Origin: Bullera alba
Lineage: Eukaryota; Basidiomycota; Tremellomycetes; Tremellales; Bulleraceae
Reading direction: 5' to 3'
Length of the DNA: 64,000 nt
Assembly: GCA_001600095.1 (NCBI GenBank)
Contig: BCIX01000001.1
Location: forward strand, 5,977,198 to 6,041,197
Numbering within the stretch: the stretch's first letter is position 1; each line of letters opens with the position of its first letter. Shown one piece after another: positions 1-64,000 of the stretch. Below the pieces are notes generated by a model. The model worked only from the letters and a program-made list of their open reading frames with translations, was not told the DNA's origin and ran no database searches. The position numbers and the translations under genes were made by a program.

Positions 1-1409
1 GGCTGCTTTCTCCTCCGCACAGTGACCTTGCGCTTCTTCTTCGGCTTCTCCTCTCCGTCAAAGGCAGCAAACATGTCCACGTCGTCGTCTTCGTCTTCAT
101 CCTCTGAGATCTCGACTTCCTCGTACTCGTCTTCTTCTTTTGGCGCATCTACCTTGACTGGCTCGCCTACGCCGTCTGCGACTGCATCCTTTCGCCTCCG
201 CTCCTCGTCATCTGCTCGGTCTCGAATAGGATCGTAATCGGCAGCTGAGATCGCAGCCCCGTCATCTTTGGTGTTGGAGGGTATAGCATCGCCACCGGCT
301 GTGTCTGCGACTTTTGTCAAGTCGACGTCGTTTCCTAGTGGTGTAGACGGCAGAGTTGGTTCGTGACCGGGAGTCGAAGTAGCTGTAGCGCTGAGTCCAG
401 TTGATTTAGTGCCCAAGTGACGCAATAGAGGTGTTGCCCCTAAGAACGACGAACGGTCAACGCAGCTCGGAGTCAAGTGAGGCTTAACGTGCCCGTGGTA
501 GATCCCGTCGAGATACCAAGACGCTCTGTCGTCTTCATGCCTGCACTTGTGACGCTATCCGCACCAGTGCCAAGGACCTGAGGGTCTGCTTTCACCGATG
601 GCGCAATTGGCTTACCACCATTGGCTCTGAACTTGGCCATTATCTCTTCCCGCTTTCTCCGCCTCTCTTCCAGCACCTGCTCTGGATCTTTCTCTTCCTC
701 TATGACGGCCACAGGCTCATCTGGCTTGTCTGATGAAGCTCCCTCGAGAGGATTGGACGTAAATGGGCGGGTTTGTGCTGCATTCGACCTGGGCGCTGTC
801 GGTATAGCCATGGAGCTGAATCCTGCATTTGTAGGACCGCGCTCGGCTCTGCCGACATCGTTCCTGGGGCTCTGGTTTGTTCTGGATGACGATGCTATGG
901 GCAGAGAAGTACCCTGCTTTGAAGGCGATCTAACCCTAAGCAAAACTTGTCAATGTCCCATCATCCCGCTACATATCGTAAACCAGAGAGACCGAAACGC
1001 ACTCGCCTTCCTCCCTGTCCTTGGAGATGGTACTTCTTCTGCGATCGTCATCCCTACGTGGATCACGAGTGTCACCATGACGTCGAGGTGGGGCATTTGG
1101 GTCGTATCGTCTCTCACGGTCATGCTCACGTTGAGGACCCCTGTGGTAAGGGTCTCGACTGTTCCGATAGCTATCTCCCCTGCCATTCCTGTCATGGTAG
1201 TCAATTCCCCGACTAGACTCGGCTCCGTATCTATCATCTGCCCGGCGCCTGTCTGATCCTCGGGAAGATGAATCGCCTCGATAGTCTCTAGATCGATCAT
1301 CGCTGTGTCTCCTCGGCTGTTCCTCCTCTAGAAAAGCGTCCCTCCAGTCTTTGGGTTTGTCCCTGCGCTGTTCGTTGCTGTGGTGATCCTGATTCGATCT
1401 CTTCGACAT
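1..1409 (-). CDS. PRP4-like splicing kinase, N-terminal part (partial)
   Basis: Partial gene that starts at 1409 and runs off the left edge. Three exons are supported: 1003-1409, 517-935 and 1-439, joined by introns 936-1002 (donor GTGCGT) and 440-516 (donor GTATCT). The visible part is low complexity: an Arg/Ser/Asp-rich start, then a basic helix with an ERRRKREEIMAKF core, then an ADYDPIRDRAD segment followed by a strongly acidic stretch, a DMFAAFD motif and a KPKKKRK basic patch. Fungal PRP4/PRPF4B kinases carry the same order of an RS-type tail and acidic DMFA-type motif ahead of the kinase domain, and phosphorylate spliceosomal proteins in the nucleus. The kinase domain itself lies outside the window, so the call rests on the linker only. 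Another RS-rich nuclear protein is possible. Confidence 0.55.
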
Positions 1410-1764
1410 GGTGTGAGCTGTGTTGTGGTAAGGCAGAGGGTACAAGATACCACGGTATACCACCGAGATAATCGACCACCACCACTTGAGGCAATTCACG
1501 GTCGCTGGCTGGAAAGCGGAATCAAATTATCCCATCAGTCAGGGAGAGAGCGAGGGGCCACACGTCGGGCAGCTCACTCGTCCCATGGCACTCCAGCAAC
1601 GACAAGCTATCAAACTCGTCTTATTCGACGTCTATCACGTCCATCTCATCACTAGAACACTGCCTGTGTACTTTCCGCTCAAATCTGGAGACCGGAAAGT
1701 AGTCTCTCTACACCAGATCAACAAATCTCGCTTCAGGTACTCGACCGGACTTTCTTCTCCTGAC
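1410..1764. promoter_or_regulatory. Divergent intergenic region, PRP4-like / ERG9
   Basis: This 355-base gap separates two genes transcribed away from each other, so it should hold both promoters and 5' leaders. I saw no clear TATA box, sterol-response-like element or repeat. Confidence 0.5.
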
Positions 1765-3670
1765 ATGCCATCCGTTTCCACGATCCTAGGGCGTGAGTGA
1801 GACGGACTGATTACGGTGCCTAGCATACTAACTAACCCCCTGTAGTGCTGCTGAGACCCGTGAGTACATGTCCGATCGGATTGTTGACCCGCATCACAAC
1901 GATGTATCGGCCATAGTCAATGTTCTGCGCTGACACGTACTCGTAGAGCGAAGCCCGAGCGCTGGTCAATTACAAAATATGGCACGATCAGCGAGATATC
2001 ACCAAGCCCGAGGAATTCGAGGCTACAGGATATGACAGACCTACCATGAGGAAATGCTGGGAGCTTTTGGACCAGACCAGCAGGAGTTTCGCCATGGTTG
2101 CCAAAGAGCTCGAAGGGGAGTTGGCCAGAGTGGTGAGTCTGAGCTGACATAGATTTTGGCCACGTGCGGATCAACACTTATTATTCCTCCTTATCAGATC
2201 TGTATATTCTACGTTGTCCTACGTGCACTGGACACGATCGAAGATGACATGACGATCCCAAACAGTATCAAATTGCCCGAATTGAGAGCCCTGCACCTCA
2301 AGCTACATGAACCGGGGTGGACGTTTAACCAGTCCAACGAAAAGGACAAGGCCGTTCTGGAGAACTTTGATTCGATTCAGGCCGAGTTTGCTCGACTAGA
2401 CCCCAAGTGAGTCGATCGTAAACAGTGCACAAGACTGACTTTTTCCAGATATCAATCTGTCATTGCCGACATTTGCAAGAAGATGGGAGCTGGAATGGCC
2501 GACTTTGCAGCTCTAGCTACGCCAGAGACGCCCGTTGCCGAAGTCAACTCGATCGACGATTATGATCTCTACTGCCACTACGTCGCGGGTGTCGTGGGCG
2601 AAGGGCTTTCAGGCATCTTCTCGGCATCCGGCAAGGAACGACCTTGGTTGGCACAGCAACTCACGCTGTCCAACTCCATGGGCATGTTGTTGCAAAAGAC
2701 AAACATCCTGCGTGATATCAAGGAGGACGTGGATGAAGGTCGAGGATTCTGGCCGAGAGCCATCTGGTCGAAACACGGCTTCAACTCGATGAAGGAGCTC
2801 GTCGACCCCGCAAGAGAGAAGGAGGCCCTGTTCGCCGCGAGCGAGATGACCTTGGACGCTTTACGGCACGTCACCGACGCGTTGGACTACATGACTCTGC
2901 TCAAGAGCCAAAGTGTGTTCAACTTTGTTGCCATTCCGGCGGTCATGGCCATAGCCACCCTTGATAGGTGTTTCATGAACCCTCTGATTCTGAAGGGCAA
3001 CGTGAAGATCAGACGGGGCGAGGCTGTTATGGTCAGTCAGCTGTTTGCGGCGTGCTTCCCTGCCGAATCAGAGCTAACATACTGTAGCTCATGAACAAAG
3101 CCGTCAACCCAAGAGACGTTTCGTACGTGTTCAGAGAGCATACAAGGAGCATCCACTCGAAAGTGGCCAAGGACGATCCAAATCTGCTCAAATTGAGTAT
3201 CGCCTGCGCCAAGGTATGTCGGTTTGATTACATGATTCAGAGATATCGCTGATCCTGTGCAGGTCGAGCAATGGGCCGAGCACCACTACCCTTCGTTCCT
3301 GGAGATCCAGAACACCAACGGCCAGGCCAGAACTGCCATCAACACGTTCTCGACGGATGCCAGGGTGAAGCTGTACAGTGAACTCCAGAAGATCGCCATG
3401 GAGGCCGAAGCCAAGAAGAGAAGAGAGGCGGTGATCAAGGACCTGATGGACAGGGGGATCATCAAGACGAAAGAGAACCAAACGCCGGCCGAATACCAGA
3501 AAGCAGAGGAGGCGAGGATGAAGCAATTGGACGCCGACAATGAGACACCCTGGCTCATGATCATTGGTGTCATCGTGGGTATGTTGACGGTCATTGCCGC
3601 AGTGGGTGGGGGTATCGTCTGGGTCATTCTTCGTTTCGTGGTCGAGGACACGAGTCTGGTCTCAAAGTAG
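1765..3670 (+). CDS. ERG9: Squalene synthase (farnesyl-diphosphate farnesyltransferase)
   Basis: Condenses two farnesyl diphosphates to squalene, the committed step to ergosterol, at the ER membrane. Seven exons: 1765-1792, 1846-1859, 1947-2132, 2198-2406, 2449-3031, 3088-3213 and 3263-3670, giving 517 residues, a normal length for fungal ERG9. Visible landmarks are the YKIWHDQRDIT start of the fold, the first aspartate-rich motif DTIEDD, the DRPTMRKCW segment, the second motif in NILRDIKEDVDEGRGFWP, and a hydrophobic C-terminal anchor (PWLMIIGVIVGMLTVIAAV). The start at 1765 is chosen because its 28-base first exon splices through a 14-base exon into the conserved frame. The intron at 2407-2448 is only 42 bases. 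Nothing looks damaged. Confidence 0.95.
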
Positions 3671-3843
3671 ATCGCATCCTAGGCGTCTTGGGATGGAGTT
3701 GAGAAAAGAGAAAAGGGTTTGAGCATGTTCACTTCGAGTCCCACGAACGGGTAGTATGTACATTGAGATGGTATTACATGACTAGCAGGCTACAACCTTC
3801 TTCTCCGCCTTAGACCTCTGACACATCGCGTCACGCAGCAGAC

Positions 3844-4697
3844 TCATCTGATCGTAGTGTACCCGGCGCCCTTCTTTTCTGCGACCTGGTCGACCTTTTT
3901 GTCGGCAGCGTTGTGAGCGGGCACCGTCCCGAGTTTGGACATGTCCACGTTGTTGTTCTTGGGATCGCCTTTAAATCCGACATACCATACCGAGCTCCGT
4001 TGTCCAGACACAGCTTCGCTCTACCAGCCATCAGTCATACCACCCACAGATACACGAGTCACTCACAAAGAACAGAGTGACCGAATGGACGCTAGCCAAT
4101 TTCTGGACTTTCAACCCCCATTCCTCAACATCCCGCCGGCCATCGATCCCTCGGCTCAGTATCCCAGCTCTATTGACAGGCGGGCTGGAAATATCCACGT
4201 CCATCAATGGGGCGATACTCTCCAAATCGGCAAAGTCAGGACAATTGGCGAAATTGGCATACAACCGTAGTCGACCGGGCCTATTGGGATGCGTGGGTGA
4301 AGGTGAGAAGAAGAGGAAAGATCGTAACCGTAACGAATGTGTAAATGGGACATGCAGGATCAGCTGAGCTCGCACAATCAGCTATGACCTCGTCGTATAC
4401 CGTTACAGGATGACCCACCTCATCGTCGACGCCAGACTCGATCCCGCTTTCTGTCAGCCGGTCATCCCAGGGCTTGATCACCCTAGGACCGGAATCTGCC
4501 TCAAGTAAATTTACACCGATGACACTGCCTTGAATCAGCTCGACATGCCTCTTCACCCCAATCGCTACTCACTTGTCACGATCTATCTGTCCCCATAAGT
4601 TCTGGTTACTGCCCTCTCCCGCCGTCACTCTCTCCAGAACTGCCGTCGACGAGCTCTCATTCAAGTCATCTAGTGTCAGATCGTCGGCACAACTCAT
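3844..4697 (-). CDS. PITH domain protein (PITHD1-like)
   Basis: Four exons, 4573-4697, 4419-4524, 4067-4363 and 3844-4020, give 234 residues, nearly all PITH domain. Recognisable blocks are NLWGQIDRD, RVIKPWDDRL, LILHVPFT, RLYANFANCPDFAD, VHSVTLFF and the closing YVGFKGDPKNNN, after which a basic tail ends GAGYTTIR. The PITH domain is the C-terminal domain of TXNL1, which binds the proteasome. The stand-alone PITHD1 type, which this resembles, has a less settled role. No thioredoxin domain precedes it here. It converges tail to tail on ERG9 (173-base gap) and lies downstream of TSC2 on the same strand. Confidence 0.85.
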
Positions 4698-5023
4698 CGC
4701 GGAAGGATAATGAACCGTCGAATGAGTTCAACGATAACAGCCAGCAATGAGCTCGACTTCCTCTCAAGAAAAGCGCCTTCAAAGGTGGGAGGGGTAGAAG
4801 GGATGTCTATATGGCTCGTCAACAACGAGCAACCAAGCGTCAAGATGCATCATGCAGCTGGCCGGTGGAGGTGGATCTGGGTGGCGACGAACGCTTACAT
4901 GCACGCAAAGCACTCTTATGGACGCGTGCCTACTGATAGTGGTGATACAACTGAGTAACTCTTCAAGCCTTTTGTATAGAACGCTGCACAAGCATATGGA
5001 GCAGACATTTTCCCCGATGATAC
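4698..5023. other. Intergenic, no gene seen
   Basis: 326 bases between the TSC2 stop and the PITH gene start. It presumably contains the TSC2 3' end and the PITH promoter. No conserved coding frame or repeat was noticed. Confidence 0.4.
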
Positions 5024-8000
5024 CTACTCCTTGTCCGCTGTGGGTCGATAAGAGAAGGATCGAGTGAAACTGAAAGTTCTGTCAGCTGGATACCAGATCA
5101 AGACGAACGGCACTCACTCTCTGAGCAGCTGCTCGCGAGAAGCCACATCATTCTCGTCGGGCAGTTCAATTGGTGGCAGACTACAACACGAGAATCAGTC
5201 AGACTCTGAAAGCTATCGGCGCGGGACTTACCTCGTCCGCAACCGATGCATTGCTCTCAACCTGGATCGCCAGCTGGTGATGTATTCCGCCGAGTCGGCG
5301 TCAGGCGCGTCTCTGATGTGCACAAATCTCGCGGCGATGTCGTTGGCAAGATGTGCGACCTGTCGCACAAAGATGGGTAGCGCCCGTCTGGAGACGAGTT
5401 TATGCGTCCCGATTGGGCTGAAGTCGGGTATACCATCTGCTCTTTGCAGAGTGACTTTGAACCAATCTTCCCGATCCCAATCGAGCCACTCTTCATCCTG
5501 GCCGCGACGCCGCTGCGTACCCGGTGCGCTGGTATCCGTTGTGGCTTCTGACAATTTCCATCCTTGATTGCTAATGCCGCGAGGTAGCTCATCCTCACCT
5601 AGCCCGTTGGTGTAGGGCGAGATGACCACGTTGATAAAATTCCAAGCGGTCTTGATGGTGTCAAAGTTGAATTCCTTGCCAGAGTCGTTGTACACTATTT
5701 TCACGAAATCGTTGCCGACCAATCTCTTCTTGTTTTCGAAGTTTGGATATGCAGGCAGATTCGGCATCATGGTCGGAATGTGGAATACCGTTTGGGTCAA
5801 GTCGTCCCACCAGGCATAGGCGTATTCACCATCCGAGTCGTTGTCTCGGTTCAATCCACCAACAAACACATCGACTTGGCCCTTGAGTCGGATGATCCGA
5901 CCGAGTCCCGATAGGAAGTCGAGGTACAGTGGGGATCCATCGATGTTTCCCAGTATCTCCGTCTCGGTGGTCTGTCCTGGAGCGACGTATAGGACAGCGA
6001 TTTTGAGGGTATCGATGACAGGGGTGTTCTGAATACCGCGTAGCGCCCTAGAGAACTTGTCTTCGTTGGGTATCAGACGTCCCCGAGGGGTGTCAAGCGA
6101 GGCATTGGGATAAGACGAGATGAGCTGCAAGGCGAGATAGCTAGGATCGACAATGACGTCCTTGCGTCTCTGCGAGGGAGTTGCCCCGGACCAGATATAA
6201 CCATGTTGAGATGTGTTGTCGAATGTGCCAGGGTCAGGCTGAGACGACTTGACATCGACAATCGCTCGAGCGGATGGCAGCTGGCCAAGAGATGTCAGCG
6301 AGCTTCCCATATTGGTCATTACACATCGACTCACAGGCTCTTCACCCTCTGGTGCCTCGTCATCCCTCATCCGACTTGGATCTCGGTCGGCCATGAGGAC
6401 CGCTGGTAGCGATACGAGATCGGCGTTTGCCTCGCCCAGATCCAGTAGAGGCACATTCTCCAGTTTACATACGATCGCAGTTGTACCAGTCGGGCGTGTC
6501 GTGGTGATGGTCGCCCAACCAGATCGTGGATGACTTGTCACGGTGATGATTGCACCGCCCAACAACCAAGACAAAGACTTTGGTTCCGTCTTTTCACCTT
6601 CTCGACTATCGTTCATGACGACCTCTGATAGGAAGCTGGTCGAGGGTTTCGGATCCGCATTGCCGTATGTGTACCGCGCCAGCCAGTCAAAGCACACTTC
6701 AGCCATCTCATCGACAACAACACGCTGAGATCGCCCCTTGAGCAGTTCTCGAGTGATCTCGGAAACGAGATTCGGTCGTTGAGGCAATTTGAGCACCATG
6801 AACCAGATGTAGATTGCGTAGTATGCCAAACCGATGACATGCTGGGAGAGAATGTATCCTTCCCGCGTGACCATGTCCTTGAGGTCGACAGAGGCTTGAT
6901 CCGTTCGAGCGTTGTGTTCGGTAATGTAGCCGATAGCCACTCGGAAGACCAGTCGATATTGCTCGTCGGTAAAGTTTCGGAATAGCGATCCATTCTGTCC
7001 GAGAGCGATGAGGAACTCGAGGATGTGCACCGCAAGACCGGTAGTTGTCAAGATACTGATCATGCTCCGGACGATTTCGAGCAGATTTCGAGTGATAGAC
7101 TGTTCGAGCTCGAATACCGCCACCGATAATGCTTGTAGACATGGTTTGGCCAATTCGCCTTTCCCTTGCAGACCAGCAATGAAGGATTGAACCAGTCTAT
7201 CGCATTCTGCGCGGGTAAACACGCCTCGATAGGAGATGAGGATCGAAAGCGATTGATAGGCTGCTGCGTTGATATCCGCTCGTTTGATGAACGAAGGCGT
7301 GTTGAATCGCCTGTCCCAGGGTCCATTGGTGCCCATGACCCCACTGCACAGGGCGTCCAGAAGCGCTTTGATCTCTTTCGTAGCCAGCATGCCGTGGAAG
7401 AACAGCTTGTTGCTAAGCTGGATAGGCAGGAAGGTGAGAACGTAGGACACCAGTTCCCAGTCGTGGCCCCGCAGGATGCCATTGAGGGACCGCACATATT
7501 CCGATACCGGCAAGAAGATGGCTTGCGCATTGCTCTCTGTCGTATCCCAAGCTGGGTGGTTGGGGTCGAAAGTCATAAGGCCTTCACTTGGTAGGACGTC
7601 CTCTGGAACATCGAACAGCAATTCGTCGGGTATTCTCCAGAGCGGGTTGTACGGCGGCTCTGGGGCAGATGTCCTGACGAACGAAGCTGGTTGTTTGGAC
7701 CTGCTTCGGCTTCGGGTCGACGACTCTAGCATTCGCGAGGATCGACCACGCTCTTCGGCTCCGTCCGTCGGTTTGTTACGCTCGGCGTTTCTCGCGGAAG
7801 ACCTCCGCTGCAGTTCCTCGCTTTCCCGCATTTTCTCCTCTTCGAGATCTTTTGTACGTTTGAGCGTGACAGCGAAAGCGGTAGCTGCTTTGTCGAGGTT
7901 GGGGCGGAGGTAGACCCGGTGCTTGCTATCGGCTCGTAAACGGAACAGGAACTGGAGGACGGCTAATCGAGCTTTGGGGCAACGAGCGGGAATCTGCACA

Positions 8001-11000
8001 GCCGGTGCCGAGCTGGCTTGTTTCTTCTGAGTATCCGTCATGGGGTATAACAGGCCCAGAAGATCCCGATAGATTGCAATACTGTTCGACGATGCCGGGG
8101 TGCGAATGACCGATGACGCCGAGACGAGCATGTGCGGCGGGGCAAAGGCGAGATCGGTGAAGATCGAGATGAGCGATTTGATCGCGAACAGAGATCGACA
8201 GTGAAGGTGAGCAGGCTCGTTGGGGCTTTTTGGCGGATGATTGCTCTGGTCCGTGGGCAGCATCGAGGATTGCGCCGCTGACATGATAGATGGTGAATCG
8301 TGATCACTCCTTGGCGAGACTAAGCCCGTCGTCACTCCAGGCAGCTCCTTGCTCTTGCTTGGCGGTGACAACGCGTCCACGAGACCACGCAGGGCGAAGG
8401 GGTTGTTGGAGTCTTTACCGGCTTTGTGTACATTCCGTTTCTCGCTCGCGGATGCATCGTTGCTCGGAGCCGAAGCAGCGCTTGCGGATCGGGTCTGAGC
8501 GTCGGATGCAAGTGTTGGAACCGAGCTCTCTTTGCACTGGGTTTGTGTGGCCAGGTTGATGATGAGCTTGCGGATCGCGTCAAAGCTGCCAGGAGCCGTG
8601 TCTAGGTCGTCTTCAAGATCACCGCCACCTTCTTCTGCCTTTTCTAACCTCCGCTTGCGCTTCTCTTCATCTCGTTCCATCGTCTCGGCCACTGCAGCAT
8701 TGACCAGTACCGAGAGTGCCTCTTTGACGAAATTGTCGTCGGCCTCGTCCATCAATGTCGTCTCGAGGAATGGTACCAGCACCTTTTCCACCAAAGTGAT
8801 CCTATGCTCCGGCAGGTCCTCGGCGTAGCGATAGACATCTCGGAACAGCAGAGTCGTGATTTTCCTCTTGTTCTCCACGGAAGCGCTGACTGGGAGATAG
8901 AACGACTCGACCAATTTCCAGATGTTCTTGATCCAGCCCGATGTGAAAGGCAAGCAAAGGTATTCCCGTTGGTAGTAATCGATCACAACGCCCGCATCCT
9001 CCGAGTCCAGTCGAGATGCCAAGTCCAGCAGCAGCTCTATATACCGAGGATGCAAGAAAGTTGGTGAAGAACTTGTGGAAGAGTGTAGTCGGCCGACGGC
9101 ACCGGGCACTTGGTGTACGATACCATCGAAGATCGCTTCCAACGGCCTAATCTCGTGAGATGACGACAATCTACATGCCATCAGCCTCGGACACTGGGTC
9201 ACCCACACAGGGATGACTCACTTGTCATGCAGAACCAGCGGTATCATCCCGTGAAGTAGTTCACAAGCGGCATATCCTTCCATCCATGCGTCGCCATTAG
9301 ACTTTGAATCGCTTTCGAGGTGGAACAGGTGATCCTGCAGTAGAGCCAATATTTCATAGTCGACCGGCTGCCATAGTTTTCGCTGTGCAGCCTTGGAATC
9401 ACCCATGAATCGAGATGTGGACTGTGCGGCGCGCAGGGAGGGTACGATTGATGACAGCGACGTCGATGACGCAACTGAATCGTCTGAGGTTGAACTGAGA
9501 TGCGGGAAAAGACTTCTGCTTGCGCTGCTCTTAATCAGCGTCACTTTCCTGACAACCCCTTGTGGTACTCACATAACGGCTCCGCGCGTGAGCTTCCTGT
9601 CCACCTCAGGGACGTTTGGTACAATGACCTTTTCTTCATTGCGGCCTTCGGTCCCGCTTCGTTCTTGTGAGCTTGTTGATGCCGACATTCTCCCTTCGAG
9701 GATACGGTGGAGAAGGAGTTCCGCCCGTCTCCCGCCTTTTGGTCCCAGCATTGTATCCAGGATGTTGCATAAGATCGTCCAAGCCTCTTCTGGGATATCG
9801 AATGCCGATTCGTCTTGTCCGAAACACACGCAGATGAACAAGAGTACGTTCATGAACAGACCATCAGAGATGGTTGCCTTGTCGAAAAGTCTTTCCAGGA
9901 AGGAGCCCAGGACTGGAAGGAGTCTTGCCCATTTTGCTTCGGGGATCCTGGAATCAAAGTGCCCAGAAAGACTTGCTCGAGGCACGGGGGATTGATGGAT
10001 CATTGGGGACGATTCAGACGATGAGGAGAAGTGGGATTTGCGATTTCGAGGCGTAGAGGAACCTTGCAAACTTCCCGCGTCGGCCTTCGACCTACTGATC
10101 ACCATGGACTGTCTGAGAGCTGGTTCAAAACCGAGGGCTCCAGCCCCGACGCCTATGGCGGAGACGATGCTGGGGGAGTTGAAGGCTGAAGTTACCGGCG
10201 AGTCACGCCTCGTTGATCCGATGGGCCCTTCAGCTTGCTGGGCGGAGGTGGGCGAGGAAGATGATATACCAGCTGAAATCAGGTCCAAGATGGGTTGTAC
10301 GATCCTGGAGACATCTTGGGCCGTGAAGAGCATGATATGGGTGGTTACAATCGAGGAGATGAGGTCGATGATGGCAATTGCAACATCTGCGGCATTCGCA
10401 GAAATGATGTGGTCGGGATACTACCTGTCAGCCCGGAAGTATGTCAGGGGGGCTCACCTTGGTGTGATTCGCCTGCTTTGACCACGCTTGTTCGTCCGTC
10501 TCCTTTGCCTTGCACCATTCTGCGAATTCATGCTGCACGTCGACCAGACTTCGCACCAACCATCCAACAACGCCATCTAGACCGTCGACATTCTTTCCGC
10601 TGTTCGTCAAGGCCTTGAGAGCGCCAACTTGGACGAAAACGGCGTCGATGTGGGTTGACATATTGGTCTTAGTAATTGGCGAGATGATCAACTTGTACAG
10701 CGACCTAACGTTGATCTCTTCTGGCAGCTTGAGCGTCCGTTGTTCGTTGTGTGTGAAGTATACAGGGGGATACGTGGCGATGAGAGCGGCCAGAAGCCTG
10801 ATGGCCGAGGTGCGTGTGCCTGGAGATGACGAGGGGTTGGAGATTCGAAAAACGCTCTGATACAGCGTGACGAGGTCGGCATCATCGACCACACGTGTGT
10901 TGAGTGGCTGTAACGTTATACTAGGCTCTGATGCTTCTAGGTCGAGGTGTGGTGGCACGGCGAAAATATTCTCGGCGGCAGAAGCAGCGCGCTCGAGTAG

Positions 11001-11495
11001 ATTGGAAGCGAGATACAGCGCCGTCGAATTGAGCGTCTCCATAAGGTTGTCATCCTCTCTGTGAGCATTGCCTATGGCCTGAACAGCCGACTTCAGGTCG
11101 AATGGAACCAAGGTAACCGGAGTGGTTTGCCTTGGCGGAGGGTTTGGGCTCGGTGCTCGACGCAGCGAAGACGACTTGGTCAGACCAGGTAGCGCCAAAG
11201 AGGTCGACTTTGGCGAGATCAATCCGTCCAATTCTGCCTCTGCTCCTCCACCGCCGTGACTCCCTGCATTCTCCTTTTTGCTACCTCCGCCCGTGGCATG
11301 CGCTCGAGATGTTGTGGGCGGGACTACCGATGTGCGCCGGTTTGATCCTCCTCCAAACAGTCCCATAAAGTATCCTCCTCCGCTGCCCGAACCCTTGTGT
11401 TCTCCAGAGCCCGGTGTGCCGGAGTTCGGGGTGCTAGACCCGCTGTTGGATTGGACATGATGAGGACGGTCTTTGGACCGTTCTCTATCAGTCAT
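5024..11495 (-). CDS. TSC2: Tuberin, Rap/Rheb GTPase-activating protein
   Basis: GAP subunit of the TSC complex, which switches off Rheb and hence TORC1. Seven exons: 10458-11495, 9573-10420, 9222-9524, 6335-9170, 5232-6280, 5118-5180 and 5024-5069, for 2060 residues (human tuberin is about 1800). The N-terminus is a Ser/Gly-rich extension, then long helical (HEAT-like) tuberin regions, then a C-terminal Rap-GAP domain with DVFVGGLNRDND, FHIPTMMPNLP and RLVGNDFVKIVYNDSG. The catalytic asparagine-thumb position is retained (Asn codon 5711-5713). The last exon begins DFTRSFSYRP, matching the EDFTEFV tail of human tuberin, which decided its acceptor over one a few bases upstream. Intron 6281-6334 is 54 bases without a stop and is easily mistaken for coding sequence. 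Confidence 0.92.
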
Positions 11496-11952
11496 GAGAT
11501 AAGTTGGAGGTGGAATGTTGGGCTTCTTGGTGGTGTTAGGGATGGTGCAGCAACGAACACAGCTGCAGCTTCGCGTGGGTAGACCGGGTCTTCAATGCCT
11601 GAGATCTGCGCGTCAGCTTCAAGTCATACGTTAAGTGTGCATTGAGACTCGCTTTAGACTCACCGGTCACCCGTGGTATGTGGTCACTTTTTATCGCAGA
11701 ATGAACATCTCGTTGAGCAAGTCGGAGGATGTCAAGAAGGCAAGAGACGGTGATGTATGCGGTGGCCGAGATGGGAATCGTAGGGACAGAGCTAGACACA
11801 GGATGGTGTTGATGTTGTAGATGTTGGCCCGAGTGGAACAAGTTCAATCTGGACTGTGGTAATGCGACCCGGAGATCATGCATAATCGCCTGGTCGAATC
11901 TGAGCTCGTCATCGACTCGTGCTCTTCGTGATTCAGACCCTCTCAAATGCAT
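11492..11952 (-). CDS. Possible small unknown protein or upstream ORF of TSC2
   Basis: An ATG at 11952 opens about 98 codons. A good donor (GTGAGT, near 11664) and acceptor (CTCAG, near 11598) join this to a second exon that reads GIEDPVYPREAAAVF and closes with TGA at 11494-11492. That stop overlaps the TSC2 start codon (ATGA). The N-terminus is basic and His/Gln-rich, followed by a hydrophobic ITVSCLLDILRLAQRDV helix. I recognise no family. It could be a short independent gene, an upstream ORF controlling TSC2, or chance: the first exon has poor coding character. Confidence 0.28.
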
Positions 11953-12690
11953 TGTATGGACTATCTTTCATTCACAAGGTCGAGGTCTCCTCCGGTTGCC
12001 TCGACGGCTGCTGGATAGGATGCGTAATCTAGCATCGAAGCCCCGCCGTATACATGCACCTCCTGGCAGACTCGAGGAGGATGTCATGCATGTCCAGCCA
12101 TTACAAAGGCCAAAGTCCAAACTGCCCATACGGAAGACTACGGAGCAGGCCACGAGGCATTACAAAAGAGCTAAAGGCGCATTTGAAACAGGAGTCCGGA
12201 AGGCGGCAACGTGGCAAACGTGTAATTCATGACCCCGAGTTTCCTACAACGCCCGGGAATGCCGTGACTGACTCCGTCAACCGGGGTCGCAACTCCTATA
12301 GCCCGCCCTCGTTGTGTGGCGGTGACACAACGGTGACAGTGAACTAGACTCGCTCCGTGTTGATGGTCACACTGCAGCGGTCTAGGATATCAACACGAAA
12401 GTCATCTACCTCTAGTGTAGGCCGCGTCAAGTCGCCTTATATGGTGTGTGGCATACTCAGCATCCTCCAGATCACAAAGGCGCCGGCGGCCAGCCCGATC
12501 CGTCGATCGAAAATCCGAAATGCACCCATCCTTTCACTTGGAGGCTTAGCGCTTGACTCGCATACGGCGCTCAACACTGCAAGTCATCTATCGCGCAGCA
12601 AAGTCCGACTTGTTGAGGTAGCAGCAGACGCAGCAAAAGTGTTAACATCATTCTATAGTAGTCTACCAAATCCAAGGCATACGATCCAAG
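11953..12690. other. Intergenic, no gene seen
   Basis: About 740 bases between the end of PHO89 and the TSC2 upstream region. No reading frame with conserved motifs, no repeat and no tRNA-like fold was seen. It should contain the TSC2 promoter and the PHO89 3' end. Confidence 0.4.
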
Positions 12691-14526
12691 CTAGAACCTC
12701 GGGGCGTTGAGGATGATACCCATGAGGCACCCCGCGGCGATACTCACGGCTGGGACGGTGATGACCCATCCTAAGAAGATCCACCCAAAGGTTCGCCAGT
12801 TGACGGCCTTGAATCCATTTGACACGATACCGACACCAGCTGTAGCGCCGACAATGCACATTGTGCTACTGACTGGAATGGCGAATTGAGAGGCGAGGAG
12901 GACGGTGATAGAGGCGCCGAGCTCCATGGAGAAACCACGGGAAGGAGAGTGCATGGTCAATCGGTTACCGAGAACGGCCATGATGTTGTAGCCGTAAGTG
13001 GCCAGACCGACGACGATCATACCAGCACCAAAGGCCAGCATCCAAGTTGGCGTTGGGGTGCTCGAGGAGGAAGCCCGACCGGTGCTCCAAACTTGGTAGA
13101 TGGCGGCAAAAGGTCCAATGGCGTTGGAGACATCGTTGGATCCGTGGGCGAACGAGGCGGTACAGGCGGTCATGACTTGAAGGAAGGAGTACAGGTGCTC
13201 GGTCTCGTTGGCGTATTGGTGAGATCGCTCGTGCATCCTCGCCAACCGTTGAGCCATCTTATCATCGCCATCAGCCTGCATTGCGTGGATGTCGACACCC
13301 GAGCCGTGGAGAAGAAGACCGATGATCTTGTATCGGACGATGATCCACAAGTTCTTTGGCAACCACCAGAATCCCTCGATCTTGTGCTCGTTCTTCTCAA
13401 CTTCGTCGAGGGGGACCTTGGGTCGTTGGCTGAGGGTAGGACCCTGGTGACCATGGACCTCGGCCTCGGGATCAGCCTTGGTGTCGGTCTCGCCACCGGA
13501 CGTAGACGGAGGAGAGCTAAGGGGTACGTCGGAGGTCTCGTGGTGTTCGTTATCTCGTCGGTGAACTCGGTAGTCGGTAACGTGGGCCATGCTGTTCTCG
13601 ATCGGCTCAGGAGCGGGTCGCTTCCAGAGGAGAGGGCCGTAGAAGACGTGGTACCATCGGAGGGTGTAGTCCTTCTTGACGACGGTGCAGTGGACGAAAG
13701 GCAACCAGAACAGAGCGGAGAGGATAGCGATGACCAACCCGGTGAGAACAATGGCAAGGGCGATGGTTGACTGGGGAAGATCGTCTAGGTTGAGGTCGGG
13801 AGCACCCTTGTACACGATAGACATGGTGAGTACCGCGGCCACGGTGAAGAAGTAGACGGGGGAGACGATGAGACCCCATTTGACTGGGTTGTTCCTGACG
13901 AGGACGATGAATTTGGTGATCAAGTAGACGGTGGAGGCAAATCCAGCAGCGATAGCTGGGGCGATACCGAAACCGGCAAAGATGGTAGCCACGCCTACAA
14001 CCGGTCAGGAACAGTACAGTAACTCATTCCGATGCGGGAACTGACCTTTACCACCGTTCCAACCCCATCGCGGCGCATCCCATCCACCAGTCGCCACTCC
14101 AACACCGAGAAGAGCGGAAACGATCGAGTATGTGGTCGAGACTGGCCACTTTTTGATGGTGCACAACATAAGCCAAGAAGCGGAAGCGGTGATAGCACAC
14201 GTGAAGGCGAGCATCTCGACACCGGCATTTCCTTGGAAGGTTGATAGCGAGATGATACCGTTTTTGATGGTACCGGACACCTTGGCCCCTACGAGGACTG
14301 CTCCCAGGAACTCGCAGATACCGGCGAGGACACAAGCTTGTCGCAAGGTGAGCGACCGGGACGAGACGGATGTGGCAAAGGAGCTTAGAGTGGATCAGCA
14401 ATAAAGCTCGAGTCATATTTCGGCTACTCACTTTGCAACATCGTTAGCACCGATGTTGTACGCGTCGAGAGCAGCGAAGATGGTGCCGATGGCGAAGATG
14501 TAGTCGTATTGGTTGAGTCTCGGCAT
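12691..14526 (-). CDS. PHO89: PiT-family sodium/phosphate symporter
   Basis: Plasma-membrane inorganic phosphate transporter of the PiT/PHO4 family. Exons 14432-14526, 14046-14383 and 12691-13994 encode 578 residues. The two inverted signature repeats are plain: YNIGANDVAN, split by the first intron, and AHGSNDVSNAIGPFA in the second half. About ten hydrophobic segments flank a long central cytosolic loop rich in Glu, His and Lys, as usual for the eukaryotic subfamily. The C-terminal half carries the SMELGASITVLLASQ and PVSSTMCIVGATAGVG segments. The start at MPRLNQYDYIF is chosen because the first helix follows directly. Phosphate-starvation control is known for PHO89 in yeasts, but I did not find a clear CACGTG site upstream. 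Confidence 0.9.
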
Positions 14527-15798
14527 CTTGTGAGGAGCCTCTTTTTGAAAGTGATGTCCTGTGTGCGTGAGCTGGGTGAAGATGTCAACGGTCCACGACA
14601 CGCTATAAGTACCTGTGCATCTGTGGTGCAGACTCCAACCGACTTTTCGTTCACCGTCAAGTCTGTCAAACGTGCAAACTTTCTTCGCCTCAGCTGCCGG
14701 AACCGCCGAGATGAAGTTCTTCGACACTCCTGCGAATCACTCGCGTGGAGCTTGAGGGAGCCTCTACGGCAGGTGTCCTGGATTCGATGGCCTGGCAATC
14801 ATTAATCAGGTTCATCCTGGTTCATCCGCTTGCAACATGACACTGTGAATGTCCACGGCCAGTTTGATTGGTCCACAACGCCCCCTTATAGCCAACGTGC
14901 GAGTCAATGGAGTCTTTCAAGATGATGTCGAGGATGCCAAGGTCGTGTGATAGCTTAGCTATGCTTAGATTGCCCTGATTCCTGGAGCCAAGAACAAGCT
15001 TCTTTTGCGTAATTCCCGAACAATTAATAACATGGAGATAGGACAATTTTGGCCTCGCGGGGTAGCTGGTAGATGCTGTTGGTTGACACCTGCTGATACA
15101 TACTTGGCGCACTAGTCATCATGCATCAGGCTTGGAGGATGGTGGAGGTGAGAGAAGAAGGAACGTGCTCTACAAATGCGCATCCGCGAGTTGTTCTCCG
15201 AGATAGCGAAGCCCTGCGAAGCCACAAATCGAATCTCCGCTGCATAGACTTGAAGACCATGTCCGAAACCACGACCATGTCCGACCGAATGCTTCACATG
15301 AGGGAAGGCCTGGGAAGCTCACTCGGCTCAGACGATGCTCCGCTGCTCGGATGAACTCACTAGCTAGATGAGGCTGGATCCCATACATAGTATGATAGTA
15401 CTGCTCCTCCTGCAGAACCCTGCAACTTGAGTTGTGATGACTTGCATAGGCTCAAGCATCGAGAGGACATGCCTCGAGCCGCTGCACAAACGTGTGCCAG
15501 CCAGTCTCCTCGTGAAACAAGCGCCCAGCCGCTGTCTTAATGTAGGTCGCGAGTGCCGAGCTGCAACTCAGCCGTACTTCTTGGCATCCCACACCTCACC
15601 AGTGTCAAGAAGGGTCATCCGGCCAGATCCGGCTAAGTCGAGCGATGCTGGCAGCTGAGAGACCGACCGAGCTTCTTTTCAGAGCAGGTCCCCAAGATTA
15701 CGGGCGCTATCACGGGATGCGGTGCCGGCTGGCTTGCAGATGCAGGATCGAGTGTGGATACAAAACCGATGGCGATGAGAGCATCGAGAGGGTCCGCG
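14527..15798. other. Intergenic, no gene seen
   Basis: About 1.3 kb upstream of PHO89. Several short frames are open but none shows exon-like composition, splice structure or a recognisable motif. The PHO89 promoter should lie in its left part. Confidence 0.4.
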
Positions 15799-15800
15799 AG

Positions 15801-15879
15801 CTCCAGCAAGCTCCAGCAAGCTCCAGCAAGCTCCAGCAAGCTCCAGCAAGCTCCAGCAAGCTCCAGCAAGCTCCAGCAG
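15801..15879. repeat. 10-bp tandem repeat, about 8 copies
   Basis: The unit ctccagcaag is repeated seven times without error, followed by a shortened copy and then looser CAGCAG-rich sequence to about 15900. Because 10 is not a multiple of 3, all three frames stay open and read as the same short repeat (SSKLQQAPA type on +, LELAGACWSL type on -), which creates false long ORFs on both strands. I infer a non-coding minisatellite in the gene-free stretch between PHO89 and REX4. Confidence 0.95.
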
Positions 15880-16257
15880 TGCTCCAGCAGGCAGCAGCGA
15901 AGAACAACAGACGCCTGTCAGAAAAGTGTTGAGGCATGCGATGTCCAGCCGGCGCCTTTTCGGTTTTTCTGTAGGCGTCCCAAAAATGTCTGGTGTGTGT
16001 CGTTGAAAGCCGTTTCCCCAGCAGAGGATAATTCCCCACGCCTATCCACAAAAATAAAGGCACGACTTGCTTTGCCGCGCGCCTGTTCACGAGTCCAGGG
16101 TTGAGTCAGGCGTACTACCTGTTTGGCCGGTGGAGGGTGAGCCGCTTGGAGATTTTGAAATGATGCGAACGCGGAGCTGGAGAGAGCAGCTCTGCGGTGG
16201 TCGTCCTTACTCAACAGTGAGTTCTAAGCACAGGAAACACAGGTGAAGAGCTCTAAA
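15880..16257. promoter_or_regulatory. Intergenic, upstream of REX4
   Basis: 378 bases between the minisatellite and the REX4 start. Apart from the CAG-rich end of the repeat, nothing is recognisable. It should contain the REX4 promoter. Confidence 0.4.
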
Positions 16258-17826
16258 ATGGTAGCCGTGAGTAGAACCCAAAGTGAGAAGCGAAAAAATA
16301 CTAATCCGGCGCTTCTAGTCAACATCTACCGCTCCAGGCGGCAATTGGGCAAAGTTGCAAATGGCAAGTCCATTCCTCAACATACTGTCCCCCCAACTTA
16401 TACCGCCATCTACAGACGTTGAAGAAGGACAAAACAGTGCCTGCACCCTCAGCTACCAAATCGAGAAAAGGCAAGGAACCGATGCGTGGGGGTGCAGACT
16501 TCTCCTCGTCCCCGTTCGCCAGTGATAGCGGGTATCAGAAGAAGAAGTACAGGATGAACGGTATCGCAGACCTGGCGAGGATGACTGGAACCCAGTGAGC
16601 TATGGTCTCCTTGACAATGGGAACAAATGAAATTAGGAGCAGCTACTAACCCTGGTGTCAGTCAATCAAGCTCGTCAAAAGTCACTATTGATACGCGGAC
16701 GCCCGTACACGAGGAGGTGGTGTTTAAGCCCTTACCTGAGAATGCCAATCCAATGGTCGTGGAACTGCGAGAAATGGTCGCAGGCCGAAACTCACTGAAT
16801 GATAACAAGCGAGCGTGAGTGATGCGAGTTTTCACCATTCCATGGCTGATGGGATTTTGCTATACAGGCCAGGCAACTAGTGAGTTGATCGGCGAGTCTG
16901 ACCTGTTGTCACACTAACTCGTTGCAGTGTCTCCATTGACTGTGAAATGGTCGGACTGGGGCATCTTGGCTCAGAGTCATCTCTGGCGCGTGTCTCGCTG
17001 GTCAACTATCACGGGCATATCCTGTACGACACGTTCGTCCAGCAGAAAGAACGAGTCACCGATTGGCGTACCTGGGTATCCGGCATCAAAGAGACTGATC
17101 TCGTTGGGGCGCCGACTTTTGAGACTGTGCAGAAAAAGGTCGCGGAGTTGATCGAGGGAAGGATTCTCGTAGGACACGCTATTGAGAACGATCTGAAGGT
17201 GTGTTCCGCTGTGAAAGGGGAGGGCAGTTCTGACAACCCAACGTAGGCGCTGTTACTGAATCATCCCGGGCCAATGACAAGAGATACGCAAAAATGCAAG
17301 GCGTTGCGAGAGCGGGCGAAGAACAAAAGACCTGGTCTGAAGAAGCTTTCAGTGTTGGAATTGGGACTGGAGATCCAAAAGGCATCACACAGCTCAGTGA
17401 GTGCAGTCACTCTGCCAATGTCTTAGATAGATTTTGACGGTGGCCCAGGTCACCGATGCTAGGGCTACAATGGCGCTGTATAGACTACACAAACTTGAGT
17501 GGGAGAAGGAGCTCCGACCTTTCACCGAAGCCTGGAAGGCGAAGCACGGCAGCAAGGGTGTAGATGAGGACACTACCAAGTCAAGCAAGAGGAAGAGGAA
17601 GGCGGAGTCGGACGAGGATGAGGACGAAGATGATGAGGAGAATCCCTCGCATCGAAAGCGCTCGAACGGTGGCGAGTTCCCGGGTGGAGGCAGGAAAGGG
17701 GTGTCAAGTGGACTCGGTCTTATCGTCAGGCGAGGCGGCAAGAGAATAGATAATGAGCGGAGTAAGAAGCAGAGCAAGGACAACGAAGAGACCGACACGA
17801 CCGAGCAGTGGTGGAAATCAGCTTGA
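16258..17826 (+). CDS. REX4: REX4-type 3'-5' RNA exonuclease
   Basis: DEDDh exonuclease of the REX4/ISG20 group, nucleolar and linked to pre-rRNA processing. Eight exons, 16258-16266, 16319-16363, 16416-16594, 16662-16814, 16868-16879, 16928-17198, 17247-17396 and 17449-17826, give 398 residues. Exo motifs are in order: [40 protein letters not shown], so the acidic residues and the motif III His are present. A basic N-terminus and an acidic then Lys-rich tail ([15 protein letters not shown]) suit a nucleolar protein. Exon 5 is only 12 bases. The second intron uses a GC donor (GCAAGT at 16364). A branch-point-like CTAAC precedes the 16661 acceptor. Confidence 0.9.
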
Positions 17827-17918
17827 TTGGCCACGATACACCTCTAGGTAGCTGGATTGAGTTCTGTTGTACTAGTATCCCCACAAGTAATAATGCTCCA
17901 TCTCATGACACGTATACA

Positions 17919-20104
17919 TTATATACCTGCAGCTTGCCTAGCTTCCTTCAACCGCAAATCTCGAAGGAGCGTCTCTGCCTTATCCCTCTGGGGAAGATTT
18001 GTTCCTGACACCTTTTCCAGATATTGCGCCGCCAGAGCCAGATCCGCTCTGGGATCCTTGCGCTCGGACAGGTTGACCTCGTACTCTGCTACGGCAAGGT
18101 AGCTGCCTGCCATCTCTGTCACGCCCATCATACCGTCCCTCTCGCCGAGGGCGAGGACTTTGCGGTGATATTCGATAGCCTCTTCGGTCTTCGAAAGTGA
18201 AGTGTGCAGAGTGGCCAGTTTGGAGAGGATAGTTGGAGTCTGGTGTTTGTCCGCACCTAGCAACGCCCGGGTGTGCGATTTGATGGCATCGGGTAGCCTG
18301 AACACATCATTAGCACTACACTTCCAAGAAACGACCGACGAGGCGTACCTATGAAGCCCTTCGTACACCGTTGCCAGAGCTGTCCACATTCGGCAATCGT
18401 ATGGCCTGAGCAGAGTGTAAGCAGAGACGAGACTGGTAGAGCTGGGACTCACCTTAGTGACGTCGCTTGGTTGTAATACTCGATAGCATACATCGGCATG
18501 TCCAGAAGCTCGTACGCTTGACCTAGACCATACCAAGCTCTGTAGTCCTTCGCGTTGACATCTGGCATTTGTCAGCTCTATCAAGACAATTCTGTACTCA
18601 CCGATAGCCTTTCTGTATGCCTCGATTGCTGCGTGGCTGTTCTTCAACTCGACAAACTCGTGACCCATCAATGTCCAAGCCGGGAGGTACTCCCTATTGA
18701 GCATCAAAGACCGCTTGAAGTACGTGATCGCTTTGGTGTGGTCCGCCCGTGACGAGTAATAGTTGCCTAGACCCATCAGCCCCGCTCGACTGATCGACTG
18801 AACACATGACTCACCTATCAGACAGCAGACCTCCGCTCGATTCCGATCGATCTCGGCATACTCGTGTGCTAGCTTGCCCAATTTTGCGCGTTTGTCCATG
18901 ACATACAGCATGTTTGAGTAGATGTCCACGTCTTCCATTCTGTATGGATCCGCCTTCTGCACAATGTCAAATTCCTTTTCGGCTGTCTCAAAGTCTAGGA
19001 TGGACAGGGTCAGCGACGCAGGGTATCGTACAGCCAACCCACCTCGCATGTGGTAGTATACCAGCGCTCTTTGCGCTTTGAGATGTACGCTAGTTGGAAA
19101 GATGTCGAGCAGCTCGTGTATCATGTTCATCACCAGATCTGTGGCAGTGTGCAGATCTAGCATCACGGTAATGGCGAAAAAGGTGAGCATTGGAGATGAC
19201 GGTAGATTCTCTTTCAGCTCGATGAACTGACGTACATCAGAAACAGAACAAGGTGTACCTATATCGTACTCACCATGTCCGCCGAGTTGACCAGTTGCGC
19301 CATTTGACTCCAGCAGCTCCAATTGTACGGTTTCTCCGTTACACTCTGACCAAAGCACATAACGGCAGCCTGTCTTTGGTCCAGGCGCATGTATAGTATT
19401 CCCTTGAGATACAGCAGGTATGGATCCGTTTCATCGGTAAGCTCGGCGAGGAGTTGCGAAAGTATGGGATACAGGAATAGGCGTTCTTCTTTGGTATCGA
19501 GGAAATGAGGCAGTGATTCTTGAGCCTTCCTATCCGCGGTCTATACTACTAGTCAGCTTGCTCATGCAGTATCGCAAACTCAACACATACCAGGTAGGCA
19601 GAGTATATTCTCACAAACCTAGATCGCTTCCCCCGAGCATCCTTCAGGATCCAGACCACTCTGTCAAATTCCTTCATGTCGAAATAGCTCTTAGCCAGCT
19701 GGAATTCATCCTCCTCTAGGATATCCAACTCCTCCTCGATCTCGACACCATGAGACGTCCGTGCTCTGCTGGGTCCAGCAATGGAAGAGTCCAGCGGCCC
19801 TGGCGCCGGCAAGAAATCGCCTATTGACGGTCTCGGTCCTCTGGGAGGTGACGAAGGCATTTGCGGCCGTTGAGGTGGTGGGGAGAATGGAAGGTGAGGT
19901 ACTGATCTGTGCTCTTTAGGTATTGACGATAGCAGCTCTGATGCCCTGTCACACATTACCTCAGTCCGGTTTCAGTGTCGCGTGAGGCCGTGCTCACCAC
20001 TTTGCAGCGACCATCAAACCCCTATCCCTCAGCTCTCGGACTGTTTTCCGCAGCTCATGGGCCATCTCGACCCTTGCCGCTGGTGTAAGTGTACTCCCCG
20101 GCAT
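17919..20104 (-). CDS. APC8: Anaphase-promoting complex subunit 8 (Cdc23), TPR protein
   Basis: TPR scaffold subunit of the APC/C ubiquitin ligase that drives metaphase-anaphase and mitotic exit. The gene starts at 20104 ([20 protein letters not shown]) and has several short introns, for example just after MVAAKW. Around 600 residues are encoded. The N-terminal APC8 domain is followed by tandem TPRs including [54 protein letters not shown], the [11 protein letters not shown] block and [14 protein letters not shown]. The block spacing and the highly conserved [10 protein letters not shown] and YLPAW-type residues distinguish it from the other APC/C TPR subunits. It lies head to head with IWS1 and tail to tail with REX4 (92-base gap). 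Confidence 0.88.
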
Positions 20105-20415
20105 GGCTGCTTTTGCTGTGCTCCAGGTCGAGCTCTAACTCTTGTTGACTTGCTTGTTGATGCTGTTGTGCGCTTTCAACGCGACGAGGACATGGCGAGG
20201 ACATCCTCCACCGACTGTTGACCGCCACAAAACACGGAAGCAAAAATCGGCGGTAGCGATCCCAGACTTCAGTTCGTGTCGTCCAACTCGGACTTCCTTG
20301 ACTCCATAGACAGCACAAGAGACAGCATCCCACTGTTGCATCGTACAAATCGAGGAGCAGACAGGCCTCACGCCCGTACCTCGAAATTTCAACCTACAGT
20401 CGACACCGTCCGATT
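20105..20415. promoter_or_regulatory. Divergent intergenic region, APC8 / IWS1
   Basis: 311 bases between two genes transcribed away from each other; a shared promoter region by position. No specific element was recognised. Confidence 0.45.
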
Positions 20416-22065
20416 ATGTCCGCCTCACCCGCCGCCTCTGACGCAGCGAGTCCCTCGGCCCAGCCGGATGAGGAGGTTCACTCGGAATCAGGCATTGGAG
20501 CGCCATCGGGAGCGGGAGAGGCTACACAGGCGCTCTACAACCAGGTTTTCGGAGATGGCTCGGATGTGTCTGATCTCTCCGACTCTGAGGATGAGCGGCC
20601 AGCGCAGAGAGGCACCGCCAGGAGAGCCTTTCCTCCGCGAGGAGCCGCAACCGAGACTCAAGACCGAGACGAGGACGTGGACGAGGATAATGTAGATGAG
20701 GACAAGGATGAGGAGGACACGTATGTCCCCGGATCAGCAGCAACGGTGGCCAAGATTCCTAAATTCAAAAAGAAGGCAGCGGGCGACGACGCGGATAGGG
20801 ATGACGACGACGACGCACCGGTCCAGCCTAGGAAGAAGAAGTCGAAGAGTGAGAAGAAACGAAGACGGGAGAGGCAGAAAAGCGATGGGGGAGACAGGGA
20901 CGATGACCAGCCAGCCGAGCCAATATACGATGAGGCCACACGTGAGTCTCACGAGGACGACGCTGCCATAGTGCTAACAGTCACCGTCGCCTAGAACGTC
21001 GGATGAATCTCGAGGCGCGAATTGACAATATTGGCAAGAAGCCAAAGGTCACTAGGCGCAAGAAGAAGGGAGATGATGATGTCGATGTGAGCGTGTCGTT
21101 GTTTGTCGGTCAGCTTGGCCCAACTGACAGCTCCAGATCGTCGACTCTTACCACGACGAGATCTGTGTCAGACTGAAAGAACGGATGATTGCCGCAGCCG
21201 ACAAAGACGAAGAATCCAATAGCAAAAAGCTACCAGCGACCGCGAAACTTGCGATGCTGGACGAGGTCATGGGTGTCTTGAGAAAGTGAGTTGCGCGCCG
21301 CGGTACTTATCATATCGCGCCTGATCTGACATTGCGATAGCCAAACATTGTGGCAGTCTCTCTTCGACAACGAAGTTCTCATTGCGGTTGGTAGATGGCT
21401 AGCACCAATGGAGGGGAGCGCTGCACTACCGGCTGTAGGCATCCAAAAGTCGATATTCGAAGTACTGCCCAAGGTAAATGAGTATTCTCTGACGTTGGCA
21501 ATTGGCTGATCACATCGTAGATGGATCTAGACACCCAGACACTGAAGGAAAGTCGCCTTGGCCCCGTCGTCCTTTTCTACACAAAGTCAAAACGTGTCAC
21601 TCCTGCCATCAACCGACAAGCCGACGCTCTCGTCCAGGCCTGGTCTCGACCCATCATCAAGCGACCCTCCAACTTCAGGTCAAAACACGTGGAAACGCTC
21701 TCAGAGGCTGTCGAGACCCAAAGGCGAGAACGAATGGATGTGGATGGAGAAGGGGATGAGGATGCCTTCGAGGAGCGACAGGCGGCTGCCTACGCTGCTC
21801 CGCGGAAGAAGAAGAGATTCGATGTCCGAGCCGCGCTACAAGAGAACGAGGGAAGGAAAGGTGCCAGGCTGTATCTCAACAAGGTGAGCACCAATCAAGC
21901 GATCGCGATTTTTAGCTCATGTGACTCTTCCAGGACATCCAATACACTGTTGCGCCCGAGTCACAGACCCAGCATAACCGAGAGAACATGTCGCATGTCT
22001 CGCGTATCCAGATGGACAACAAGAAGTTCAACAAGTTCGCGAGGACGATGAAGGCGAGAAAGTAG
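20416..22065 (+). CDS. IWS1: Transcription elongation factor IWS1/SPN1
   Basis: Partner of Spt6 on elongating RNA polymerase II. Six exons, 20416-20941, 20995-21086, 21137-21285, 21341-21473, 21521-21883 and 21934-22065, give 464 residues. The N-terminal third is acidic and disordered (runs of Asp/Glu with KKKSKSEKKRRR), as in the family. The central TFIIS N-terminal-type helical bundle includes RLKERMIAAADKD, KLAMLDEVMGVL, GRWLAPMEGSAALPA, FEVLPKMDLDTQTL and GPVVLFYTKSKRVTP. The C-terminus carries the conserved basic SRIQMDNKKFNKFARTMKARK-like end. Start ATG and stop are unambiguous, and no lesion was seen. Confidence 0.93.
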
Positions 22066-22522
22066 ACTCAGGTCAAGCGGGAGCGCGAGGATAGAAACGG
22101 ATCATTGTTGTAACATCGCTGTCCCTTGTATCATGTATACATCCTCCTTGAGAATGTCAGGCCAAATACGATGCACGGCAAGGTGGATTGTCGATCGCCG
22201 CAAGTTGCCTGCGACCTCCACTCTTCCTGTCCAGACTCAACTCCAGAGTCTCCAGACTGGCACAAGACTGGCGAACTGTACGGTACGTCATCACCTATGC
22301 GTTGCCCTATCGCCCGGCCCCTATGCGACTTGACTGCCTTTTCCACGACCGCTCCTCTTACCGTATCAAAGCAACATCAGCAACTCATCTCATCTCGGAC
22401 GTTTGTGTTGCATGAAGCCAAGCAGAATCATCGACGGTAGTTGCAGAGCACTTAGAGTAGTCCCGACTAGATCGATCATCGTCCCCACATTTTACTCAGC
22501 CCAGCTACCAGGCTCCCGCAAC
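22066..22522. other. Intergenic, no gene seen
   Basis: 457 bases between IWS1 and the Nudix gene, both on +. It should contain the IWS1 terminator and the Nudix promoter. Open frames here lack splice structure or motifs. Confidence 0.4.
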
Positions 22523-23535
22523 ATGTCAAGCAAATCGCAGCCTCGAATCCTGGGCAGGGAGGAGCTGAAGACCGACTCCAAGTGGCTCAAACTCGAGAAC
22601 ATCAAATGGGAGGATGAAGATGGGAAAGAGGTGAGCCATTCGCGTATACCTCTCTTACAGAACTGATCGTCTCAGCGAGCATGGGAGTGTGCCAATAGAG
22701 CTACTCGGTCCAAGGCAGGCATCGATTGTGAGTCTAATCGAAAGAATAATCCGAGAGCTCAACACATCCAAGCGGTTCATATTCTCGCCTTGATCCATCA
22801 TCCTTCCAGGCCCGTCTCGACGATACTCATCGAGCAATATCGACCTCCAGTGGCCGCCACGGTAATTGGTATGTGTTAGACAATTGTGAACACGTCGCAT
22901 TCGACTGAGGCCTATCAGAATTTCCAGCGGGACTTATTGACGAGGGAGAAGATGCCGAGTGAGTATGATCATTCGGCCAAGATACTGCTCGCTGAGGAAG
23001 CTCAGAACGGCCGCTTTACGGGAACTCCACGAGGAAACAGGTTATGGCAGCGGCAATCAAGGTGAAGGCAATGCCAAGATCCACAAAGTATCGGATATCC
23101 TGGTCAAAGACCCCGGGCAAGTCAACACACTTCAGACGCTTGGCGGGTATCACAGCTGAGCCTTCCCTTCAGAATGACCGGTGCAAACATGAAACTGGTG
23201 ACGATCAACGTTGAGCTAGGAGAGAACGACGAAGACCCAGAACAGCATTTAGACCAGGTGAGCGGTGCAAAGGGTACCGAGGTGCTAGACTGAGATGAGC
23301 GACACAGGGAGAACACATCGTCAAGAGAATAGTCCCCTTGAAAGACTTGGAGAAGATCTTGAAAGGTGAGTTCAAACCCTTCGGATCTTCGGAGCTGGCT
23401 TCCAAGCCGGGGTTCTCGACTTCTGGCCGAGAGCTGAAACGACCTCCAGACTACTCGGACAAAGGATATGCGGTCGACGCACTCGTAGCTAGCGTCGCTA
23501 CTGGTCTATCTCTGACTAGTCTCGTCGGCTCGTGA
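22523..23535 (+). CDS. YSA1: Nudix hydrolase, ADP-ribose pyrophosphatase (YSA1/NUDT5 type)
   Basis: Hydrolyses ADP-ribose and similar nucleoside diphosphate sugars. Seven exons, 22523-22630, 22676-22727, 22773-22868, 22919-22958, 23006-23116, 23173-23257 and 23308-23535, encode 239 residues. The Nudix box GLIDEGEDAETAALRELHEETGY is complete across an exon junction, with the catalytic REXXEE glutamates. ILIEQYRPPV and EFPAGLIDEG before the box, and DPGMTGANMKLVTI after it, place it in the ADP-ribose pyrophosphatase subfamily. The intron at 23117 starts with GC (GCAAGT), which restores this conserved block. The frame is open upstream of 22523, so a longer N-terminus is possible, but the chosen ATG matches the family length. 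Confidence 0.9.
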
Positions 23536-23797
23536 AGGGAATGAATCCTTTCAACTCCACTCGCTGACTTCGCCTGTGGTGCACGGTGTTTCAGCTTACA
23601 GATCGGTCTCAGCTGGCCTTACACCCGAGAGGGTACAAATATCGCCCGGTTCACGATCGCTGTCTCGTCATCACTCCATCATCCATAGCTAACGTGTAGC
23701 ACGTGTAGCAACAGTACACGTCCACAACCTTACCCACGACACGCTTTCTAGCATACAAATCCTGGATCGTCTGTACATCCAGCTTACAGCGGGCACC

Positions 23798-24454
23798 ATG
23801 TCCGATTATGACAAGTCTTTCTCAGCAGGCGGTATGACTGGAGGCGGTATAGACCCGGCTGTTACAGACGCCTTCGCTAACAATTTTACATTTCTCGATA
23901 TCGATGAGGGTGATAGAGAGGAAGAGGAGTTCGAGGGGGAAGAGAACAGTGGCATAAACGATTCCCCTCAGAGCAACGACAGTACCGGCCCCGCCGACAT
24001 AAGCCCATTCTACAGCGAGGTCTACCACGGTGCTAGCGACGTCGACTACACAAGCTCCGACAACGATACTCAATCCGACGAGCCGCTCTCTGGCCACACA
24101 AAGCCTCCCAGCAAGAAGAAATCGTGGTTAAAGCCCTTCTATCATATTAGACGCAGGCGTGACAAGGGTAAAACTAGTGTGCCAGGCAGACATGACAAGG
24201 GTAGGACTAGTGTGCCAGATACGGCACCTTCGCAGGAAGCACTTCACCCCCAGTCAAAGCAACGTCGACCAACTACATACAAATCGAAAGCAGAGAGCAT
24301 CCTCGGAACCGAACTCACTGATGAGGAGCTTTATGCCAGCGACCTGGTGAGGACCAAGTACAGTTCGCTGAAACCGGCTAAGAGGCCCGAGGGCGACACT
24401 TCGTGGCTGGACAGCGGAACCAGCAGAGCTGATGACCACACCGGCATGCCATGA
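23798..24454 (+). CDS. Orphan disordered protein A of a tandem KAxxxLG family
   Basis: Single-exon frame of 218 codons with no recognised domain. It is predicted disordered: an acidic first half (GDREEEEFEGEEN), then a basic patch KKKSWLKPFYHIRRRR, a tandem 33-base duplication (24158-24190 and 24191-24223) giving two copies of DKGxTSVP, then YKSKAESILGTELTDEELYA. The KAESILG core matches the short motif repeated in three downstream genes, so I place it as a diverged member of that array. The TGA at 24452-24454 is followed in frame by 20 more sense codons (QVVEDAQGKAATEDDG) before TAG at 24515-24517. No signal peptide or membrane segment. Function unknown. Confidence 0.65.
   Translation: MSDYDKSFSAGGMTGGGIDPAVTDAFANNFTFLDIDEGDREEEEFEGEENSGINDSPQSNDSTGPADISPFYSEVYHGASDVDYTSSDNDTQSDEPLSGHTKPPSKKKSWLKPFYHIRRRRDKGKTSVPGRHDKGRTSVPDTAPSQEALHPQSKQRRPTTYKSKAESILGTELTDEELYASDLVRTKYSSLKPAKRPEGDTSWLDSGTSRADDHTGMP
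24158..24223 (+). repeat. 33-bp tandem duplication inside protein A
   Basis: Two adjacent 33-base units, 24158-24190 and 24191-24223, differ at only a few positions. They keep the reading frame and duplicate 11 codons centred on DKGxTSVP. Confidence 0.9.
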
Positions 24455-24517
24455 TCACAGGTTGTCGAAGACGCTCAGGGTAAAGCCGCTACCGAGGATG
24501 ATGGTCCGGAGAAGTAG

Positions 24518-25478
24518 TACTGTTCTGCGGCCTGCCATATAACGGCACCTAGCAGTCTCCTTCAACAGGAGTGTGTCTATGAGAGAACGATCGGGAAATC
24601 AGTAGGGTTAGGACTCGACGGGACATGCACAGTATGGCTGAACACCGAATTACTGACGGCAAACTATGGTAGTTCGTTCTACAGTAGTCTCAGAATTGGG
24701 CTACACTCAGCGAAGTTGTGGGTTGGCCTGATCCATTCGGCTGTGCGAGACCCATAAGAGACGGACAATGAGGGGGCGACGCGACACGGGATGCAGTGAT
24801 GCGCAGTATCACTGATTATAGCCATGCGAAACTTAGATCTCACTAAGCGCTGTGCTGGGTATTACTCAATGCCCTTGGCCAGTCCTGATCGCCCATCGCT
24901 CACTTGTGCAGTGTGCTCACATGGAACATTCTGCCAAAGCCGAGGTGTCGGAGCTGAGAAACGATGGCTCCATTGGATGGCATTGAAGTGACCGATGGCG
25001 ACGGGCAAGATGAGCAACCAGCGGGTCTCCTTTCACTGCATGGAACCTCCTGGATGTCCACCGATGACGATGATCACCAGGAATTGCAAATCGGCACCTT
25101 TTGCAACCATTTCGAATGTCATCTCCATTGAACTCGACTGGCCGGTCGGTTGCCTGTCAGAGGATCGCCGACACGCACGCTGGTTTCAGCGTCGAGATGT
25201 TCCGCTAAAGTGGTTCGTATCCTTTGAACAGGGACACGGCCTACGAAACGGAATGTCAGCTCTCGCCCCACGGTCTCCTCACGCAGTGTCCCCTCCATTG
25301 ACTTAGCCCTCATGAGACACCTCCGGCAGCGGACAGGATACGAGAACTCCCGAGCCCTGCTGTTGCCCCGGAGGCTATAAAGACTGGCCACTCAGCCTCG
25401 ATCCACTTCCCTCATCACTCATACAGCACAACTCACTACTCCCACCAGTCAAGACCATACCCAACCAGAACTTTGACA
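24518..25478. other. Intergenic within the orphan array
   Basis: About 960 bases with no gene seen. From about 24930 it is recognisably similar to the sequence upstream of the next array gene (26410 onward), for example ATTCTGCCAAAGC against ATTCTGGCAAAAGC and GAAGTGACCGATGGCGA against CAAGTGACCGACGGCGA. The promoter of array gene B is therefore part of a segmental duplication. Confidence 0.6.
25376..25389 (+). promoter_or_regulatory. TATA box of array gene B
   Basis: TATAAAGACTGGCC lies 103 bases before the ATG of gene B. The tandem copy upstream of gene C has TATATAAACT at 26861, 95 bases before its ATG. A closely similar TATAAGGACTGGTC lies at 31848 upstream of the secreted protein gene. 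Strong TATA boxes are uncommon ahead of the housekeeping genes in this window, which suggests regulated expression. Confidence 0.6.
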
Positions 25479-25970
25479 ATGCCAGCCTCCGAAGCCGCAA
25501 CCAAGATGTCGGACCCCTCCAACGTATCCGAACCCCAAGGCTGTGAGTTATTCTCTAGGTGTGATATAGCAAGCTAAGCTTACATTTCCTCCTCAGATAA
25601 CAGTGTTGCGGAGAAGAAAAACTTGGAGAACCGCGACAAAGCACAAACTGTGCTAAGCTACACCGATGCCAGTACCGGTAAGTCCCAGAAGTCAAGGTGG
25701 GGTTTTACCGGCAAGCCGTGGAAGAAGTGGGCCGGGAAGTCTGAGGCTTCCGCGGAAACAGCGCCCACGAACGAAGTCGATGCAGGCGCCTACGGCTATG
25801 TCAGTGACGAAGAGCCGGACGGTCAGGAGGGTGACGAGGAGGCCGGGTCGGAGGAAGAGATTCCCAAGTCCAAAGGGAGCATGACCAAGGCCGGCAAGCT
25901 ACTCGGCGAAGACCCCTCGAGACTGGCCCGACTGGCGTCTGAAAATCGTACTAACCAGTCGGGCCGATAG
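25479..25970 (+). CDS. Orphan disordered protein B of the KAxxxLG family
   Basis: Two exons, 25479-25542 and 25597-25970, give 145 residues. The N-terminus (ASEAATKMSDPSNVSE) is almost the same as in gene C, and the intron sits at the identical position and phase. Two copies of the family motif are present, NRDKAQTVLS near the start and MTKAGKLLGEDPS near the end. Between them are a Trp/Lys stretch (GKPWKKWAGK), then GAYGYVSDEEPDG and an acidic run. No signal peptide, transmembrane segment or catalytic motif. The clear splice signals, conserved intron and conserved coding positions relative to C argue that it is a real gene. Function unknown; composition suggests a soluble disordered, possibly stress-related or scaffold-type protein, which is inference only. 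Confidence 0.75.
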
Positions 25971-26860
25971 GCTCGAGGACCACCACAATGTCGCTCCCAG
26001 GCATTGCGGGACGAGGAGTCAGAATGCGTTTCGTAGTCAGCACAGGGGTACTATCATATGGTAGCACCGTACTCGAGGATGAATGATGATAGTTGACGAC
26101 GAGTCAGGGTGCCTTCAGCCATCAGAGTCGCCAGTTGATGTCCATTGGTCACACTTCCTCAGACTCACAAACGATTACTTGACAATTCTCACGAGGCGCT
26201 GACGACCTCTAGACGGGCAAGGTATGAAACTCTGAGCATCGACTGCAGATATACGGGATGGTCGCCCGTGTGACTGTATAAGACCAATTGTGGCTCTGAA
26301 TGCTGAAATGATGCGGACCATTGTTCAGTCTATGTCAGTCGGTGAAGCGTGTAGTGTGAGCGCAAGTGAACTCTGAGCTTTTTCCACTGACCTCGACAAC
26401 ATTCGCTCGAGGAATATTCTGGCAAAAGCGATTCGACTGTGCTGGATCAAGTGACCGACGGCGAGAGACGACGCTAGCGCGCATCTCCTTTGAGTCGACT
26501 CGACTGAGTCGTCGATGATGACGATAACGATCAGACCTTTGACATGATCACCCTTCGATGCGAGTTTCGGATGTGATTTCAAATAAAACCTCCTTTGATC
26601 TCCACTAGCAGGTATGCTGCCCCTGAAAGAAACAGGTGCACATATGATGATGTCAGTCGTTGGTGGTCTTCGCGGGAAATGATTGATCCTTTCGAGTTTC
26701 GAGTGAAACACAGCTGTGAACGTCGTCGGCCAGGCTCTCCTCTGACCATCTTCATGCTAAGCATTTGATCCTTTGGCGCTGGCCAGCTGAGACTGACTCG
26801 TTTTGAATGTGTAGAAGGATGAGAAGATCAAAACCCGAGCCGCTTCGGACAGACGGAGGG

Positions 26861-26868
26861 TATATAAA
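26861..26868 (+). promoter_or_regulatory. TATA box of array gene C
   Basis: TATATAAA, 95 bases before the gene C start and in the same relative place as the TATA box of its duplicate, gene B. Confidence 0.6.
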
Positions 26869-26955
26869 CTGAGGGGTAAGCGTCGATACTCTTTCACCAA
26901 GTCTCATTCGATCCGACCAACCAGTGAAGATCATATCCAACCCAAGCCATTGACA

Positions 26956-27409
26956 ATGTCTGCCTCCGAAGCCGCGACCCAAATGTCGGACCCCTTCAAC
27001 GAGTCCAAAAGTGAAGACTGTGAGTTCTCTTTCAGGTCTAGTGTGTCATACTGAACTTCCCCCCCAAGACGGGAGTGATGTAGAAGAGGTAACTGCCAAG
27101 ACCGATAATCGTGACAAGGCCTACAGAGTGCTGGGCCGCACTGATCGCACTCAATACGAGCAGTCAGAGCAGCCGACCGACATCCCACCAGCTACGGAGG
27201 GATACACCGAGATCAAAGTGGACTCGACTGCCTACGGTTACGAAAGTGACGAAGGAGGCGAGCCTATCAGCAGGACGAAGACAGGTGATTTGAGCAAGGC
27301 CAGCAAGGTACTCGGCGAAGACGTCTCAAGCTTGACGACTGACAACACCAAGCAGTCGAGTACTGGTCCCACCAAGAAGAGTGGATGGTCTAAATGGTCT
27401 CGAAAATAG
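26956..27409 (+). CDS. Orphan disordered protein C of the KAxxxLG family
   Basis: Two exons, 26956-27019 and 27069-27409, give 134 residues. Exon 1 is 64 bases, exactly as in gene B. The motif occurs twice, NRDKAYRVLGRTDR and LSKASKVLGEDVSS, separated by TAYGYESDEGGEP, which matches GAYGYVSDEEPDG of B. The C-terminus KKSGWSKWSRK echoes the Trp/Lys patch of B but sits at the other end, so segments appear to have been rearranged rather than simply substituted. The protein is hydrophilic with no membrane or secretion signals. I do not recognise it from any characterised family. Confidence 0.75.
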
Positions 27410-28064
27410 ACCTCGATGTCGTTCGCAGACATTACGAATTAGTCGAGGAGTCGAAATACGTTTTGTAGTCGGCAGTGGCAGTGGGGGACTATCGTGTGGT
27501 TATACCGTACCCGAGGAAGGATGAATGATGATAGTCAGGGACAAGTTAGGGTATCTCATCCTTAAGCGCCGCCAACTAGCGCCAACTGCTGTCCCATAAT
27601 CTCACTTTCCCATACTCACAAGAGATCACTTGAAGAGCTGATCCTGATGAGGAATCGGTGACTTCACAGTGGACAAGGCCTAAATTTCTGAGCAATGACT
27701 GCAGATGAATAAGTTGGCTGTCTGTGTGACTGTTGACAAGCACTGCGTGCCGGTGAGTGCCATAAGCTGTTACGACCTGACACCGAGAAAGCCCGGAGGT
27801 CGGTGTCGGGGGGAAGAAGGGTCGTGGACGGACTCGAGTGATACCAGAAGGGTATCACTACTGGACTGGAGACTTGGTCTAGAAGAGACTCAGTCGCGAA
27901 AGGGCAAGTCGACTTAGATACAGCTCGGAAGGATCAGAGGGCGAGCGAATGCGAGTGGGCTTTAGAAGAGTAACTTGTTGATAGATTGATCCTTGGGAGA
28001 GGATCAATCAGGATATGAACTGCTAGCTATATATACTGTACAGAGCAAACTAGATACTTAGGAA
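27410..28064. other. Intergenic within the orphan array
   Basis: The left part (to about 27730) is the duplicated 3' flank shared with gene B. The rest is AT-richer with a TATATATACTG stretch near 28030. No gene was seen. Confidence 0.5.
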
Positions 28065-28176
28065 GACTACGGTCATAGTCGACTTGGCGACTATGCTCAT
28101 AGTCGGCCCTGACTATGGCCTTAGTCGGCCCTGACTATGATCATAGTCAACCCTGACTATGAGCATAGTCGGTGGC
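28065..28176. repeat. Tandem array of palindromic 22-bp units
   Basis: Four 22-base units at 28089, 28111, 28133 and 28155, preceded by a degenerate 24-base unit at 28065. Each unit is GACTATG-NN-CATAGTC followed by a six-base spacer (GGCCCT, GGCCCT, AACCCT, GGTGGC). The 16-base core is a perfect inverted repeat in units 1, 3 and 4 and imperfect in unit 2 and in the first copy. The array ends 18 bases before the ATG of the next gene. It could be a cluster of dimeric transcription-factor sites or a set of hairpins in the 5' leader. Confidence 0.92.
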
Positions 28177-28194
28177 TTCACCAATCGGGATAAC

Positions 28195-28640
28195 ATGTCC
28201 GAGACCACCAAAGTCGAATCACCCCGCGAGTCATCTTCCATACGTGGCAGGCCACGCTGAACACGAGTGTGCAGACGACAGTAATGTCGAAGCTGAAGTA
28301 AGCGAGGAAGAGAGAGAGGAAGATACCGAGGGGGGAGGACATGGGCACAACCTCCAACGGGAGAAAGGGAAATGAGAAGGCCTACAAGTTGCTGGGGATC
28401 ACTCAGGGGACTGCATCCTCCTCCCGAGCCTCCGAGGGGAGCCAGCCTCAGCATGGAGTCGATCCTGCTCCCGGCAGCGACGCTGAGGGTGGTGATAATG
28501 ATGCTGTCGTCGACGGAGTCCAAGAGTGCACGCGGAGGACAGGTGACCGGGACAAAGCCAACAGGGTTCTTGGAATCACTCCATCACGCTTTGCAACTGG
28601 GAGCAACCAGTCGGGTCCAGGATCTCGACGAACACGTTGA
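28195..28640 (+). pseudogene. Orphan protein D of the KAxxxLG family, frame interrupted
   Basis: The fourth array member. ATG at 28195 begins MSETTKVESP. A GC-AG intron (28226-28274) would join it to an exon starting DSNVEAEVSEEE, which aligns with the second exon of gene C. That frame meets TGA at 28373-28375, while the family motifs (NEKAYKLLGITQG and DRDKANRVLGITPS) lie one frame over and run to the stop at 28640. A single extra base near 28365-28372 would explain this. The second frame also has its own ATG at 28341 (99 residues), so a shortened protein may still be made. Alternatives are a sequencing error in the AAAGGGAAA run or an intron I could not place. Confidence 0.55.
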
Positions 28641-28837
28641 AGACCGGAAGTGTGCGAGGTCGTACAGGTAGATGACGTACGGTACTGAGAGAGATTTGAG
28701 TTATGGTGTCGTAGTCGAGAATGCATGAGCGTGTCGCTCTGGCGTACAGTGATAGCACAGACTTAATGATTGTTTTACAGTGTGCGGGATGTCCACGTGA
28801 GGCTCCCCAGTGGTCCAGTCCTGCTAGAGGGTACATG

Positions 28838-29284
28838 TCATCGCGGTGTCGATGGCTTGGGCTCGTCTTTGATGCCCGCGTGGCGCTTGTAGCTCTCTAT
28901 CCTGTCCTTCTTCAACTGCTCGATCGCCTGTCTCTCCTTTTCCGATCGGTTCGCCATGTAGTCGAGCGTCATCTCGTCCAGTCTATCTTCAGTAACGCTG
29001 CGAGCGCTTTAGCAATCTCACTGAGATCCATAGCATTGCGAGCACTCACTAGTTTTGCATACATTTTGTCCAGGCTGTCATTTGGGACCTACACGCCCAG
29101 GCCATTGAGAAGGTTCGATTCTGCGAGCAGGCAGCGAAGTCTATATTGGATCAAAATCAGTGTAGTCTCCGATGTACAGCTATACACCAAACTCACCCCT
29201 GACATACTCGTCGCATACCTTCAGACCATCCTTCTTCGCCTGCTCGAGCACTGCAGTTTCCTCCCGCCGTGACAAAGCCTGCAT
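28838..29284 (-). CDS. CMC1: CMC1-like twin CX9C mitochondrial protein
   Basis: Intermembrane-space protein for cytochrome c oxidase assembly (copper/COX1 stages). Exons 29197-29284, 29050-29140 and 28838-28997 give 112 residues. The first exon reads LSRREETAVLEQAKKDGLKVC, as in the family. After splicing, the twin Cys motifs appear: C-DEYVRDFAA-C and C-RSQMTAWTK-C, each with exactly nine residues between the cysteines. They form the CHCH hairpin oxidised by Mia40. The C-terminus is a charged helix (YMANRSEKERQAIEQLKKD). Without splicing, the motifs are invisible. The start is the first ATG that keeps the family N-terminus. Confidence 0.88.
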
Positions 29285-29709
29285 CGAAGTCAATCTGGGT
29301 CGACTTGAGAAGGCGCAGGAACAGAGCGACCGCTTGGTTGAGTTCAAGCTAAGCTCAGATGACAACTACGAGTAGTCGATCTCAATCTGCTTGGTTTGTG
29401 GTTGATCGATTGTTGATCGACGACGATTTGGAATTAATCCTCGATGATCTCCCAGCCTGGAAGCGTCGGCGATCGCCGAACAGCATTCACGTGATGGGCA
29501 AAAGTTGGTTGCCGCTGACGACAACGAGCGATAGGATAGCCGCGACTTGATGCGTGATGCTTTGCTCATATCGTACTTTCGCAGAGCCGGCTTGTAAGTT
29601 GTTGGACATATCGCAGGCCATCGGACATAAAAGGCCGGCTGAACGATCAAGCTACCTCCAGGAGGACTCACGCAGCGAGATCTAGACCAGGCATCCAGTC
29701 TCTGCAATC
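29285..29709. promoter_or_regulatory. Divergent intergenic region, CMC1 / NUFIP-like
   Basis: 425 bases between genes transcribed away from each other. TTGATCGATTGTTGATCGACG near 29402 is a short direct repeat of TTGATCGA. No other element was recognised. Confidence 0.4.
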
Positions 29710-31540
29710 ATGGCACCCCATCCGTTGCCTATCAACCCAGCTCTGCCCTATCAAGCTCAAGCTGGACCATTACAACAACAGTGGTTCCAGCAGCCAGCTT
29801 ACCCATATCAGCAGTATCCTGGCGCCTATCAGAACTATTACGCAGCTCCCAATCAAAGCTACAACCCCTTGGCTGCACCTGTAATCAACCCCTCATTCGG
29901 TCAGAACCTCTTCAGGCCAACCGCTACGCCTGAGGGATACTCCTACCTGGCACCACCTCAGTATTATGGACAGAACCTCTATCCAGCTCAGCCCTATCAG
30001 CAGGATCAGAGTCAAGCATACCCGAACAAACGGACTAGAATCGACAACCCAGCTCAGAGTCTCACTCCCAATCAGGCCGGACCGAGCGGGACGAGCGGTG
30101 GCGTGAAAGCATGGAGGAACTGCTCGTTGGTGGGATGCAAGTTTGTCGGCTCGGGCGATGATGTCGAAGTACATGAGATGGACAGGCATCTGATTTACCC
30201 GCCCGGCTACAAAGTGGAGAGAAGTGAGGAGGAAGAGCGATATGCCAAGCGAAAAGGGTGAGTGTATCCCTTTGGAATTGTACGCCCAAACTGATCACCT
30301 CCTACCAGACCTGCTCCTACTATTGAAGGTACCGGCATTACACTGCAGACAGACGAGGATATCGCAAAATGGGTCGCGGAGAGAAAGTCAAAGTGGCCAT
30401 CCTCGAAACGTCTGGCAGAGAAGGTAAGCATGTCGTCGGTCACAACCATTTACAGCGAAGCTGATGATGAATCGCGTAGAATGAGGAGAGACAAGCGGCT
30501 ATCGCTCGAGGTGAAATGCCGGATAGAGGTCGCGGTCGCGGTCGTGGGCGAGGCGGATTCAGCTCGCGTCGAGAAGATCCCGCTGCCCGGGCGGAAGACT
30601 GGGGACGTGAAGCACCTGATCCTAGTGTCTCATACCCTGGAAGGGGTCATGAGCGTGGACGAGGAAGGGGTAGAGGGGCGGCACGGGGCGGTCGGCATGG
30701 TGCTCCGCCTGGAGGGCAAGATGCGACACCTCGCGATTCCGGCTGGGCGAGGCCCCTTCAAACTCCATCTCAAGCTCAGGAACCCGGTGTCCAACCATCG
30801 CCTGTAACCAAGACGGACACCTCGGAGGCACTAGTTGACGTGGACTACGACAGCGGACACACCTCGGACGCGTCATCTAGTTCAAGCTCGCTCTCGTCGT
30901 CGAGCGAATCAGAGTCCGACTCGTACAGCGATTCGGCCTCTGAAGCAGATGGGCCCGAAGGGTCCTCAAAGGCAGCTGGGCCGGCTGAACCGCCCGTAGC
31001 CGAGGAAGAGAAGGGCGACTCGCGGGGCAAAGCGCCCTGCAAATACTTCGCCAGGAACGGACGATGCAAGTTTGGCCGTCAATGTAAATTCGATCACCCC
31101 GTGAGTTGCTAGAGGATACTGGAGCCAGAGTACCTTTGGCTGACTTTTCCAGGTTAATCAAAGTGAACCGACAAACAGCGCCAACACCGCAATTGCAGAT
31201 GGGCTGCAGAAAAAAGGTCCACGACAACCGCACGCTCCTCCCAAGCGACAGAACCCGTTTGAAAGGCCTTCCATGCTGGCCGATGTGAGTCGGAGCAAAC
31301 AGTAGCTTACGCACACTTGCTGATGTCACCTAGTTGCTCGCGGTCCCTATCCAAAACACTCTATCGCAGCTGTCCCAGACTATCCGATTCTTGGTCGCCA
31401 ACAATATGCTGGAAGGAGTCGAACTGAAACCGGGCGACGCGGATGAGCAAGAGCGCGAAGCCAAAAAGATTGTGGTAGTGGGAGAACAAGCCGGATCCGA
31501 GGATACCGACCCGCCAGCTCTTGCTCCAGACCAGGAATGA
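29710..31540 (+). CDS. NUFIP-domain CCCH zinc-finger protein (snoRNP assembly, Rsa1-like)
   Basis: Five exons, 29710-30257, 30309-30423, 30480-31100, 31153-31284 and 31334-31540, encode 540 residues. Order of parts: a Tyr/Gln/Pro-rich start; a C2H2-like segment (CSLVGCKFVGSGDDVEVHEMDRH); the conserved NUFIP1 peptide GITLQTDEDIAKWVAERKSKWP; two Arg-Gly stretches; a Ser/Asp/Glu-rich linker; and a CCCH finger, CKYFARNGRCKFGRQCKFDH. In yeast and human the NUFIP/Rsa1 peptide binds Snu13/15.5K and works with the R2TP chaperone to build box C/D snoRNPs in the nucleus. The conserved peptide sits on the short second exon, flanked by two introns. Confidence 0.82.
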
Positions 31541-32058
31541 GCCGCAGGGGCGTCTAGACGGTCTGACTTGACACACGCTTCACGTCTCATGTTCGAGATG
31601 TCATCGGTCCCTTGCCTATTGTTCTCAAAGACTCGTACTGACACATTGTCAAGCCACACGTCCTGAAATCGGGTCTCGAAATTTCGCGACATCTCTGACG
31701 CGTCGCCAATGTTTCGAGTGGCTGGATTCGAATCTCGACTGCGACACGTATCACTGATTTTAGGCTACAACCTACCTGCTACCCGCTAATCGCGGAGCCG
31801 GACCGGCAGCGAATAGTAGAAGTGCATAATGTTGACGACGTCCCGGGTATAAGGACTGGTCAGTATTCAGTGGATTCCCCCTTCTTCATCGAGCTCAACA
31901 AGCACCTTCGCCTCGCCTCATTCCCGACTTCGACATTGACGACCTCACGACCCACGCTCACACAGCACCTCACGCTCTTTTACGTCCACCTCTAACGTCC
32001 ACTTTCAATCCCCATCTTCAACAATCGATTTCACACCTCTCCGGAATCACAAGACAAT
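31541..32058. promoter_or_regulatory. Intergenic, promoter of the secreted protein gene
   Basis: 518 bases. TATAAGGACTGGTC at 31848-31861 resembles the TATA region of array gene B. The last 150 bases form a long pyrimidine/CAC-rich leader (TCACACAGCACCTCACGC and similar) typical of highly expressed basidiomycete genes. No gene was seen. Confidence 0.5.
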
Positions 32059-33449
32059 ATGCGATCCTCGACCTCTTTCGCCATTCTTGCGCTGCTCGCT
32101 TCCGCGGGTAACTCTCTCGCTGCTCCTATCAAAGCCCGAGACGTCACTGTTGGTCAACAACGCCAGGCTGCTCCCGGCGATAAGGGACCCTTGGTCAACG
32201 GAGGTGCCCAGATCCTCCCGAACAACCCACCAGTCAAGGGCAGTAATGGTGTGGTCGACGTCAAACAGGGCAATCTCGCCGGTCATGTCATTCAGACTCC
32301 TGGAAACAGCAATACCATCGCCGAGGTCAAAGGCGGCATGGCGGATCAAGCTCCAACCCACCAGGCCGACGTCAAGGTCAATCTTCCAGCTGATGGACCG
32401 GTCCACGACACTGTTAAACAGTCCAACGGAAGCAAGAACCTCGTCGGAGAGGAAACCGATCCCAACAGCAACTTGGCTAGCAATCTCCTCGGCAAGCCCA
32501 AGAAGGAGAAGAACGGCAAGGAGATCTTCAACGGCAGCCCAGTTCTAAACGTAAGTATCCCCAAATGTTACAATTCACTCGGGCTGATGACTTTCCGATA
32601 GATTGGCCTCGACCCTGAGGGCCAAAAATCAAAGCCGAAGCCAGCTCAGGCTTCGCAGTCTCCCAAAGCCTCTCCATCCCCCAATCCTCCTCAGAGCCCT
32701 CCTCCTGCGCAGTCCCCTCAGCCGGCTCAGCAGCAATCCGGATCGGGTTCCCCCGCCTCCGCTCGACCATCCCCTAGTCCTCAGGCTCAGCCGTCTCCCA
32801 AGCCCAGCCCCTCGCCCTCGGCCTCGCCCGCCTCCCAGCCCAAGCCTCGCCCTTCCAAAGCCAGCGATGAGGACAGCTCCTACACCGGTGGCCATGTCTT
32901 CAACATTGGCCTAGGCGACCACAAACAGCAAAACGGCAACCAGAAGGGAGCGATCCACCTCGGAAAGCTAGGTGGTCACAACAACCAAGGTGGAAGCCCG
33001 AGTAAGCAACAACAGGGCAGTCATTCCAAGGGTCCTAACCGACTTCACAACGATGGCGATGGGTACGTCGTCGGACTGTCAAACGGGATCGGAAGGCGTG
33101 CCGCCGGCGCCAAAGACGGACACCTCGACTTAGTTGTCGCTCATGCCGAATTCGCCAGACTCCCCACGAACGTCATGCCCTGCGACCGGTTCAGGGCACA
33201 CGGTGAAGCCGAGCTTGTCGATCTCTGCATTCAGGCGGACCTGCTCGCCTACGCCCCAAAGCACTACCACGTAAGTCTTCGATCTGAGGTATCCGCGCGA
33301 GATCCTCGCTGACATGACTAAAGCGCTGCCCTGAGGCACTGCAGCATGACATACACATCCACGGAGACTCCAAGGACACGATGAACACCAAGTTGAGCAA
33401 GGACGTCGCCAAATACGTCAGACTCTGTATCGACGCTGGAGCGCTCTAA
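32059..33449 (+). CDS. Secreted protein with Pro/Ser-rich linker, unknown family
   Basis: Three exons, 32059-32550, 32602-33270 and 33345-33449, give 421 residues. A clear signal peptide (MRSSTSFAILALLASAGNSLAAP) is followed by a possible dibasic-like KAR processing site. The N-terminal region is Gly/Asn/Val-rich (SNGVVDVKQGNLAGHVIQTPG); then comes a long low-complexity Pro/Ser/Lys/Gln linker, a Gly/His/Gln segment (GGHVFNIGLGDHKQQ), and a compact C-terminal region with two cysteines (VMPCDRFRAH, YVRLCIDAGAL). No enzyme motif and no GPI-anchor signal were seen. It looks like an extracellular or wall-associated protein; function unknown. Confidence 0.75.
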
Positions 33450-33775
33450 GGCCTGCTCGCTTCTTTCTTTCTTCTCTCCGGGTTTTATAGGTTTCTTTCA
33501 TGACATGTATACCCCTGCTCCGCTGAGTCAAGCCACGGCCAAGCCGGACTGAGCATGACGCTCGCACCCTAGCAGTATGGTCCCATCCTACGGCTCACTC
33601 ACAAACCTTAAGCGGCGATCGCCGTCCTGGTTGAAACACTGCTCAGCTTAGTGGTGCGTTGAAACCAGCTCGCTCGCTCACGGTCCCACTGATCTCGAGT
33701 CGTCGACAACACAAGCTCTTGGAAGGTCGTGTTTGTTGGTTGTTATTACCAACACTGTCAGATTAGCTCGCTGAA
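33450..33775. other. Intergenic, no gene seen
   Basis: 326 bases between the secreted protein gene and the SCYL2-like gene, both on +. No element recognised. Confidence 0.4.
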
Positions 33776-36700
33776 ATGCTCGCGGTTGCGTCAAATCTGT
33801 TCGGAAAGTCCTCATCGCTATCCGCCTACGCCCTCCATTCCGCATCACCGTCCCCTGCCTCATCCTCCACATACCTGCCGTCCACCGCAACAGCCTCGTC
33901 CAGCACAGCAAGTAGCTCGAAGAGTATTACTGTCGGACTATGGCGGGTTCTAGGAGCAACGCATAAGACGACAGGGAAGGAGGTCAGCGTTTGGATCTTC
34001 GAGAAGAAGATCCTGGATGGTGTCAAAGGAGATAGCGGGGGTCGCAACGCGGCTCAAGCCAAGGAATGGGTCTTGGACCAAGTCAAGAAAGAGGTGCGCG
34101 GGAACCATACTGTCTAATTTTATGTTATGGAAGCGGCTGATCGAGATTCCAGGCCACCTCGTTATCCCGGCTACGGCACCCTGATATCCTACACATGGTT
34201 GAACCCCTAGAGGAAACGAGGTCGGAATTAACCTTTGTCACAGAGACGATCACGGCGTCATTGGGCTCAATCTTGAATAGCAAGGATGGATCCTCGCGGC
34301 GAGACAGATCGGGGAGGCCGCCTGCAGCCGAAACTAGTGGACAGGTGGATTTGGATGAAGTCGAGATCCAAAAGGGAACCCTGCAAATAGCCAAGGGTCT
34401 GGCATTTCTTCATCAGCAGGCAAAGATGGTCCACCTCAACCTCTCACCAGAATCAATCTTGATCAATGCGAAGGTAGGTATAGGCAGCTTGTGTGATCTC
34501 ATACTCATTGCGACCCAGGGTGACTGGAAGCTATCAGGCTTGAACCTGACGACACCACTGAATCAACCGGATGGCTCGACGACTCGGTACGAGTACCCAG
34601 AAATTGACTCTCGCCTCCCTCCTCAGGTACAGTGGAAATTGGACTACTTAGGTGAGTAGAGGACCACGTCTTCCTTTTGATCGAGTCGATGCTGACAACA
34701 AGCGTCTAGCGCCGGAGTATGCCCTAGATTCGACAATGACGCCCTCGAACGATCTGTACTCCCTCGGCTGCGTCTTGTTTGCTGTACATATGGGAGGAAA
34801 GCCACCTTTCCAAAACAGAGGGTCCATGCAGAGTCTACGAGAGAACGCCGAGGGTTCGCTTGCCCGTCGGGATTGGATGAACGGCTCCAAGTGGGAACGA
34901 TGTAGTGGCGAGCTGAGGGGTACGTAATGTCGGGGTCTGAGTGACAAGCTCACTGAACAGACTTCTTGTAGACCTTCTTCCCCGGTTACTCACACGGCAT
35001 CCTTCGAATCGACTAAGTCTGGCTTCGCTACCATCTCACTCGTTCTTCTCATCATTGGCTATATCAACCCTGAACTTTCTGGATGCGACGACATTCGCCT
35101 CAAAGCCGCGCGAGGAGAAAGCGACCTTCTTGCGTGGCCTAGTTAGGGTTCTGCCCACATTCTCCGAGAGATTGAGAAAAGGGAAAGTGCTACCGAGTCT
35201 GTTAGAAGAGGTGAGTCACTCGTCAGCCATCTGGAATGGAGCTCACATTCTGGCTATAGATGAAAGATCCATATCTGCTACCGTTCATCCTGCCAAACGT
35301 GTTTGAAATATCAAAGACGCTGTCCAAAGAGGAGTTTACGACTGTTTTGCCCAAATTGCAACCGCTTTTCATCCTGAAAGATCCACCCCAGAATATGCTC
35401 AGTGAGTGCCAGCGCCAGACATAATGATAGAACAGCTCTGACACATGCAGCGCTTCTGGAGCACTTATCCCTATTCGAGGAGAAGACAATACCTGCTATC
35501 TTCCGAGAAAGTGAGTTCTCTCGTTCAGTGACGCCAGCATCTGCTGACGACGGCTTAGACGTCATGCCGTTGATCTACAACTCTTTGGAGTGCGAGCATA
35601 TGCCAGTTCAAGAACGAGTGCTCAAAGCCGTTCCACATCTTTGCGAGATCTTGGACTATGGTACTGTTCAGAATATCCTACTGGTCAAAGTCGCCGTGAG
35701 CTGTCTACTTACCTGACCATCAACAAAGACTGACGACATTATTCAGATCCTCTTCACTCGTACCAAAATCCTGGCAATTAAAGTGCAAACCTTGGACACG
35801 TTCACCTCCATGGTTAAGACTTTGGATAAAGTGGGTTGGCTCGACTTTGGATTGATGACAGAGCTGAGACAATCTAGGTCACGCTCACCACAAAGCTCGT
35901 GCCTCTGCTAGCCAAGATCAAGACGAAGGGTAAGTGCATCGCTACTTGAGGCGCTCTCTCACGCTGACTATGTGTCAGAACCCGCGGTGATGGTGTGTCG
36001 GCCCGAAGCTAGCCTCATTGGCGTCCAAAGCTGACCGATCTCAGATGGCTACATTGGCCGTACACGGGGCGATGGGCGCCAAAGTCGACCGTGAGGCCAT
36101 CGCAACTTTGGTCCTCCCTCAACTATGGGCCATGTCAATGGGTCCACGTGAGTCTCGATTCGCATCGACCTTGGCGTGCGGACTAACGCCAGACGTCCAC
36201 AGTATTGAACGCTGAGCAATTTGGACGTTTCATGACGTGAGTCCGGAACGCTAAACACCCTACACCGCTGACATGGAACTGTAGTGTGATCAAATCTCTA
36301 GGATCTCGGGTGGAGCAAGAACACTCGCAGCATCTACGGGATGTCCGTCGTATAGAACAACAAACGGCCTCGTTCGCCAACGGAGCCTCCAACGGGTCCA
36401 GCTTCAACCTTGCCCCAATTGGCGACGCGGAGATGGACTTCGAGGCTCTGGTCAAGGGACAGAACTCGACGCCCAACCCTATGTCACAACCTGTCATGCC
36501 TTCAGCCGCGGACCCTTGGGACGATGACAGCTGGGCGAATGGTGACTCCTCTTCCTCCTTTGTGAGTCTCAGCAAAGAATGTCAATGTTATGTCAGCTGA
36601 TCAGGGTCACTTACAGAACTTCTCAAATCTGAGTGTTGCTGGGAACACAACGCCGTCGTTATCGTTCCCGACGTCTATACCGAGCTCACCCAATCCTCAT

Positions 36701-37195
36701 CAAAGCTCATCTCGGACGGCCAGCTCGACTTCTGCCAGCATCGGTAATGGTAAACTGAAGGCTCGGCCCATTCCCTCCAGCTCATTCAATGCGGCGTTCT
36801 CTGGGTCATCCTCCAACTTCAGTACGCCTCTACAACCCAGTACGACGCCCTCATACTCGGCTTTGCAACCCTCTCGACCAAATCCTACATCACCAGCACC
36901 GGCTACTTCTGGAGTCAATTATAATATCTCACTCGCGCCTCAACCACCAGCCTTCACTCCACCTCCACCTCAGCCAACATATCCGACTTACGCGCCCATG
37001 GCACCTATGCCGCCAAAACAGCCCTCGCAGCCTTTACGGGCAATGCAGACAGCGTCGGCTGTCTCACAACCGGTCAATAATGTAAAACCCCCACCAGGCT
37101 GGTCATCCGGTGTGATGCAGCCCACGGTAGCGCCAAAACCAACTCTGCCCAATGTAGCGAATCAGAACTGGGACGATTTTGACCCACTGAGATAG
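33776..37195 (+). CDS. SCY1-like pseudokinase (SCYL2/CVAK104 type)
   Basis: Clathrin-traffic pseudokinase of the SCY1 family. Many short introns; the order of blocks is clear. A Ser/Ala-rich start leads into the pseudokinase lobe (GLWRVLGATHKTTGKEVSVW), where the catalytic loop reads HLNLSPESILIN instead of HRD and the DFG position reads LSGLN, so catalysis is not expected. TPSNDLYSLGCVLFAVH marks the C-lobe. HEAT repeats follow (LLPFILPNVFEISKTLSKEEF, IPAIFRENVMPLIYNSLE, ILAIKVQTLDTFTSMVKTLD). The tail is long and Ser/Pro-rich with WDDDSW and a final NWDDFDPLR, resembling adaptor/clathrin-binding peptides of SCYL2. Start ATG at 33776 and stop at 37195 are firm; I did not total the inner exons. 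Confidence 0.85.
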
Positions 37196-37307
37196 GGCGC
37201 TTGAACACACCTCGAGGAAGCCAGTGTGATCTGGAACACTCGTACAACAATGCATATGCTGTGTCTCTGTCTTGATACAGGCCGCTACATAGTGTGAAGA
37301 TAAACAA

Positions 37308-39465
37308 CTACCGCTGAATGCCCCCGTTATACAGGCTCCTCATTTCGTCACCGAGACCTAGTCTGCGCTTGCCCTCGAGGTAGTGCATCGCCTCGAGGTA
37401 GGTATGTGGCACAACAGTCTTTCCCAATGGTTCATGGTCCTCTTTTGCCATTGTGAAGAAGAACACATTAGTCTCCTCCCTCAGCTGTAGGCGCACGAAT
37501 GATCAGTGCAATGTACAATTGGAGGATGCCATCAAATGAAACACTCACGCCAGTCTTGACATCTTCGACCTCAGCTCGGACCATGATGTGGACTTTGGCC
37601 TCTTCGTCCGAGTTGGCACCTTGAGTCGGTCTTGTGGTCTTCACGATCTTCGAGGTAAGACGTAGGACTGCGCCAATTGGAACGGGAAGCCGAAATGTGA
37701 TTTGATCGAGTGCCAAGAATCTCATCGGCTTGGAAGCGAACAGAGCTGCGTTGGTAGAGCACAGCTCGCTGAGAATGGTCAGCGAAGCTGCTCTCATATA
37801 GGGTATTGCACTCTGTTACTCTGTTGCTTTGAGCCAAAATAACTCACAACGCCTGTTCCAGTGTCAGCAGGTGGATGCATTCGCGGAATTGAAAGTCTGA
37901 GCTGACTCACAGATCTGATCAGGATACCTCCGAACACCTTGCCGTGCAAATTTCGGTCTTGAGGGAACATGAGCTGGACGCTTTGGATCTGATGGGGCGC
38001 CCGATAGTCAGTTCAGGTCCATGAAGAGCTTGCCGGCTAACACTCACCTCTGTGTCTGCCATGGGGACGACCTTCTCCCCTTTGTACGTATCGAGTTGGG
38101 TGTCATCCCCGACTTTGAGCATTAATCCGTGCAGCTCCTCGGCTTCCTGTGAAGTGGGCTATGAAATACAAAGCGTCAGCCTCGAGACTGGTTCTACAGA
38201 ATTGAGGACTGACGGGAACCTTGTCCAGAGCCATCATGGCATTTTCCTTCTGCCTCTCTCTGTGACCTAGATGCCCCGTGAGCTGATGACGCCAATGTTT
38301 GAGCACCGCACTCACGCTGGCCTATTCGCCAAAGAGCCTTTTCTTCGTCTGTCTCAACGATGAGCGCTGGGATTGCTTTGGCCTTGCTAGTCCGAGAATC
38401 GCGACAGACCATGGCAAAACGACCCAACAGCAGGGTTTCCCATTGCTCAGGAATTTCTCGTGATGAAGACACCTCTGCTTTCTGCGGGCTGGTCTTGGAA
38501 CCTTGCATTCGGACCACCACTTCCATTGACGATTTGCCGGTAGTCGCCACAAACCCGGAGAACCGAATATCTCTAGCTTCTGATCAGTCAGTGTGTCATG
38601 TGGAGTGGATGCGCCATCCACTGACCTGGCGTTTCCCGTACCCAGATCTCCGAGCATGTCTAGTCGATCCGCAGAAGCGGTGGCGATGTAGAGTCCTGCC
38701 CTAGCGCTCGCTTCGTTGAAGCTGACCACAGGATCGCCTGATTGTGAAAGAGAGGAAGAGGGTAGACAGTGTTTGTAGGCCACGGCACCAGCGAGAGAGT
38801 CGAGGTCTGTTGCAGATTGTAGATGATCAGCTTCTTCGCCAGGTCGACGTCTAAGCCCACTTACGTTCGAGCAGCATGCCCATGCCTAAGAGTCAAGTTC
38901 TCATCAGTTGTGGTACACCAGATATTAGTAAAACTCACGAGGGGAGCCAGTCGTGTCCACATATCGCTCAAAAAGCGACTTGTCGCTCGCCAGAGGGAGA
39001 TCAAAGGTCGTATAGCTCTCACTCATATATCTCGGCCTCATTAACTCCTCCAATTGTGCTTCCGTCAGAACATCGCCGTCAATCCCTCCTGCACCGTCCT
39101 CAGTATGCTTTCTAGATGTAGCCGCGCCTAACGCTGCAAGTTCAGGATCCTTCAGACTTAGCCACGGTGTCGACAGGGCTCGCATAGACGAGAGCGAGTT
39201 GAGTACAGACGGTGCCGAAGATCCTAAGCACAGGTCAGCAAGTCTTGCGATGATATTCGAAAGACTACACACGGGCTATTGTAGTGACAAGCTGGTCGAG
39301 CGTCCGTAGAGTTACCAGCCGCTGAATAGGGGATTCCGGGGCAAACTTGAAATTCTTCTCCTGTACCGCCGGCAGGGATGTCGAGTTCCAACGTCGAGGG
39401 ACGTCGTTCCATGATAACGAGCGCTCTTTGAGAGCCCGTAGGGCGGTCCCTCGCTTGACAGGCAT
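37308..39465 (-). CDS. ACOT9-like mitochondrial acyl-CoA thioesterase, double hotdog
   Basis: Hydrolyses acyl-CoA to free acid and CoA in mitochondria. Eleven exons sum to 1605 bases (534 residues): 39273-39465, 38939-39223, 38865-38885, 38642-38806, 38316-38570, 38214-38266, 38048-38158, 37911-37988, 37848-37852, 37549-37810 and 37308-37484. The N-terminus MPVKRGTALRALKERSLSW is Arg-rich and acid-free, a plausible matrix presequence. Two hotdog domains follow; landmarks are MRPRYMSESYTTFDLPL, LDSLAGAVAYKH, and in the second domain FPQDRNLHGKVFGGILIRS and LALDQITFRLPVPIGAVLRL. The ninth exon is only 5 bases (GCGTT), and the frame totals correctly only when it is included. The upstream neighbour on the same strand ends immediately before this ATG. 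Confidence 0.86.
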
Positions 39466-40752
39466 TCAGGGTGCAATGATGGTGCGGATAGTCGCCGAGA
39501 ACGACGCCTGACACTTACTGCTTGCTCGTTGGACACCTAGAGTCTTGAGTATCAAGTAGTTGTCAAACTTGTCAACAAGCGCTCGGAACTCGGTTAGCTC
39601 CGCCCGGCATTTCTTTATCTTATCGGTGCTGGAGTCTGCGGCGCTATGAAGCTAGGTATACAGCATGCAATAGTCGCGATTCATTGTAGATGTACAAGAG
39701 GAGTGAGTTCAATCTAGCTACCGACGCTTACTGGAGCGTAGCGACCCCCAGAGCCATCCCGCATGTCGCTATCCCCAAACCCACCAGAACCACCTCTAGA
39801 TCTTCTCGAGGTTCCCGGCACTTTATCCAGTATCGGGTGCAAGGTTCCTGGCAGTAGAGCCTACATCGGATCAGCGTTTACATCTAAGGAGAGACTGATG
39901 ATGGCATGGTGTGCTCGCTGAATCAGAGATTGGCTCACCTGACCCCATTCCCTCATATCCGTCGGTCGACCTCGCTCTTCGATAGCTTTCCTCAGACTAG
40001 GCAAGGTCAGCTTAGTGACCTACCGCGATAGTCTCTGCACCACTCACCGCGAACGAATCGCAGCAAACAGCAGTAGACCCATTACGATCAACAGAAAGAA
40101 CGTTACGATCAATTGGTCCCTGGGAGAGTCGCGCTCTTGGAAGTTGTTCGATCAGCTCAAGTTGCCTCGATGATATTTGGATTGGACTCACTGAAACATC
40201 TCGCTTCGACATCACCCTCGGTTCCCGTTCCAACGTCAGTATCCAGCTCTGGAACCTGAGCATCTGCGGCTTCGTCAATATGCGTATACAGTTGGATGGG
40301 CGAAGACAGACCTTTACAGATGCCAAGCTTCTGATCCAGGCAGAATTGACGCGTGCATGACAAACACGGCTTGGACGGATCTGTAGGCCTGAACAGGGGT
40401 ATGATGGTTGAATTCTGGAAGCAGATGCCTAGTGGGAGATCGGGTCAGCATCACTCGTAACGTTCATCGATGAACAGGGATCGCCAGGTCATATCCCCCG
40501 CTCCGACTACGCCAACATCTTTCTAGTACCGCTGACAGCCTTCATTCCTCCTCGACGGACACTCACATTTGCAGTATGATAGCACCGGATCAGAAAAGAT
40601 TGATGCCGAGACTACCTGGATCTACGACAGATGAGGTTTAGTCAACTTGGACTTCGAGCACTTGATGTCCATCAACTCACCAGGCTCGCCCTTAGCAGCG
40701 TGGCTAGAAGTAGCCTAGCTAGGCGTTTGCTAGGCGGCGATGAGCGAGACAT
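39466..40752 (-). CDS. Cysteine-rich single-pass membrane protein, unknown
   Basis: Signal peptide from the ATG at 40752 (SPPSKRLARLLLATLLRASL), then a lumenal region with paired cysteines (YCKCICFQNSTIIPLF, PCLSCTRQFCLDQ, GICKG), an acidic GTGTEGDVEARCF segment, one transmembrane helix (DQLIVTFFLLIVMGLLLFAAI) and a basic Gly/Ser cytosolic tail. Exons 40681-40752, 40567-40621, 40312-40428, 40192-40263, 40048-40135, 39939-39996 and 39732-39860 total 197 codons in phase. A last exon 39466-39651 adds an amphipathic helix (KIKKCRAELTEFRALVDKF) and ends at TGA, giving 258 residues. If the last intron is retained the protein stops at 39714 (202 residues). It is a type I topology by inference. I do not recognise the family. 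Confidence 0.7.
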
Positions 40753-41273
40753 GGGTGTTGCAACCGAATACTGTGACTGCCTTGCGCCGCCACGAGTCCC
40801 TCACAAGATACTGGAGCAACCTCTAATTCTATCGACCATCAATCGGTTAACAGGAGAGAGATGGCTACTGGGCGGAGCTCGCCGCATCATCACTTTGTGC
40901 GATTTAAGCTTTACGAGACTAGTCGTTCCTGGACAGACTCCCTGACAACAACCCTGGATCAACGCTTCTTATTTGGCCGGAGTGGGCGAGCGAGACGCTA
41001 TGTTTGGATTCGACCTTGACAGAATGCTCGTCGACTAATCGTTGACTATCGCCTACCCTACTGCTCGACACACTGCGTATCACATCCCACCCGCTGCAAC
41101 AAGCCCGCTCACATAAACCTGCGTGGTCGCGATACTGTAAGCGGTAGATCAGGACTACGCGCCGCGACATCGAGTGTGCGTTCGTTCGACGTGTCGAACA
41201 TTTCAAAATCCCTTCGAAGCTTGCTTGAAGCTCCTTGCGATTTCGCTTTTCAGCGTCGATAGTCTTCACACCG
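40753..41273. promoter_or_regulatory. Divergent intergenic region
   Basis: 521 bases between the cysteine-rich membrane protein gene and the PC-esterase-like gene, transcribed away from each other. No clear element or gene seen. Confidence 0.4.
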
Positions 41274-42962
41274 ATGGACCGCACTCCGCCGCGTGCTTGG
41301 AGAGCAGGCGGCAAAGGCAGATCCCGCTCATCTGGGGTCTATATCCTAGCCGCCTCGGCCTTCCTGTTCATCCTGTACTCGACGTCCAACTGGCCTCAAG
41401 ATCAGCTCAACGACAGTGTGAAATCCCTCAGCGCATATGTCGGCACTTCTGCCTGTCCAAATGCGTCCAACCCCATCTTACCGGTGGATACACCCCTCAA
41501 CCCTTCGCAGCAGACGTGCACAAAGGTCAACTCGGGTCACAACGACTTTGACGTGGAGATCTGCCCAGTCAGATCAGAGTGTAATCGTTTTTCTGTCCGG
41601 ATCGCCCGGACCGACATGAACGCCTGCAATGCGATGGAGAGTAGAAATTTGCTGGAGGACGGGGTGCAGAGTACGGAAGCTAGAGCGACGTGGCTCAAGG
41701 AGATGCAAGGACCGGACTCGTTTGTGCTCAGAACGACAGGCGCACAGAGATGGCTCGCAGAGGATAGCGTGTATGAGGGACAGTGCACCTACAGATTCGA
41801 CGTGTCGCTCAGCACCGGTGGCGCGTTCTGGCTCGAGCTATGGCACATGTACACGGTGAGCAGGGCAGTGGGGAGTAATATGGCATTGGCTAACTCCCCG
41901 TAACAGAACTACGAATACTACGACGAGACGTACCCTTCTCGACCCCCTATGACCTTTGACAAACTACTCCCGGCTCCGCTGAAGATGAACATCTGTCCGC
42001 TCAGGTGTCCCATGGCCTACGCCGCCCGCCTCGCATCTGCCGAACCGGAATGGCCTCCATCGGCAAACCCTCCTCGCGAGGAGGCCGATCTTCCGGAATG
42101 CTCCGTGGTGGGGATGAGTCAAGGAATCTGGCTCCAGCGTCATCCGATGGATGTCACTGAGCCTCCGGCACCTGTTCTCCCACCGAGAGACTTCTCCTCT
42201 GGGCAGACATTGATGGGTCACTACGAATACCAACCTGGTTGCAAATGGTCTCACGCAGGGCGACAGTTCGTCTCTCACGAGGGATGCTATAAGGAGCCGT
42301 CGTCCTCAGTCCTATTTGCCGGCGACTCTCACTCGCGATACGTCATGCAGCATTTCATCTATCGATTGTTAGGAAACGTGGGATATTATCCGGACAGCGA
42401 CAGCGCCAAGGGCGCTCTCTTCGTCAATTTCCACCGAGAATACACTGGAGAGGTGGAGAAGGGAAAACTGGAGATCGACTTCAAGTGGGATCCAATGGTG
42501 GATCAACTATTGCGATGGCCTTTGGACAAATTAGTAAACTACACCGCCATCGTCTACTCCGTCGGCGCGTGGCCCGCAAAGATCCCTTGGAAGGAGGAGG
42601 AGTTTTTGTTGAAGCTGGAAAAGGTGTTCAAGCACATTCAAGCAGCCATTGACACCGTGCCCGAAGGAGGAAGCAAGCCAAATCTGGTATATCTGGTCCC
42701 AACTCCCTACCCACCCCATCTGACGGAAGCCTCGAGGCGGACGCCAGACCACCGAACCAACCTGGAGTTGATGAGATGGCGAGAATCGACAATACCCCTA
42801 TGCGAGAAGTATGGATGGAGGATTGTCGATCAACTGGGCATCGGAATGCCGGTCAGCTTAGAGATCATGGCCGCAGATGGACTTCATCTATCCCCAGGTC
42901 CGGCTCATTCGCCTATAGTCGACGAGGTCGTCGGCAAAGCTGGTCTTTGCGTCAGCAGATAA
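41274..42962 (+). CDS. Type II membrane PC-esterase / Cas1p-like SGNH protein
   Basis: Exons 41274-41855 and 41907-42962 give 545 residues. A short basic tail precedes a signal anchor (SGVYILAASAFLFILYS), so the rest should be in the Golgi lumen. The C-terminal half has the SGNH hallmarks: LFAGDSHSRYVMQHF (catalytic-type GDS) and late AADGLHLSPGPAHS (DxxH), the same pair as in PC-esterase, NXPE and the N-terminal part of Cas1p capsule/wall polysaccharide O-acetyltransferases. Several cysteines (ACPNASN, CPVRSECNRF, CPLRCPMAY) suggest disulfides. No polytopic acyltransferase domain is fused, unlike full Cas1p. A role in glycan O-acetylation or de-acetylation is inferred. The ATG at 41274 is the first in the frame. 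Confidence 0.75.
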
Positions 42963-43239
42963 GACAAAACTGCGACTCCTGCTCGGTTTCTTTGTTCAAT
43001 ACTTCTGGGTTATGGGTAATTTTCATCGATACAAGCACTGCCTACTGGTAGGATACACTAGAATAGTACACCTAGACGACATATCATGCATCCGAGCCTC
43101 CAGCACCACGATACCATCTAAATCGATCCTGTCTCTACTCTCGGGCATTGCGAGATCTCTGGGACGCCGTGGGAAACCAAAAGTCGAGCAGCACTTCGTG
43201 ACCGTGCAAATCCAGTGATGTGCTTTTACAGATCCCCAT

Positions 43240-44905
43240 ATGACCTCTAGCGCCATGCTTGGGGCACTGCGGAAGCAAGCTAGCACTCCTTCATGGAGCC
43301 TGGTCCTCGAAGCTAGCGGAAGCCGGACGATTTATCGGCCTGCGGCAGCTTGGACCGCAAGGCGCCCAACCTCGACATCTTCGAATTGCTCGAGGTCTCG
43401 CGCATCACCGCTCCAGTCGACGAATAGCTTGAACGGCATTGCTAGGGAGCAAAAGCCGACAGCTCAAGGTATATCTGCTTTCAAGCAATGGTACGCCTCA
43501 CGGGCAGGCAGAATCGCAACTACGACAACACTATTATCTGCGACGCCCATCGTAGTGATTCCGAACCCGAATGCTGTATTGCCCCCGGCGGAGACTGTGG
43601 AGACCGGCAATGTCTTCTTTGGATATCTGGCAGAAGGTCTCCTTGCCATCCCGACGTTTGGATCGTATACTATCACCATCATCATTTTCACCCTGGTCGC
43701 CCGAACGGCTGCTAGTCGATTGGTCGACTTTTGGATGAAGAAACGGTTGAAAACACTGTACACGGTAGTCGGGCCCGCTCTCATAAAATATAATGAGAAG
43801 GTGTCGAAGGAGCTGGTTCCGGAGGCTAGGAAGAAAGGTGCCTCATATACGGAATACAAAAAGATGGTCAACGAGGCGGTGAGTGCTAGGCCTGGCCCCT
43901 TGTGGACCGTGAACAAGTCACAGCTGACCATATCCACCCGGTAAATAGGTCACGACGTACGCCACAGCGCTCAAGAAGAAGCACCGATGTAATCCCCGAT
44001 TCAACATCTTCATCCCTGCACTCTGTCACGCCCCCCTACTCCTCACTTTCTCGCTCACCCTGCGGAGAGCTCTCTCCATGCCGGGCAGCCCTCTGGCAGC
44101 AGAGTGGGCACCTGTCTTGGGTCAGCTAGGGGAGACGAGCTTTGATGCGGCTCTGATACTGGGTTTCTTGATTTTTGCGAGGGGTATGGGTGGACCAAAG
44201 CTCTTCGTCCCGGCGAAGAAGGACGACAAGGTGGACACCTCGAATAAGACTTCGCCCGCCTCGAAAACCCCTGCCGACCAGGCAACTCCTGCCCCAGACG
44301 CAGTCAGATTTCAGCCGCCGGTAACACCTGTCTCCACCTCCCAATCCGCGGCCGCATCGGAGAAACCGCCACGGACAGCACCTGTTGGACCGAGACCAGC
44401 AACCCCCAGCGTTCCCCAAACGGGCAAACGATCCCCAGCAGGGAGTCGACAGCCGCTCCTCCCGCCAACGCCACAACAGAAGCCTGTTGCACCACTGATG
44501 TCCCCACCGGACTCATCTAAGGCTCCCTCGCGGAAGACGCCAAAGGCACACGCACAAGCGGAACCCGAGTCGGATGCCGATGCCGCTGCGCCCCTCATGG
44601 ATCCTATACTCGGAAACAAGACCGCTCAGGCTGCTGCCTCTGGCGTGCTGTTCAAAGGGTTGATGCTCTTCTCCCCTGGTATCGCCTTTTACGCTATGTC
44701 CGCTCCTAGCGTGAGTACATTACTTGGCCCTTGCAGTTCACCACCGGTTGATGAAAGCTGATGACGGATGCAGGCACTGGTGTTGTATTGGATCATCTCG
44801 GCCTTGCACTCGTACGGCTACGAGTTCTACCTCCAGCGCAGAGGTCCTACTCGGTTATCCAAGGCAGATCTAGCTCCGGAGAGCGCACCATCAAGCTCAC
44901 CATGA
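43240..44905 (+). CDS. OXA1/YidC family mitochondrial insertase, COX18-like
   Basis: Exons 43240-43878, 43949-44710 and 44774-44905 give 510 residues. An Arg/Ser-rich presequence is followed by FFGYLAEGLLAIPTFGSYTITIIIFTLVAR (first helix), the matrix loop with LIKYNEKVSKELVPEARKKG, FNIFIPALCHAPLLLTFSLTLRRAL, then further hydrophobic pairs ending GIAFYAMSAPSALVLYWIISALHS. This is the five-helix OXA arrangement. Divergence from OXA1 and the arrangement of loops favour the Cox18/Oxa2 branch, which exports the COX2 C-terminus. A proline-rich insert of about 150 residues sits between the third and fourth helices, unusual for the family. Exact assignment to OXA1 or COX18 needs alignment. Confidence 0.75.
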
Positions 44906-45029
44906 TCACAGTTCTTACCCGCTATGAATGGCGTGATCAGAAACCAGATCGTCATCCAGTAGAAAAACAGCATGGTAATTCGTGACTATTCGATCATTCC
45001 TGCTCGACGTCGCTCACATCGCAAGATTC

Positions 45030-46003
45030 ATGCATATCGCACAGAAGGATCACTTGACAGCTTTCTCTCCTCGTTGTTCACCTCCTGACTCGATGATGCG
45101 ACTACGACTGATCACTCCGAGTCAGATTCGCTGCGACAGAGTCGGTGTCACTCTCATCAGACTGTCCGACAGATTGGACTGACGCCTTCTTCTTTCTCGA
45201 GCCTTTATTCTTCCTCGGCATCGTGTGACTGGCTTCTGTCGGAAGACTCTTTTCGGCCCTGCGTCTCACTACACGAGCGGCGCTACGGTGCATCTGGTTG
45301 AGACAATCGTCCAAAGTGAGTGTGCCCTCGTGCTCAACGTAGGTGTCGTACAACGATTTCGACACTTGTGATGCGCGCCTGTTCGACATCTTCCAGTCCG
45401 AGAGCTTGGTAGCAACCGTTTGGCGCCAGCTTTTGACGGTTTCCCCTTCGGCGCCGGACATCTCTTCATCCGTGATCTTGACCACTTTGCGATTGGCCTT
45501 CTTGTACTTGGTTCACATGGTGGGATTCCATGACGTAGCTGTGAGTATCGATTCGAGGGCGTTGCAAAACTCTGATTCGTCCGAGAGCTGAACCCTATCC
45601 TCGTAGGTCGTGCCGGGACGCTTACTGGTGGGGTCAGTTTCCCCGTAGTTGTGCGTGCCAATGAAGTCCTTGAGCGACTGCTCAGTGTCTTTGTCCGCTC
45701 TGATTCCAACAGAGAATCGGACGTTCTTGGGATCGGATCCAGACGTAGGGGCGGCTGACATCGTAAGACCACTGAAGGAGGTTGCAACCGTGGAAACGTC
45801 GGCCATTTCTGCTATGGATGTAGGCGTTGCGAGTTCTAGGGCAAGCTGTAGAGATAGGATGAGTTGATGATCACTTAACCAGGGTGGCAACAGGCCAATA
45901 CTACTGGTCTTAACTCTTATGTGCGCGACAGTCGATGGCCCAAACACACATGCGACCTGAGAACCTCCTTTGAGGCCCACACATGAGTGCGGATCTATCA
46001 AAG
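45030..46003. repeat. Segmental duplication, unit 1 (orphan family E, copy 1)
   Basis: Aligns in direct orientation with 46388-47392. Shared non-coding landmarks are CATATCGCACAGAA(A/G)GA downstream and GCCCAAAC(A/G)CAC...CCTTTGAGGCC...ATGAGTGCG upstream of each gene, with related coding sequence between. Boundaries are approximate. Confidence 0.7.
45102..45806 (-). pseudogene. Orphan family E, copy 1, interrupted by an in-frame TGA
   Basis: Reads from ATG at 45806 (MADVSTVATSF) to TAG/stop at 45102 in one frame, except for a TGA at 45513-45515 after TSWNPTM. Beyond it the same frame continues with TKYKKANRKVVKITDEEM, LSDWKMSNRRASQVSKSLYD and a basic tail MPRKNKGSRKKK. The neighbour copy at 46610-47197 has matching blocks on both sides (LEAILTAASWKP; LSNWKMPQERVINLSKSLYK), which shows that both halves belonged to one protein. 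The stop sits where the copy has a sense codon. A TGG to TGA change would explain it. No intron signals bracket the stop. Hydrophilic, mixed helical; function unknown. Confidence 0.65.
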
Positions 46004-46609
46004 GATGTTACGCACATGTGACGTCTGGATTGCTCCAGTATGATTGTGTCATGGGTCGAGCAGGGAGAAGGCCAATCCAACCAGTGTGTTCTACGCTTCT
46101 CCTCTTCACCAATCCTGAGTGACAAGTTCATGACTTCATACCGCGGCGCAATGCGACCTGGTGATGCATCTCTCCCCTGTCGGTTTCCGTTCCAGCTCAC
46201 TTTTACGGATTTGCATTTGCACTGATAGTTACGATATAGGAACCTTAAGGCTTAACACAGGCTGATGCGTAGCAGAAACCCCTTGTACTGAACTTCCACA
46301 CTCGCATCATGTGACCAGCGCCTTCTCGTTTCACTGAGTGAGGGTCGTCGAATGATCAAACTGCAACCACTGGATGTTGACCAATATTCATATCGCACAG
46401 AAAGACACTCGCCGTGCGTAGACCATAAGACTAAGACCCCATTTCCCGCGGCTTGCTCCTGTCATCATACGTCTTCCAGCTTCAAGCTCCCGCCTCCCAG
46501 CTCCTAGCTAGATATCGCAGCCGACTACTCCGTGTCGGACTCGGCATCACTTTGATCAGCCTCCTGCTGCTCTTTCAAGGCTCGACTCCTCGGCATCGTG
46601 TGCTTGGCT
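45807..46609. other. Intergenic between the two family E copies
   Basis: Contains the duplicated upstream region of copy 1 (to about 46003), non-duplicated spacer, the duplicated downstream region of copy 2 (from about 46388), and the out-of-frame remnant of copy 2's C-terminus (46525-46609). No other gene was seen. Confidence 0.5.
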
Positions 46610-47392
46610 TCAGAGTTCAGATGGGAGGCTCGCTCTGGCAGTCTGCCTGGCTCCTCCGTTTGCGTACCTATGCATCTTGTCGATGTAAACGTCGGGTGGG
46701 AGTGAGCCTCCTTCCTTGTAATACATCTTGTACAGCGATTTGGACAAGTTTATCACCCGTTCTTGGGGCATTTTCCAGTTGGAAAGGCTGTCGGTGGCGG
46801 CGGAGAACCAGTCATGGATAGTGTTGGCTTCTTCCTCGGTGAGCAACACATGGCGCATCTGCATTACGCTTCCATTAGGCATCCAGAACTCCTCATTAAC
46901 GGTGGGTTTCCATGAAGCAGCAGTAAGGATCGCCTCGAGCTCACTGCGGAATACTGGCTCGTCGGTGAGTGGAAGCTTGTCATCCGTGGTCTCGAGCTCG
47001 TGTTTCTCAGAGGTAGTATCAGTCTTTGTGCTTCCACATCGGCTGTGCGCGAGAACGAACTCTGTGAACTTTTGCTTGGTAATGTCGTCCGCTGTGACTT
47101 CGATGCCGAGTCGAAAGTGGTTCGGGGAAGGCCGGGTCGTCTTCGAGGTCGGAGCAACTGAACCCAGACCAGCCGTAGAGGAGGTTGGAGTCGTCATGTT
47201 AGCTGCGGATGTGGGTGACGTGATGAGTATTCGAGTCAGTTGTAGTCTTGTAGACAGGGGGATAAGATGAAGACCAGGGTAGCCAACGTCTAATCGTCTT
47301 TATGTATAAGGCAGGATAGCCCAAACGCACCTGAGACGTCGAAGTGATAATATCCTTTGAGGCCATATATGAGTGCGATTTGGTGAAAGGAT
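46388..47392. repeat. Segmental duplication, unit 2 (orphan family E, copy 2)
   Basis: Second copy of 45030-46003, same orientation, start codons about 1390 bases apart. Coding blocks and upstream non-coding sequence are both alignable. Boundaries are approximate. Confidence 0.7.
46610..47197 (-). CDS. Orphan family E, copy 2, C-terminus frameshifted
   Basis: A 195-codon frame from ATG at 47197 (MTTPTSSTAGLGSV). It shares with copy 1 the blocks FRLGIEVTADD, PLTDEPVFRSELEAILTAASW, LSNWKMPQERVINLSKSLYK and KMHRYANGGARQTA. It ends SLPSEL at 46610. Right there the DNA carries a 7-base tandem duplication (TCTGAAC TCTGAA), and the sequence homologous to copy 1's tail (KHTMPRSRALKEQQ then an acidic end) continues in another frame to 46525. 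The original protein was therefore probably about 28 residues longer. The shortened form may still be made. No domain recognised. Confidence 0.6.
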   Translation of the reverse strand: MTTPTSSTAGLGSVAPTSKTTRPSPNHFRLGIEVTADDITKQKFTEFVLAHSRCGSTKTDTTSEKHELETTDDKLPLTDEPVFRSELEAILTAASWKPTVNEEFWMPNGSVMQMRHVLLTEEEANTIHDWFSAATDSLSNWKMPQERVINLSKSLYKMYYKEGGSLPPDVYIDKMHRYANGGARQTARASLPSEL

Positions 47393-47736
47393 CCAGCGAG
47401 TCCACTGCCAATGACGAGTTATGCTGCGCTTTCGGAGGCGAGACGTCATCTCGAGAAGTCATGAGTTCATATGTTTGAGCCAGAAGAAGGCCAGAACTTC
47501 TGACGTGTTACATGACGATACAGCGGTGATATTTGCTCCGCATATCGGTTGAGGCTTTACTGTGACTGATTGTTATTGTGTACCGTTCTGGTTGTTCGCT
47601 GATTCCCACATTCTTCACTCCCCCGAGGCCTCTGCTCACTCCAGCGCTTGCCTCGTCTTCCTTCCAGTCTCCGTATGAAGTCGGCATTACCTCCAACACT
47701 TTGTCCCTGTCCCCCCGTACCCGCCGAGCTCCCCAA
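47198..47736. other. Intergenic, no gene seen
   Basis: 539 bases upstream of family E copy 2 and downstream of the GFA gene. It includes the duplicated promoter region of copy 2 (to about 47392). No gene seen. Confidence 0.4.
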
Positions 47737-48762
47737 CTACGGCCTCTCCGTCTCGCCCATCTCGCCCTCGTCGTCCTTGTGATGTTTCCTATACTTGGGC
47801 AGTCCATCGACTATATCCATCACTCTCCTTTCGTAGAAGATGTGCATCGTAGGCTTGAAAGCGTCCGGCAGACCGACTTTCTCCGTGCCAGCTTTGCCCT
47901 TGCCATGTCTACTCTCCTTGCAGTTTTCGTCGGTGTTGGACTTCTCGTTGTGCTCCTTCTGCTCCAACTTCGACTGTCCATCCTCGGTCTCGTGTGCCTT
48001 CTCTTTCTCGACGGCGGATCGGGCGAACTCGAACGTTGGAGGAAAAGCGATACACATGTTGCGACCCTCGTCAAACAGGGGGGAGCCGCAAGCTCGGCAC
48101 GACGTCTTTCGCGGGAGTGGGGTGGGCGTCTTGGACAGCGGGTGAACCTCTCCATGTGCACTAGTGATGATCGAGAGTCAGCGTGGGCAGTAAAAGGCAC
48201 GAAGTCGTCCACCCACCTCATGAACCCGAGCCACTCGCCGGAGCTGTCGAGGCGGACGTGCTCTTTCTTGAAGATTGCGGCCATTTGGAATGGAGCGCCT
48301 AGCACGATCATCAGCTCAGCTTGACAATTTGACCTTAGCGTCGACTTGACTTACCGTGAAGCCTTTGGCAATCCTCGCAATGGCAGTACTTGACCGAAAC
48401 GGGGTCCTCACAGAAGACAAAGGCGGCTGATCCAAACGTCAGCACTGCTCCAGACGCGACAGTCGTGGACAAGACTGCCACCGCTAGGAGACGGGATGCT
48501 CACTCTTTCCACACCAACAGCTCTGTCTCCATTTCGTCTTCCAATCGTCCCAACTAGCATCTTCTTGGAACGGAGCCTGTTTGATCCAATCCTCATCCTG
48601 CTTCTTCTCCTTGTCATCCTCGTCTCCAGAGTCGTCGGCCTCGCCCTGCTTCTTCTTCTCGGCTTTCTGCTTGGTATCCTCCCTGTCCTTGACGTGGCCT
48701 TTCGAGTGGTCCTGATCCGAGCGGATCCGTTTGGTAGCCGGTCGCGAGGTGAAGTCGGACAT
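47737..48762 (-). CDS. GFA/CENP-V domain (Mss4-fold) zinc protein
   Basis: Exons 48504-48762, 48355-48426, 48217-48298 and 47737-48160 give 278 residues. A Lys/Asp/Glu-rich N-terminus leads into the GFA pattern: CWCGK, FCEDPVSVKYCHCEDCQRLHG, APFQMAAIFKKEHVRL and, after the last intron, TSCRACGSPLFDEG. These cysteines bind the two zincs of the Mss4-like fold seen in glutathione-dependent formaldehyde-activating enzyme. Activity on formaldehyde is not assured for this broad family. A charged insert (SKLEQKEHNEKSNTDEN) interrupts the C-terminal half. Head to head with the TFIIE-alpha gene. Confidence 0.82.
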
Positions 48763-49243
48763 GATGGATGGGGCTGATTGGTGTTTGGTCGTGTGAGGGT
48801 TGCGTGAGGCGGATCGTAACGGTTGTGTTGTGCTGGGCGTTAGCTATTCAGCAAGTGTAGGAAAGGTAGGAGTGCGAACAAAGTCGTCGGTATTCTTATA
48901 TCCTTTGATACATTGTCATGACCCCACCTCTACCCTCTAGCCTGAGCTCATGACTCGTGCGACACTTGCATGACGACGGGCCGTCATCCAAGTTGTGAGA
49001 TCGGTCAGAGGATCGGTTCCTGCAAAACGGAAAACGATCGAGATTGGATTCGGAACGCGGGAATCGAAAAACGTGGTTGCCACGTGTGCTCCACGCGCCA
49101 GTGCTGCTGTCTCTAGTCACCTCCAGTCCTCCACCATACGAGAAGGTTGCGAGGCGGTGGCCCTGCTGTTACTGCTGCACTCTATAGTCAGTACATGCCT
49201 CGCTCTCTGGTCTACCGCGGCTCACCTATGCGCCCATTCTACA
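48763..49243. promoter_or_regulatory. Divergent intergenic region, GFA / TFA1
   Basis: 481 bases between genes transcribed away from each other, presumably both promoters. No specific element recognised. Confidence 0.45.
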
Positions 49244-50911
49244 ATGTCAATCCTCACGTCCGATGAGGTCACGAAACGATGTCAGGATTTGGTGTACCAA
49301 GTCGCCTATGCGTTCTACGACTCGCCCTACATTCTCTGTCTCAAAGTGCTCGCCCAGCTCGAGGTGTGAGTGGGAGATGGGCGTGGGCACAGAAATGATG
49401 AATACTCGTGCTAACGGTGCTGAACGGCTGTAGATGCGCGGAGAAGAGATTGGCGGACATGTTCATGATATCGCCCAATGAGCTCCGAAAGTACCTCGGT
49501 ACATTGCACGTCCATCGCTTGATCAAGAGGTACGCAAAATCCCTGGCTTTAGTGGCTAGAAACAGAGCTCATCTAGGCAACTAGATACGTTAACAAGGAG
49601 CGATCTCTGCAGCCAGATTGGAAGAAAGGTCCGGCTCAACCTGGACAACCTGAAGCCATACGAACACGAGACGTGCCATACTGGTATATCGACTATCGGG
49701 AGTTTGCCAATGTGACAAAGTACCGAATCGCCATTATGAGAAAGCAAATCGACGAGAAAGTCAAGTCGGAAGTCGGACAGCGGGGATATGTCTGCACAAG
49801 CTGTTCCAAGACGTACGATTCATTGGATCTATCGCACCTGTTCAACCCGTCGACCAATACGTTTACCTGTGAAAACTGCGGTGTGGGCGAGCTGGTCGAA
49901 TTTGATCCTGCGACAAGACAAGATTCGAATTTCGATGGGAACGGGGAGAAACAGGACAAGATGCAAAAGTTCAATATTGCGACTGCGCCTATACGAGACG
50001 CATTGAAGCACATTGAGGGTATCACAGTTCCCAGCGTCAACATCCTAGCTTGGATCGCGCTCAACGTCAAGAGCTTGCCGGTACCAGGAGAAGAGGCTGG
50101 AAAGCTGGATCCCACCGATAAGCGGTTCCAGGTGGTCATCGGGGAGGATGGGGACGAGAAGGAGAGGCTGGAGAAGGCACGGCTCGTCGAAGCCCAGAGG
50201 TGTGTTCCGGCCGACCCGACACCTGTACTGTATATAAGGCTAACACGTATGCGTGTTTGCAGGACACAAAATGCCTTGCCTGTATGGTACACTCACTCCA
50301 CGGTGACGGGATCCGCAACAACTTTGGGCCTCAAGAACGCTGCTGGACCCTCATCTTCGACCTCGGCACCTGGCGACCCGGCTCAAGCTGCAAAGGACAA
50401 TGAAGCGGCGTTGGCGGAGCATTACGCTATGATGATGGAACACGAGGAAGATTCAGTCAAAGAGGAGAAAGATCGGTCGAATGGCGAAGCACTATCTACA
50501 CCGATCGCGGTGCCAGAGGCAGCGGTGCCCGAAGTCAAGCGAGAGATCGTGGAAGATGACGACGAAGATGAGATGGAGGGTATCGTGGAAACAAGTACGC
50601 CCATGGTATCGGTCACTGGAACGAGTACGCCTGCTATCGGTCTAGAAATGCACAAGACAAGCGACGTAGATAAAGGTCCGATGCTGTCAGGTAGGTGTTG
50701 GAGCAAAGAGCTGGTTCCCAACACGTGTGCTGATATCCTGCGAACTTCAGTCGGCGGCATCATGAAGCCGCTCGCGGAGATCACTGATGAGGACCACGAA
50801 GTTATGACCTCTGAGGAGTATCAAGTGAGTTCGGCGCGAACGTCCCTTGAGATACACACTGACTTGCTGATTTCGTAGGCATGGTACGATGCGGTTGAAG
50901 CGAGCATGTGA
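49244..50911 (+). CDS. TFA1: TFIIE alpha subunit
   Basis: General RNA polymerase II initiation factor that recruits and regulates TFIIH. Six exons, 49244-49365, 49434-49529, 49585-50199, 50263-50690, 50751-50824 and 50879-50911, give 455 residues. The winged-helix domain spans VYQVAYAFYDSPYILCLKVL, ADMFMISPNELRKYLGTLH and VPYWYIDYREFANVTKYRI. It is followed by the C4 zinc ribbon YVCTSCSKTYDSLD...FTCENCGVGELVEFD. The C-terminal half is acidic and disordered, ending with the conserved PLAEITDEDHEVMTSEEY block, which binds TFIIH. All parts expected of the family are present. Confidence 0.93.
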
Positions 50912-51086
50912 CACGGGGCAACATTGGGCATCGTCACGATAGAAGCAGTTCATTACTTGTTGTCATATTATACTCCAACTTTTCGGGCCAGCGCATGGCA
51001 TAGCATGGAATGGTCTCCCCGTAGAAAATGTACAACACTATACTCGATACTCTCGAGCTTTGCAAGCGCCGGGCGCAACTCGGCCA

Positions 51087-53038
51087 TCATGTCCCCGTAC
51101 CGAGGAGGCCCGTGCCCAAACTTCCGTTCAGCTGGGACTCTGCTATCCTTCTCCTATCCACAGCAGCGAGTCGTTCCGCCTCTGCGTCGGCCAAGAACGC
51201 CTGAGCTAGTCTAGCTGCCGTTTGAGCACGACTCGTCTGCGCCGCTAGCGTCTGCACGTGTTTATAATGCGCGTTGAGCTGTAGTTATCCCAGTCAGTCG
51301 TTGTACCGGATATCAAGCTGCTCGCAGAACTCACATCGATTTCCCACTGCATCAACCCGAATGGGACTTGCAGGGCCGGCAACTCCCTCATGATCCGCTC
51401 TTCCTCCTGTCTCCTCTGCTCAGCCGCCAGCTCCTCTGGCGACTTGGCACCTCCCGCCATTTGATCATCCACATCCATCTTGACATCCCGCGTTTCAGCC
51501 TCTGATTCAGGTTGTGAGCGATCTAGCGAGGATAACTGTTTGACGGGTGACGAAGACGGTTGCTTTGGCGGGACCCTTGACGACTCCATCTCCACCTTGA
51601 CGTTTGGTTCTGCCGCTCTGTGTAGGTTCTCCTGGGAATTGTACGAAGGACCAGAGGGAATGACGGAGGGTTTGGTTGGATCTGGACCAAGTGGTTGGGC
51701 AGATTTCTGCGGTGAGAGCGCCTTCCTCTCCGACCAAGACAACCGGCCAGAGGGGGTGCTTGAACTCGGAGTGGGCTGATTATAAGGGTTGCTCCGGTCT
51801 TGAGCTATCGTGTTCTCCGCATTGATATTGTTGTTAATGGAGTTCGGCTCATATCTGGACTTGGCTTCCGTCTGTGATGATGAGGAAAGTGGAGTGGCGG
51901 TTGGACCGGCGTATGGGTTCGTGCGGGCGAGTGGGGCGACAGGCACGATGGGTGGTCCTCCAGATAACGCTCTTGGCCCTGTGGGTATCCTATCAGATCT
52001 CGGACCGCTAGGTGGGAGTCTCCTCTCTGCTCTCTCTGCCCAAGGTGGCTTGACGCCCGACAACGGCACGGGAACTGGTATCCTTGGTTTTCTCTCCGGT
52101 TCCACAGGCGCTCTATCCACACTTCGGCGATCTATACTTCGGCGGCTCGACCCTGGCCCGGTTGGCGGCGGTGGAGAGATGGATCTCCTCTTGGGGGAGT
52201 ATGGTCTACGGGAGCGTGCCGGCGAGTAGGCTCGTTTCTCAGGTATCCTCTTGTCTGAAGATGGAGACCGTGTCGACCTGGACACCGAAGATGAGGAGGA
52301 AATGCTCGGTGACCTTCCCCGATTCGATCGGGATGGCGGTGGCGGTGCTCGAGTCTGGAGAGAAGGAGGAGACCGCGACCTGTCCCTCGTAAAAGGTCTA
52401 TCGCGATCTCCCCTGTCTCGCCGTTGCCAGGGTGGCTCTCTGTCCCTATCGCGATCTCTGCCGTCTCTGAGGTTGCTCGAGTCGAAGCGATATCTACCAG
52501 CAGTGGAAGGCGGCGGTGAGGGTGATCTACGCCTGAACGTCGAAGCCGGAGGCGGTGATCGCCTTCGTTCCGGCGGCTTGATCGCTGAGGGCGGTGGGAC
52601 TGGGGATGTGATCTGACCTTCTTCCGGCGTTGCTGATCTACCTTTCGTACCGCTCTTCTCTAGTTCTCTAGATGGTCTGGGCGGCGAACCTCTCACCGAA
52701 AGGGGTCTAGAAGGACCGGGGGCGTTAAGACTCGGTCTGGGCGGTGTTCTATCCCGACTCCTGTCCCGGGAATAGGGATATCTGTCCCGTTCTCTATCTC
52801 TATCTCCGTCTCGTCCCCTGATATCTCTGTTATCTCGGAATCCCCCAGAAGGAGGCGGACTCCTGGCTCGGTTGGCGGGCCGGAATGGTCTATCGTCCCA
52901 AGGAGGTCGTCCGCCTCGGAAGTCTCTATCCCTTCCATCGCGTTGATCTCGGTGGTCCCGGGGCGGTGGGGAATAAGTCCTGTCTCTCGGGTCGCGGCGG
53001 CGATAGTCCCATCCCCTATCGTCTCGTCTGTACGACAT
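51087..53038 (-). CDS. Arg/Ser-rich nuclear protein, unknown
   Basis: Exons 51335-53038 and 51087-51278 give 631 residues. The first two thirds are dense in RD, RS and SP dipeptides (RDRDREPPWQRRDRGDRDRP, SRSPSISSSSSVSRS, KRRSISPPPPTGPG), with no RRM. A Ser/Pro/Asn linker follows. The C-terminal part is the only structured-looking piece: SPEELAAEQRRQEEERIMRE, LMQWEIDLNAHYKH, then an Ala/Gln/Arg helix (AQTSRAQTAARLAQAFLADA). Composition points to nuclear speckle or splicing association. It could be a fungal-specific SR-related protein. No confident name. Confidence 0.7.
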
Positions 53039-53380
53039 GTTGGCGAGGTTGCCGCTGTATATTTTGTGCCTATGCTGTCAAAGTAACAGATCTAGATCGC
53101 CTGTTGATCGCATGAGTTGTCTGAACTCTGCTCAACTTTTGTACGCAACCCAGCCGAGTTACCGTGGGAAACCATGACCGGGCGGTCAGTTGCCGGCTCA
53201 TGTCCACAGCGCAACCACAGCGCCCGGAGCAACAGCATCCTGTGGGTGGATCGCAGGTCAACAGACCTTCAGTGACGATACTACTACTCCAGCGTGGACT
53301 TAACCGGCCTGGAATTGCTGATAGATCTGTGCTTCGATTCGTGTCATCCTCTTCGACCACCCAGAACCACCACCCTCAGC
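53039..53380. promoter_or_regulatory. Divergent intergenic region, RS protein / HIBADH
   Basis: 342 bases between genes transcribed away from each other. No particular element recognised. Confidence 0.4.
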
Positions 53381-54870
53381 ATGCTGCCCACACGCCTGGT
53401 CGCCGGCCGGGCCTCGACCACCGGATGGATCGGTCTCGGCGCCATGGGTGAGCAGTGTCGACGAGCACATAGTCTACTTCTGGGATTCTGACATGTGACA
53501 CATAACTGATAGAGACTTCCAGGTCACCACATGGCTCTGAATCTGTTTACCAAGACGTTTCTTGCACATCAAGCAGCATCATCCAAAGGCGAAGCCCCTT
53601 CGTTTCTCATTTGCGAACAGGACGACACCCGAGCGGACAACTTCATCGCTGCTCTGAGGGAGAGGGCTGGGTCGGAGGCATCAGACAAGATACATCGAGT
53701 CGGATCAGGCAAAGAGTGCGATATCAGATCCTACTAAAGCTGACTGACATGTTTGTAGGATCGCTATAAACGCCTCTAGTATAATGACAATGTTGCCCTC
53801 CACGCCACAGGTCGAATCTGTATACCTGGACAACGAGAATGGTATCCTCCCCGCTTTGAAATCCATCCGAGAGAAGCTCCCTCCTCTGACATCACCGGAA
53901 AATTCGCAAGCTTCGACTGGAACTATTCATACGTTGTTGATAGACGGCACGACGCTGGATCCGACTGCAGCAAAGCGGATCGCTCAGACTGTCCAAGAAG
54001 AGACTGGGGGAGGTGCTGTGATGCTCGACGCACCTGTCTCTGGAGGTGTGTGACCAAAGGTATAGTGGGTGCTGGTTAAATGACGGTGGAAATAGGTATT
54101 GTCGGTGCCGAGGCGGGCACGTTGACTATCATGTTTGGATCCCCTTCGTCCGAAGCTACAGCATTAGCCACTCCCCTGCTGCAGATGATGGCTCGGGAAG
54201 GAGGTGTGATAGCGTGTGGGGGAAATGGAACCGGCGTTGGAGTCAAAGTTGCCAATAAGTGAGTCCGTCTCCCCGACTGTCCGCACAAGGACGCTCACTC
54301 TTGCAGTCTGATATTAGCCATCAACCAGATCGGTCTGGCAGAAGGGCTCGCTTTGGGAAAATCCCTTGGCGTGGACCCGCTGCTATTACACAACGTCATC
54401 AACGGTTCTTCCGGTAGGCTCCGATTTTCCGGTTCGAAGTATCCTGTTGATCCCCGGCTCGCTAGGTCAATCTTGGTCGTCGAAGGTCAATTCGCCCTTG
54501 AAGGAGGTGCCCAACAGTCCCGGATCGAGGGACTATACTGGTGGCTTCCAAAGTCGCTTGATGCTAAAGGTCAGTTGGTTTCATTTCCCCTGTCTCTCAA
54601 TGCTGAAAGGCCCCGCAGGACGTCGGCCTCGCTCTCTCAGCGGCACATGCGGTTGACCTCCCTACTCCTCTAACGTGGGCGGCGAAGAGCGTCTATGATG
54701 CGGTCTGCCAGGAAGGTGACGGAGCAATGGGTTCAAAAGATTTCAGGTAGGCCACGAGATTCCGATTGGCCCATGCGCTGACTCTTCCTAGCGTGGTCCT
54801 TCAGTGGCTTTTGCAGAAGAGAGACGAGGGAGTTGAGCGAGGATGGAAGGATGGAAAGCCAGATATTTGA
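53381..54870 (+). CDS. 3-hydroxyisobutyrate dehydrogenase, mitochondrial
   Basis: NAD-dependent oxidation of 3-hydroxyisobutyrate to methylmalonate semialdehyde in valine breakdown. Eight exons, 53381-53447, 53523-53715, 53759-54045, 54096-54258, 54307-54413, 54466-54569, 54619-54746 and 54792-54870, total 375 residues. A short presequence runs straight into the dinucleotide motif TTGWIGLGAMGHHMALNL. The substrate loop VMLDAPVSGGIVGAEAGTLTIM, the catalytic-helix region GVGVKVANNLILAINQIGLAE and the late NSPGSRDYTGGFQSRLMLKDVGLAL block are all conserved. The intron 54414-54465 must be removed to see the NSPGSRDY block. Confidence 0.9.
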
Positions 54871-54985
54871 GCAAAAAGGCGGTTCGGGGGGAACACCCAG
54901 TCCAGCGATAAAACAGTCGAAACACATCATCTCCTCTTGACCAGCTTTCATCCAGCAACTTTGCATTTCTACGTAGTCACAATAA

Positions 54986-55460
54986 CTAGTGGGCGACCTT
55001 GCTCTTGCTGGAAGCTAAGACTGAGGTCAGCGGGTTCTCACATCGGCAAAAAGCATTTGACAAACCGTATGGGTTCCTTGGGTCGTTGGCCTGGTCTGGA
55101 GCTAGAAGTGGTGTCAATTACTGTCACACAGCAGTACGTCTATGCAATCGAGGAAGGAACTCACTGGCCAACATGACGGCCTGGAGCTTGCTGACACCGT
55201 ACATGACGACGGCGGTAGCAGCCATGAAGGGCCACATGGGCTTGACAATCTGTGAGAGTCGCGTGTTTCACATAGAAGAGGGTCCCGCGAGGTCGAGTCA
55301 TGATCAATTTCGGTTGTACAGTTGATCCGATGCGGCATAGCGTTGGATGGTGCAAGGTTGAGGTAGATATCAAGGAGCAACTAGACGTCAGTGATCCATC
55401 CTCTCACTTCTCCTTTCGGCCGGGACTGACAGCAGTGGGGTAAGCTCTCAAGCCGAACAT
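54986..55460 (-). CDS. ATP18: ATP synthase subunit J (Atp18)
   Basis: Small accessory subunit of the mitochondrial F1Fo ATP synthase, inner membrane. Four exons, 55431-55460, 55165-55249, 55066-55101 and 54986-55020, total 61 residues, against 59 in baker's yeast. The product starts MFGLRAYPTAIVKPMWPF, continues with one hydrophobic helix (MAATAVVMYGVSKLQAVM) and ends TPDQANDPRNPYV then LASSKSKVAH. It matches the yeast pattern of PTPILKVYWPF, a single helix and NDPRNP. No single exon exceeds 30 codons, so it is invisible as an ORF. It converges on HIBADH (115-base gap). Confidence 0.85.
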
Positions 55461-56562
55461 CTTGAATATGCGAATCTGGCTACAGCGAAGGGATCAGCTT
55501 ATCGTCACCAAACGAACACGCAGCTCACTCACTGATTGGCGATGGATGCAGGATGCTTGACCTTCACTGTTATGCCAATCTCAGCTTGAAGGAGCGGACA
55601 GCAGCGAGCTCGAGGAGGAGACGGGGGCCAGCGGAATCAAATCTCACTGGGCGGGGGGAGGAGGGCCAGCCGGGAATATACGGAACTTTTCCTCAATGTG
55701 GCACAAAGCCAAAGGTGCACTCGATCAGCTCGGACGGCGACTCTTGCAGCTAAGTGCTCTTGATCTCCTCGTCGTCCTCAACGACAAGTATCAGTTGGAA
55801 GACATGCCCGGGATTTGGTGTGAGCGGTGTTGGGACAGGGCACTGGTCCAGGCTACGAGCTCCTCATGAAGGAGTAGACCTTCGAATCAACTAGACGGCC
55901 CCGCGTGCGACGTCCGATATTCCTTGGGACGGAAGGTCATGGCATGGGATTGCTACTCGTACTGCAGTCATAGCCATGAGCTGAGATTATCCGCACGCTG
56001 AGTACCTGGGGGTTAGATGATCACTTTGGTGCACCATGAACGGTCAGACAAGGCGCATCAGGACATCAGCAGCGGCTGTAACTTATACGAGGCGGTGCTA
56101 ATAATCTTGGAGACCGGGCACCGGCAGAGGACCTTTTGATGAGACTGTCCATGGGCCACGCACCATGCGTCTGAGCATCCTCGATAGGCACTGCGTTCGG
56201 GCAGCAATTCCCAGCTTTCATCTGCTCTGTTCTTTCAAGCTGGCTACTAAGTGCTTCCCTTGCGACTTTGTCATCTGCAAAAACAGATTGCCGACAGCAA
56301 AAGCCAAAAGTCGTAAATTGAACAACGCGAGACGCGTTTCATCCTGTCTTGTCCGTCGTTCCTGTCGTTGAGTATCGCCATACCAGCCCAACAGCCGACA
56401 GTATTCCCCACGACCCAGGCGACGGGTCTCACAGACTCGCCAGAACACGCTCATTCAGCGCAGGAGCACCCGTTCCATACACTGGACGTCGGTGTGCCAG
56501 CCGTCTAAGTCATTTCCGGAGAAGACGCTCGTCGCGCTCAGCAGACAACAGGCCCAGACACG
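55461..56562. other. Intergenic, no firm gene
   Basis: 1.1 kb between ATP18 and the UPF0658-like gene, divergent. One 57-codon ATG frame at 55696-55869 has protein-like composition (LLQLSALDLLVVLNDKYQLE) but I could not connect it to other exons. Nothing else is recognisable. Confidence 0.4.
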
Positions 56563-58638
56563 ATGGCCGATGGAAGTGGATCTGCAAATCGATTCACCTT
56601 GACGGACTACGAATACGACCGGGACGCCAATGCTCGCGCTGGATCTAGCAGTGGGAGGTTGACGCAGGAGGAGGGCTTGGAGAACAGAGACATGGCCAAC
56701 GCTACAGCGTCCAGCAGTCGTGGTACCGCAGGAGGCCGGGCGCTTCCAGCTGGATCTGGCAGCTATGAGAATGAGGATGGAGACACTCTTGCGAAGGGCA
56801 AATCGACAAGCTCGAATGGGTCGACAGGTCAACGCTCGGACAAAGGTCGATTAAGACTGCATCAACCGACAGAAAGGCCAGTCTATCCTCCAAAGCCAAA
56901 CACCATCACGTCCGCCCAATTGGTAACCTCGCCCGCGGAGTCCATGTCGGCAATGTCATACATTTCCTCAGGATCAGACGTTCTGCACGCATATCCCCGA
57001 AGTGCCTCGACGAGAAGTCAACTCAGTCAAGCGGGACCGACCTCCCCGTCGACTAGTGCCATCAGACCATTACCTCCCCTACCGCGGTCCTTCTCTTCTT
57101 CAACGTCAATCACTTCACCTCTATCTCCCACCGCAGCGCAATCTTCACCTCAGACGCCTTCACGCTCGGAGCCCATGTCCCCGCCTCTGGCTGAGTTCTA
57201 CGATACCCTCCCTCCTCGCGTGGCAGATCACCGCCCAGTCTCAGACGCCTGGAGCTCACAGGACGTCGAGGTGAAGGAGAAAGGGCAATACCCAGAGGAC
57301 TACTTCTCATCCCGACCTGCACTTGTAACTCGACCTTCTGGCACCGACAAGGTATTGACGGTATGGCAGAAATTCTTCCCTGCTTCATGGCCTTGTCGTT
57401 TACTCCTCCTCACGGTCATTTTGGAAACTCTTATCGACATTACGATCGAAGGCAACATCCTTTGGCGGTTCAACGCAGAGGTCGACTCTGGCAGTGCATC
57501 TTACCTCCGAGTGGAGAACAGTCGTCGATTACCGGTCTATCTCGTCATCTATGGTCTTGCGCATTTATGGCAATTGGTCCTAACGTTCGTCGCGGTCAGG
57601 TCGAGGAATACCGTTCAAGTCGTTGCTGTGACGGCGTTCAACTTTGCGTTCTTGGGATACGCTGTCATTCAGATATACGAACTTCGACAACTGCTCAATG
57701 GCGATCTCGAAGGTGGTTTGACTTCGGGTGTCAACGAAAACGACCCGACACTTTTAACCTTGCCGCTCAACGTGTTGACCGCGGTCGTCATCGGCGTAGT
57801 GGCAGGAGGGTGTGTGGCTTTGGTCATTCTGTCGTATTTCATCAGAAAGGAGTTCGGGTGAGTGCCAATCTATCCAACGCTTCGCGACTTGGCCTGATGA
57901 TATTCGATAGATGGCAGCGGTATCGATTTCTGGGTGCAGACCTTCAGATCAGGAAACTATACCTCCGGTTTCAGGTGTACGAGTGTATCTGCTATTTCAG
58001 CGCTTTCTTCTGTGCGGGCTTTGGCATTCAATTCATCTGGCTCGGTGAGTCGCAGTCACCGATCTGCGCGACATCAACTGACCTCGCCTATGCAGTGCTA
58101 CAGAAGACGGATGTCGAGTATATCATCACTTGGATAGCGTTCCCGCTACTTATTCTACTCCTGGTCATGGGACGTTTCGCCGCGAAGTACGAGAACAAGC
58201 CGAGCATGGTGAGTTTTTCTCAAGCTGACGCCTACACGCACACAACTGAAGGCCCCACAGGCGATCTTCATGCTGGGTCTGGTCGCCGGCTGCGCGTACT
58301 TTATCTTCAAGCTAGTCCGGATCTGGCAACAAGAAACCACTACCTACTACACCTTGACGAAATCGCTCACAGTTTTTGACGCCCTCAGCATCGCCTCTTT
58401 GAGCTCATGCTTCGTTTATGGCGTGCTGGTATGGAAGGATTTCGGAAAAGGTCTCAAAGAAGCTGGTAAGTGACAAAATGATTCGTGCTCGGCTGTATCT
58501 AACACCTGTGTAGTGCTTGAACAACACAAGGCGTCATCGTTGCACTCTGTAACAGGTCTATGGGGCACGAAGAGTAAAGATGTCGAGTCACCGCAGGTCG
58601 AGCTCGACATGGCCAAGAGGAGGATCAGTATCGACTAG
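56563..58638 (+). CDS. UPF0658-like Golgi membrane protein
   Basis: Exons 56563-57857, 57911-58044, 58096-58208, 58261-58465 and 58514-58638 give 623 residues. About 270 residues of Ser/Pro-rich cytosolic tail (YPPKPNTITSAQL, RPLPPLPRSFSSS) precede a polytopic domain with seven or so helices: RLLLLTVILETLIDITIEGN, LPVYLVIYGLAHLWQLVLTF, LNVLTAVVIGVVAGGCVALV, then WQRYRFLGADLQIRKLYLRF and CYFSAFFCAGFGIQFIWLVL. The W-x-x-Y-x-FLGAD-x-x-I-x-K-x-Y signature is typical of the UPF0658 family annotated at the Golgi in fission yeast, whose function is not known. The C-terminal tail has SKDVESPQVELDMAKRR. Only family-level assignment is possible. Confidence 0.7.
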
Positions 58639-59081
58639 AGGGCCTAGCGGGCTAGGTGCCGGGGAGGATCAGAGGGAGTTTGACCATTTGTACATTTTGG
58701 GAATGTTGGCACTGTACCCTATGCGATATGCGGACTGTAAAGTATGACACCATGATTGCTAACACAAGCTGTTTTGGGCTTCACCCCATCGAGGCCCATG
58801 ACGTTCCTCTGTGCGACTTCGGGCTCGGCGATCCAGAATCGGAGCACTGATGACCATGCAAGCACGGAGTCTGTCACTCGCTCACGGAGTCTGGCAGGGG
58901 TGAGACTAACAAATAGTGAAAGGGCCTCCGGACGGTCAAGGGAATGTTGTCTGGGCGACATTGAAAGGATGTCCAGTACATGCTGTTTACGCTTGACTGA
59001 TCGATCGTGTACATAGCTATGATGGAGCTAGATGTACAGACGGGACATCGCTTGTCCCCCTGACCTCGCAGACTTAGTACC
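58639..59081. other. Intergenic, no gene seen
   Basis: 443 bases between the UPF0658-like gene and the GH43 gene, both on +. Should contain the GH43 promoter. No element recognised. Confidence 0.4.
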
Positions 59082-61024
59082 ATGATTGGAGTGCTATGTT
59101 TTGCGGTTCTCCTGCTGATGGGCTGTGTCCAAGCGACCACTTTCGTCAATGTGAGTCGTGCACCTGCGGGACTGAGCACTGCTGACTTCTTCCAGCCCAT
59201 CAGGTGCGTTGAGGACCATTACCTCATGGTACACACTGATGCTCACCTGGTCCACTCTACAGAGACTTCGGCCCGGATCCCTTCATAGGTGAGTGATCAC
59301 TAAATGTCAGCTACACTGTGCCATTCTGACCCTGCTATCAGTTTGGGATAATGTGACCTCGTCAGTACTCACCATTCTCTTACCCGTAGCTCAGCCCGCG
59401 TGCTTACTCTTGATAGGGCTTATTACTTCATGACCACCTCTGGCAACGACTTGAAGATCACCACAGCGCCTACTATTGCGTGAGCCATCTCCCAGGGTCT
59501 CACCGAGTCTCGAGCTGATATCTGCTGTTCGTAAAGCGGACTCAAGACCGCTACCCAACAGTAAGCGACTTTACTCGCTTGGTCGGCTGAAACTGACTTC
59601 TTTAGACAAGTGTTCACCAATTCGCGAATGCAGACTGAAGGCGAGGTCTGGGCACCGGGTGAGTCGGGACATGTCGCTGCAAGGTGTCAGTGCTGTACTG
59701 ATGAGTGCCAGAGCTGCACAAGTTGGATGGCTCTTGGTACATCTACTACAGTCTCAAGTCCCAGCCTTGGGTTATCAAGGGAGGGGCCAATGTCAGTGAT
59801 GCGATTGAACCCTTACAAAACGCCTGCTGAATCGCACCTTAGCCACTTGACCCGTACACGATTCCCATCAAGCTCGCGGAGACTTACGGGTATGTTTCCC
59901 AACGTAACCCCTAGAATGCGCTGATGTGCTGTCAGTATCGACGGAACGGTGCTCACCGTCAAGGGGGTGAACTACTTTGTATGGTCATGCCTTCTGGCTA
60001 CCCAGTGGAGGGCGGAGACGCAGAGTCTTTGTATTGCGAAACTGATCACGCCCACCCGATTCGATCCCGCATCGACGGCAGTCATCTCCATCCCGGACCA
60101 GACTTGGGAGCGAGTTGACCGACCGTTGAATGAGGCGCCCGCAGCTCTACAATGGGCAGGCCAGACCTAGTAAGTAGTCTGTTTGTGACGTCCTTCGGCG
60201 GAATTCGACTGACCATGCTTCAGCTTGACCTATTCGGCCAGTCCATGCTGGACAGCGGAATGTAAGTCTCGTACCAGGACCTCAGAAGGTTGATCATTGA
60301 CGTATCTCCGTGTGATCAGACAGTCTAGCTTTGGTTAGTACACATCCTGGACCGCAATAGGAGCCATGTTGACCTCGTTACAGCTCCACTTGACCGGTGA
60401 AGACCCACTCAAACCGGCATCTTGGACCAAGAAGACCAGTGGACCAGTGTTCACCTCCGCCAACGGATGGTACGGGACCGGTCACAACGGGTAAGCGACT
60501 CCCCGCTATCAGTCGCACACGGCTGATTGGGCTGTCGCCAGACTGTTTGTCAGTCCTGATGGAACAGAACTGTGGAACGTCTTCCACGCAGTCACCAATC
60601 CGAAAGGCTCGTGGTGAGTGATCGAGCTCTGGCCTGGCGACGTTGTAGCTTGGAGCTAGATGATGACGCTGACCATTCGATACTCAGTGGAAACGATCGA
60701 AAGACATTTGTCCAGAAAGTCAACACCGCGACTTTCCTCGAGTCGGGACCGGTCTTTGGGCAGATTGAAGTGTGAGGATCCGTCACACTCGGACAACAAG
60801 GTCGATATGCTGATGGGCTCCGTAGTCCCGGCGGCTCCGTAGCTGGCCCAAAGGGCGAAGGCTTGGTTTCACCTAGTGCATACAGTCTGCCTGTGGCGAC
60901 GGGATCAGCGGCGTCTACCATCCGGACCGTGGTGCCGAGAGCGCAGGTGACCAGAGGTTGTCCCGAGATCGGAGCCCCTGATTGTGTTCAGAAACGCTCG
61001 TTCGGACGGAATCGACCGGCCTAA
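59082..61024 (+). CDS. Secreted glycoside hydrolase family 43 (arabinofuranosidase/xylosidase type)
   Basis: Secreted plant-polysaccharide hydrolase. Sixteen exons sum to 1137 bases (378 residues): 59082-59150, 59196-59203, 59263-59288, 59342-59360, 59417-59479, 59537-59560, 59606-59658, 59712-59791, 59843-59889, 59936-60169, 60224-60261, 60320-60333, 60384-60490, 60542-60613, 60688-60771 and 60826-61024. Signal peptide MIGVLCFAVLLLMGCVQA. GH43 blocks in order: RDFGPDPFIVWDN (catalytic base Asp region), AYYFMTTSGNDLKI, EGEVWAPELHKLDGSWYIYY (WAPE motif), YLTYSASPCWTAEY, and NGWYGTGHNGLFVSPDGTE with the conserved His. A basic Ser/Gly C-terminal extension follows (QKRSFGRNRPA). Substrate preference cannot be read from sequence. 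Confidence 0.85.
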
Positions 61025-61149
61025 CGCGAAGTCGAAAGACCGTAGCATCCAGATCAATTGCAGTTTGTTGTCGTCGAGACGAGTTATACCCGATGTAGGC
61101 CAGGTTACATACATACCATACATGACATGAAACGAGATCTCCAGCTTGT

Positions 61150-62478
61150 CTACTTCGCCTTTCGCTTGATGCCGAGGAGTTTCTGCATTCCTTCCCGCTT
61201 CTTCTTGATCTGCTGTTGAGCCGCGGGTGTTGACGAACCATTCGTCGATGCAGTACCACTTGGCTCGAGAGTCTTGCCTTTCGCTGCTAGCAGACTCGCC
61301 ACAGATGGCTCGGCTGGACCTTGACCATTTCCTGGAGCCGGTCGTCGCTTGATAGTGACGCTAGGCAGCGATGGATCCTCCTCTGCATCCGACGGAGCGT
61401 CTTCGCCATCCACGGCTGCGCCCTCTTCTTCAGCTCCGTCCGCGGAGACTGCTTTCTCCTTGCCTTTTCCCTTATCCTTGGCCGACAAGCCAGACGCACC
61501 AGAAGGTCCTTTAGCCGGTACTTTGGAGAAAAATTGCGATACCAGCGCATCGTCCTCTGCCTGTTCTGCCTTCCTCCTCGCTTCCTCTGCTGCAGTCTCC
61601 CTCTCCGCGTGTAAGGACGCCAGTAGCGCTTCTGGGTCGGCATTGACGTTGTTCTGCTCCAGTCGGGCATTTCGTTGTCTAGAAATCACTGTCAGCTCCA
61701 GGGCATCTGAAACATACAGATAGCTGAGACCTACCTCAAATCGGCCAACTCATCCATCATCTCCATCTCTCGACGACTTTGCTCCTGACTCCTCTCCAGA
61801 TCCGCCATGGCATCCTTGTCCCTCTTCTCCTCTCTGATATTGCCATCGCTATCATAGTCGTCATCGGCGGCCGCGTCGGGGATGGCGCCCGCATTGCCAT
61901 TGGGATCGGTGTCGGTCCAATTCTCGAAATTCCTCGTGGCGCCATGCTCACAGACATAGTCTGCGTTCTTCGGGTCGGTCTTGAAAGTGATCTCGGAGCT
62001 GCACAGGGTGCATTTCTAAACACATCAATCGTCAGTTTTGTGCGACGTTTGCGTAAAAGTGGCGATAAACTCACAATGTAAAATCGGAAGATCTTGAGAC
62101 CGTAGTATTCCTCTCCCTGTGCGGTTTCCTTTCGAGCATTGAACTTTTTGCCCTTGTCTAAGCAAAAACTACAGTCAGTAACGTAACGACCAGTACTGGA
62201 CATGCAGCCTCAAAGCAGGTGAGGGTGTAGAGAAGAAGGGGGAATGAGCGGCGGAATTGAGACTTACAGATATACTCTCCACATCTATTACATCTCATGG
62301 AGAACGGGGCCATCAATCTGATCACGATCTGTGGGTCCTTGCCGATCTTTCTCCTCTTGATCTTGGACGGGTCGAAATCCGGCGGGAAGCTGAGTAGGTG
62401 GCAGAGTCAGCATGACGTCTGATTTTACTACGCGACTCTGGAGACTTACTATTTGTTCAATACCTTACGTTCGGACAT
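61150..62478 (-). CDS. YJU2: Splicing factor YJU2 (CWC16/CCDC94)
   Basis: Step-one spliceosome factor that promotes branching. Five exons, 62450-62478, 62268-62389, 62075-62157, 61735-62015 and 61150-61678, give 347 residues. The N-terminus is nearly invariant in the family: [40 protein letters not shown] and [20 protein letters not shown], whose CxxC pairs bind zinc, then [16 protein letters not shown] central coiled coil follows ([20 protein letters not shown]). The C-terminus is disordered, with [11 protein letters not shown] and a final [18 protein letters not shown]. It converges on GH43 (125-base gap). Confidence 0.94.
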
Positions 62479-63372
62479 ATTGCCGTGACTTGCTGGCTGA
62501 CAAGGTACTCAGTGGTTCCTGTCGGCGTCCACAGTTGACGAAGCGACAAGTATCGAGGCGGCCCACCGACAATGAGTAGTTCCAGGTGTCTTGCTCAGTG
62601 CTGTCGAAGTTGTCGCGTTGATCAGTTCGGTGGCAAACCAGACGGAAGCAAATTGCGGGACTTGGGTTCATGGCCCATGGCCCATGGCCGCCACTTCCAG
62701 ATCCTCCTCCTCCCACGCGTAGGTAGCTTCCTCCTCCCCTCTTGATTTTTTTGATACAGATTGCATCGACAAAGCGTACGAGTACTTTGATGTACGAGTA
62801 CGAGCTACTTTTCATTGCTTTATATAGTCTACTAATAGCACAAACAGATGTGGTCATTGGTCTTGGTCTTTGGTCTCGGTCTCATTCTTGTTCTCATTCC
62901 TGGTCTCCCAAATCCCAACCGTAAACTCTCGTCGTCTGGTCGTTTTGTCGTTCCCTAATCCAACTCTCCTCCAATCTGTCATCGCCTCCCCTCCTAAATT
63001 TGAGAACTAAAAACACGGAAAACCACTATGATGCCACTGCCGGCAAAGATGCCTTCGATTGCACAACTGGGAAGAAGTCTTGTCTCAGTTGAGCCAGAGG
63101 CGGAAGCGTCGCGAGAATGAAGTCGGGAATAAATGATGAGTGTATTGAAGACAATGTTTCCGACGTAGGAATCCGGGATTACTGCCGAGAGAACGATCCA
63201 TGGGGGGTATGATGCTGGGGTATATGTGATGTGGGTGGTTTGGAGGGCGTGAGTCGTTATTCGATTCCTGCAGTCTGCGCGAGTGGTGCCTTTGAGCGAA
63301 GTCAGAAGGGTGTCCATCATCACAAAAGTTTCTGCGACTTACCTGCATTTCTCTCATTCTCGACTGCGTTTC
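62479..63372. other. Intergenic, no gene seen
   Basis: 894 bases between the NOT1 3' end and the YJU2 start, so the YJU2 promoter and NOT1 3' UTR. It contains a short TGGCCCA repeat near 62671 and a GGTCTY-rich pyrimidine stretch at about 62850-62915. No coding structure was found on either strand. Confidence 0.45.
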
Positions 63373-64000
63373 CTATCGATGAGCTCCGCCGACAAAGCTT
63401 CGTTGGGCCTTGAGGAAGAACAGGTAGATCTCCTCCTCGGCCCGGACGAAACTCTGCTTCCAGAAGCCATACGACTCGTTCTCGAGCAATTCGACAAACG
63501 TAATGACCAGACCCCATGGGTGAGGTTTGGCCGTGATGACCCTCTCGAGCAACACTCGACTGATCCTCTCAGCGATCTGGTTGGGCTCCTCGGCTCGAGA
63601 TGCGGCGCCAAAGAGGAAGAGTACAAAGTGGATGTAGAAGAGCGTGTGTGCCGAGGGGAATCTCAGCTGGTCGGCAATCACAGACAGGAGGTAGTATTGA
63701 CCTAAGAGTCTGTCAGCTTGAAATCCCGAATTTTTTGCACCATTTGACTCACCCTCTGCGTCTAGTGCGAAAGCCAGACTGGCAAGAATCGCGACCTCAG
63801 GAGCTTTCGAGTCAAACTCTGCGATTCCAGCTTGGGTCGCTCGCCTGGAGATGGCAGTGGTCCCAAGGTAGTACACCGCTGCGTGGAGGAGGGTGTGATT
63901 CCAGGTGATGACCATGTTGCCGTCTGCGCCCATTGACTTGATAGCAATCCTGTTCTTCAACTCCCCGACAATAGCTGGTAGTGGGGGTGAGTTGGTCCTG
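63373..64000 (-). CDS. NOT1: CCR4-NOT complex scaffold NOT1, C-terminal part (partial)
   Basis: C-terminal end of the scaffold of the CCR4-NOT deadenylase complex; the N-terminal bulk lies beyond the right edge. Exons 63753-64000 (open at the edge) and 63373-63701 are joined by a 51-base intron (63702-63752) that contains no stop and keeps frame. Conserved NOT1 superfamily-homology blocks are LPAIVGELKNRI, NHTLLHAAVYYLGTTAI, QYYLLSVIADQLRFPSAHT, ISRVLLERVITAKPHPWGLV and FVELLENESYGFWKQSFVRA. The gene ends FLKAQRSFVGGAHR. The fit to the NOT1 C-terminal domain is strong, and nothing looks altered. Confidence 0.92.
   Translation of the reverse strand, partial: RTNSPPLPAIVGELKNRIAIKSMGADGNMVITWNHTLLHAAVYYLGTTAISRRATQAGIAEFDSKAPEVAILASLAFALDAEGESNGAKNSGFQADRLLGQYYLLSVIADQLRFPSAHTLFYIHFVLFLFGAASRAEEPNQIAERISRVLLERVITAKPHPWGLVITFVELLENESYGFWKQSFVRAEEEIYLFFLKAQRSFVGGAHR

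Follow-up and report, generated by a model that had tools for sequence, protein, structure and literature searches.

Judged by their sequences, genes B, C and D of the analyzed window (the whole stretch of DNA, 64,000 nt in length) are a family of paralogs that contain two copies of a short motif each, can be aligned with one another and, in the case of B and D, have homologs outside this genome. We see about an even chance that they represent a young, lineage-restricted family of tandem duplicates encoding disordered two-site docking or tethering proteins in birth-and-death turnover. The alignment scores of B with C (156), B with D and C with D were reached by 0 of 1000 shuffles for each pair, which identifies B and C as duplicates of each other and D as a relative of the two. 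The original prediction had grouped A with them in one fast-evolving, repeat-based family that has no described relatives, which is supported for B, C and D but unproven for A. Alignments of A with B, C and D were at the level of chance, with 606, 279 and 770 of 1000 shuffles, respectively, reaching the observed score, and hhalign returned a profile probability of 0.2% for A against the rest. Gene A (23798–24454; like all features described here on the + strand) consists of a single exon for an acidic, disordered protein of 218 aa with one motif, and may be a neighboring orphan gene whose motif arose by chance or was inherited from a very distant common ancestor.

The pattern KAxx[VIL]L[GS] was recovered seven times, once in A and twice each in B, C and D, at the positions and with the distribution originally described, compared to a mean of 0.0023 motifs per set and a maximum of one in any of 20,000 shuffles of the A–D protein sets. 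The copies are KSKAESILG in A (24281–24307), RDKAQTVLS with a terminal S instead of G (25632–25658) and MTKAGKLLG (25881–25907) in B, RDKAYRVLG (27110–27136) and LSKASKVLG (27290–27316) in C, and NEKAYKLLG (28371–28397) and RDKANRVLG (28548–28574) in D; within the B, C and D proteins, the two motifs are spaced by 59 to 83 residues. The view that no described family has this signature is upheld by the lack of a convincing Pfam match for A, B, C or D: at E-values up to 1, no family was listed for A, C and D, and one for B, under the cut-off, with an E-value of 0.19. Six rows of A2, searched at E-values up to 10, gave a best E-value of 0.028. Two 28-residue motif peptides had no match in the PDB, and six spellings of the motif had none in literature text, a result of little weight, since papers seldom spell out short sequences.

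Gene B (25479–25970) comprises two exons (25479–25542 and 25597–25970) separated by an intron with GTGAGT..CAG borders (25543–25596), encodes 145 aa and, unlike C and D, combines canonical splice sites with a full reading frame. Gene C (26956–27409; exons 26956–27019 and 27069–27409) encodes 134 aa, provided that the AAG acceptor of its GTGAGT..AAG intron (27020–27068) is used; of six acceptors tried, only this one yielded an open frame, and the first TAG led to an immediate stop. The proposed conservation of the first intron applies to its position in B and C, whereas the acceptor of C is non-canonical. As predicted, B and C also have in common exon 1 and the sequence AYGYxSDE (AYGYVSDE at 25788–25811 in B, AYGYESDE at 27230–27253 in C). 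Their DNA is 79% identical over 110 columns covering the 5' leader, exon 1 and the donor site, and 69% identical over 224 columns downstream. Both proteins contain a Trp/basic patch, placed differently in the two. TATAAA is found at similar distances before the ATG of B (25376–25381, 103 nt upstream) and of C (26863–26868, 93 nt upstream); the element before B may function in the promoter, and the members of the family are presumably expressed. With C as query, a genome search returned C itself and two weak places (E-values 0.16 and 0.92), and this search cannot exclude further copies because it missed the neighboring B and D.

In protein searches that needed shared 5-residue words, only P0001–P0005 were found, and for C no relative outside its own near-identical records. 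The original prediction had named a lack of homologs as a point against itself; a profile search found homologs in P0003, which is 78% identical to exon 2 of B, and in P0004, which is 77% identical to D (P0002 is 99% identical to exon 2 of B). From these identities, the relatives of B and D appear to come from at least one other species. Both retain an open frame and two motifs, RDKAQTVLG and MTKASKLLG in P0003, and an unchanged first motif together with RDKANKLLG in P0004; P0003 additionally retains the Trp/Lys patch and AYGYVSDE. Four segments of B, picked after the alignment had been seen (the two motifs, the Trp patch and AYGYVSDEEPDG), keep 51 of 53 residues in P0003, compared to 40 of 63 in the remainder (p ≈ 1e-5). 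Conservation was not significant for the two motifs alone (21/23 vs 70/93, p = 0.15) or for the motifs of D compared to P0004 (26/29 vs 45/63, p = 0.06).

The best-kept segment between B and P0003 is the Trp/Lys patch KSRWGFTGKPWKKWAGKS (25689–25742), which is identical in 18 of 18 residues, compared to 73 of 98 elsewhere (p = 0.012). It is conceivable, if rather doubtful, that this basic Trp patch, through contact with membranes or nucleic acids, is the active part of what would be small, hydrophilic proteins for stress responses or surface binding, and that the KAxxLG segments are incidental helices. The high content of disorder-promoting residues (0.67–0.73 in A to D) would agree with such a function, and TATAAA before B and C would suit induced genes. 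However, the motif-bearing ORF of D and P0004 contain no Trp, yet both have kept the two motifs, and no other feature unites B, C, D, P0003 and P0004 as clearly as the motif pair. In the favored docking or tethering model, B, C and D arose by tandem duplication, and their disordered products most likely are two-site proteins in which each of the paired motifs might fold into a short helix upon binding to a groove on a partner. The basic Trp patch of B and C could set the place or time of docking, and the acidic SDE stretch is perhaps phosphorylated. Birth and death would be represented by an intact B, by C with its dependence on a rare splice site, and by D, whose frame is divided and whose expected promoter region is occupied by an inserted repeat.

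Gene D had been described as a gene from 28195 to 28640. This interval lacks a read-through frame, and homology to P0004 is divided between two frames (28169–28375 and 28302–28640), whereas the motif ORF at 28302–28640 exists and is the only one to contain the two motifs of D. The candidate ATG is preceded at a distance of 10 nt by a piece of a dispersed repeat (27768–28184) that starts with TGTTACGACC, contains a palindrome array (28065–28171) and is 95% identical over 417 nt to C3:398178–398594. The piece gave 25 match rows in the genome, counting itself and palindrome cross-matches, and the analysis covered one other copy (L096, 2 kb); the piece is probably a terminal repeat of a retroelement. 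Given the break of the frame in comparison with P0004 and the close approach of the repeat to the ATG, D is probably no longer functional in this genome. The state of D would also fit the assumption that the genes are young and weakly constrained or non-functional, forming a decaying cluster of duplicates with products that do little, which we consider unlikely. The AAG acceptor required by C points in the same direction, as do the absence of wide homologs in the word-based protein searches and the end of A 21 residues before that of P0005, a protein from elsewhere with otherwise 98% identity to A and KSKAENILG as its motif. Against decay, B is intact, P0003 has an open frame and the four conserved segments, and P0004 has an open frame with both motifs. 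In addition, dN (0.47) is lower than dS (1.24) between B and C (NG86, 116 codons), with 59 changes in third, 44 in first and 39 in second codon positions.

The suggestion that the motif is a short amphipathic helix, possibly a docking peptide, gained weak support from AlphaFold models of B and P0004, which placed three of the four modelled motifs in helices: motif 1 of B under helix 3–20, motif 2 of B on helix 95–102 and motif 2, but not motif 1, of P0004. Against it, pLDDT was below 70 everywhere in both models, and a high helical hydrophobic moment was calculated for only three of the seven motif copies. A docking role of the motif is a conjecture. Genome-wide, the motif was found at 125 places. 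Reversal of the pattern at the DNA level gave 83 places, reversal at the amino-acid level 89 and the DNA reversal of the latter 101; with Arg codons allowed, the motif had 239 places compared to 196 in controls. With this mild excess, we rejected the motif as a genome-wide marker of the family. Several matches resembled, by eye, the C-terminal tails of sugar-epimerase-type dehydrogenases, and Pfam backed this label in one of six such pieces (L049, with matches to 3Beta_HSD and Epimerase). These counts and tails would favor the view that Lys/Ala-rich disordered proteins contain the motif as a helical segment by chance or as a generic feature, and that B, C and D have it in common only through duplication, which is quite improbable given its two copies in each of B, C and D, their retention in P0003 and P0004 and the near absence of the motif from shuffles of the same proteins.

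A narrowed pattern, KAx[KR][VILM][LF]G[VILM], matched 11 places compared to 3 in controls, which is not a clean test because the extra letters were chosen after the hits had been seen. One of the 11 places is D, three carry F where the motif has L, five lie in low-complexity-looking frames of 228 to 738 codons and two (L085 and L092) look by eye like dehydrogenase tails. That KAx[KR][VIL]LG[VIL] could be an undescribed fungal docking motif of the orphan family and of large disordered regulators encoded in this genome (one RhoGEF-like protein, one DUF1765 protein and another three of low complexity), with the small proteins competing with these regulators for one scaffold groove, we regard as improbable. 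The broader claim of an undescribed system was not borne out, with A unproven as a member, D apparently dead in this genome and the genomic motif count only mildly above controls.

Of the genes proposed to flank the array, YSA1 was supported by a NUDIX match (E-value 4e-12), whereas for CMC1 two short pieces were searched and matched no Pfam family. Rfam gave no matches at gathering scores across the window. Should the motif serve in docking, the locus would be a young cluster of genes composed of repeated copies of a short motif, which are kept in relatives while the rest of the protein drifts, and a cluster that is losing one member beside a mobile-element insertion. If the motif is also shared with larger regulators, these would offer a testable handle on the partner; if it does not serve docking, B, C and D would belong to a commonplace cluster of orphan genes undergoing turnover.

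Among known systems, the letters KAxx[VIL]LG link the motif to several genomic hits at which KAxxxLG is, we assume, the C-terminal tail of extended short-chain dehydrogenases. There the tail belongs to a folded enzyme (as in L049), whereas A to D lack such a domain. Con-6 conidiation proteins, also of fungi, resemble the proteins described here in their small size and in the duplication of a short motif with a helical look; Con-6 was absent among the listed Pfam matches of A to D (E-values up to 1) and of the six rows of A2 (E-values up to 10), and this identity was rejected. Msb3, Msb4, Ste7 and Mkk1 are reported to bind the SHD1 domain of Spa2 through a short linear motif within disordered parts of these fungal proteins; the motif is predicted to become helical when it occupies a hydrophobic groove of this cortical scaffold, and several proteins compete for the one groove (PMC12831199). 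The Spa2-binding motif, (V/I)-(I/L)-(D/S)-(L/A)-Y, had no match in A, B, C or D. Both cases involve a short motif in disordered stretches of fungal proteins, with a possible helix here, but KAxx[VIL]L[GS] is paired inside small orphan proteins. B, C and D resemble lineage-restricted orphan gene families in being small, disordered, without a Pfam family and of narrow known distribution; unlike orphan families in general, they are arranged in tandem and share a repeated motif that relatives from elsewhere have kept.

The motif KAxx[VIL]L[GS] occurs at all seven sites that the original prediction had assigned to four consecutive plus-strand genes (A to D, at 23798, 25479, 26956 and 28195), with KAESILG in A, KAQTVLS and KAGKLLG in B, KAYRVLG and KASKVLG in C, and KAYKLLG and KANRVLG in D. 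Shuffling the four protein sequences 20,000 times gave a mean of 0.0023 copies and never two at once. Because of their common descent, B, C and D do not count independently here, and the surprise therefore rests on the occurrence of two copies within each protein; in A alone, KAxx[VIL]LG appeared in 36 of 100,000 shuffles. The four genes had been proposed to form one family, which holds for B, C and D, whose local alignment scores (B-C 156, B-D 71, C-D 68) were each matched by 0 of 1000 shuffles, but not for A, whose scores of 37 with B, 45 with C and 30 with D were reached by 606, 279 and 770 of 1000 shuffles. Profile comparison of A with B/C/D aligned 17 columns around the motif at a probability of 0.2%. 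The array contains a real but apparently narrow family of three, with A as a neighbour of unproven kinship.

B and C are duplicates at the DNA level as well, with 79% agreement over 110 columns spanning the 5' leader, exon 1 and the donor site, 69% over 224 columns downstream and further matching blocks. Codon differences numbered 44, 39 and 59 at positions 1, 2 and 3, and the NG86 estimates over 116 aligned codons (dN 0.47, dS 1.24) give only a hint of selection, given a gappy alignment and a high dS. B is the sole plainly intact family member, with exons at 25479-25542 and 25597-25970, GT and CAG splice sites and 145 residues. C (exons 26956-27019 and 27069-27409, 134 residues) depends on an AAG acceptor at 27066-27068, since this was the only one of six acceptors tried that gave an open frame and exon 2 has no ATG of its own in that frame. 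A was read from the sequence as a single exon of 218 residues (23798-24454); it carries two head-to-tail 33-nt repeats at 24153-24218 that are 88% alike.

One copy of the family, D, is probably dead or dying. Its motif-bearing ORF occupies 28302-28640, with an ATG at 28341, and the related protein P0004 (203 residues) matches the locus in a stop-free frame with residues 112-203 and in another reading, containing four stops, with residues 42-134. Directly upstream, 27768-28184 is a dispersed repeat that starts with TGTTACGACC and stops 10 nt short of the candidate ATG of D at 28195. It aligns in inverted orientation to locus L096 on contig C3 (95% over 417 nt), and gave 25 match rows genome-wide, including itself and palindrome-palindrome matches. 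P0004 agrees with the window past the end of the repeat (IGITCPRPPK) and disagrees before it, and the simplest account is that the repeat, a putative retroelement terminal repeat, inserted in the lineage of the window and replaced the promoter of D. The perfect palindrome GACTATGNNCATAGTC was found at 11 places in the genome, with every place given on both strands, against 3 for the reversed pattern; all lie in three clusters (27768-28184 adjoining D, L096, and 1661815-1662349 on contig C2), which may represent a hairpin or protein-binding array of the element.

A single-sequence protein search with C returned only C itself (one match among 4 candidates). With an E cut-off of 10, a B/C/D profile matched four of 1305 candidates: C, P0002, which corresponds to exon 2 of B apart from a single change, the 116-residue P0003, and P0004. 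The search with A yielded one match among 477 candidates, P0005, which is 98% identical and 21 residues longer at the C-terminus. The A frame ends at 24454, and 20 of these 21 residues match the next codons of the window (24452-24514); these near-identical alleles are polymorphic in length. They differ further in the Trp patch, where P0005 has SWFKPFN for SWLKPFY, and in the motif (KAENILG for KAESILG). Judging by identity, P0002 and P0005 probably come from this species itself, P0003 and P0004 from one or two near species. Homologs of B and D were found: P0003 is 78% identical to exon 2 of B, and P0004 is 77% identical to the D ORF, with both motifs in one frame.

P0003 has RDKAQTVLG in place of RDKAQTVLS and retains AYGYVSDEEPDG and the 18-residue Trp/Lys patch of B unchanged. 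Four segments of B, picked post hoc, kept 51 of 53 residues in P0003, compared with 40 of 63 in the remainder (p about 1e-5). Constraint on the Trp patch (18/18 versus 73/98 elsewhere, p = 0.012) is better supported than constraint on the motifs by themselves, either in B (21/23 versus 70/93, p = 0.15) or between D and P0004 (26/29 versus 45/63, p = 0.06). In genome searches, A returned its own locus and one further place (E 1.27), P0004 the D locus and one further place (E 1.88), and C only its own two exons and two weak places (E 0.16 and 0.92); the search with C missed the adjoining B and D and is therefore too weak to exclude other copies. In agreement with the original prediction that no described family has this signature, Pfam gave no convincing match for these proteins. 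A text search of open-licence literature for the motif retrieved no paper, and the titles and abstract openings listed for related topics made no mention of it.

AlphaFold modelling of exon 2 of B together with five relatives gave a mean pLDDT of 53 and predicted helices at 3-20, 95-102 and 106-115, the first two on the motifs. Modelling of P0004 with the two D pieces (mean pLDDT 47) predicted a single helix at 181-186, within motif 2 (K182 to G188). The proposed short amphipathic helix is possible: three of four modelled motifs were helical and the hydrophobic moment was high in three of seven copies (93rd-94th percentile of their own protein), but motif 1 of P0004 had no helix, the other four copies ranked at the 40th-59th percentile and no residue in either model reached pLDDT 70.

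In the whole genome, KAxx[VILM][LF]G with Lys encoded by AAA or AAG occurred at 125 places (65 + 60), against 83 (48 + 35) for the pattern backwards and 89 for its amino-acid reversal; with Arg codons also allowed, 239 places compared with 196 backwards. Among the 89 of 125 places whose surroundings were inspected, several resembled by eye the tails of epimerase-type dehydrogenases. Eight pieces were searched in Pfam, and of the six dehydrogenase-like ones L049 matched those families, while the remaining five, which were shorter, had no match. Longer low-complexity-looking frames with the motif were found at L007, L022, L025, L047 and L082. L007, L022 and L047 had no Pfam match, L082 had a RhoGEF match below the Pfam cut-off (E 0.002), and upstream of the L025 frame, on the same strand, lies a DUF1765 domain (E 8e-28) that may belong to the same gene. 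These frames are the basis of a speculative and rather unlikely reading, in which KAx[KR][VIL]LG[VIL] would be a docking motif common to the family and large disordered regulators of this genome; it rests on a pattern refined post hoc (11 places versus 3 controls). Of 1000 shuffles, 7 reached the score of the L025 frame against C, 65 that against A and 64 that against B. From position 1233, downstream of the DUF1765 domain, L025 has KAEKLLGLGFG and then a Trp/Lys segment, TSWLKKSFGKQKKRK, reminiscent of the patches in A and C.

A protein that is disordered and combines two similar motifs with a basic aromatic patch would be built like a tether or a competitor: its two weak sites could provide avidity, the patch might anchor it to a membrane or to nucleic acid, and the acidic SDE stretch could be phosphorylated. 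A motif in Msb3, Msb4, Ste7 and Mkk1 is reported to bind Spa2 SHD1 (PMC12831199). Because its pattern, as given there, differs from KAxx[VIL]L[GS] and is absent here, this nearest described case that we encountered serves as an analogy only.
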